NCBI GenBank assembly: GCA_019120515.1
Contig: DWUY01000057.1
Span: 1-33,653, forward strand
DNA length: 33,653 nt
From: Candidatus Blautia avicola
GTDB lineage: Bacteria; Bacillota; Clostridia; Lachnospirales; Lachnospiraceae
Reading direction: 5' to 3'
This document shows, piece after piece, positions 1-33,653 of this stretch. Numbering within the stretch: the first letter of the stretch is position 1; each line of letters starts with the position of its first letter. Below the pieces are notes generated by a model. The model had not been told where the DNA came from. It made no database searches and saw nothing but the letters and a program-made list of their open reading frames with translations. The position numbers were made by a program, and so were the translations under genes.

Positions 1-281
1 GCAAGCCGGAGATGATAGGATAATTCCACCTCCGCATCCTCCAGCGTATACCGGTCAATATCCAGAAACAGGCTGATCCCCATCTCTGCCGCATACACAG
101 CGCCCAACTCGATCTCCGAATTGCCGCAGCACTGGGCCGTGATATAGCCGCTGCCTTTCACAATATCCTCCTGGTCAAAGGGATACTCCACGCCGCCTGC
201 TGTTGTGATCTTCCCCGTCCAGTAATATTTCCGGGTGTTCCCCTGCACCGCCTGCAGGAACGCCTCGCTCATCGGGTACAT
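1..281 (-). CDS. Phage tail/minor structural protein, partial (runs off the left window edge)
   Basis: Open - strand frame from ATG at 281: MYPMSEAFLQAVQGNTRKYYWTGKITTAGGVEYPFDQEDIVKGSGYITAQCCGNSEIELGAVYAAEMGISLFLDIDRYTLEDAEVELSYHLRL...; GGAGGGG ribosome-binding site just upstream; follows other tail genes in the same orientation. Not in the supplied ORF track. Confidence 0.7.
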   Translation of the reverse strand, partial: MYPMSEAFLQAVQGNTRKYYWTGKITTAGGVEYPFDQEDIVKGSGYITAQCCGNSEIELGAVYAAEMGISLFLDIDRYTLEDAEVELSYHLRL

Positions 282-311
282 CGGACACCCCTCCTTCCGT
301 TTCCAAGCATC

Positions 312-342
312 AAAAAAGCACCAATCATTTCTGACTGATGCT
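312..342 (-). terminator. Intrinsic terminator downstream of the metallopeptidase-like gene
   Basis: On the - strand: GCATCAGTCA-GAAA-TGATTGGTGC followed by TTTTTT; 10 bp stem (two G-T wobbles), GAAA tetraloop. Coordinates +/-1. Confidence 0.8.
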
Positions 343-349
343 CTCATTT

Positions 350-1240
350 TTAATTTTCACTTTCAAAATTAATTCTTGGAATTTTTTTTCTTATCTCTTG
401 CAAGGAACTTTTTAAACTCTGTACAGACTCATTAACCACTCTATAATCATACTCTCGATGTGGAATATTCACATCGGTTAATTTTTTTATTGATATCAAT
501 TTTTGCAAAATATTTTCTTTTACTGGTAATAACTTGATTCCATCTGTTACAATTATAATATTTATCATTTCATAAAGATACAGCATTCTTTGAGCATCTA
601 ATGGATGGTCTCTTTTATTTATGCGTTCTGGATCATAATAATTCTGCAGCAACTTATCATTATAGAATTCTCTGTAATCTTGTTTTTGCATCTTTTCAAG
701 CAAAAAATAAATCGCAATAAACAACTTTTCTAATTCTGACTGCCAAATATCGGTTTCAGTATTATGAAGAATGTATTTTATCAGATAATCCATAGCAAAC
801 ATGTCTGCTTCATATTCTTGTGATCTTTTGTCTCTATTATCTTGTAATCGCGCATCGGTATGTCCACAATAAATATGGGCGTATTCATGAAATGCCATAA
901 AATAAAATCCATATTTTATTAAATCATCAATATATTCTTCTTTACCATTTTGAACAAAACCCCAATCTAATGATTCTAAATATATTTTCTGATCCTCTAC
1001 AACTCCTTTATTAATAAAAACCCAATATTCATCATCAATTTTAGTTGAAAATGCGTTTATTGTTTCATCATTAATCATCCATATTTGGCAACCCGGTATT
1101 GTAATATGCTTATCTTCTCTGATAATTATTCGTTCTCTAACAATCAATTTTTGAATACTACTAATTAATGCACATCCTTTTTCTGAAAAATATTCTTGCT
1201 TATGTATGCTATCTCTCAGATATTTCAAAATCTTTTCCAA
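350..1240 (-). CDS. HExxH zinc-metallopeptidase-like protein (phage-borne moron)
   Basis: 296 aa ORF with FHEYAH (HExxH) and downstream EYEADMFAMDYL, the E/EAD pattern of gluzincin-like and ImmA/IrrE-like peptidases; TTG start behind a GGGAGGAAG ribosome-binding site; much more AT-rich than the flanking tail genes. Confidence 0.65.
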   Translation of the reverse strand: MEKILKYLRDSIHKQEYFSEKGCALISSIQKLIVRERIIIREDKHITIPGCQIWMINDETINAFSTKIDDEYWVFINKGVVEDQKIYLESLDWGFVQNGKEEYIDDLIKYGFYFMAFHEYAHIYCGHTDARLQDNRDKRSQEYEADMFAMDYLIKYILHNTETDIWQSELEKLFIAIYFLLEKMQKQDYREFYNDKLLQNYYDPERINKRDHPLDAQRMLYLYEMINIIIVTDGIKLLPVKENILQKLISIKKLTDVNIPHREYDYRVVNESVQSLKSSLQEIRKKIPRINFESEN

Positions 1241-1279
1241 TATATCTTCCTCCCAATAGAATAATAAAGCTATTTTTTA

Positions 1280-1288
1280 ATTATAGCA
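1280..1288 (-). promoter_or_regulatory. Extended -10 promoter for the metallopeptidase-like gene
   Basis: - strand TGC-TATAAT (perfect extended -10) in the short AT-rich gap between the tail gene stop and the ORF start; -35 is weak. Confidence 0.55.
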
Positions 1289-1309
1289 GACATACTTGCA
1301 AAAATATAT

Positions 1310-1672
1310 TCAAAATTCTCGGAGAGTAAAGGATACTGTCCACAGCCCCTTCCGGGACGTATCCTTTATCAGAGACGCCTTATAGCCTTCAATATACATC
1401 TCCGCCGTTTTTACCGTCAACGTCTCTGTATCGAAATATCCCACCGTAATCTTTTCCTGCTGCTTAAACTCCGTCAGGATCTTCAGCCACTTTGCCGAAA
1501 CAGAAAATGTCACCGGGATGCTTACCACGCCTGCGCGCACCACATCCCGCTGCACCGTACCGGCTTCCGTCTCCCCGCCGGAGTCCGCCTCCACATCGTC
1601 CATCTGTACTTCATAGGAATCTGGCAGGGGGAGAGCCGTCCCGTCAAAGGTCAGATACTGTATAAATGCCAT
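1310..1672 (-). CDS. Phage tail protein
   Basis: 120 aa ORF, MAFIQYLTFDGTALPLPDSYEVQMDDVEADSGGETEAGTVQRDVVRAGVVSIPVTF..., immediately downstream of the tape measure gene. Confidence 0.7.
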   Translation of the reverse strand: MAFIQYLTFDGTALPLPDSYEVQMDDVEADSGGETEAGTVQRDVVRAGVVSIPVTFSVSAKWLKILTEFKQQEKITVGYFDTETLTVKTAEMYIEGYKASLIKDTSRKGLWTVSFTLREF

Positions 1673-1675
1673 AGC

Positions 1676-4600
1676 TTACCTCCCTCCTGACCGCAGGTTC
1701 TGTCTTGCCTGCGCCGACACTACCAGTTCATCCAGAAGCGTCCCGCCTACATATACCGGGATCACGATGTTTCCCTGCGGACTGGAAAATCCCGCCAGTG
1801 CTTCCGATACCGCAAAAGAGATCCCGGAGATTAGGTCGGACATACTCCCGCCGGATAGAGCGCCATCGGCATAACCATACTCTGAACCGTTCACCTTCGG
1901 GGAAATCACCATGTCCGAAGCTACATCCCGGACAGCTTTCTCCACCAGGTTCCGGTTCTTCTCAATGCCGCTCGCCAGCCCCTTCATAAAGTCCGGCATC
2001 CAGGTTTCATAATCCGCCAGAGGCCCCTCATCCGGAGCCGAGAAATGCAGGAAGGAGCGGATACGGTCAGCCAAACCGGAAACCGTGTTGATCACACTCT
2101 GGATCATGCTGGAAATCCCGTTGATCAGCCCCTGAATGAAATCTTTCCCCCACTGAAACGCCTGCCCCGGCAGTCCGGTGATGAACCGGATGGCGGAAGA
2201 AAATCCATTGGAGACCACGGAATACAGCCCGGAAAGGGACGAGCCGATCCCGGAAACCATCCGTTGGAAGGCAGACACCGCTGCTTCACGCAATGCGGAT
2301 GCAATATTCACCACCGTGGTCTTGATGCCGTTCCAGACAGAAGACGCTGTCTGCTTCATCGCCGACCAGATCTGAGAAGCGAACTGGGACAGAGCCGAAA
2401 GCACCGTCTCCACGCCCTGCTTCAGTCCCGAAGCCGCAGAAGTCACCACCTGCCGGATTCCTGACCAGATCTGGGAGGCGGCATTTCTGATATTGTTCCA
2501 GATATTGGCCGCATCAGACGCAAGCTGTGAGAAATTTCCCGTCACCAGGTCGATCAGCAGAAGCACCGGAGCCAGAATCACATTTTTCAGCAGTTCAAAA
2601 GCGCCGGAGGCAATGTCACAGATCCCCGACCAGATGCCCTGCAGGGTATTTTTCGCGTTCTCCCACAAAGAAGTAATCGTTGTCACTACCAGCTGGACAA
2701 TGGGATTCTGCCGGATCGCGTTCCAAGTATTCGTGAAAAATGCGGATACCTGTGACCACAGGCCGCTCCACCAGTCCGGGATGGCAGAAAAAAAGCCGAT
2801 GAAAGTCTGAAACGCCGCCGGGATGGTCTCCGTGAAAAAGACCACCAGCCCATTCCATAATTCCATCAGCTTTTGGAATACCGACTGCCACAAGTTCCCG
2901 AACCACTCCGTAATCGCGCCCCAGTTTTTCACAATAGCGATAATCCCGGCAATGGCCGCTGCCACCCCGGCAATAATACCGATCACCGGGAGCAGGGAAA
3001 TGTTCAGCGCCCCGAAGGAAACTGCCAGGGCCGCAATTACTGGTGTCAATGCGGTAAACGCCACCAGCAAAGCCCCAAGGATTACCACAAAATTCTGCAC
3101 AGGCTCCGGCAGCATGCCGAATACCTCGCTCACTGCCGTAATAATGGCCACCAATGACGGCAGCACCACATTGGCCAGCTCCACGATCTTTTCACCCAAA
3201 GGAACCAGCGCCTGCTGCAACTTCCTTGTATTGGCCTCCATCTCCTGCATAGGCGTCTGCGTCTGGCTGAATAAGTTCTGCGCAGATCCGGCAACACTGT
3301 CATAGGTCTCTCCCACAGAAGTCAGGGAAGTAATAAATTTCAGGTTCCCATCCTCAGCCATGGTACCGAAGGCCTGTGCCGCCATGTTCAGGGCTTCCTG
3401 CTGGCTGGTGCAGTTTCCGATATCCGCCACAATGGAATCGATCACCTGCTTCTGGGTAGCTTCCCCGTTCTGCCATGCCAGGAACAGGGACTGTGTTTTC
3501 TGGGAATACAGGTCAATGGAATCCCCTATAGTTCCATCCGCCAGGCGGGTAGTTACCTCATTAATGGCGTCATTGACCTTGTCCAGATTGTAAGCGCCGC
3601 CCTGCAGGCCGTTCTGCAGAAGCTGGAAATACTCGGAAGCGGAATACCCCGCCTGCTCAAATTTCCCCGCATACTCAGACAGGTTATCGCCCAGCTCATT
3701 GGTCTTGTCCAGGCCGTTCTGGGTACCCCGGACAATATAATCCATGGCCTCCTGGGCGGTCAGGCCATACTGCTTCATCAAAGAATTGACGCCCCGGAGG
3801 GTCTCATTCATGTCAATCCCGTACAGTTCTTCCAGAGTCAGCGCCTGCTTCGTCAGGTTAGTCAGGTCGGTATCTCCCAAATCGCCCAGGTTCTTCTTTA
3901 CCATGATGACCGCTTCCGCCACAGCGTCCATGCTCTGGCCCACGCCGGAGCCGTACACATTTTTTACGATCTCCGCGCTGGCTTCCGCCGCCTCCCCGGT
4001 CTCCCCGAAGTAGGCATTTACCTTGGAAACGGCTGTCTCTGTCTCCGCGTAGGCATTCACAGCCTTATCGCCCACATCCTGGATCTTATCCCCGACCACA
4101 GACAGCTGATCAGCGGCTTCCATCAGGGCCGCACCCTTGGTGGCCTGGGCAATCTCCCCAATGTTATCCGCGGCGTCCTGGGCAGCGTCCCCCACATCAT
4201 TCAGATCCTCGATCAGGTTCCGTACCGCCTGCCCGTCATCCACCGTATCCAGGGCATCCGTCAGCTGTTTGATATCCGCCTTTCCTCCGGTAACCGCTTT
4301 CCCGATCTTCTCCACGGCTGTTTTCAGCTGATCGGAAGAAACCGTCCCGTTGCGGATCGCCGTCACCAGGCGGCTCCCCAGCACATCGGCGTAATCATCC
4401 ACACTGGAACCCGTCGCCGCGAACAGCTTGTTCAGCCGCTCCGTATTGGACGCCAGCCGCTCCTGCTCTGACTGCAGGCCGGAAAGATCCGCCTGATATC
4501 GGTTCAGCACTCCGCGGGTTTCCTCTACCTCCCGTTGAAAAGCCATGTACTGGTCTTTCCCCAGGTCGCCCCGCTCAAAGGCTTTCGTCACATTCTCCTG

Positions 4601-4834
4601 AGCCTGTTCCAGTGCTTCCAGCTTCTTTTCCGTATCTCCGATGGCCGCCTGCAGAAGTTCCTGCTTCTGGGCCAGAAGGATGGTATTGGATGGATCCAGT
4701 TTCAGAAGGTTATTCACATCCCGAAGCTGACTCTGGGTCTTCTTTATGGAATTGTTCACTGTGGAAAGCGATTTTTCCAGTCCGCTGGTATCGCCGCCGA
4801 TCTCCACTGTAATACCCTTGATCCGGCTTGCCAT
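1676..4834 (-). CDS. Phage tail tape measure protein
   Basis: 1052 aa; coiled-coil N-terminus, TMP-like helical core (AYAETETAVSKVNAYFGETGEAAEASAEIVKNVYG), central hydrophobic segments, repeated IWSGI/SIWNGI motifs, LHFSAPDEGPL segment typical of Firmicutes tape measure proteins. Confidence 0.95.
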   Translation of the reverse strand: MASRIKGITVEIGGDTSGLEKSLSTVNNSIKKTQSQLRDVNNLLKLDPSNTILLAQKQELLQAAIGDTEKKLEALEQAQENVTKAFERGDLGKDQYMAFQREVEETRGVLNRYQADLSGLQSEQERLASNTERLNKLFAATGSSVDDYADVLGSRLVTAIRNGTVSSDQLKTAVEKIGKAVTGGKADIKQLTDALDTVDDGQAVRNLIEDLNDVGDAAQDAADNIGEIAQATKGAALMEAADQLSVVGDKIQDVGDKAVNAYAETETAVSKVNAYFGETGEAAEASAEIVKNVYGSGVGQSMDAVAEAVIMVKKNLGDLGDTDLTNLTKQALTLEELYGIDMNETLRGVNSLMKQYGLTAQEAMDYIVRGTQNGLDKTNELGDNLSEYAGKFEQAGYSASEYFQLLQNGLQGGAYNLDKVNDAINEVTTRLADGTIGDSIDLYSQKTQSLFLAWQNGEATQKQVIDSIVADIGNCTSQQEALNMAAQAFGTMAEDGNLKFITSLTSVGETYDSVAGSAQNLFSQTQTPMQEMEANTRKLQQALVPLGEKIVELANVVLPSLVAIITAVSEVFGMLPEPVQNFVVILGALLVAFTALTPVIAALAVSFGALNISLLPVIGIIAGVAAAIAGIIAIVKNWGAITEWFGNLWQSVFQKLMELWNGLVVFFTETIPAAFQTFIGFFSAIPDWWSGLWSQVSAFFTNTWNAIRQNPIVQLVVTTITSLWENAKNTLQGIWSGICDIASGAFELLKNVILAPVLLLIDLVTGNFSQLASDAANIWNNIRNAASQIWSGIRQVVTSAASGLKQGVETVLSALSQFASQIWSAMKQTASSVWNGIKTTVVNIASALREAAVSAFQRMVSGIGSSLSGLYSVVSNGFSSAIRFITGLPGQAFQWGKDFIQGLINGISSMIQSVINTVSGLADRIRSFLHFSAPDEGPLADYETWMPDFMKGLASGIEKNRNLVEKAVRDVASDMVISPKVNGSEYGYADGALSGGSMSDLISGISFAVSEALAGFSSPQGNIVIPVYVGGTLLDELVVSAQARQNLRSGGR

Positions 4835-4864
4835 GTGTCATCCACCTCCTGAAAATGAATATAG

Positions 4865-4885
4865 AAAAACCCGGATTACTCCGGG
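4865..4885 (-). terminator. Hairpin plus T-run upstream of the tape measure gene
   Basis: - strand CCCGGA-GTAA-TCCGGG-TTTTT; perfect 6 bp stem and U-tract, about 30 nt upstream of the TMP start. Confidence 0.6.
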
Positions 4886-4961
4886 CGGAATCTTTGCATA
4901 TTTTCTTTTTTCTTCGAATACAATAATCAAAGGACAAAGCCGCCGGATTTGCTAAAAGCCA

Positions 4962-4990
4962 TTGACTTTTGAGTAGATCCGTGCTAGACT
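4962..4990 (+). promoter_or_regulatory. Strong sigma70-type promoter for the Abi-associated RNA
   Basis: TTGACT (4962-4967), 17 nt spacer, TAGACT (4985-4990) with an extended -10 TG at 4982-4983. Confidence 0.8.
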
Positions 4991-4996
4991 CTGTCT

Positions 4997-5064
4997 TAGT
5001 GATCAGGTTTCAGATACTCGTGAGGACTGAGACCGGGGGAGGACCTGCGGGCCCTCCTTTTTTT
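4997..5064 (+). ncRNA. Candidate small structured RNA (possible RNA antitoxin) upstream of the Abi_2/HEPN gene
   Basis: Starts about 7 nt after the -10. Stem 5006-5013 GGTTTCAG / 5027-5034 CTGAGACC (8 bp, one G-U). Intrinsic terminator GGAGG-A-CC-TGCG-GG-C-CCTCC (5038-5057) followed by T7 (5058-5064). No ORF inside. Confidence 0.75.
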
Positions 5065-5092
5065 ATTCTGAAAACAGGAAGAGGGGGAAGCT

Positions 5093-6028
5093 TTGTCAAA
5101 ACCGTTTCTTACATACGACCAGCAGCTTGATAAACTGCAGAACGAAAAAAAACTTCAAATTCATGACCGGGCAGCCGCAAAAGAAATCCTAAAAAATATC
5201 GGATATTTTTCCTTGATCGGAGGATACAAAGCACCGTTCATCAACCCGATGACACGTATTTACCAGAACAATACTTCTTTTGAGGATATCTATGCCCTGT
5301 ACCAGTTTGATCTTTCCCTGCGTGAACTTGTTTTCAAATATTTGTGTGAAATAGAATGTAAAATCCGGCAGCTTGTTTCCTACCATTTTTGCAGTCTCCA
5401 TGGCGAACAGCAGACCGCATACCTCACTCCTGGGAATTATAATCATATAAAAAAGAACTCTGCTGATATCACCCGCCTGATCCAGATCTTATCCTACCAG
5501 GCAAATAAAAATACGGAACATAATTATGTTGTCCACCAACGGAAGGTTTACCATAACGTTCCTCTATGGGTGCTGACCAACACCCTGACTTATGGACAGA
5601 TTTCCAGGTTTTACGCCTTGCTTCCCTTCCAGCTGCAAAGCGGTATCAGCAAAGATTTTCCAGGCGTTAATGAAAAGAACCTGGAACGTTATCTGAAAAT
5701 TCTTACCCTGTTCCGGAACGTATGCGCACATAACGAGCGGCTTTATTCTTTCCGGACCCAGATTGATTTTCCAGATACAATACTTCATCAGAAACTGAAT
5801 ATACCAAAAAAAGGGAATCAGTATCTTTCTGGAAAACGGGATCTGTTCGGTCTGGTCATCGCTTTCCGTTACCTGCTTCCCAAACAGGACTTTCTGGAAT
5901 TTAAACGTACATTAATCGGTATTATCAATAAGTACACAAAAAACAGCGGACAGATCAGTGAATCTTCCCTTTTGGATATAATGGGATTCCCTGCAAACTG
6001 GAAAGATATTACCCGCTACCGCATTTAA
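5093..6028 (+). CDS. Abi_2 family (AbiD/AbiF-like) HEPN-domain abortive infection protein
   Basis: 311 aa; Abi_2-type N-terminus (KPFLTYDQQLDKLQ...AAAKEILKNIGYFSLIGGYKAPF), ALYQFDLSLRELVFKYLCEIECKIRQLVSYHF core, and RNVCAHNERLYSF containing the HEPN R-x4-H motif (R208-H213). TTG start with a GAGGGGGAAG ribosome-binding site. Confidence 0.9.
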   Translation: MSKPFLTYDQQLDKLQNEKKLQIHDRAAAKEILKNIGYFSLIGGYKAPFINPMTRIYQNNTSFEDIYALYQFDLSLRELVFKYLCEIECKIRQLVSYHFCSLHGEQQTAYLTPGNYNHIKKNSADITRLIQILSYQANKNTEHNYVVHQRKVYHNVPLWVLTNTLTYGQISRFYALLPFQLQSGISKDFPGVNEKNLERYLKILTLFRNVCAHNERLYSFRTQIDFPDTILHQKLNIPKKGNQYLSGKRDLFGLVIAFRYLLPKQDFLEFKRTLIGIINKYTKNSGQISESSLLDIMGFPANWKDITRYRI

Positions 6029-6055
6029 GACAGCCTCACGATCCAGTAAAAGCAC

Positions 6056-6241
6056 TCAAAACCTGTCAAAATCCTCCTGCGTAGCCACCACCGCATATTT
6101 ATGCTCATCGTTCCGGCTTTCCACATACATATCATTCACCATTCCGATGGTCAGCAGATCCAGATCCCGGATGGACAGCCCCAGCTGCACACACCGCAGG
6201 AGGAACAGATGTGTGCTCTCAGGTCTATCCCCCTTGGTAAA
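6056..6241 (-). pseudogene. Remnant of phage tail-assembly chaperone (C-terminal part)
   Basis: Open - strand frame ...FTKGDRPESTHLFLLRCVQLGLSIRDLDLLTIGMVNDMYVESRNDEHKYAVVATQEDFDRF*; resembles the T region of tail-assembly chaperones normally just upstream of the TMP. No proper N-terminus before rlmD. Confidence 0.6.
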
Positions 6242-6320
6242 TCAATTTCCATATACCCATTCTACAGAAACACACATCTATTTTTGCACCAAATCGGCGG
6301 AAACCTTTGATTTACGGGGC

Positions 6321-7700
6321 TTATCTCGTCAGCAGAGCGACCGTTTCCACATGCACCCCCTGCGGAAACATATCGCACACCGCCACTTTTTCCAACCTAT
6401 ACTCCTCCTGGCACAGCACTTTCAGATCCCTTGCCAGTGTGGCAGAATCACAGCTTACATAGACGATCTTCTCCGGCTTCATTTTCAGCATGGTTTCCAG
6501 GACGGCTTCATCACAGCCTTTTCTTGGAGGATCTACCACGATTACATCTGCATATATTCCCTCTTTTTCGTATTTTTCCGGCAGGACTTCTTCTGCTTTT
6601 CCTACGAAGAATTCCGCATTTATGATACCGTTCAGCTTGGCGTTTCTCCTGGCGTCTTCTATGGCAGGGGGGACGATCTCCACTCCGTAGACCTGTTTTG
6701 CCTTCTGGGCCAGGAACAGGGAAATGGTGCCGATCCCGCAGTAAAGATCCCAGACAGTCTCTTTTCCTGTAAGTCCTGCATATTCCAGAGCGGTTCCGTA
6801 AAGTTTCTCTGTCTGTACCGGATTTACCTGATAGAAGGACAGGGGAGAAATCTGATACTGGATCGATCCGATATAATCTGTAATATATTCTTTTCCCCAG
6901 AGAGGGATCACCTTTTCTCCCAGGATCACATTATTTCTTTTGGTATTTACATTAAGAGAAATGCTGGTCATTCCGGGAATATCCTTTAAAGCCTCCACAA
7001 GGCTGTCCTGGGCAGGTATCCTGGTTCCGTTAATGATGAGGCAGACCATGATCTCCCCGGTCTTAAAGCCGTATCTGAGAAGGATATGGCGGACCAGTCC
7101 CGTTCCTGTCTTCTCGTCATAAGGTTCTGCATGGCAGGTTTCCATATAAGTGAGGATCCGGTTAAGGATCTCTTCATTTACCTTCACTCCCAGCAGGCAG
7201 TCCCGGTTTGGCACAATGCTGTGGGTCCTTACTGCGTAGAATCCGGTAACGATTTCTCCTTCTTTGTTTCTTCCCACAGGAAACTGGGCTTTATTCCGAT
7301 AACGCCAGGGATCTTCCATTCCCAGGACCCTTTCCGCCTGTATATCCGCAAATCCTCCGATACGCTGGAGATTTCCCAGGACTTTCTTTTTCTTAAATTC
7401 CAGCTGCTTTTCGTAGGAAAGGAACTGGAGCTGGCAGCCTCCGCAGGCTCTGGCAATGGGACATCTGGGTTCTGTCCGGTCCGGGGAAGGTCTGAGTACC
7501 TTCAGAAGCCGGGCATAGCCATAATTTTTCTTAGTCTTCATGATCTTTACTTCTGCCCGGTCCCCGATGACCGTATCCTTTACAAACAGAGTATAGCCAT
7601 CTGCTTTTCCGATCCCTTCTCCGCCATGGCCCATATCCTCTATATCAATTATCAAAACATCATTTTTCTTAAATTCCATAGACTCTCCTTTTCCTTTCAC
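6321..7700 (-). CDS. rlmD: 23S rRNA (uracil-C5)-methyltransferase, RlmD/RumA family
   Basis: TRAM-like N-terminus, CPIARACGGCQLQFLSYEKQLEFK cysteine motif, WDLYCGIGTISLFLA SAM motif, VVDPPRKGCDEAVLETM, YVSCDSATLARDL. Confidence 0.92.
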   Translation of the reverse strand: MKGKGESMEFKKNDVLIIDIEDMGHGGEGIGKADGYTLFVKDTVIGDRAEVKIMKTKKNYGYARLLKVLRPSPDRTEPRCPIARACGGCQLQFLSYEKQLEFKKKKVLGNLQRIGGFADIQAERVLGMEDPWRYRNKAQFPVGRNKEGEIVTGFYAVRTHSIVPNRDCLLGVKVNEEILNRILTYMETCHAEPYDEKTGTGLVRHILLRYGFKTGEIMVCLIINGTRIPAQDSLVEALKDIPGMTSISLNVNTKRNNVILGEKVIPLWGKEYITDYIGSIQYQISPLSFYQVNPVQTEKLYGTALEYAGLTGKETVWDLYCGIGTISLFLAQKAKQVYGVEIVPPAIEDARRNAKLNGIINAEFFVGKAEEVLPEKYEKEGIYADVIVVDPPRKGCDEAVLETMLKMKPEKIVYVSCDSATLARDLKVLCQEEYRLEKVAVCDMFPQGVHVETVALLTR

Positions 7701-7703
7701 ATG

Positions 7704-7757
7704 AAAAAAGCAAAAACAGCCGGACTTTTGCTTTGTCCGGACAGCTTCTGCTTTTTT
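7704..7757 (-). terminator. Probable (bidirectional) terminator downstream of the yhaM-like gene
   Basis: AAAAAAGCA (7704-7712)/TGCTTTTTT (7749-7757) enclosing CCGGAC (7720-7725)/GTCCGG (7735-7740). Confidence 0.65.
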
Positions 7758-7814
7758 GTCTTCTCTACTGACACAACCATCATCCGGCTAATGTCATAAA
7801 ATGATCGTATCCGC

Positions 7815-8759
7815 CTACAGACTGCTTTTCCGCAGATTTGACTCAAAGAGACGGTTATATCCCAGCCAGTCTTTCTGTTCTCCGGCTCCGTTAAAGATTT
7901 CCGTAAGAGTTTCCATCTTAGCGTCGGTATTATCCGCCAGATTTAAAGCGACTGCCTCTGCCAGAGCCGGTTTTTTTGGAGAGCCATACTCCAGTTCCCC
8001 GTGGTGGGCAAGGATACAGTGCTTTACTTCACTCTCCAGCTTCTCCGGAAATCCCGGAATTTCCCTGGCTTTATCATGGACCATCTCTGCCCCGATCATA
8101 ATATGTCCCAGAAGCTGGCCGTCATCGGTATAGTCGTTTTTTGGAAAAGGACTCAGTTCCCTGGTCTTGCCGATATCGTGGAGCATAGCAGAGGTAAGCA
8201 GCAGATCCTGATTCAGGATCGGATAAGTTTTGCAATAATACTGACAAAGCCTGGTCACGCTTAAAGTATGTTCCATCAGACCGCCAATAAAGCCATGGTG
8301 AACAGTCTTGGCAGCAGAATTTCCTTTAAAGGCCCGGACGAATTCTTCATCTTCCTCAAAAAAGCTCATCAGCAGCCGGTGAAGATATGGATTTTTCACC
8401 TGGGCCGCGCAGCCTAAAAGTTCCTGATACATGGTGTCTATGTTCTTATCGCTTACCGGAAGGTAATTTCCCGGGTCGTACTCTCCCTCCCCGGCTTTTC
8501 TTGCCCGTTTGATACTTACCTGCAGGCTTCCCTGAAAGCTGGTCACATCTCCTACTACGTCTATGTAATCCAAAGGATCGAATTCATCAATTCCCAGAGA
8601 ATTGGGTTCCCAGATCTTTCCGTCTATGGTCCCTGTTTTGTCCTGAAGGATCAGGTTTTCGTAAGGCTTTCCGTTTTTGGTCACAGCCGCCTGTTTATGT
8701 TTACACAAATAAATTCCTGATATTTTTTCTCCTTCATGAAGTTCACTGATAAATTTCAT
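7815..8759 (-). CDS. yhaM: 3'-5' exoribonuclease YhaM-like (OB-fold plus HD domain)
   Basis: 314 aa; N-terminal OB-fold (KTGTIDGKIWEP) and HD domain (HHGFIGGLMEHTLSVTRLC...LLTSAMLHDIGKTREL). Confidence 0.85.
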   Translation of the reverse strand: MKFISELHEGEKISGIYLCKHKQAAVTKNGKPYENLILQDKTGTIDGKIWEPNSLGIDEFDPLDYIDVVGDVTSFQGSLQVSIKRARKAGEGEYDPGNYLPVSDKNIDTMYQELLGCAAQVKNPYLHRLLMSFFEEDEEFVRAFKGNSAAKTVHHGFIGGLMEHTLSVTRLCQYYCKTYPILNQDLLLTSAMLHDIGKTRELSPFPKNDYTDDGQLLGHIMIGAEMVHDKAREIPGFPEKLESEVKHCILAHHGELEYGSPKKPALAEAVALNLADNTDAKMETLTEIFNGAGEQKDWLGYNRLFESNLRKSSL

Positions 8760-8774
8760 GGTTTCATGCCCTTT

Positions 8775-10262
8775 CTATTTTGCCTTTAATGTTACTTTAA
8801 AAGATACCTCTACATACCCTTCTGTGCCCTGGCGCATAGCTTTCACGTCAATAGTCTCTCCTGCTTTGCAGGCTTTTAACTGCTGCTGGTATCCTTTCAC
8901 AGTTTCCACAGTCTCCCCATTGATCTCGGTGATCACATCGCCGTTCTGGATCCCTACCTGCATAGCCGGGGAGTCCACTTCCACTTCTTCTACAAAGACC
9001 CCTTTGGGAATTCCCTTTTTCTCGGAAATCTCCGCAGTGATATTGGTCCCTGTAACTCCCATATAAATAATATCCTGGTTGCCTGACAGCGTCCGGATCA
9101 GTTCTCTGCTGTCGGAAACAGACAGGCCGGTGATCAGATTCTGTGTATCCTCATTTGCAAAAGACTGCGCGATAATGCCGATGATCTCCCCGTCCAGGTT
9201 CACGATCACGCCGCTGCCCTTGCTGCTGCCTGTGATATCTGTGGCGATCAGGCCATATTGAGCGTCCACTCTGGACACAGCATTGGATGTAGAAGTCACG
9301 ATTCCGTAACCGACAGAATCACTATACCCCATAGGACTGCCGATTGCAAGTACTGGTTCTCCCTGTTTTACATTATAGGACTCTCCCAGAGGGGCGATAG
9401 CTACTGCCTGCTGGGTTTCCGCAGGTACCTGGGACTTTTCCACCTTCACAATAGCAAATCCCGTATTGCTGTCTGCTTTCTGGAACCGTGCGTCAATCGT
9501 CGTCCCGTCGCAGAAAGTCACTTCGATCCGGTCTACATTTTCCACGATCCTGTATTCCGTAAGTATATAATATTCCTGTCCGCTTTCCGCTACCAGAAGC
9601 CCGGAAATCTGGCTTTCGTAAGGAGTCTGGAACCAGTCCTGGTCATTCTGTCTGCTGTTAACGGTCACAACAGATTTTTCCGCCTCCTGGGCGGTGGAAA
9701 AGATTTCTGAATATAAGGTCTGATAATCTTCCGGGGTCATTTCCTGGATAATAGTTGTCTGCTCCTGCTGTGTATCTTCCGGATCCTCCTGAGTTTCTTC
9801 CTGTTCTTCTTCCGTCTCCTCCGTACCGTTTTGAAACTGCACCTCCTGGTCGTTTTTCCGATCTATAGCGCGCTGGAGCAGTCCCGGCGCCAGGGCGCCG
9901 AAAACCAGCGCCGCGGCCAGTCCGAAAACCGCCCCGGACCCTGCCAGCTTTCCGATCTGCTTGGCCAGTTTTTTCTTATCTAACGGTTTGGCCTTTATGG
10001 TTTCCTTCATAAATTCATAAGAATCCCCGGATTCCTCTGTCTCTGTCTCTGCCTTCTCCGTTTCAGTTTTCTCCCTTTCGGCTGCTTCTTCCCGGGAATC
10101 CTGCTGGGCCTGGACTTCCGCCTTTTCCCGGCTTTCCTTTTCTTCTCCTGTCCCTTCTATGTCTGTTTCCTTCAGATTTTCTTCCCGGTCAAACTCTTCT
10201 TTTCTATCTTCGCCCATATTACTTGCTCTCCATGTGTCAGATTTCAGAATGCGCTCTGGCAT
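8775..10262 (-). CDS. HtrA/DegP-like membrane-anchored trypsin-like protease with PDZ domain
   Basis: 495 aa; acidic N-terminal cytoplasmic region, one TM segment, protease-like domain ending with ITGSSKGSGVIVNLDGEIIGI, C-terminal PDZ (GVFVEEVEVDSPAMQVGIQNGDVITEINGE). Confidence 0.8.
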   Translation of the reverse strand: MPERILKSDTWRASNMGEDRKEEFDREENLKETDIEGTGEEKESREKAEVQAQQDSREEAAEREKTETEKAETETEESGDSYEFMKETIKAKPLDKKKLAKQIGKLAGSGAVFGLAAALVFGALAPGLLQRAIDRKNDQEVQFQNGTEETEEEQEETQEDPEDTQQEQTTIIQEMTPEDYQTLYSEIFSTAQEAEKSVVTVNSRQNDQDWFQTPYESQISGLLVAESGQEYYILTEYRIVENVDRIEVTFCDGTTIDARFQKADSNTGFAIVKVEKSQVPAETQQAVAIAPLGESYNVKQGEPVLAIGSPMGYSDSVGYGIVTSTSNAVSRVDAQYGLIATDITGSSKGSGVIVNLDGEIIGIIAQSFANEDTQNLITGLSVSDSRELIRTLSGNQDIIYMGVTGTNITAEISEKKGIPKGVFVEEVEVDSPAMQVGIQNGDVITEINGETVETVKGYQQQLKACKAGETIDVKAMRQGTEGYVEVSFKVTLKAK

Positions 10263-10421
10263 ATTTTTGTCTATTATACTGAAAATTTATGAACTTTTTA
10301 TGAAGAATATACAAATATTCCTTTCTGACCTGGAAAAAAAGAGTTTCAAAAGCTTTTCATTCCCGGTCATTTCATGTAGAATAGAATGGACATAAAATTT
10401 GATTTTAACAAGGTGAAGAAG

Positions 10422-12800
10422 ATGAATGAAAAAGCTTTAAAGACTTTAGAATATTATAAGATCACAGAACTTCTGGAAGGTTTTGCCACTTCTCCTATGG
10501 GAAAGGATATGTGCCGCCGCCTGACGCCTTCTGAGGATCTGACGCAGATCCAGATCCTCCAGCAGGAGACTGCGGACGCTCTGGCAAGAGTTTTCCAGAA
10601 AGGCTCTCTATCCTTTGGAGGAGTTAAGGATATCCGCGGCTCATTAAAAAGACTGGAGATCGGAGGAACCCTGGGAACAGGAGAACTTCTGGACATTGCC
10701 GGTCTTCTGGAAAATGCGGGACGGGCAAAATCCTATTCCCGAAGGGATACGGATGAGGGAAATACAGATTCTCTGGATCCCATGTTTGAAGTTCTGGAAC
10801 CTCTCACTCCTCTGTCATCTGAGATCCGCCGCTGCATCCTGTCTCCGGAGGAAATCGCAGATGACGCCAGTCCGGGGCTCCGCCAGGTCCGCCGGAACAT
10901 GAAGAACATTAATGAAAAGATCCACAGCCAGCTGGCCTCTTATATCAGCGGAAGTTCCAGGACCTATCTTCAGGACGGAGTGATCACCATGCGGAACGGC
11001 CGGTACTGTATTCCCGTAAAATCCGAATACAGAGGCCAGGTTCCCGGTATGATCCACGACCAATCCTCCACCGGTTCTACGGTTTTTGTAGAACCCATGG
11101 CCGTAGTAAAATTGAATAACGATCTTCGGGAAATGGAAGTCCAGGAACAGACTGAGATTGAAAAAATCCTTTCCAGTCTCAGCCAGACTGCCGCTGAAAG
11201 CCTGGAACTGATCCAGGATGATCAGAAGGTCCTGACTCAGCTGGACTTTATCTTTGCCCGTGCTCTTCTGGCAAAATCTCAGAACGCCACAGAGCCCCAA
11301 TTTAATACAGATGGTATCATTGACCTGAAAAAAGCCCGGCACCCTTTGATTGAAAAACATCAGGTGGTACCCATTGATATCCGCCTGGGAGAAGACTTCG
11401 ACCTTCTGGTAGTTACCGGTCCCAACACCGGCGGTAAGACCGTTTCTCTGAAAACCGTGGGACTTCTTACCCTTATGGGACAGTCTGGTCTTCATATTCC
11501 TGCCTTCGACAACTCCCGTCTCAGTGTTTTCCGGGAAGTTTACGCAGATATCGGAGACGAACAAAGTATCGAGCAGTCCTTAAGTACCTTTTCCTCCCAT
11601 ATGACCAATGTAGTCCGGTTCCTGGAAAAGGCGGACCGGGATTCTCTGGTGCTTTTTGACGAGCTGGGAGCCGGAACAGACCCTACCGAAGGGGCCGCCC
11701 TTGCCATAGCCATCCTGTCCCATCTCCATGAACAGGGGATCCGGACTATGGCCACCACCCACTACAGCGAGCTTAAGGTCTATGCCCTTTCCACCCCGGG
11801 AGTAGAAAATGCTTCCTGCGAATTTGATGTAGAGACTCTTCGGCCTACCTACCGGCTTCTCATCGGTATTCCTGGAAAAAGTAATGCTTTTGCCATTTCC
11901 AGCAAGCTGGGACTGCCGGATTTCATTATCGACAAGGCCAAAGAACAGATCAGCCAGGAGGACGAGTCCTTTGAGGACGTTCTCTCCTCTCTGGAAGAAA
12001 GCCGCAAAACCATTGAATCCGAGCAGGAAGAAATCGAAAAATATAAAAAAGAGATCAAAGAATTAAAGGCCCGGTTAGAGGCAAAACAGGATAAGCTGGA
12101 TCAACAGAAAGATAAGATCCTGCAAAACGCCAATGAAGAAGCTTACCGGATCCTCCGGGATGCCAAAGAATACGCAGATCAGACTATGAAGATCTTTAAC
12201 AAGGCCGGAAAAGAAACTTTAAGCGCCAAAGAACTGGAAGCCCAGAGGGAAAAACTCCGCAAAAAAGCAGACTCTGCCGGAAAGAAGATCGCTCTGAAGA
12301 CTCCTGCGAAAAAGAAGTCCACGCTCACAGCAAAAGATATTTCTCTGGGAGACAGTGTCCGGGTACTGAGTCTGAATGTAAAGGGAACCATCAGTTCCAA
12401 GCCGGATGCCAAGGGTATGGTTTATGTACAGATGGGGATCCTCCGGTCTAAAGTGGCGCTTTCAGATCTGGAACTCATTGATGAACCGGTGATCACCGGA
12501 CCCTCTCTTCAGAAGACCGGCGCGGGAAAGATCCGCATGAATAAATCTGCCTCTGTCAGGACAGAGATCAATCTTCTGGGCAAAACTGTAGACGAAGCTA
12601 TCGGAGAACTGGATAAATACCTGGATGACGCTTATCTGGCTCATTTAAGCAGTGTCCGGATCGTCCACGGTAAAGGTACCGGCGCTCTGCGGAAAGGTAT
12701 CCATAATTATCTGAAACGACTGAAATATGTAGACAATTTTCATCTGGCAGAATTTGGTGAAGGCGATGCCGGAGTGACCATTGTGGAATTTAAAAAGTAA
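10422..12800 (+). CDS. mutS2: Endonuclease MutS2
   Basis: Walker A (VVTGPNTGGKTVSLKTVGLL), LFDELGAGTDPTEGAALA, coiled coil, C-terminal Smr domain (VRIVHGKGTGALRKGIHNYLK). Start moved to 10422 (MNEKALKTLEYYKI) behind AAGGTGAAGAAG; the ORF track starts at 10386. Confidence 0.95.
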   Translation: MNEKALKTLEYYKITELLEGFATSPMGKDMCRRLTPSEDLTQIQILQQETADALARVFQKGSLSFGGVKDIRGSLKRLEIGGTLGTGELLDIAGLLENAGRAKSYSRRDTDEGNTDSLDPMFEVLEPLTPLSSEIRRCILSPEEIADDASPGLRQVRRNMKNINEKIHSQLASYISGSSRTYLQDGVITMRNGRYCIPVKSEYRGQVPGMIHDQSSTGSTVFVEPMAVVKLNNDLREMEVQEQTEIEKILSSLSQTAAESLELIQDDQKVLTQLDFIFARALLAKSQNATEPQFNTDGIIDLKKARHPLIEKHQVVPIDIRLGEDFDLLVVTGPNTGGKTVSLKTVGLLTLMGQSGLHIPAFDNSRLSVFREVYADIGDEQSIEQSLSTFSSHMTNVVRFLEKADRDSLVLFDELGAGTDPTEGAALAIAILSHLHEQGIRTMATTHYSELKVYALSTPGVENASCEFDVETLRPTYRLLIGIPGKSNAFAISSKLGLPDFIIDKAKEQISQEDESFEDVLSSLEESRKTIESEQEEIEKYKKEIKELKARLEAKQDKLDQQKDKILQNANEEAYRILRDAKEYADQTMKIFNKAGKETLSAKELEAQREKLRKKADSAGKKIALKTPAKKKSTLTAKDISLGDSVRVLSLNVKGTISSKPDAKGMVYVQMGILRSKVALSDLELIDEPVITGPSLQKTGAGKIRMNKSASVRTEINLLGKTVDEAIGELDKYLDDAYLAHLSSVRIVHGKGTGALRKGIHNYLKRLKYVDNFHLAEFGEGDAGVTIVEFKK

Positions 12801-12811
12801 GGGGGATATAT

Positions 12812-13516
12812 ATGGCTGTAAAACAGAAAATACTGATCGTAGATGATGACAACAATATTGCAGAGCTGATCTCTCTGTATCTTACAAAAGAGTGCTATGA
12901 CACCAGGATCGTAAATGACGGGGAGGAAGCCTTGAAAGCCTTTGCCTCCTTTGCGCCTAACCTGATCCTGCTGGACCTGATGCTTCCGGGTATGGACGGC
13001 TACCAGGTGTGCCGGGAGATCCGTCACAAATCTAACGTACCGATCATCATGCTCTCTGCAAAAGGGGAGATCTTCGATAAAGTCCTGGGCCTGGAACTGG
13101 GCGCAGACGACTATATGATCAAGCCATTCGACTCCAAAGAACTGGTTGCCCGGGTAAAAGCCGTGCTCCGCAGGTATCAGCCTACGGTGGCTCCGGCAAC
13201 ACAGCCGGCGGGAAAATATGTGGAATATCCGGATCTGGCCATTAATCTGACCAATTACTCGGTGATCTACTACGGAAATCAGATCGACATGCCGCCAAAA
13301 GAGCTGGAACTTCTTTATTTCCTGGCTTCCTCTCCCAATCAGGTATTTACCAGAGAGCAGCTTCTGGATCATATCTGGGGATACGAATATATCGGGGATA
13401 CCAGAACAGTAGATGTCCATATCAAGCGTCTTAGGGAAAAGATCAAAGACCACCCGGCCTGGTCGATTGCCACGGTATGGGGGATCGGTTATAAATTTGA
13501 GGTAAAGAACAGATGA
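12812..13516 (+). CDS. OmpR/PhoB-type response regulator
   Basis: Receiver domain (LIVDDDNN, LILLDLMLPGMDG, KPFD) and winged-helix DNA-binding domain (TREQLLDHIWGYEYIGDTRTVDVHIKRLREKI). Confidence 0.95.
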   Translation: MAVKQKILIVDDDNNIAELISLYLTKECYDTRIVNDGEEALKAFASFAPNLILLDLMLPGMDGYQVCREIRHKSNVPIIMLSAKGEIFDKVLGLELGADDYMIKPFDSKELVARVKAVLRRYQPTVAPATQPAGKYVEYPDLAINLTNYSVIYYGNQIDMPPKELELLYFLASSPNQVFTREQLLDHIWGYEYIGDTRTVDVHIKRLREKIKDHPAWSIATVWGIGYKFEVKNR

Positions 13517-14934
13517 AAAAATACCTGTATATAAAATTTGTCCTGGCATTTTTTATACTGGGTTTCATTGGCTTTTTCATCGTGGCCCTCGCAGGCAGTT
13601 CCATGGCAGAACATCATGTAGAATCGGTATACAGTAATCAGCTTTACCGGGAAGCCACGGACATTGCTTCTAACAGGGCTACAAAATATTATCGGGAAAC
13701 CCTCTCCCCTGAGGATACTTACCAGAATCTCTGCACAGTGGCTTCCTATCAGGAGTGTTCCATCTGGCTGATCAGTCCTCAGGGCGAGATCCTGATGAAT
13801 ACGGCAGAACCTATGTATACAGAAAACTATCCCGAGATTGAGGACTTTAACCCCGGGACCACCAGCGGTTCCTACTATCAGACCGGTTTTTTCTTTGGCG
13901 AATTTTCCCAGGAACAATTAAGCGTCATGGTACCGGTTACTGTAAATATGCGGGTGGAAGGATATGTGGCCATCCATCTTCCCATGTCCATCGTATATGG
14001 AGAACGGGACGATATCCTGAACATGATCTATATTTTGTTCTTTATTTTTCTCATAGTCCTGGCTGTGATCATTCCGGTATTTTCCTTCATGATCTACCGG
14101 CCTCTGAAAAAGATCATTCAGGGAGCAGACGCCTTCGCTTCCGGGAATCTGAAGTACAATATACCCCTGGACAAGGAAGACGAGCTGGGGTATCTGGCCC
14201 TTACCCTGAATTATATGTCTGACGAACTGGACATGACCGGCAGCTACCAGAGAAAATTTATTGCTAATGTTTCCCACGACTTCCGTTCTCCTCTGACCTC
14301 TATCAAAGGGTATACAGAAGCTATCCTGGACGGCACCATTCCTCCTGAACTTCAAGAAAAGTATCTGAAGATCGTAGTCTTTGAGACCGACCGGCTTTAT
14401 AAACTGACAGAAAGTCTTCTGACTTTAAATAACCTGGATCAGAAAGGACGTCATCTGGACTACTCGGATTTTGATATCAATAATGTGATCAAGACCACTG
14501 CCGCCACTTTTGAGGGAACCTGCAGAGACCGGAGGATTTCTATTGAATTGCTTCTCACAGGGCAGACCCTCTTTGTCCACGCGGATATGGTCCAGATCCA
14601 GCAGGTGCTTTACAACCTTATTGACAACGCCATTAAATTCAGCCCGGAGGATTCTGTGATCAAGATCGAATCTTCTCTGAAGCACGAAACCGTCTTTGTC
14701 TCCGTAAAAGATATGGGCTGCGGGATCGCCAAAGCCAACCTTCCGAAGATCTGGGACCGTTTCTATAAGATCGACTCTTCCAGAGGAAAAGACCGGAAAG
14801 GCACAGGCCTGGGGCTCTCTATCGTAAAAGAGATCATTAACGCCCACAAACAGAATATCAATGTGATCAGTACGGAAGGGGTTGGCACAGAGTTTATCTT
14901 CACCCTGGCAAAAAGCCCCGAGAAAGAATCCTGA
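13513..14934 (+). CDS. Membrane sensor histidine kinase
   Basis: Two TM segments, HAMP, FIANVSHDFRSPLTSIKGYTEAI H-box, NLIDNAIKFSPE N-box, GTGLGLSIVKEI; overlaps the response regulator by 4 nt. Confidence 0.95.
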   Translation: MKKYLYIKFVLAFFILGFIGFFIVALAGSSMAEHHVESVYSNQLYREATDIASNRATKYYRETLSPEDTYQNLCTVASYQECSIWLISPQGEILMNTAEPMYTENYPEIEDFNPGTTSGSYYQTGFFFGEFSQEQLSVMVPVTVNMRVEGYVAIHLPMSIVYGERDDILNMIYILFFIFLIVLAVIIPVFSFMIYRPLKKIIQGADAFASGNLKYNIPLDKEDELGYLALTLNYMSDELDMTGSYQRKFIANVSHDFRSPLTSIKGYTEAILDGTIPPELQEKYLKIVVFETDRLYKLTESLLTLNNLDQKGRHLDYSDFDINNVIKTTAATFEGTCRDRRISIELLLTGQTLFVHADMVQIQQVLYNLIDNAIKFSPEDSVIKIESSLKHETVFVSVKDMGCGIAKANLPKIWDRFYKIDSSRGKDRKGTGLGLSIVKEIINAHKQNINVISTEGVGTEFIFTLAKSPEKES

Positions 14935-14937
14935 CAA

Positions 14938-15068
14938 TCGGATAGGGAAGAGTCCTTCCCTATCCGCTGCGATGCTGCGGGCAGCTCCAGGCAAAGCCTG
15001 TCGCTGTCCGTTGCCCGGCAAATGTCTGCCCGTGCAAGCACGGCAGGCGCTTGCCGGTCGTATCGCAC
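14938..15068 (+). repeat. Structured dispersed repeat, copy 1
   Basis: TCGGATAGGGAAG...GTATCGCAC; about 12 differences over ~131 nt from copy 2 at 28768-28899. Hairpin GGATAGGGAAG/CTTCCCTATCC, then an 8 bp closing stem TGCGATGC/GTATCGCA around further hairpins. Confidence 0.85.
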
Positions 15069-15077
15069 AAAAAACAA

Positions 15078-15126
15078 GGGACTGTCCTATGAAACATTCT
15101 CGGCTTCTGTTTCATAGGGCAGTCCC
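15078..15126. terminator. Long hairpin between convergent genes (bidirectional terminator or palindromic repeat)
   Basis: GGGACTGTCCTATGAAAC / GTTTCATAGGGCAGTCCC, 18 bp stem with one G-U, ending just before the trmL stop. Confidence 0.6.
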
Positions 15127-15132
15127 CATTGT

Positions 15133-15633
15133 TTATTTCCACTGATATTTTGTCAGATGTCCTTCTAGCTGCATGTGATCGAAGTGATTCTGCCGCAGGG
15201 CCTCGTAAAGGACGATGGCAACAGAATTGCTCAGATTCAGAGACCGGATATCTCCGATCATAGGGATCCGTATGGCCGTCTCCTGGTTTTCCAGCAGGAT
15301 CTCCTCGGGGATCCCGGCGCTTTCTTTTCCGAACATGATATAGCAGTCCTCTTCATAGTGGACCTCTGTGTATACCTGAGGGGCCTTGGTGGTAGCCATG
15401 TAGATCTTTGCCCCGGGATTTTTATCCAGGAAATCCTGGTAATTGAGATAGGTCGTCACATCCAGATCTTTCCAGTAATCCATTCCCGCTCTCTTAATCG
15501 CCTTTTCATTGAGCCTAAAGCCCAATGGCTCGATAAGGTGGAGCCGGGTCCCTGTAGCCACGCAGGTTCTTCCGATATTTCCCGTATTTGATGGGATCTC
15601 CGGCTCATATAATACAATATTCAGCTTTGCCAT
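15133..15633 (-). CDS. trmL: tRNA (cytidine(34)-2'-O)-methyltransferase TrmL (SPOUT family)
   Basis: MAKLNIVLYEPEIPSNTGNIGRTCVATGTRLHLIEPLGF...FGKESAGIPEEIL...IPMIGDIRSLNLSNSVAIVLYEALRQ. Confidence 0.92.
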   Translation of the reverse strand: MAKLNIVLYEPEIPSNTGNIGRTCVATGTRLHLIEPLGFRLNEKAIKRAGMDYWKDLDVTTYLNYQDFLDKNPGAKIYMATTKAPQVYTEVHYEEDCYIMFGKESAGIPEEILLENQETAIRIPMIGDIRSLNLSNSVAIVLYEALRQNHFDHMQLEGHLTKYQWK

Positions 15634-15647
15634 TTTCTCTTCCTCTG

Positions 15648-16634
15648 TTACTGATAGATTTTGTACAGCTCATCGCTCTGAGGCTTATCCAGATATCTGG
15701 TATCCTCACCGTTTCTTAAGATCCGTTCATTTCCTGAAGTAGCCTTTCCCACTACAGAAGCAGGGATCCCTGCCTGTTTCAGCTTCTCTGCCAGGCCGTA
15801 TCCGTCGTCTGCGGCGATCATCATGGAACCGCTGGACATAAGGATATAGGGATTCAGACCCAGGGCCTCGCATACCTCCACGGTCTCCTGACGGATGGGG
15901 ATCTTCTTCAGATCAATATCCAGACCCACTCCGGAACCGCTTCCCATTTCCCAAAGAGCGCCGAAGACGCCTCCTTCTGTAATATCATGCATAGCGGAAA
16001 TACTCCAGTCCCTGGCGATCTTCGCCTCAGGGACCACGGACAGATACTGGTCAAAATTCTTGGCTGTCTCTACAAAAGAGGGAGCAAACTTTTTCAAAAG
16101 CTCCTCTTCCTTTTCTTTGGCCGCCACAGAAGTTCCTTCCAGACCGATCCATTTGGTGATCAGGATATCCTGTCCCGGCTTTACAGAAGCTGTGGTAAGG
16201 ATATTTTCCTTCTTCATTTTTCCCACTCCTGTAAGAGAGATCAGAGGCTGTTTTACTACCTGGGTGATCTCTGTATGGCCGCCCATAACTTCCATGTTCA
16301 GCTCTTTGCAGGCGCCTTCCACCCCCCGCATCATTTCTTTGAGTTCTCCCTCCTGGGTATCCGGGGTAAGAAGAATAGTCAGCATGATCCCCAGAGGATC
16401 TGCGCCGGAAGCCGCCAGGTCATTGGCGGTTACATGGACGCTGTGCCTGCCGATATCTTTGGTAGTGCCTGTTATGGGGTCTGAAGAAAGGACAAAAACC
16501 TCTCCTTCCCCCAGTTCCACTACCGCACAGTCCTGACCTACCGCAGGGCCTACCAGTACCTCGTCTCTCCTGTGTTCTACTTCTTTTAAAACGGAACGTA
16601 TCAACATAGGTTCCGGTAATTTTCCAATTTTCAT
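15648..16634 (-). CDS. AIR synthase-related (PurM/HypE/ThiL-like) protein
   Basis: GPAVGQDCAVVELGEGEVFVLSSDPITGT...VTANDLAASGADPLGIMLTILL...MGGHTEIT; PurM-type N- and C-terminal domains. Confidence 0.8.
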   Translation of the reverse strand: MKIGKLPEPMLIRSVLKEVEHRRDEVLVGPAVGQDCAVVELGEGEVFVLSSDPITGTTKDIGRHSVHVTANDLAASGADPLGIMLTILLTPDTQEGELKEMMRGVEGACKELNMEVMGGHTEITQVVKQPLISLTGVGKMKKENILTTASVKPGQDILITKWIGLEGTSVAAKEKEEELLKKFAPSFVETAKNFDQYLSVVPEAKIARDWSISAMHDITEGGVFGALWEMGSGSGVGLDIDLKKIPIRQETVEVCEALGLNPYILMSSGSMMIAADDGYGLAEKLKQAGIPASVVGKATSGNERILRNGEDTRYLDKPQSDELYKIYQ

Positions 16635-16679
16635 CTTCCAAACCTCCGATCAAAGGGCCCAAAGCCCCATTGCTTTTTC

Positions 16680-16784
16680 TTATAACGCATATGCCGCCAG
16701 AGGCACGACCATAGCCAGCACAATAAGGATTGCCAGTACAGCCGCAAAAATCTGCTGTTTTTTCGAATCTTTTCTGTTTCTCAT
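16680..16784 (-). CDS. Small single-TM protein, 34 aa
   Basis: MRNRKDSKKQQIFAAVLAILIVLAMVVPLAAYAL*; basic N-terminus plus one hydrophobic helix, between two same-strand genes. Not in the ORF track. Confidence 0.55.
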   Translation of the reverse strand: MRNRKDSKKQQIFAAVLAILIVLAMVVPLAAYAL

Positions 16785-16789
16785 ATTCT

Positions 16790-17500
16790 CTACCTCACAA
16801 TCTTTCCATAGGTTCCCAGGATCCTGTCAATCAGCCGGGAAGCTTCATTTTTTGTCAGACTCTCCGGCTCTACATCAAGGTTTATTCTATGATATTTTAC
16901 CAGATCCTGCAAGTAACGTTTTTGCGCCGGCGTAATGGGGCTCTGGCGTTTTACCTTATAGATAAGGGCTTTCGGTTCAAACAGTTCCGGTGATCTCTCC
17001 CCAAACTCTTCCCGCAGCCTTTCGTAAAGGCGAAAGGTCGTCAGGGCATCTTCCAGCGCCCGGTGGGCCTCCTGCTGAGGGATCTGGTAATACTGGCGCA
17101 GACTCTGTAGACTTCTGCTCTCCAGATCCGGGAGAAGGACTCTGGCGATCTTCAGGGTATCCATCCCCTGTTTTTCAAAGGGCAGCCCCATATTCACCGC
17201 ACTGTGCTTTACAAAGCTGTAATCAAACATCAGGTTATGTCCCAGAAGAGGCAGTTCTTCGCAGAACTCCAGCAATCCCGTCACTGCCTCTTCCGCAAAG
17301 GGCTGTCCTTCTACCATCTGGTCGCTAATCCCGGTAAGGTCTGTGATCCTTTCCGGGATCTTTACCCGGGGATCCACCAGAAGGCTGTAGGTTTCCTGTA
17401 CCTGCCCGTCTATGATCTTTGCCGCTCCGATCTCAATGATCCTGTCTTTTTTCGGTTCCAGACCTGTGGTCTCCAGGTCCAGAGATACATATTCTCTCAT
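16790..17500 (-). CDS. DnaQ/DEDD-family 3'-5' exonuclease
   Basis: YVSLDLETTGLEPKKDRIIEIGA, LLGHNLMFDYSFVK, QEAHRALEDALTTF. Confidence 0.85.
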   Translation of the reverse strand: MREYVSLDLETTGLEPKKDRIIEIGAAKIIDGQVQETYSLLVDPRVKIPERITDLTGISDQMVEGQPFAEEAVTGLLEFCEELPLLGHNLMFDYSFVKHSAVNMGLPFEKQGMDTLKIARVLLPDLESRSLQSLRQYYQIPQQEAHRALEDALTTFRLYERLREEFGERSPELFEPKALIYKVKRQSPITPAQKRYLQDLVKYHRINLDVEPESLTKNEASRLIDRILGTYGKIVR

Positions 17501-17502
17501 AG

Positions 17503-18159
17503 TTATTTCCCGTTTTTCTTTCTTTGATGAAGTTTCTTATATTCTGTACAGTATTCTGTCAGAAAACACTCTTCGCATTTTGGAGATCTGGCAAAGCAGA
17601 TCTGACGGCCAAAAGTGATGATCTGGATGTTGTACAGGATCCAGTGATCCTTTGGCAGCACCTTCATCAGATCCAGTTCGATCTTCTCCGGATCGGTTTC
17701 TTTTGTAAGACCCAGCCGTCTGGAAATCCTTTTTACATGGGTATCTACTACTACGCTGGGTTCACGAAAAATATTCCCCCGGATCACATTGGCGGTTTTT
17801 CTTCCCACTCCGGGAAGGCTTACCAGATCCTCCAGGCTTTGGGGGACTTTCCCGCCGAATTCCAGGCAGATCTTTCTGGCGCAGCCGATGATATTTTTCG
17901 CCTTGTTGTGATAAAACCCTGTGGGCTTGATATCCTGCTCCAGTTCTTCCAGATCCGCTTTGGCAAAAGCCTCCATATCCGGATATTTCTTAAACAGATC
18001 CTTGGTCACCACATTTACCCTGGCGTCGGTGCACTGGGCGCTGAGCATAGTAGCCACCAGAAGCTGCTCCGGAGTCTCATAATTCAGATAGCATTTATAT
18101 TCCCTGGTATAAACCTGGTCCAGTTTTTCCAGGATCTCTTTTGTTCTTTTTGAAGCCAT
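17503..18159 (-). CDS. nth: Endonuclease III
   Basis: HhH motif LPGVGRKTANVIRGN, VVDTHVKRISRRLGL, C-terminal 4Fe-4S CFARSPKCEECFLTEYC. Confidence 0.95.
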   Translation of the reverse strand: MASKRTKEILEKLDQVYTREYKCYLNYETPEQLLVATMLSAQCTDARVNVVTKDLFKKYPDMEAFAKADLEELEQDIKPTGFYHNKAKNIIGCARKICLEFGGKVPQSLEDLVSLPGVGRKTANVIRGNIFREPSVVVDTHVKRISRRLGLTKETDPEKIELDLMKVLPKDHWILYNIQIITFGRQICFARSPKCEECFLTEYCTEYKKLHQRKKNGK

Positions 18160-18212
18160 TTTTCACCTGCTTTCTAAAACAGCCCTGTTTTCTGCTCTGC
18201 TTTTTCTTTCTG

Positions 18213-19943
18213 CTAAAGGGTCACCAGACAGATCCGTCCGTCATTGGTAAGGGGATCCCGTTTCTGATAATCAAACAGCACCGGATAATCCCCCTGTTCC
18301 TTCTTTCCTTCCAGCACATTCCAGGCAAAGATCTCCAGATGCGTCATCTTTTCCATCTGCCTGGAAGTAAATTTCTCATATCCTGTAAGATACCGGGGAT
18401 TTTCTTTTTCCCTTTCATAAAAAGCCTGGATCTGCTCTTTATAAGGCTCTCTGACGGCCGCCCAGGAAGGTCGGGTCTTCATATTCTCTCTGGCATAAAG
18501 GTCAAAGATCATCAGCGCCTTATAAAATTCCAGAGAATCCGTTCCTCTTTCTTCCAAGAATTCCAGAAGGATCTCATATCTGCGGATCCTGGAATGAGAC
18601 AAGGTGTCGTAACCTTTCTCCTCATAAAAAGCTCCCAAAGCCTCGTAAAAAGTAAATGCATCCGAAAATTCCCTTACCACAGCTTTCACAGTATGGGAAA
18701 ACTGGCCGCTGTTATAATAGATCTCTACCATTTCCTCTACACTTTTCAGCCGGATAATATCCCCGTAGGAAAGCCAGCGGGTCTTCAAAACCTCATAGGG
18801 TTCTTTATCTTTATACAGGCAGCCGTAATCCCCCGCTTTCTCATGCATATAGGATCCCTTCAGCACTTTCAGGAAACCCAGCTGGAGCTGCTGGGGCGCC
18901 AGATCATATACCTGGTTAAAAGACCTGGCAAAACTGGTGTAATCCTCCCAGGGAAGACCTGCGATCAGATCCAGGTGCTGGTGGATATTCCCACCCTCAT
19001 GAACAGCCTGGACTTTGGCCGCGATCTTCTCAAAAGAAGCATATCTGCGGATCTCTTTCAGAGTCTTCTCGTTCGTAGACTGAACGCCGATCTCCAGCTG
19101 GATCAGCCCCGGCCGCATAGTCCGGATCAAAGCCATCTCCTTTTCTGTGAGAAGATCTGCGCCGATCTCAAAATGAAAGTTGGTCACTCCATTATCATGG
19201 TCCCGGATATACTGCCAGATTTCAAGAGCATGGCGCTCCCGGCAGTTGAAAGTTCTGTCCACAAATTTCACCTGAGGAACTTTTGCCTCCAGAAAAATCT
19301 TCAGTTCCTTTTTCACCAGATCCAGGCTTTTAAAACGGAGTTTTTTATCTACCGAGGACAGGCAATAGCTGCAGGAAAAAGGACAGCCTCTGCTGCTCTC
19401 GTAATAAAGGATCTTATGAGAAAAGGAAGAAAGATCCTCATAAGGGAATACCAGCCGATCCATATCCAGGACTTCCGGAAAGCCGGAATTTACGGTTCCC
19501 TCTTTTCCCCGGAAACATATCCCGGGAATCTTGTACAATCCCTCTTCCTCTTTTTTGTTTACATAATATTCCGCCAGTTTCCGGAAGGTCTCCTCTCCTT
19601 CCCCAAGCATAACGCCGAAGACTTCCGGCGTTTCCTCAAGAAAATTTTCCGGATCGTAAGATATCTCCGGACCTCCTGCCCAGATGACGGTATCCGGCAG
19701 GATCTTATGGATATCCCGGATCAGTTCTTTTACATAAGAAATGTTCCAGATATAACAGGAAAAACACAGAACCTCTGGGGCCCTGTGGTATATGTCTTTC
19801 AATATCTGATCTTTTTCCTGATTAATGGTATATTCTCTCAGAGAGATCCTCTGGGAGAATTCCCGGCAGTAAGCCCGAAGACTGTAGACTGCCAGGTTTG
19901 TATGAATATATTTTGCGTTTACTGCCGCAAGAAGAATATCCAT
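18213..19943 (-). CDS. B12-binding-domain radical SAM protein with C-terminal DUF4080-like region
   Basis: N-terminal B12-like fold (MDILLAAVNAKYIHTNLAVYSL), SSRGCPFSCSYCLSS radical SAM motif. Confidence 0.88.
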   Translation of the reverse strand: MDILLAAVNAKYIHTNLAVYSLRAYCREFSQRISLREYTINQEKDQILKDIYHRAPEVLCFSCYIWNISYVKELIRDIHKILPDTVIWAGGPEISYDPENFLEETPEVFGVMLGEGEETFRKLAEYYVNKKEEEGLYKIPGICFRGKEGTVNSGFPEVLDMDRLVFPYEDLSSFSHKILYYESSRGCPFSCSYCLSSVDKKLRFKSLDLVKKELKIFLEAKVPQVKFVDRTFNCRERHALEIWQYIRDHDNGVTNFHFEIGADLLTEKEMALIRTMRPGLIQLEIGVQSTNEKTLKEIRRYASFEKIAAKVQAVHEGGNIHQHLDLIAGLPWEDYTSFARSFNQVYDLAPQQLQLGFLKVLKGSYMHEKAGDYGCLYKDKEPYEVLKTRWLSYGDIIRLKSVEEMVEIYYNSGQFSHTVKAVVREFSDAFTFYEALGAFYEEKGYDTLSHSRIRRYEILLEFLEERGTDSLEFYKALMIFDLYARENMKTRPSWAAVREPYKEQIQAFYEREKENPRYLTGYEKFTSRQMEKMTHLEIFAWNVLEGKKEQGDYPVLFDYQKRDPLTNDGRICLVTL

Positions 19944-19964
19944 GTTTTTTCTCCTTTTGTTTAC

Positions 19965-21950
19965 TTAGAAAAGGCTTCCGATCTGGAATACCAGCACAGC
20001 CGCCACATAGGCTAAAAGCAGCTGGAACACCACCATTTTCAGTGTCCAGGAAGTAGAATGGGTCTCCTTCCTGATGGTGGCGAGAGTTGCCACACAGGGG
20101 GTATACAGCAGGCAGAACACCATCAGTGCATAGGCGTTCAGCGGTCCGAAGCCAATAGATCCCAGGGCGCTGGAAAGGGTTGCCATTCCTTCCGGTGAAC
20201 TGATATTATTCACGCCGTAAAGTACGGAGAAGCTGGAAATCACCACTTCTTTCGCGGAAAGTCCTGAGATCAGGGCCACCACGATCTGCCATGCGCCCAG
20301 TCCCGCCGGTACCAGCACCGGAGCCAGGACCTTACCGATCATAGCCCCAAAGCTTGTGGTCACATCACTGGTCATACCCTGGAAGTTATAGTTCAGGATA
20401 AACCAGATCACAATAGAAGCCACAAAGATCGTTGTCCCTGCTTTTGTCAGATAATCCTTTACTTTTTCCCATACATAGATCCGGATAGTCCTGGGATTCG
20501 GCACCTTATAATCCGGCAGTTCGATCAACAGAGGCACCTTGGTGTCTGTCTTCCAAACCTTGCCGATGATCAGAGCCAGCAAAATGGCCACGATCAGCCC
20601 CAGGGCATAGAGGGAAAAGGCTACGATCATTGCATATTTTCCAAAAAACACACTGGCAAACAGCACATAAATAGGAAGCCGTGCAGAGCAGGACATAAAT
20701 GGTGTAAGAAGAATGGTCTTCTTCCTGTCTTCCTCATTTTCCAGGGTCCTGGAAGCCATTACCGCCGGCACTGTACAGCCAAAGCCCAGCACCATAGGCA
20801 GGAATGCCTTACCGGAAAGGCCTACCTTTCCCATGATCCCGTCCATAACATAGGCCACTCTTGCCATATAGCCGCTGTCCTCCAGGAAAGCCAGGGCCAG
20901 GAACAGGATAAAGATATTGGGAAGGAAGGTCAGGATCCCTCCTACTCCGGACATGATACCGTCCACCACCAGTGAACAGACCCAATCAGAAGCGCCAATG
21001 GCTGTAAGCGCTGTTCTGGCCGCTTCAAAAGCCCAGTCCAGTCCGATCTCAAACCAGCCTTTAATAGCATCTCCCACTGTAAAAGTCAGGAAAAATACCA
21101 GCGCCATGATACACAAAAACACCGGAACTCCCGCCACCGGATGGGTCAGGATCCTATCCGCTTTCTCTGTCATAGACTGACGGTTTCCTTTATAGAATAC
21201 ACATTCCTCTATGATCTCTTCAATATAATTATATTTTTCATTAATGATCTGTTTTTCATAATTATTATCCGCGATATCCGAAATATCTACCGGCTGCTCT
21301 TCAATGATCTGTTCATCATTTTCCAGGATCTTGATACTGTGCCACCGGAGATTCTTGCTTTCCGGATACTGTTTCTGTATCCTGCTGCTGATCTCTTTGA
21401 TCTTTTCCTCGATCTCCGGAGAATATTCTACTACCGGATCCGCTGTCTGCTCTTCATAATGATGTTCTACCGCATGGAGAAGCACATCCAGACCGGTACG
21501 TTTTCTTGCGGAAACCGGTACCACAGGAATATTGCCCAGCAGCTCAGGAAGACGGTGAAGATCGATCTCCATACCTCTTTCTACCACAATATCCATCATA
21601 TTCAGCGCCACTACCACCGGTTTTCCCAGCTCCAGAAGCTGAAGGGTAAGGTACAGGTTCCGTTCCAGAGCAGAGGCGTCTACCACATCTACGATAATAT
21701 CTACTTCGTCCCCCAGGATCACCTTTCTGGAAACTTTCTCCTCCATGGAATAAGAAGTCAGGCTATAGATTCCCGGAAGGTCGATCAGCCGCATTTTTCT
21801 GCCTTTATATTCGGTCTCCCCTTCTTTTTTCTCTACTGTAACCCCCGGCCAGTTTGCCACCTTCAGATTTGCCCCCGTATAGGCGTTAAAAAGGGTAGTC
21901 TTGCCGCAGTTGGGGTTTCCTGCAAATCCTACACGTATCTCACTTTTCAT
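19965..21950 (-). CDS. feoB: Ferrous iron transport protein B
   Basis: GNPNCGKTTLFNAYTG, WPGVTVEKKEG, DLPGIYSLTSYS, multi-TM nucleoside-recognition-like GATE domains. Confidence 0.97.
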   Translation of the reverse strand: MKSEIRVGFAGNPNCGKTTLFNAYTGANLKVANWPGVTVEKKEGETEYKGRKMRLIDLPGIYSLTSYSMEEKVSRKVILGDEVDIIVDVVDASALERNLYLTLQLLELGKPVVVALNMMDIVVERGMEIDLHRLPELLGNIPVVPVSARKRTGLDVLLHAVEHHYEEQTADPVVEYSPEIEEKIKEISSRIQKQYPESKNLRWHSIKILENDEQIIEEQPVDISDIADNNYEKQIINEKYNYIEEIIEECVFYKGNRQSMTEKADRILTHPVAGVPVFLCIMALVFFLTFTVGDAIKGWFEIGLDWAFEAARTALTAIGASDWVCSLVVDGIMSGVGGILTFLPNIFILFLALAFLEDSGYMARVAYVMDGIMGKVGLSGKAFLPMVLGFGCTVPAVMASRTLENEEDRKKTILLTPFMSCSARLPIYVLFASVFFGKYAMIVAFSLYALGLIVAILLALIIGKVWKTDTKVPLLIELPDYKVPNPRTIRIYVWEKVKDYLTKAGTTIFVASIVIWFILNYNFQGMTSDVTTSFGAMIGKVLAPVLVPAGLGAWQIVVALISGLSAKEVVISSFSVLYGVNNISSPEGMATLSSALGSIGFGPLNAYALMVFCLLYTPCVATLATIRKETHSTSWTLKMVVFQLLLAYVAAVLVFQIGSLF

Positions 21951-22173
21951 CTGTCAGTTCCTCCACTTCTATCCCCTGGGCGATATCATTTCCAAGAGCC
22001 CAGCGGCTGCCCCGCACCTTGATAATAGTAGCTCCATTTCGTTTACGGTTCAGCACCCGGACTCTGGTCCCCTCCAGGATCCCAAGGGCCTCCAGACGGC
22101 GGAGGATCTTTTCCTCTTCCCGGACATCTGCCACCCGGAACTCTTTCTCAATAGGTGTCTCATTTAATTTCAT
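21940..22173 (-). CDS. feoA: FeoA-domain protein
   Basis: 77 aa, EEKILRRLEALGILEGTRVRVLNRKRNGATIIKVRGSRWALGNDIAQGIEV; overlaps feoB. Confidence 0.9.
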   Translation of the reverse strand: MKLNETPIEKEFRVADVREEEKILRRLEALGILEGTRVRVLNRKRNGATIIKVRGSRWALGNDIAQGIEVEELTDEK

Positions 22174-22204
22174 CCAGCCAACATCTCCTATCTTTTGTGT
22201 CCTT

Positions 22205-23572
22205 TTATCTGGTTACATTCCGCAGCCAGCGATAGCTCTTATATCTCCAGAGGGAGAAAGGAATCTTGATCACCTCGTCGCTGCACAGCAGGATATAGAC
22301 CCACGGCATGGGGATTCCTATGACAAAGGCTCCTACCGCCGCTCCCGCGATGGAGCAGAGCCACATAACTCCCACATCCAGAAAAAGCCCGAACCTGGTA
22401 TCTCCTCCTGCCCGGAGCACCCCTACTACAATGGTGCTGTTGAAAGACTGACCGATCACATAATAGGACATGATCACCATCATAGCAGACAGATAACTTT
22501 TGGCCAGAGGGGTCAGTTTCAGGAACAGAGGCAGCAAAGGCGAGATTGCCAGGATCACCACAGCTCCTCCGATGCCGCAGATAATAGAAAGCTTTACAAA
22601 ACGCTGTCCATACTCTCTGGCCAGTTCCTCTTTCTTCTCTCCGATAGCCTTGCCGATCATAATAGCTGTAGCACTGGAGATACCGAATCCAATGACCATG
22701 GAAAGCTGTCTGCACACCTGGGTTACAGAATGGGCCGCTACCGCAGCGCTTCCCAGATGTCCCACAATGGCAGAGATGGCCGCCATTCCCGCTCCCCAGG
22801 CAAACTCATTTAAGAGTACCGGAAAAGCATAGGTAAAGAAGTCTCTCCCCAAAGCCTTGTCTCTGACAAAGAAATCCCGGATATGGATCTTTACCACATC
22901 ATTCTTTTTCTGTGCGTAATACACTACTATGATAACCTCAATAGCCCTGGAAAGCAAGGTTCCAAGGGCGGCCCCTGCAGCGCCCATGGCAGGAGAGCCC
23001 AAGAGCCCGAAAATAAAGATGGAGTTTAAAATAATATTTGCACAAAGAGAAGCCCCGTAAACTACGGTAGCAATGACTACCCGCTCAATACTCCGGATAA
23101 TATTCAGGTATACATTCGTAAAAGCCGACAAAATGTAAGAAAATCCTACAATTTTCAGGTAAGAAACCCCTTCTGCAATGATCGCCGGATCTGAGGTAAA
23201 GATCAGCATGAGATACCGGGGAAAGAAAATCGCTCCCGCTGCAAATACGATACCTGCGGCGATAGAGATGCGGAAGGACATTCCCATTACTTTTTCTATG
23301 GTCCTGGTATCCTTCTTGCCCCAGTACTGGGCAGTCAGCACACAGGCTCCGGAAGTCAGCCCGAAAAACAGCAGGCTGAGGATAAAATATACCTGGTTAG
23401 CCAACGAAACGCCGGAAAGAGCCGTTTCCCCCACTCTTCCCAGCATGATCACGTCTGTGGAGGTTACTCCCACATTGATCAGATTCTGTACCGCCATAGG
23501 CATGACCAGACGAAATACGTCTTTATAAAATCTTCTGTCTTCTATACTCATGTTCTTTTTTATGAATGTCAT
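22205..23572 (-). CDS. MATE family efflux transporter
   Basis: 455 aa, multi-TM; MAVQNLINVGVTSTDVIMLGRVGETALSGVSLANQV. Confidence 0.93.
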   Translation of the reverse strand: MTFIKKNMSIEDRRFYKDVFRLVMPMAVQNLINVGVTSTDVIMLGRVGETALSGVSLANQVYFILSLLFFGLTSGACVLTAQYWGKKDTRTIEKVMGMSFRISIAAGIVFAAGAIFFPRYLMLIFTSDPAIIAEGVSYLKIVGFSYILSAFTNVYLNIIRSIERVVIATVVYGASLCANIILNSIFIFGLLGSPAMGAAGAALGTLLSRAIEVIIVVYYAQKKNDVVKIHIRDFFVRDKALGRDFFTYAFPVLLNEFAWGAGMAAISAIVGHLGSAAVAAHSVTQVCRQLSMVIGFGISSATAIMIGKAIGEKKEELAREYGQRFVKLSIICGIGGAVVILAISPLLPLFLKLTPLAKSYLSAMMVIMSYYVIGQSFNSTIVVGVLRAGGDTRFGLFLDVGVMWLCSIAGAAVGAFVIGIPMPWVYILLCSDEVIKIPFSLWRYKSYRWLRNVTR

Positions 23573-23590
23573 CTTAAGTTCTTTATATCC

Positions 23591-24424
23591 TTACAGTGTA
23601 ATCTCCCCGTCAAAGACTACCTCTGCCGGGCCGGTCATATACACCAGGTTCTCCTTTCTGTCCCAGAATATTTTCAGATCGCCTCCTAAGAGATGAACAG
23701 TTACTTCTTCATCTGTATAACCGTTGAGCACGCTGGCCACCGTCACTGCGCAGGCTCCTGTGCCGCAGGCCAGAGTCTCCCCGCTGCCTCTCTCCCAGAC
23801 ACGCATTTCCACCGTATGTCTGTCTATCACACGGACAAACTCCGTATTTACACTTTCCGGAAAAGCCTTGCTTTTTTCAAACCAGGGACCGATCTCCTCG
23901 ATCTTCAGATTTTTTACATCCTCCACATAAACTATCGCGTGAGGATTTCCCATGGAAACCGCCGTCACCTCATAGATTTCCTGATTTACGTTCAGAGGCT
24001 GGCTGATCACCGGGCTCTTGGGATAGATCATAGGGATCTTCTCTGTCTCCAGGATAGGGGATCCCATATTTACCCGGACTTCCTTCACCTTTCCATCTTT
24101 CACAGTCAGCTCCAGATATTTCACACCGCTTTTGGTGTCTACTGAGATACTGGTCTTATCCGTAAGCCCATAGTCATAGACATACTTGGCTACACAGCGG
24201 ATGCCATTGCCGCACATAGCTCCCTGGCTGCCGTCCGCATTATACATCTCCATCTCAAAGTCCGCTTTTTCTGATGGTTTGATCAGGATCAGGCCGTCGG
24301 ATCCGATACCGAAATGCCGGTCGCTGACCTTTACAGCCACTTCCGAAGGATTGTCTATTTTCTCTGTAAAACAGTTTACATAAACATAGTCATTCCCGAT
24401 TCCCTGCATCTTCGTAAACTTCAT
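23591..24424 (-). CDS. dapF: Diaminopimelate epimerase
   Basis: MKFTKMQGIGNDYVYVNCF, GAMCGNGIRCVAKYV, ETLACGTGACAV. Start at 24424 preferred over 24499 (GGGAGG ribosome-binding site upstream). Confidence 0.95.
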   Translation of the reverse strand: MKFTKMQGIGNDYVYVNCFTEKIDNPSEVAVKVSDRHFGIGSDGLILIKPSEKADFEMEMYNADGSQGAMCGNGIRCVAKYVYDYGLTDKTSISVDTKSGVKYLELTVKDGKVKEVRVNMGSPILETEKIPMIYPKSPVISQPLNVNQEIYEVTAVSMGNPHAIVYVEDVKNLKIEEIGPWFEKSKAFPESVNTEFVRVIDRHTVEMRVWERGSGETLACGTGACAVTVASVLNGYTDEEVTVHLLGGDLKIFWDRKENLVYMTGPAEVVFDGEITL

Positions 24425-24587
24425 ATTGATACCTCCCGTATTCTGAATTTTCCAAAGGAAAAGAGGGCCTCTTTTCTCTAAGATACCCTCTTCCTTCACT
24501 TTGCTTTATCATAGCAATCTGTATTTCATTTGTCAACGGGAGAACCGTCCTTTTCCGCTGTCTGCAGACAAGTTTCTCTGGAGATTA

Positions 24588-25541
24588 TCAGCAGGTAGCT
24601 CCGCCGGTCTCATGAAGTTTTGCTTCCAGGATCTCCTGTTTTCTTTCCAGGATATCATCTGAGAGAAGCTGTGCTTCCACATTTTCAAATCCCAGTCTCT
24701 CTACGGTCTCTGCAAAACGTTCGCCGGTCTTGCCCTGCTCTCTGTAAAGAAGGATGGCTTTTTCCACCAGCTTGATGACCTCTTCCTTAGAAGTAAAGAT
24801 CTTATTCAGAGTCTTGCCCATGGCGATCTTCTTGCCCCATCTTCCTCCGATATAAACCTTATAACCGTTGGTTCCGTCTTCAATAGCGTCGAAATGGCAG
24901 CTTCCGATACATCTTCCGCAGTTGATACATTTGTCTTTGTCGATTTCCATAAGGCCGTCTACAACTGATACAGCTCCCACCGGACAGGCTTTGACTACGC
25001 CGCATTTTTTACAGACGTTGCAAAGATCTTCATCATAATTGGGGATCATCTGTCCGATAATACCCAGGTCATTTAAGTTGGGCTTTACACAGTTATTTGG
25101 ACATCCGCCAACGGCGATCTTAAATTTGTGAGGCAGCTTTACTCCGTGATACCCTACATAAAACTTCTCATGGATCTCTTCAGAAAGAGCAAAGGTATCG
25201 ATCAGTCCATACTGGCAGGTAGTTCCTTTACAGGAAACTACAGGACGGACCTTGGAGCCGGTTCCGCCGGTGTCCAGTCCCGCCTCCTGGATAAAGGCCC
25301 GGAATTCATCGATCTTCTCATAAGGGATCCCCTGAACTTCCACAGTAAGACGTGTGGTATATGTAACATTTCCGTTTCCGAATTTCTTTGCAGCCTCTCC
25401 GATGGCGATCTGCTGATCAGCGGTGATTTTTCCGTTTCTGGTCACGATCCTTCCGGAAAAATTATCGGTGCCTTTGTTGCTGAGAAAGCCCAGCGCTTTC
25501 ACTCTCTTTTCATCTTCTTTGCTTACGGTAAGTGTTGCCAT
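24588..25541 (-). CDS. Small nitrite/sulfite reductase-like protein with two 4Fe-4S ferredoxin motifs
   Basis: Ferredoxin-like half domain, SCKGTTCQYGLIDT and GGCPNNCVKP (siroheme/4Fe-4S type), then CNVCKKCGVVKACP and CINCGRCIGSCHF. Start set at 25541 (MATLTVSKEDEKR) with a GGAGG ribosome-binding site. Confidence 0.85.
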   Translation of the reverse strand: MATLTVSKEDEKRVKALGFLSNKGTDNFSGRIVTRNGKITADQQIAIGEAAKKFGNGNVTYTTRLTVEVQGIPYEKIDEFRAFIQEAGLDTGGTGSKVRPVVSCKGTTCQYGLIDTFALSEEIHEKFYVGYHGVKLPHKFKIAVGGCPNNCVKPNLNDLGIIGQMIPNYDEDLCNVCKKCGVVKACPVGAVSVVDGLMEIDKDKCINCGRCIGSCHFDAIEDGTNGYKVYIGGRWGKKIAMGKTLNKIFTSKEEVIKLVEKAILLYREQGKTGERFAETVERLGFENVEAQLLSDDILERKQEILEAKLHETGGATC

Positions 25542-25581
25542 AAAAATTTCCTCCTGTATTCTTTTTTGATACTTCTCTTCT

Positions 25582-27225
25582 TTACTCTTCTGTAGACAGC
25601 TCTGTGCCGTTAAACGTAGTTCCGCCCTCCAGGACTTTGGTGTTGGTATAACCATAATATTTCAGACGGTTCTGAAGGAGATAAGCCCGTTTTCCTTTGG
25701 TGCATACCAGAAGGAGTTTTTCCTCTTTGTCATGTCCAGGAAGCTCTCCCTCTACCTCTGCAGGATTGATAAACTCTGCTCCTTCGATAGCAGGAGCCAG
25801 ACCTGCATCCAGAATGGTGTAGCCTGCTGCCTTTCCTTCCTGGAATTGTGCGGGAGTAAAGGAATCCAGCTTACCCTCCATCTTGTTGATCAGAACATTG
25901 ATGGTATGGTCAAAGGGATGAATGGCCGTAGAGAATGGAGGCGCATAGGCAAAATCCAGATCTCTCAGCTGATATACGGTAGCCTTCAGACTGATGGCCG
26001 TCACGGCAATATCTACCATCTTATCTACCGCGCCTTTTCCCAGGACCTGGATACCCAGGAATTCTCCTGTAGTCTTATCTGCGATCATCTTCACGATAAA
26101 GTTTCCTGCGCCGGGATAATAATGGGCTTTGTCATCCACCACGGTAGTCACGGTGATCACATCATGGCCTTCTGCCCTGGCTGCTTCTTCGTTAAGACCG
26201 GTACGGCCTGCATTCAGTCCCGGAAGCTTTACTACGCCTGTTCCCAGGACTCCCGGATAAGCCAGATCCGCCCCTGCCAGGTTCTGTGCAGCGATCCTTC
26301 CCTCGATATTCGCAGAAGATCCCATAGGAGACCAGGCTCTCTTGCCTGTCATCCGGTTGGTGACCATTGCGCAGTCTCCAAGAGCATAGATATCCGGATC
26401 GTTCGTCCGCAGATGATCGTCTACTAAAACGGTATGGTTCGGTGCCAGCTCCAGGCCTGTTCCCTCCAGGAATCCTGTGTTGGCACGGATTCCCAGAGAC
26501 ATGATCAGGGCATCCGCCTTAATGGCTCTGCGGGAAGTCTTTACCTTTTCCACAGACTCTGTGCCTTCCACGCCTTCCAATCTTGTGTTGGTCATAGCCA
26601 TGATGCCGTTGTCTACCAGATAATCCTCCACATAACCTGCCATTTCCGGATCAAATCCCGGCATGATATGAGGCGCCATATCAATGACCGTGGTACGAAT
26701 TCCTCTGCTCATAAGGTTTTCTGCAACTTCCAGACCGATAAATCCGCCGCCGGCGATCACTGCCCGTTTGATCCCGCCAGCCTCCACAGCTTTTCTCAGG
26801 TCTTCCGCATCCTGAGGGGTACGCATAAAGAAGATATTTTTCAGGTCTTTTCCTTCAATAGGAGGGGCAATGGGAGAAGCTCCTGTTGCAATGACCAGCT
26901 TGTCATAAGCATACTCCTGTGTTTCCCCTGTTTTAACATCCCTGGCTGTTACCTTTTTCCCCTCTCTGTCAAGAGCTGTAACTTCTATACCGGTCTTCAC
27001 CTCGGCGCCGGTAAGCTTTCCGAAAGCCTGGGGAGTATTTACAATAAGCTGGCTCCTCTCATGGATCACATCTCCTACATAATAAGGAAGTCCGCATCCT
27101 GCATAAGAAATATCTTCACTTTTTGTCAGGATCAGGACTTCTGTTCCCCTGTCTTCTCTTTTTAATTTTGCAGCTACTTTTGTACCAGCTGCCACACCTC
27201 CGATAATAAGAACTTTCATGATCAT
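25582..27225 (-). CDS. FAD-dependent CoA-disulfide reductase/NADH oxidase-like protein with C-terminal rhodanese-like domain
   Basis: VLIIGGVAAGTKVAAKLKRED, SYAGCGLPYYVGD, IYALGDCAMV, C-terminal KLLLVCTKGKRAYLLQNRLKYYGYTNTKVLEGGTT. Confidence 0.87.
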   Translation of the reverse strand: MIMKVLIIGGVAAGTKVAAKLKREDRGTEVLILTKSEDISYAGCGLPYYVGDVIHERSQLIVNTPQAFGKLTGAEVKTGIEVTALDREGKKVTARDVKTGETQEYAYDKLVIATGASPIAPPIEGKDLKNIFFMRTPQDAEDLRKAVEAGGIKRAVIAGGGFIGLEVAENLMSRGIRTTVIDMAPHIMPGFDPEMAGYVEDYLVDNGIMAMTNTRLEGVEGTESVEKVKTSRRAIKADALIMSLGIRANTGFLEGTGLELAPNHTVLVDDHLRTNDPDIYALGDCAMVTNRMTGKRAWSPMGSSANIEGRIAAQNLAGADLAYPGVLGTGVVKLPGLNAGRTGLNEEAARAEGHDVITVTTVVDDKAHYYPGAGNFIVKMIADKTTGEFLGIQVLGKGAVDKMVDIAVTAISLKATVYQLRDLDFAYAPPFSTAIHPFDHTINVLINKMEGKLDSFTPAQFQEGKAAGYTILDAGLAPAIEGAEFINPAEVEGELPGHDKEEKLLLVCTKGKRAYLLQNRLKYYGYTNTKVLEGGTTFNGTELSTEE

Positions 27226-27362
27226 TCTCCTCTTTTCTTCTGTTCTGCCTTATGGGCATTTTCTCGGTTGTCTTTATTATAACACTTGCAATAGTATAAG
27301 AAAAGAAATATAATTTTATATAACTCATAGGTAATTCTTATAAACAATACAGGAGAATTTTT

Positions 27363-28286
27363 ATGACCATACGCCATCTGAAAATTTTCATTACCGTGGC
27401 AGACACAGGGAAAATGAGCGCTGCTGCTGAAAAGCTTTACATATCCCAGCCCTCAGTAAGCCAGGCGATCCGCGAACTGGAAGAGCATTATCACACCCTG
27501 CTTTTTGAGAGGCTCTCCAAAAAGCTGTTTATCACTGAAGCCGGGAAGCATCTCTACAGCTATGCCCGGCCTGTGGTGACCCAGTTTGATCTGATCGAAC
27601 AGAATATGTCCCAGGAAAGCCGGATAAAGCGTCTGCGCATCGGGGGCACCATCACCCTCGGAGGCAGTATCCTCTCCTATATGATCCGGGATCTGAAAGA
27701 GGCCTGTCCTGATCTGGAGCTGTATTCTTATGTAAATAATACCAGGATCATTGAGCAGAAGCTGCTGAACATGGACCTGGATGTGGCGATAGTAGAAGGG
27801 CAGATCAAAAGTCCGGATCTGGTAGCCATCCCCATGGTCCAGGATATGCTGGTGCTGGTCTGCGGCACAGACCATCCTTTTGCGGGGAAAGCCTCGATCA
27901 AAGTAACCGACCTGAACGATCAGCGCTTTGTTATGCGGGAATCCGGGAGCGGCACCAGAGAACTTTTTGAAATCTTTATCCGCCGTCACAATCTCCATAT
28001 CCGGACAGCCTTTGAGGAAACCACGCCCGATGGTATCCGCAATGCGGTGAAGATCAACGGCTGCCTGGCGGTGATCTCTCTGCGGCTTCTGGAAAAAGAT
28101 CTGAAAGACCATCAGGTCTATGTCTTTACCAGCTCCGGCCACGAATGGAACCGGCAGTTCAGTTTCGTCTACCACAAAGACAAATTTCTGTCAGATCCTA
28201 TCCTGAAACTTCAGGAGATCGTGAAAAGTTATGATAATATTGATTATCTGCATGCTCTGACCGGCGGAGTACTGCTGGACGGATAA
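27363..28286 (+). CDS. LysR family transcriptional regulator
   Basis: N-terminal HTH MTIRHLKIFITVADTGKMSAAAEKLYISQPSVSQAIRELE; divergent from the redox operon. Confidence 0.93.
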   Translation: MTIRHLKIFITVADTGKMSAAAEKLYISQPSVSQAIRELEEHYHTLLFERLSKKLFITEAGKHLYSYARPVVTQFDLIEQNMSQESRIKRLRIGGTITLGGSILSYMIRDLKEACPDLELYSYVNNTRIIEQKLLNMDLDVAIVEGQIKSPDLVAIPMVQDMLVLVCGTDHPFAGKASIKVTDLNDQRFVMRESGSGTRELFEIFIRRHNLHIRTAFEETTPDGIRNAVKINGCLAVISLRLLEKDLKDHQVYVFTSSGHEWNRQFSFVYHKDKFLSDPILKLQEIVKSYDNIDYLHALTGGVLLDG

Positions 28287-28299
28287 TCCGAAAACACTC

Positions 28300-28330
28300 T
28301 TGATTTTCTTCCAAAATGTGTTATTATAAT
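28300..28330 (+). promoter_or_regulatory. Promoter for the riboswitch-SMR unit
   Basis: TTGATT at 28300-28305 and TATAAT at 28325-28330 (19 nt), or overlapping TATTAT (16 nt). Confidence 0.6.
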
Positions 28331-28335
28331 ATGAG

Positions 28336-28416
28336 TTTACTTGCTGCCGAGTAAGTAAATTGCATTTATGTATGTATCATTAGGCCGTTGAAGATACATC
28401 GTAAATGCATTTTTTT
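28336..28416 (+). promoter_or_regulatory. Probable guanidine-sensing riboswitch (mepA-motif/guanidine-IV-like) with terminator
   Basis: Hairpin 1 TTTACTT/AAGTAAA with loop GCTGCCGAGT. Hairpin 2 TGCATTTA/TAAATGCA plus ATGTATC/GATACAT with loop ATTAGGCCGTTGAA, then T7. Upstream of an SMR exporter. The class call is from memory of the motif, not a covariance search. Confidence 0.55.
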
Positions 28417-28436
28417 GTTTTAAGGAGGATATTTTT

Positions 28437-28757
28437 ATGGCATGGGTATTTTTAGTTTTTGCAGGACTGCTCGAAGTCTTCTGGTCCACCTGTCTGAAAC
28501 TGTCTCACGGTTTCAGCGTTATGCGTTTTACTGTCCTGACCGTCATCGGCATGATCTTTAGTTTTCTTTTCCTGGCCCAGGCGACCAAGACTCTCCCCCT
28601 GGGAACCTCTTATGCTGTGTGGACCGGTATCGGAGCTCTGGGCGCTGTTATCATAGGGATCATTCTTTTTAAAGAATCTGCTTCTCCAACTCGCCTTGTT
28701 TTTGTGGCCTTTCTGCTAATTGGTATTATCGGTTTAAAAGCAACTTCCGGCCACTGA
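28437..28757 (+). CDS. SMR family exporter (SugE/Gdx-like; probable guanidinium exporter)
   Basis: 106 aa, four TM; MAWVFLVFAGLLEVFWSTCLKLSHGFS...LPLGTSYAVWTGIGALGAVIIGIILFKE. Confidence 0.9.
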   Translation: MAWVFLVFAGLLEVFWSTCLKLSHGFSVMRFTVLTVIGMIFSFLFLAQATKTLPLGTSYAVWTGIGALGAVIIGIILFKESASPTRLVFVAFLLIGIIGLKATSGH

Positions 28758-28767
28758 TTTTTTTTTA

Positions 28768-28899
28768 TCGGATAGGAAAGAGACCTTCCCTATCCACTGC
28801 GATACTGGGGGCAGCTCCAGACAAAGCCTGTCGCTGTCCGTTGCCCGGCAAATGCCTGCTTCGTGCAAGCACGGCAGTCCCTTGCCGGGCGTATCGCAC
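28768..28899 (+). repeat. Structured dispersed repeat, copy 2
   Basis: TCGGATAGGAAAG...GTATCGCAC; near-identical to copy 1 with the same orientation; closing stem TGCGATAC/GTATCGCA. Confidence 0.85.
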
Positions 28900-28903
28900 A
28901 TAT

Positions 28904-28957
28904 AAAAAAGCCCCGCAAGAACTTCTGTCTTCCGACAGATCCCTGCAGGGCTTTTTT
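28904..28957. terminator. Bidirectional terminator between the SMR gene/repeat and rubredoxin
   Basis: AAAAAAGCCCCGCA...CTGTC/GACAG...CTGCAGGGCTTTTTT. Confidence 0.8.
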
Positions 28958-28961
28958 CTTT

Positions 28962-29123
28962 TTACTCTTCCGGAACAAATTCCTCTTTGCCTACGCCGCA
29001 GACAGGGCATACCCAATCATCCGGCAGATCTTCAAAAGCGGTTCCAGGTGCGATTCCGTTATCCGGATCACCGACTTCAGGATCATATACATATCCGCAA
29101 GGTTCACATACATATTTCTGCAC
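28962..29123 (-). CDS. Rubredoxin
   Basis: GTG start at 29123 behind [58 protein letters not shown], with CxxCGY and CPxCG iron-binding motifs. Not in the ORF track. Confidence 0.93.
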
Positions 29124-29224
29124 TTCTCAGTACCTCCTATAAATATAAATGTTTTTTCAGTCCCTTGGGACTATCCTTAGTCTACCACACTTTCCCCTCC
29201 GTTACCAGAGTAAAATTGTATAGA

Positions 29225-29701
29225 TTATTTTTTCTTTATATTTCCGGCTTTTGACTTTACATCTGCCATTCTGATCCTGGAATTTTTCTTTCTGGCCAGG
29301 ACCTGGATCTGCTTTGCATCTCCCTTGGTAAAAAAGAAGCGCTTGCTCTTATTTCCTTTGATGAAATGCATCGCCAGAAGTCCCGGCTGATTCCGGTCCT
29401 CCAGCAACAGAGAATCTATCTCTTTCCATTGCCAGAAATCATAGTGAGTGGTGATCTTCATCTGATAATAGATTTCCAGTCCCCTCTCGGTTACCGCCAC
29501 ATCTTTCCTCATGAGCAGGGTCAGTATGTACAGGACGGCGAAAAGAAGCAGTATACGGTAAGGGGTAATGATACCGCCCAGGATCAATGCCGCCGACAGG
29601 ATCCAGCCTCCTGTATATACCCACTTCTTCCGTGGTTTCAGTTCTTTCGGGTAATAAATCGGGGTCTCTAAAGATTCCCAGGGAAGATGTTGTCCACTCA
29701 C
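29225..29701 (-). CDS. Hypothetical two-TM membrane protein
   Basis: 158 aa with hydrophobic stretch GGWILSAALILGGIITPYRILLLFAVLYILTLL followed by a soluble beta-rich PH-like segment (weak). Confidence 0.6.
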   Translation of the reverse strand: MSGQHLPWESLETPIYYPKELKPRKKWVYTGGWILSAALILGGIITPYRILLLFAVLYILTLLMRKDVAVTERGLEIYYQMKITTHYDFWQWKEIDSLLLEDRNQPGLLAMHFIKGNKSKRFFFTKGDAKQIQVLARKKNSRIRMADVKSKAGNIKKK

Positions 29702-29736
29702 GATGTTACTCCTTTCAAAATAATCTTACCGTTTGA

Positions 29737-31275
29737 CTATGCCTGAACCTTCGGAGCTTTTCCCGCCTCGCGAAGAGCGTTCAGATTCTTAACAGCCAGC
29801 TCATGAGCTTCTTCCGGAGCTCCTGCCGGTTTATGCATCTTTGTCTTGCCTAAGATATTGGTATAAGCGCCGTCTGCCCAGAAAATATTTCTGCCCAGGA
29901 ATGCGGTAATGGCCGCATAGATCGGGTTCAGCAGATTTACAAAGGCAAATGGGAAATAGGCAAAGGGATGAACTCCTAAAACTCCCATCTGATAAGCGCC
30001 GCAGCCTGTCCAGGGGAACATAACCGCCCAGAGAGTACCGCAGTCCTCCAGGGTTCTGGAAAGCATATTCCGTCCCAGGCCCATCTCATCATATTTGTCC
30101 ATATACAATGGAGCAGGTACGCCGATCCCCAGGAACTGGTCGCACATGGTAGCGTCGCAGAACAGAGAAGTCAGCAGTGTGGCAAGGATCAGGCTTCCAA
30201 CAGAGTGGAGTTTGTGTTTCAGTTTGCCAAACAAAGTTTCGATACAGCCGCAGCGTTCCAGTGCGCCGCCGTAGGCAACCGCCAGCAGGATCAGGTTGAT
30301 AGTCCACATCTGACTATCCATACCTCCCCGGCTCAGCAGCTCATTTGCCAGGTCATTGGATGACTCCAGGGTGATACCATAATGTAAGGTATTAAACAGA
30401 TCGCTGACACTGTGCATTCCCTGGAAGACCATGGTGCAGAGGATACCAACACCTACGGAAATGGCAATTCCTACCAGTCCCGGCATCTTCAGGATACATA
30501 CCACAATGATCACCGCAATGGGCAGCAGTACCAGAGGATTCAGGTTAAACCCTTCTGCCAGAGCCTGCTGCAGATCTGTAGCCACAGAAGCATCAAAATT
30601 TGAGGTATCAATATTCAGCCCCAGGATCGTATATAAGATCAGAGATATAATAAAAGTAGGAGCTGTAGTAGAAATCATAGCAGTTACATGGTCAAACAAT
30701 CCTGTCTGGGCCACTGCCGCCGCCAGGTTTGTGGTATCAGACAGAGGAGAAAATTTATCTCCAACATAGGCGCCTGAAATAACCATACCGGCTGTCAGAG
30801 CCGGATTGATCCCCAGTCCTGCGCCGATTCCCAGGAATGCAATACCGATAGTGGCTGTTGCCGTCCAGGAAGAACCGCAGGCCAGGCTGACGATCGAAAC
30901 CATCAGACAGCCTACCGGCAGGAACAGGCTTGGTGTCAGAAGATCCAGGCCGTAATAGATCAGAGCCGGGATAGTACCTGACATGATAAATGTCGCTACC
31001 AGGATACCTACAGTACATAAGATCAGGATTGCCTCCATAGTGGCATTCAGTCTGTCCAGCATACCGGCCAGCATATCGGAAAAGCTGTGTCCGCAGATAC
31101 CGCCGATGATACAGGCCACTGCAATGGAAATTACCAGAGGCATATGTGCGTCTGTATAATCCCCTCCCCCAATGAATCCGTAGATCATCAGCACCATCAT
31201 GACCAGAATAGGCAGGACGGCCTCAAATATGTTAGGCAGACGAACCGTCCGCTCTTTTTTTGCGTTTTCTCCCAT
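29737..31275 (-). CDS. NhaC-type Na+/H+ antiporter family transporter
   Basis: 512 aa, multi-TM; GSSWTATATIGIAFLGIGAGLGINPALTAGMVISGAYVGDKFSPLSDTTNLAAA. Confidence 0.9.
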   Translation of the reverse strand: MGENAKKERTVRLPNIFEAVLPILVMMVLMIYGFIGGGDYTDAHMPLVISIAVACIIGGICGHSFSDMLAGMLDRLNATMEAILILCTVGILVATFIMSGTIPALIYYGLDLLTPSLFLPVGCLMVSIVSLACGSSWTATATIGIAFLGIGAGLGINPALTAGMVISGAYVGDKFSPLSDTTNLAAAVAQTGLFDHVTAMISTTAPTFIISLILYTILGLNIDTSNFDASVATDLQQALAEGFNLNPLVLLPIAVIIVVCILKMPGLVGIAISVGVGILCTMVFQGMHSVSDLFNTLHYGITLESSNDLANELLSRGGMDSQMWTINLILLAVAYGGALERCGCIETLFGKLKHKLHSVGSLILATLLTSLFCDATMCDQFLGIGVPAPLYMDKYDEMGLGRNMLSRTLEDCGTLWAVMFPWTGCGAYQMGVLGVHPFAYFPFAFVNLLNPIYAAITAFLGRNIFWADGAYTNILGKTKMHKPAGAPEEAHELAVKNLNALREAGKAPKVQA

Positions 31276-31304
31276 AATACTTTCCTCCTTTTTTCAATCC
31301 AGAG

Positions 31305-32840
31305 TTATCTTGTCTCAATCGCACCGCCGATAGCTTCTTCTACCGCCTTGATCAAAGATCCGTCTTTAATGATCTCTTCGCAGTAGTTGATATCCCCATA
31401 CAGTTCTCTGTCTTCGTCCAGAGTCGCTACCTTGCTGCGCACCAGATCATAAGCTGCCTGTGTTCCTTTTCCAAGGCCTTTGTTCCCCCGCATATCAATG
31501 CCCTGGCAGGCAACCATCAGTTCCATAGCCAGCACCCTTCTTACGTTTTCTGCGATCTCTCCGGCCTTTCTTGCCGCAATAGTACCCATAGATACGTGAT
31601 CCTCCTGGCCTGCGGAAGACGGGATACTGTCAACAGAAGCCGGATGAGCCAGCACCTTATTTTCTGATACAAGAGCTGCTGCAGAGTACTGTACGATCAT
31701 AAATCCTGAGCATACACCGCCATGAGGAGTCAAAAATGCCGGCAGATTGCTGTAGGCAGGATTTACAAGACGTTCGATCCTTCTCTCAGACACATTGGCA
31801 AGTTCTGCCACGCCGATTCCCAGGAAGTCAAAACTTAAAGCCATAGGCTGTCCGTGGAAGTTTCCTCCGGAAATCCCCGCCTGATCTTCTTTAAAGATGA
31901 TGGGGTTATCTGTAACAGAATTGATCTCAATGTTCACTTTGTCCAATACATAGTTGATCGCATCTTTGCTGGCTCCGTGGATCTGGGGTGAACATCTTAA
32001 AGAATAAGCGTCCTGCACCCGGATCTCTCCCTGACGGGTAGTATTCTTGCTTCCTTCCAGCAGTCTTAACAGATTTCTGGCAGTTGCCAGCTGTCCGGAA
32101 TGAGGACGTACCTGGTGGACTCTGGAATCCAGAGCATCTACTACACCGTTCTGAGCCTCAAAACACAGAGCATCGGCAATATCCGCTACCTTCAGCAGAT
32201 TTAAAGCATCATAAACTGCCAGGGCTCCTGCAGAAGTCATTGCCTGGGTACCATTGTTCAGAGCCAGACCCTCTTTGGCGTACAGTTCAATGGTAGGGAT
32301 CCCTGCCCGTTTCATGGCTTCTGCGCCAGGAAGCAGTTCTCCCTCATAATAAGCCATTCCAAGTCCCAGCATAGGCAGGACCATATGTGACAATGGCGCC
32401 AGATCACCGGAAGCTCCAAGGGATCCCTTCTGGGGGATAAAGGCCGTCACGCCCTTGTTCAGCATATCCACCATAGTCTGTACAGTCTCCAGACGGATAC
32501 CGGAAAATCCTTTTACAAGATTATTGATCCTCAGAAGCATGATCCCTCTGGCAATATCCTCCTTAAAGGGTTCTCCTGCACCTACCGCATGGGTGATGAT
32601 CAGATTCTTCTGGAGGGCCTTGCACTGGTCGTGGGAAATCACCACGTCACTAAACTTACCGAATCCGGTAGTAATACCGTACACGACCTTCTCATCTTCC
32701 ACTAACTGATCCACTACTTTTCTGGATTCAATGATCTGCTGTTTTGCCTCCTCAGCCAGCTCAATCTTCGCATGTCCCCGACAGATGGCTGCGATCTGGT
32801 CCAGTGTCAGGTCATTTCCCGTAATCATTATGTTACTCAT
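31305..32840 (-). CDS. hutH: Histidine ammonia-lyase (aromatic amino acid ammonia-lyase family)
   Basis: YGITTGFGKFSDVVI, GSLGASGDLAPLSHM (MIO Ala-Ser-Gly), NGTQAMTS, HAL-typical C-terminus. Confidence 0.92.
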   Translation of the reverse strand: MSNIMITGNDLTLDQIAAICRGHAKIELAEEAKQQIIESRKVVDQLVEDEKVVYGITTGFGKFSDVVISHDQCKALQKNLIITHAVGAGEPFKEDIARGIMLLRINNLVKGFSGIRLETVQTMVDMLNKGVTAFIPQKGSLGASGDLAPLSHMVLPMLGLGMAYYEGELLPGAEAMKRAGIPTIELYAKEGLALNNGTQAMTSAGALAVYDALNLLKVADIADALCFEAQNGVVDALDSRVHQVRPHSGQLATARNLLRLLEGSKNTTRQGEIRVQDAYSLRCSPQIHGASKDAINYVLDKVNIEINSVTDNPIIFKEDQAGISGGNFHGQPMALSFDFLGIGVAELANVSERRIERLVNPAYSNLPAFLTPHGGVCSGFMIVQYSAAALVSENKVLAHPASVDSIPSSAGQEDHVSMGTIAARKAGEIAENVRRVLAMELMVACQGIDMRGNKGLGKGTQAAYDLVRSKVATLDEDRELYGDINYCEEIIKDGSLIKAVEEAIGGAIETR

Positions 32841-33060
32841 TTCACACCCTCTTTTCCTTATATTATAGTATATAAAAAATTATACAGTTTAAAGTGTCTA
32901 AAAAGCGTCAATAAATGTCATTTTGCATAATATTATCCTTTTTACATTTGGATGATTTTGTTATTTTTTACTTCATTTCCCCTTGTTATTACATTATCTA
33001 TGCGCATTTTTACCAAATTACTTCTTTATAGCTTTATCGTGCAAAAGCATCCGGATATCC

Positions 33061-33105
33061 AAAAGGCCACCGGCGGCATCCCCACATAATGCTACCGGTG
33101 GTCTT
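33061..33105 (-). terminator. Intrinsic terminator of the TPR gene
   Basis: - strand AAGACCACCGG...CCGGTGGCCTT followed by TT; 11 bp stem with one G-U. Confidence 0.6.
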
Positions 33106-33115
33106 CTGTCAGATT

Positions 33116-33653
33116 TTAAATAAAATTTTTCCCTATTTCCTGCAAAAGCTGTTCTGTAGATGGATTCTTGATCTTCTCTGAAATTTTCAGACTCTCTTCA
33201 TAATATCTTCTTGCCTCTTCTTCTCTCCCCTCTTTCAGGAAAAGCATGGCCAGACAGGCCTCAGCCTTTTCTCTCCCCCAGTAATAGCCATGCCGTTTCA
33301 GACATTCTACTGCCTGAAGAAGATATTTCTCTCCTTCTTCATAGTTTTCCTGAAGGAGCCGTACCTGTCCCAGTCCGGAATAAAACTGCCCCAGTCCATT
33401 GGTCATCACTTTATCCGTTCCTGTCTCCAGAGCTTTTTCATAATATTCAGCCGCCAGTTCCAATTTGTCCTGTTCCCGGTATAAGTCTCCCAGATAGCCA
33501 TAGCAGGCGGCTATACTGATATGAAGGCACCCTTCCTCAGACTCCGTCATCTGAAAGATCTCAATAGCCTGGCGAAAACTTTCTTCTGCTTTTTTATAAT
33601 CTTTTCTATATAAATAATACCATCCCAGCAGCCTCGTAAAAACTCCCTGATCC
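33116..33653 (-). CDS. TPR-repeat protein, partial (extends past the right edge)
   Basis: Frame is open beyond M at 33550 to the window end (DQGVFTRLLGWYYLYRKDYKKAEESFRQAIEIFQMTESEEG...); repeated TPR signatures such as YGYLGDLYREQDKLELAAEYYEKALE. Confidence 0.85.
   Translation of the reverse strand, partial: DQGVFTRLLGWYYLYRKDYKKAEESFRQAIEIFQMTESEEGCLHISIAACYGYLGDLYREQDKLELAAEYYEKALETGTDKVMTNGLGQFYSGLGQVRLLQENYEEGEKYLLQAVECLKRHGYYWGREKAEACLAMLFLKEGREEEARRYYEESLKISEKIKNPSTEQLLQEIGKNFI

Follow-up and report, generated by a model that had tools for sequence, protein, structure and literature searches.

A conserved structured RNA upstream of one Abi_2 clade, a putative RNA antitoxin class separate from the Rfam abiF RNA

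The window analysed here, a 33,653-nucleotide stretch of DNA of the gut bacterium Candidatus Blautia avicola (contig DWUY01000057.1), carries an Abi_2 gene on the plus strand, preceded by a promoter and a small RNA and bordered on both sides by phage genes on the minus strand:

1676..4834, minus strand: tape measure protein of the phage tail, bounding the cargo slot on the left (PHROG tail tape measure, E 2.7e-140; PF10145)
4962..4990, plus strand: sigma-A type promoter TTGACT-17-TAGACT with extended -10 (sequence; position kept among copies)
4962-4967, plus strand: -35 element TTGACT (sequence)
4985-4990, plus strand: -10 element TAGACT with TG upstream and a spacer of 17 nt (sequence)
4997..5064, plus strand: structured small RNA of class R1, ~67 nt, two hairpins, putative RNA antitoxin (covariance model R1, 94.7 bits)
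5006..5034, plus strand: hairpin 1, with a 7-8 bp stem and a 13-nt loop (sequence, alignment)
5035..5064, plus strand: intrinsic terminator hairpin with a CC-UGCG-GG tip, plus T7 at 5058-5064 (sequence, folding, alignment)
5081-5087, plus strand: ribosome-binding site-like GAGGGGG (sequence)
5093..6028, plus strand: HEPN protein of the Abi_2 / AbiD-AbiF family with 311 aa and a TTG start codon, putative RNase toxin (PF07751, E = 8e-47; PADLOC AbiD, E 1.2e-65)
5714..5731, plus strand: HEPN catalytic motif RNVCAH, R208-H213 (sequence, alignment)
6059..6241, minus strand: phage frame bounding the slot on the right, putative tail assembly chaperone named by its position (phage similarity)

Transcription of the RNA would likely start at 4997/4998, and the Abi_2 ORF begins 28 nt past the RNA terminator. 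In a readthrough mRNA, the Abi_2 ribosome-binding site could additionally pair with the terminator's CCUCC arm (5053-5088), giving an alternative fold.

The protein had been assigned to the Abi_2/HEPN family in the original prediction, and it carries both the PF07751 match and the HEPN R-x4-H motif, in which R208, N209, A212 and H213 are invariant across 26 aligned relatives. The nearest solved structure is PDB 8VZ6, detected with an E value of 3.3e-17 from the single sequence and of 2e-62 over the full length with a profile, and the HEPN R and H of the two proteins align. Identity to the AbiF of phage phiC2 is only ~27%.

The surroundings of the gene are those of a phage. The window shares ~92% DNA identity with viral contigs L058, L059, L193 and L199 and 90.5% with L057 and L198; this similarity spans Abi_2 and stops at ~6209, just inside the putative tail chaperone frame. 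The gene next after the phage part is a host uracil-5 RNA methyltransferase, an adjoining host gene that suggests a truncated prophage with the locus as its cargo. The more diverged phages L192 and L194 hold the RNA and Abi_2 in the same slot between tape measure and chaperone. The locus, which lies in a prophage, may serve in anti-phage defence.

Scores computed on the window alone do not distinguish the RNA from background: the promoter scan returned 4 sites where 4.1 were expected, the RNA's own terminator escaped the terminator scan (its hairpin has an A.C mismatch), and the folding z-scores of -0.5 to -1.2 do not go beyond those of shuffled sequences. The case for the RNA therefore rests on comparison. 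Taken by themselves, the promoter scan and folding energies would fit a chance resemblance to a promoter and a terminator ahead of an ordinary abi gene, with no functional RNA. To compare, 52 relatives of the locus were retrieved from bacterial genomes. Alignment of the regions upstream of Abi_2 homologues, proposed with the original prediction, revealed R1 directly 5' of Abi_2 in close relatives and in others down to 37-41% protein identity. The arms of hairpin 1 (GGUUUCAG / 13-nt loop / CUGAGACC) enclose a loop in which the pair C5017-G5025 is nearly invariant. Across an alignment of 18 sequences 92.8% of the cells pair, with both-sided changes in 11 of the 17 pairs; in a larger alignment of 60 distinct sequences, whose figures are flattered by its having been fitted to the covariance model, pairing is 92.9%, compensatory changes occur in 15 of the 17 base pairs, and the covariation score is 0.530 against 0.227 for shuffles and at most 0.143 for slid partners. 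A promoter with at least 9 of 12 matches lies at the same spacing before hairpin 1 in 92% of 39 Abi_2-linked copies, compared with 6.5% of shuffles. The arrangement of promoter, RNA, terminator, ribosome-binding site and Abi_2 that had been noted at 4962-6028 is thus present in the sequence, with its promoter and RNA structure both supported by comparison. The chance explanation is refuted by the covariation, the fixed promoter position and the clade-wide conservation described below, and we consider it practically negligible. Judged by this comparison, R1 is a genuine, conserved structured RNA. The R1 covariance model, built from a single Abi_2 clade so that wider relatives may escape it, finds matches in 37 of 200 Lachnospiraceae genomes as well as in other Clostridia. 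Several weak matches (L109, L110, L221-L223 and L227) resemble bare terminators and were discarded.

The original prediction noted reports that AbiF pairs with a conserved ncRNA. In line with this, a conserved RNA does lie beside Abi_2; its identity with the reported abiF motif, RF03085, did not hold. Searches of Rfam at gathering thresholds assigned no family to the window or to any of 16 relative loci, and RF03085 left the window RNA unmatched even with E values up to 10 allowed. The RNA sbrA, which scored 20 bits of the 45 needed, was rejected as a chance match. As positive controls, RF03085 matched the antitoxin RNA region of phiC2 (37.6 bits) and an RNA lying 50 nt 5' of a third Abi_2 gene of the same genome on contig C324 (36.7 bits, cut-off 37); the R1 model matched neither of these RNAs. 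Both classes are consequently found in one genome, R1 at the window (C225) and at C188 and RF03085 at C324. The two are alike in being small hairpin RNAs directly 5' of Abi_2 that also occur apart from it, but their architectures differ: RF03085 is a hairpin of 37 nt that combines a 3-bp inner stem, an 11-nt loop and a 6-nt bulge, whereas in R1 a stem of 7-8 bp carries a 13-nt loop and the terminator is separate, and the models fail to cross-detect. By covariance models, then, R1 is an RNA class separate from RF03085. On the best reading it represents a new, putative class of RNA antitoxin, its newness being judged against Rfam 15, with an earlier description elsewhere possible.

The distribution of the RNA follows the phylogeny of the protein. 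On a tree of 101 Abi_2 proteins, with RNA labels assigned by a stem/loop pattern, itself matched by 3 of 2440 shuffled upstream regions, R1 lies upstream within a single clade (support 96/90), in 36 of its 38 rows and in none elsewhere, and the R1 label changes 3 times compared with 29.4 in shuffles. The two exceptions within the clade are L077, which has the RNA on the downstream side, and L188, whose diverged sequence forms a very long branch. Proteins linked to RF03085 fall in clades other than that of R1. In one Abi_2 clade, R1 thus replaces Rfam's abiF RNA. This confinement of the label to a single clade is the coupling expected of an RNA-protein pair, and a tie between a conserved ncRNA and one clade of Abi_2 proteins is what characterises AbiF RNA toxin-antitoxin systems such as RCd22-AbiF. 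Among 91 Abi_2 matches tabulated from 200 Lachnospiraceae genomes, a count that leaves out some weak fragments, R1 is upstream of 26, RF03085 of 5 and neither of 60, meaning either that some Abi_2 proteins do without an RNA partner or that further classes have yet to be found. Two Abi_2 genes without either RNA (L028 and L055) are preceded by a different terminator-like hairpin, suggestive of further RNA classes.

Type III toxin-antitoxin systems (ToxIN, TenpIN and CptIN) place an RNA antitoxin, a terminator and a toxin on one transcript. The type III-like layout claimed in the original prediction, one promoter followed by RNA, terminator and toxin ORF, was confirmed by sequence, alignment and promoter position, with the antitoxin role of the RNA putative here. 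The window differs in that its toxin would be an HEPN Abi_2 protein rather than a ToxN fold, and in that R1 forms no tandem repeat array of the kind that the toxin processes in type III systems: there is one copy in the window, as is usual, and the only tandem pair precedes Abi_2 in L106 (242-387), where it recalls the classical type III antitoxin repeats.

The closest characterized relative is RCd22-AbiFCd of C. difficile prophage phi027 and phage phiC2, for which experiments established a single promoter, an ncRNA, premature termination and readthrough into abiF (PMC12373285). AbiF of C. difficile is toxic and becomes inactive without R202/H207, and RCd22, acting both in cis and in trans, neutralises it by binding it directly (PMC12373285). 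Our locus shares with it the prophage site, a single SigA promoter, an ncRNA with a terminator, the layout for readthrough into the Abi_2 gene and the HEPN RNxCAH motif (PMC12373285). However, the C. difficile RNA contains two RF03085 motifs, detected by that model and not by R1 as noted above, and the system sits in the lysis module, whereas the window copy lies between tape measure and tail chaperone. A second relative is PbAbiF-AbiFr (Zilberzwige-Tal et al. 2025, as presented in PMC12737573 and PMC12373285); 8VZ6 is named as the PbAbiF-ncRNA complex in the former, a review. It resembles the window protein over the full length of the family, with aligned HEPN R and H and an ncRNA partner; the proteins, which are what was compared, are about one quarter identical.

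By analogy with these systems, the locus is probably a two-component, type III-like toxin-antitoxin or abortive-infection module carried by a prophage within its tail operon, with the RNA restraining the Abi_2 RNase; we hold this reading with good confidence. One promoter, present in the observed architecture, would mostly yield the ~67-nt RNA ending at its own terminator. The folded RNA would bind the Abi_2 dimer and block the HEPN RNase site, as suggested by the two relatives that have been studied. The toxin mRNA would come from occasional readthrough of the terminator, leaving free RNA in excess of toxin, and the terminator would, by analogy, set the RNA:toxin ratio. If the RNA were lost, for example when a phage halts host transcription, the freed Abi_2 could then cut RNA and arrest the cell. 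Toxicity of this Abi_2 and its neutralisation by R1 are both extrapolated from the relatives. The original prediction of an RNA-regulated HEPN RNase system is, in this sense, supported by the conserved, covarying RNA, with the toxin and antitoxin activities attributed by analogy. Since AbiF has been reported as an ancestor of Cas13 (PMC12737573), the RNA might alternatively act as a guide or activator that directs Abi_2 toward defined targets, like a crRNA. R1 is, however, conserved along its whole length, with no variable or spacer-like part, and the studied AbiF systems are described as RNA-inhibited, not guided (PMC12373285, PMC12737573), which makes a guide role very improbable.

A larger share of the probability, albeit still a small one, falls to a third possibility, that the RNA acts purely in cis, as a leader or attenuator within the abi mRNA that senses a signal through termination and antitermination, a mechanism put forward for the abiD1 leader, with no antitoxin role. 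The RNA does sit in the 5' region with a terminator preceding the ORF, RCd22 acts in cis too, and the 5' region of abiD1 controls translation (PMC12373285). Against such a leader stand the RNA of the relative, which works in trans, and the copies that lie 3' of Abi_2 (downstream only in L077, and on both sides of the gene in L099, L108 and L206). Complete copies without an Abi_2 gene point the same way. Among Lachnospiraceae R1 was located at 52 places, 22 of them with no PF07751 match within 2 kb; inspection divided these 22 into 2 bare terminators, 2 contig ends, 4 with an Abi_2 fragment kept and 14 without trace, 'solitary' being judged over the few kilobases around each RNA. Abi_2 is likewise missing from 6 of 12 RNA-bearing viral contigs (one of which, L202, spans only 336 nt past the RNA) and from 8 of 12 further credible matches across Clostridia. 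The solitary copies (28 sequences) show 92.7% pairing with covariation, about equal to the whole set, both sets having been found with the same R1 model, which favours paired sequences. A promoter with at least 9 of 12 matches precedes 9 of the 19 solitary copies tested. Solitary RNAs that keep their pairing speak against a purely cis-acting leader, and we regard that explanation as unlikely relative to an antitoxin. Short tblastn matches that might have been taken for Abi_2 remnants near orphan RNAs fall on the translated RNA itself and were dismissed.

RNA copies without Abi_2 were recorded at L066, L073, L079, L081, L085, L089, L094, L096, L101, L103-L105 and L107, and at L212, L213, L216-L218, L220, L225 and L226; L220 and L226 are two solitary copies in one genome, the former just 5' of terminase-like phage genes. 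On viral contigs L196 (2551-2903) and L197 (5096-5440) the promoter and RNA are kept in the slot seen in the window, with no Abi_2; a 72-aa Phd_YefM-like ORF (PF02604, E 2.5e-5, below its cut-off) lies 3' of the RNA and a Phd-ParE pair on its other side. Neighbours of solitary RNAs include ParE-Phd, AbiE, zeta toxin, a PBECR4 nuclease, DUF3990, KilA-N/ORF6N and terminase genes, a listing and not an enrichment, in which the AbiEi, HicB and terminase neighbours of the wider-Clostridia set were named by eye. L103 and L218, from two genomes, have a common order of R1 RNA, small ORF and zeta-toxin-like kinase. At L063 (1505-1574) a 70-bp segment shares 98.6% identity with the RNA of the window, although its context is unrelated: promoter, similar flanks and Abi_2 are all missing, and the RNA seems to have moved alone. 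RF03085 behaves similarly, with 12 of its 18 matches not beside Abi_2. RF03085 RNAs over the Rfam cut-off and with no adjoining Abi_2 lie at G114:C50:19833-19869, G010:C195:4539-4575 and G036:C47:8294-8330. At L150 (1501-1640) all of Abi_2 that is left behind an RF03085 RNA is its C-terminal motif (MGFTNDWK), with AbiE-like genes adjoining, an apparent toxin deletion that left the RNA behind.

Solitary RNAs may act as decoys in counter-defence, or they may be relics of an anti-addiction role. More specifically, and tentatively, for we place it somewhat below an even chance, solitary R1 and RF03085 RNAs could be trans-acting antitoxins, the phage and mobile-element copies silencing the AbiF of a host or rival prophage and the chromosomal copies countering addiction. 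Our literature search found no account of solitary RNA antitoxins of AbiF. Phage sk1 reportedly shields phage 712 from AbiF (Rince 2000, cited as reference 112 in PMC12737573), and neither model finds an RF03085 or R1 copy in sk1.

Taken together, AbiF-type toxins, the proposed ancestors of Cas13, would have at least two classes of RNA antitoxin that are mutually dissimilar by covariance model, and a covariance model now exists for an ncRNA without a match in Rfam 15. Each RNA class is tied to its own protein clade, and swapping RNAs between clades would reveal what determines an AbiF inhibitor. The solitary copies, finally, make RNA counter-defence against AbiF directly testable, the foremost case being the phage that carries the RNA and a Phd-like antitoxin gene where its relatives keep the toxin.

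Follow-up and report, generated by a model that had tools for sequence, protein, structure and literature searches.

Does the small RNA encoded directly upstream of an abortive infection gene in Candidatus Blautia avicola act as an antitoxin for the product of this gene, or is it simply the leader of its mRNA? The RNA gene, of approximately 66 nt, has its own conserved promoter and lies about 30 nt 5' of a TTG-started Abi_2/AbiD gene. Both were found in a stretch of 33,653 nucleotides (contig DWUY01000057.1), which is called the window below. Judging from comparative data and from the analogy with related systems, we assign a probability of roughly 85% to the RNA being the antitoxin gene of an AbiD toxin-antitoxin/abortive-infection module, which would be a moron in a prophage tail module, with the RNA binding AbiD and holding the RNase inactive. 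By the same analogy, the RNA very likely keeps the neighbouring AbiD enzyme off. The features of the locus are listed in Table 1.

Table 1. Predicted features of the RNA-abiD module (positions in the window)
Feature	Positions	Strand	Basis
RNA promoter: -35 TTGACT 4962-4967, 17-nt spacer, extended TG 4982-4983, -10 TAGACT 4985-4990	4962..4990	+	kept in homologues
Small structured RNA, AbiD-associated antitoxin RNA candidate	4996..5064	+	covariance model R1 4996-5061 and covariation
Leader AGUGAUC, conserved, single-stranded	4998..5004	+	alignment A1; several phage copies without the gene have it too
Hairpin A with 13-nt loop (5014-5026)	5006..5034	+	RNAfold, covariation, loop comparison
Hairpin B, a GC-rich stem capped by a UGCG tetraloop, plus U7; Rho-independent terminator	5038..5064	+	RNAfold, A1, covariation
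abiD (Abi_2) gene, 311 aa from a TTG start, with RNVCAH as HEPN motif (residues 208-213)	5093..6028	+	PF07751, PADLOC, 8vz6

As read from the sequence, stem A is formed by GGUUUCAG (5006-5013) and CUGAGACC (5027-5034), which enclose the loop AUACUCGUGAGGA. Hairpin B consists of GGAGG (5038-5042), A, CC, the tetraloop UGCG (5046-5049), GG, C and CCUCC (5053-5057), with the U-run at 5058-5064. The 5' end of the RNA is expected close to 4998. The two hairpins, the 13-nt loop and the seven uridines described in an earlier sequence-only reading are all in place, and RNAfold predicts both hairpins (-25 kcal/mol). The stability is not unusual for this composition (z -1.49, 18 of 200 shuffles being equally stable), and thus the case is a comparative one, thermodynamics by itself being weak.

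Homologues of the AbiD protein were taken from bacterial genomes and viral contigs, and their upstream regions were compared. These regions share a common RNA, and 35 distinct homologous RNAs were aligned (alignment A1). Seven pairs of stem A (columns 12-18/32-38) are formed in all 35 of them. In tests that remove relatedness only in part, stem A has a covariation score of 0.555, compared to the mean of 0.238 in shuffled alignments (0 of 500) and the maximum of 0.114 when slid; double-changed cells number 45, compared to 11.6 for shuffled alignments and no more than 8 for slid ones. A wide range of pair types occurs, with six at one pair. Hairpin B covaries too by the same tests, and its pair adjoining the tetraloop switches between C-G and A-U. 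When phage copies are included (44 distinct arm pairs), 99% of the arm positions of hairpin A pair, compared to 77% in shuffles (maximum 83%). Thus the covariation that had been proposed as a check was observed in both hairpins, and the changes in stem A are compensatory, not the uncompensated drift that was to speak against the candidate.

The loop is conserved in sequence. C4, G7, G9 and G12 are present in 67 of 67 distinct hairpins and A10 in 65, although the set was picked by a loop pattern fixing the first four positions, with stems free to vary, so that the invariance of these four is partly built in. The same loop conservation is seen in A1, which was scored without a loop limit but comes from pattern-chosen loci; in the RNA of locus L172, found by the covariance model only, the loop has diverged. 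Position 11 is A, G or U in 25, 25 and 16 of the 67 hairpins, respectively, while C4 is invariant. This speaks against a conserved internal CUC/GAG mini-stem suggested earlier, which, if formed, would leave a loop of 2 nt; it was rejected.

The covariance model R1, built from homologous RNAs, scores the window RNA 86.6 bits at 4996-5061, the window sequence being in the training set through L003; five held-out RNAs (L062, L075, L108, L089, L048) score from 85 to 39 bits. Within the order, 42 of 392 genomes have an R1 match, compared to 4 of 398 over the phylum, and three of these four belong to the family of Blautia itself. No Rfam family reaches its gathering score with the window RNA. A weak match to sbrA (20.1 bits, gathering score 45) is a terminator resemblance only and was discarded. 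Membership in the abiF RNA family RF03085 was rejected as well, since no match was found up to E 10 in positions 4840-5150, nor there in a search of the whole genome. The whole-genome search yields an RF03085 match upstream of another abi_2 gene (C324); the third abi_2 gene (C188) is preceded by an RNA of the same kind as the window RNA.

In a tree of 67 proteins, those linked to R1 and those linked to RF03085 are split by a branch with 100/100 support; support for the R1 group itself is weak (50/60) relative to a few proteins whose genes have different upstream sequences. The separation of RNAs by protein clade points to a fit between each RNA class and the proteins of one clade. We consider the window RNA to be a second, structurally distinct class of partner RNA, its newness being measured against Rfam 15 and the literature consulted. 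It may already be covered by Zilberzwige-Tal et al. 2025, a study from which two AbiF covariance models are cited in another paper. Upstream of Abi_2 genes of a third clade (L049, L050) there are other hairpins whose loop is somewhat alike; these may represent another RNA class.

The product of abiD is, judging from its sequence and model, an Abi_2 HEPN ribonuclease and a putative toxin. PF07751 matches it with E 8e-47 over 183 of 184 positions, and PADLOC assigns it to AbiD (E 1.3e-65). The R[NHD]xxxH motif is present, with R208, N209 and H213 invariant in 16 aligned homologues, where C211 and A212 are invariant too. The AlphaFold2 model (pLDDT 94.7) has one significant fold match in PDB, the PbAbiF dimer with its ncRNA (8vz6, E 7.9e-12, TM 0.74/0.77), and sequence searches yield the same single entry. 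As Abi_2 proteins are kin of the HEPN domains of Cas13 (PMC12165695), one could imagine an early form of Cas13-like guidance, in which the RNA is a guide that steers AbiD towards the transcripts to be targeted. However, there is no variable spacer: the leader, the loop and the tip of hairpin B are conserved, and the drift of the stems is compensatory. We find guidance very hard to believe and retain the antitoxin reading.

The arrangement of the locus is conserved. A promoter with a score of at least 9/12 occupies the corresponding position in 30 of 33 AbiD-linked homologues, compared to 6% of shuffles, and in AbiD-linked loci the -10 element ends 4-5 nt before the first position of the R1 model. 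The AbiD frame usually lies 22-44 nt 3' of the end of the model. It is present within 400 nt downstream in 67 of 97 R1 matches inspected, weak ones included, a share biased by the many loci fetched through AbiD. Several bacterial loci have a broken abiD gene with the RNA kept in front of it, which is what one would expect if loss of the antitoxin before that of the toxin does harm. The window has the layout of AbiF-type RNA antitoxins: a structured small RNA with its own promoter and terminator, residing beside abi_2 and conserved together with the gene.

As hairpin B terminates transcription between the promoter and the gene, and most relatives hold this order, the region might be a leader attenuator acting only in cis, with hairpin A serving as an anti-terminator or a sensor for read-through into abiD and no action in trans. 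However, in L172 (genome G190, 1642-1707) the RNA is 3' of an intact abiD gene and is preceded by TTGACT-17-TATATT, with no RNA visible 5' of the gene, and phages carry copies without any abiD gene (see below). Further, no alternative pairing between hairpins A and B is predicted by RNAfold, and the loop and the leader are conserved in sequence. The L172 RNA with its own promoter and the gene-free phage copies contradict the possibility, raised earlier as a refutation, that the region functions only as a 5' leader; on these sequence grounds the RNA is not only a leader, and a purely cis-acting attenuator seems improbable to us. The same copies lend indirect support, at most, to the putative neutralisation of AbiD in trans. 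On the other hand, it is likely, by analogy with the RCd22 RNA of Clostridioides difficile, that the terminator of the trans-acting antitoxin also limits transcription of abiD in cis: the layout is the same as in RCd22-abiF, where both levels of control were demonstrated (PMC12373285), although the cis part cannot apply to L172. This refinement is compatible with the antitoxin reading.

Other layouts were observed as well. In L103 (1398-1464 and 2464-2530) and L144 the gene is flanked by an RNA on either side. The RNA is a single unit in the window, as had been noted; in the homologous locus L096 there are two tandem copies (246-311 and 314-379), both 5' of the gene. In L164 (1108-1162) and L165 (1126-1180), hairpin A with the leader (35.4 bits by R1) resides between prophage-like genes without abiD, and a near-perfect 14-bp inverted repeat, AATGCTTGTCTGTG / CACAGACAGGCATT, encloses hairpin A in place of hairpin B. 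In five loci of one genus (L141, L156, L157, L158, L161) the RNA, again without abiD, precedes a small ORF starting with MCDVKKYSDIYKEIAKLNPKDTL; in most of the five it also precedes a zeta-toxin-like gene (PF06414).

The RNA-abiD module is on the plus strand, with a tape measure gene (1676-4834, minus strand) on one side. Intact relatives have a PHROG 709 gene, also on the minus strand, on the other side of the module. By eye, the window retains only the apparent end of a tail gene, followed by host sequence, and thus we probably see the remnant of a prophage. Transcription of late genes would be antisense through the module. A terminator-like hairpin (4869-4886, minus strand) between the module and the tape measure gene could stop such transcription. 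The unit is found beside the tape measure gene, in the opposite orientation, in the window and in L177, L180, L181, L184 and L185; this is a recurrent site of moron insertion in several phages.

Viral contigs were scanned with loop patterns, and the matches were judged by R1. At least 15 viral loci have an R1 match but no AbiD frame. The records of these loci, many of which are fragments, contain no Abi_2 domain at any place. Searches by tblastn with 67 queries found no abiD remnants in the stretches around the gene-free phage copies, while the same searches did find remnants in degraded bacterial loci; thus the phage copies were not considered to be leftovers of lost abiD genes. BLAST against INPHARED phages, which is weak for so short a query, found the RNA only together with abiD.

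Several gene-free copies are close to tRNA genes. In L202 (5596-5661) and L193 (200-265), with the score of 72.7 bits, the RNA is situated in an array of eight tRNAs, where tRNA-Met precedes it by 2 nt and tRNA-Arg follows after 5 nt. It is 6 nt before tRNA-Tyr in L427 (3177-3242, 78.3 bits) and 2 nt after tRNA-Ser in L186 (7480-7539, 35.9 bits). Hairpin A only is found 17 nt before tRNA-Gln in L215 (6338-6364) and L316 (4388-4414), at 25.9 bits, and 42 nt before tRNA-Thr in L318 (3011-3035, 20.5 bits). In L260 (5185-5250, 55.3 bits) the RNA follows tRNA-Leu at a distance of 332 nt, with a ROOL RNA nearby. Terminase or portal genes are present on L202, L427, L186 and L318, and L215 has a tail or head protein match. 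Among the matches listed, 7 of 15 gene-free copies are within 300 nt of a tRNA gene, compared to 1 of 226 pattern matches failing the model (Fisher 6e-9); with near-identical pairs merged, the fractions are 5 of 12 and 1 of 226 (Fisher 8e-7), the five being independent lineages. Coincidental pattern matches were considered and rejected, as most loop-pattern matches fail the test of stem and model. On score alone, the weakest members, L259 and L318, could be due to chance; four weak viral matches (L298, L314, L321, L424) were treated as chance, and the one control near a tRNA gene (L368) looks like coding sequence.

Among the matches listed, one of 11 gene-free copies has its own promoter at 9/12, which is the level of shuffled sequences, and this absence of promoters fits release of the RNA from the tRNA transcript. 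By analogy with phage-borne antitoxin mimics, we would give about even odds to several phage lineages having stand-alone AbiD antitoxin RNAs in their tRNA arrays, where they would be cut out by tRNA processing and used as decoys holding the host AbiD inactive. The lytic cyanophage S-CREM1, with 24 tRNA genes, has an RF03085 motif (PMC9964418). A DNA region of Lactococcus phage sk1 is reported to protect phage 712 from AbiF, in a study listed in PMC12737573. The sk1 sequence has no RF03085 or R1 match; two tRNA genes are situated near the end of its middle region (L438, 27505-27717), and one Lactococcus plasmid leader compared with sk1 had nothing useful in common with it.

Taken together, the proposed antitoxin role is supported by compensatory changes in both hairpins, the conserved loop, leader and promoter, the linkage to the gene, the correspondence of RNA class and protein clade, the similarity of the protein, with its catalytic motif kept, to RNA-bound PbAbiF, the retention of the RNA next to broken abiD genes, and the precedents of RCd22 and AbiD1. 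Within the proposed module, the conserved fold, the promoter, the linkage to abiD and the pairing of each RNA class with its protein clade are matters of observation. The earlier suggestion of a folded, non-repeat antitoxin RNA for the adjacent Abi gene is the reading with the best support, without the loop mini-stem and without the view of AbiF antitoxins as tandem repeats. The mechanism could be as follows. A housekeeping promoter would produce the RNA of about 66 nt. As in RCd22 and AbiD1, most transcripts would end at hairpin B, leading to an excess of the RNA, and occasional read-through would yield the abiD mRNA. As in PbAbiF-ncRNA and RCd22, the leader, stem A and the conserved 13-nt loop would bind AbiD, with the RNase site held inactive. 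Loss of the RNA during infection would then free AbiD.

Cas13 has been proposed to stem from AbiF/AbiD proteins, and its guide from their RNA partners. A distinct partner RNA with strong covariation and its own protein clade allows for a clean comparison of RNA recognition. If the gene-free copies are decoys, they form a class of RNA counter-defence that can be searched for by sequence and provide a new reason for phages to keep tRNA islands, which then would be stores of RNA counter-defence beyond tRNAs alone.

Several known systems are similar to this module. The ToxIN, AbiQ, TenpIN and CptIN antitoxins are tandem repeats, unlike the single unit in the window, and the toxin is not ToxN-like, as it belongs to the Abi_2 family with AbiF as the only significant fold match. 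Nor do AbiF antitoxins generally conform to the earlier notion of long tandem repeats: each PbAbiF monomer binds one ncRNA (PMC12737573), and RCd22 has two motifs (PMC12373285). The pseudo-ToxI RNA of phage PhiTE, a phage-borne mimic of the antitoxin demonstrated by experiment to allow escape from abortive infection (PMC3475682), is a model for the gene-free phage copies; however, it mimics tandem repeats of ToxI, whereas here single hairpins reside in tRNA arrays and would have such a role by inference.

The RF03085 abiF RNA is also a short hairpin RNA 5' of abi_2 genes, and some of its loops are similar by eye (CUY..GANGC). However, in the loci seen here this motif is itself followed by a U-run, whereas the window RNA has a separate terminator, hairpin B; the window RNA has no match to the RF03085 model, which leaves the protein and the gene layout as the basis of the functional analogy, and the partner proteins form another clade. 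PbAbiF with its AbiFr ncRNA (8vz6; Zilberzwige-Tal et al. 2025) is the only significant match in both fold and sequence, and, according to other papers, is an AbiF dimer in which each monomer has one ncRNA bound. The identity in the fold alignment is about 22%, and the comparison is that of proteins only.

The AbiD1 gene of the L. lactis plasmid pIL105 is directly preceded by a 50-nt transcript ending at a terminator (PMC2661086). This resembles the window in layout, the feature compared. Activation of AbiD1 was described at the level of translation, by phage Orf1 (PMC2661086), in work that did not consider an antitoxin role for the 50-nt RNA. By this analogy, it may be an RNA of the same kind. 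Finally, RCd22 from the C. difficile prophage phi027 has two RF03085 motifs and is located in the lysis module, whereas the RNA considered here is single, differently structured, without an RF03085 match, and located in the tail module. On the other hand, RCd22 is also a small RNA that has a sigma-A promoter and a terminator and directly precedes an Abi_2 HEPN gene in a prophage, and it acts as a folded RNA with no cleavage between motifs. It binds AbiF, which it neutralises both in cis and in trans, intact stems being required in trans, and the R and H of the HEPN motif are needed for AbiF toxicity (PMC12373285).
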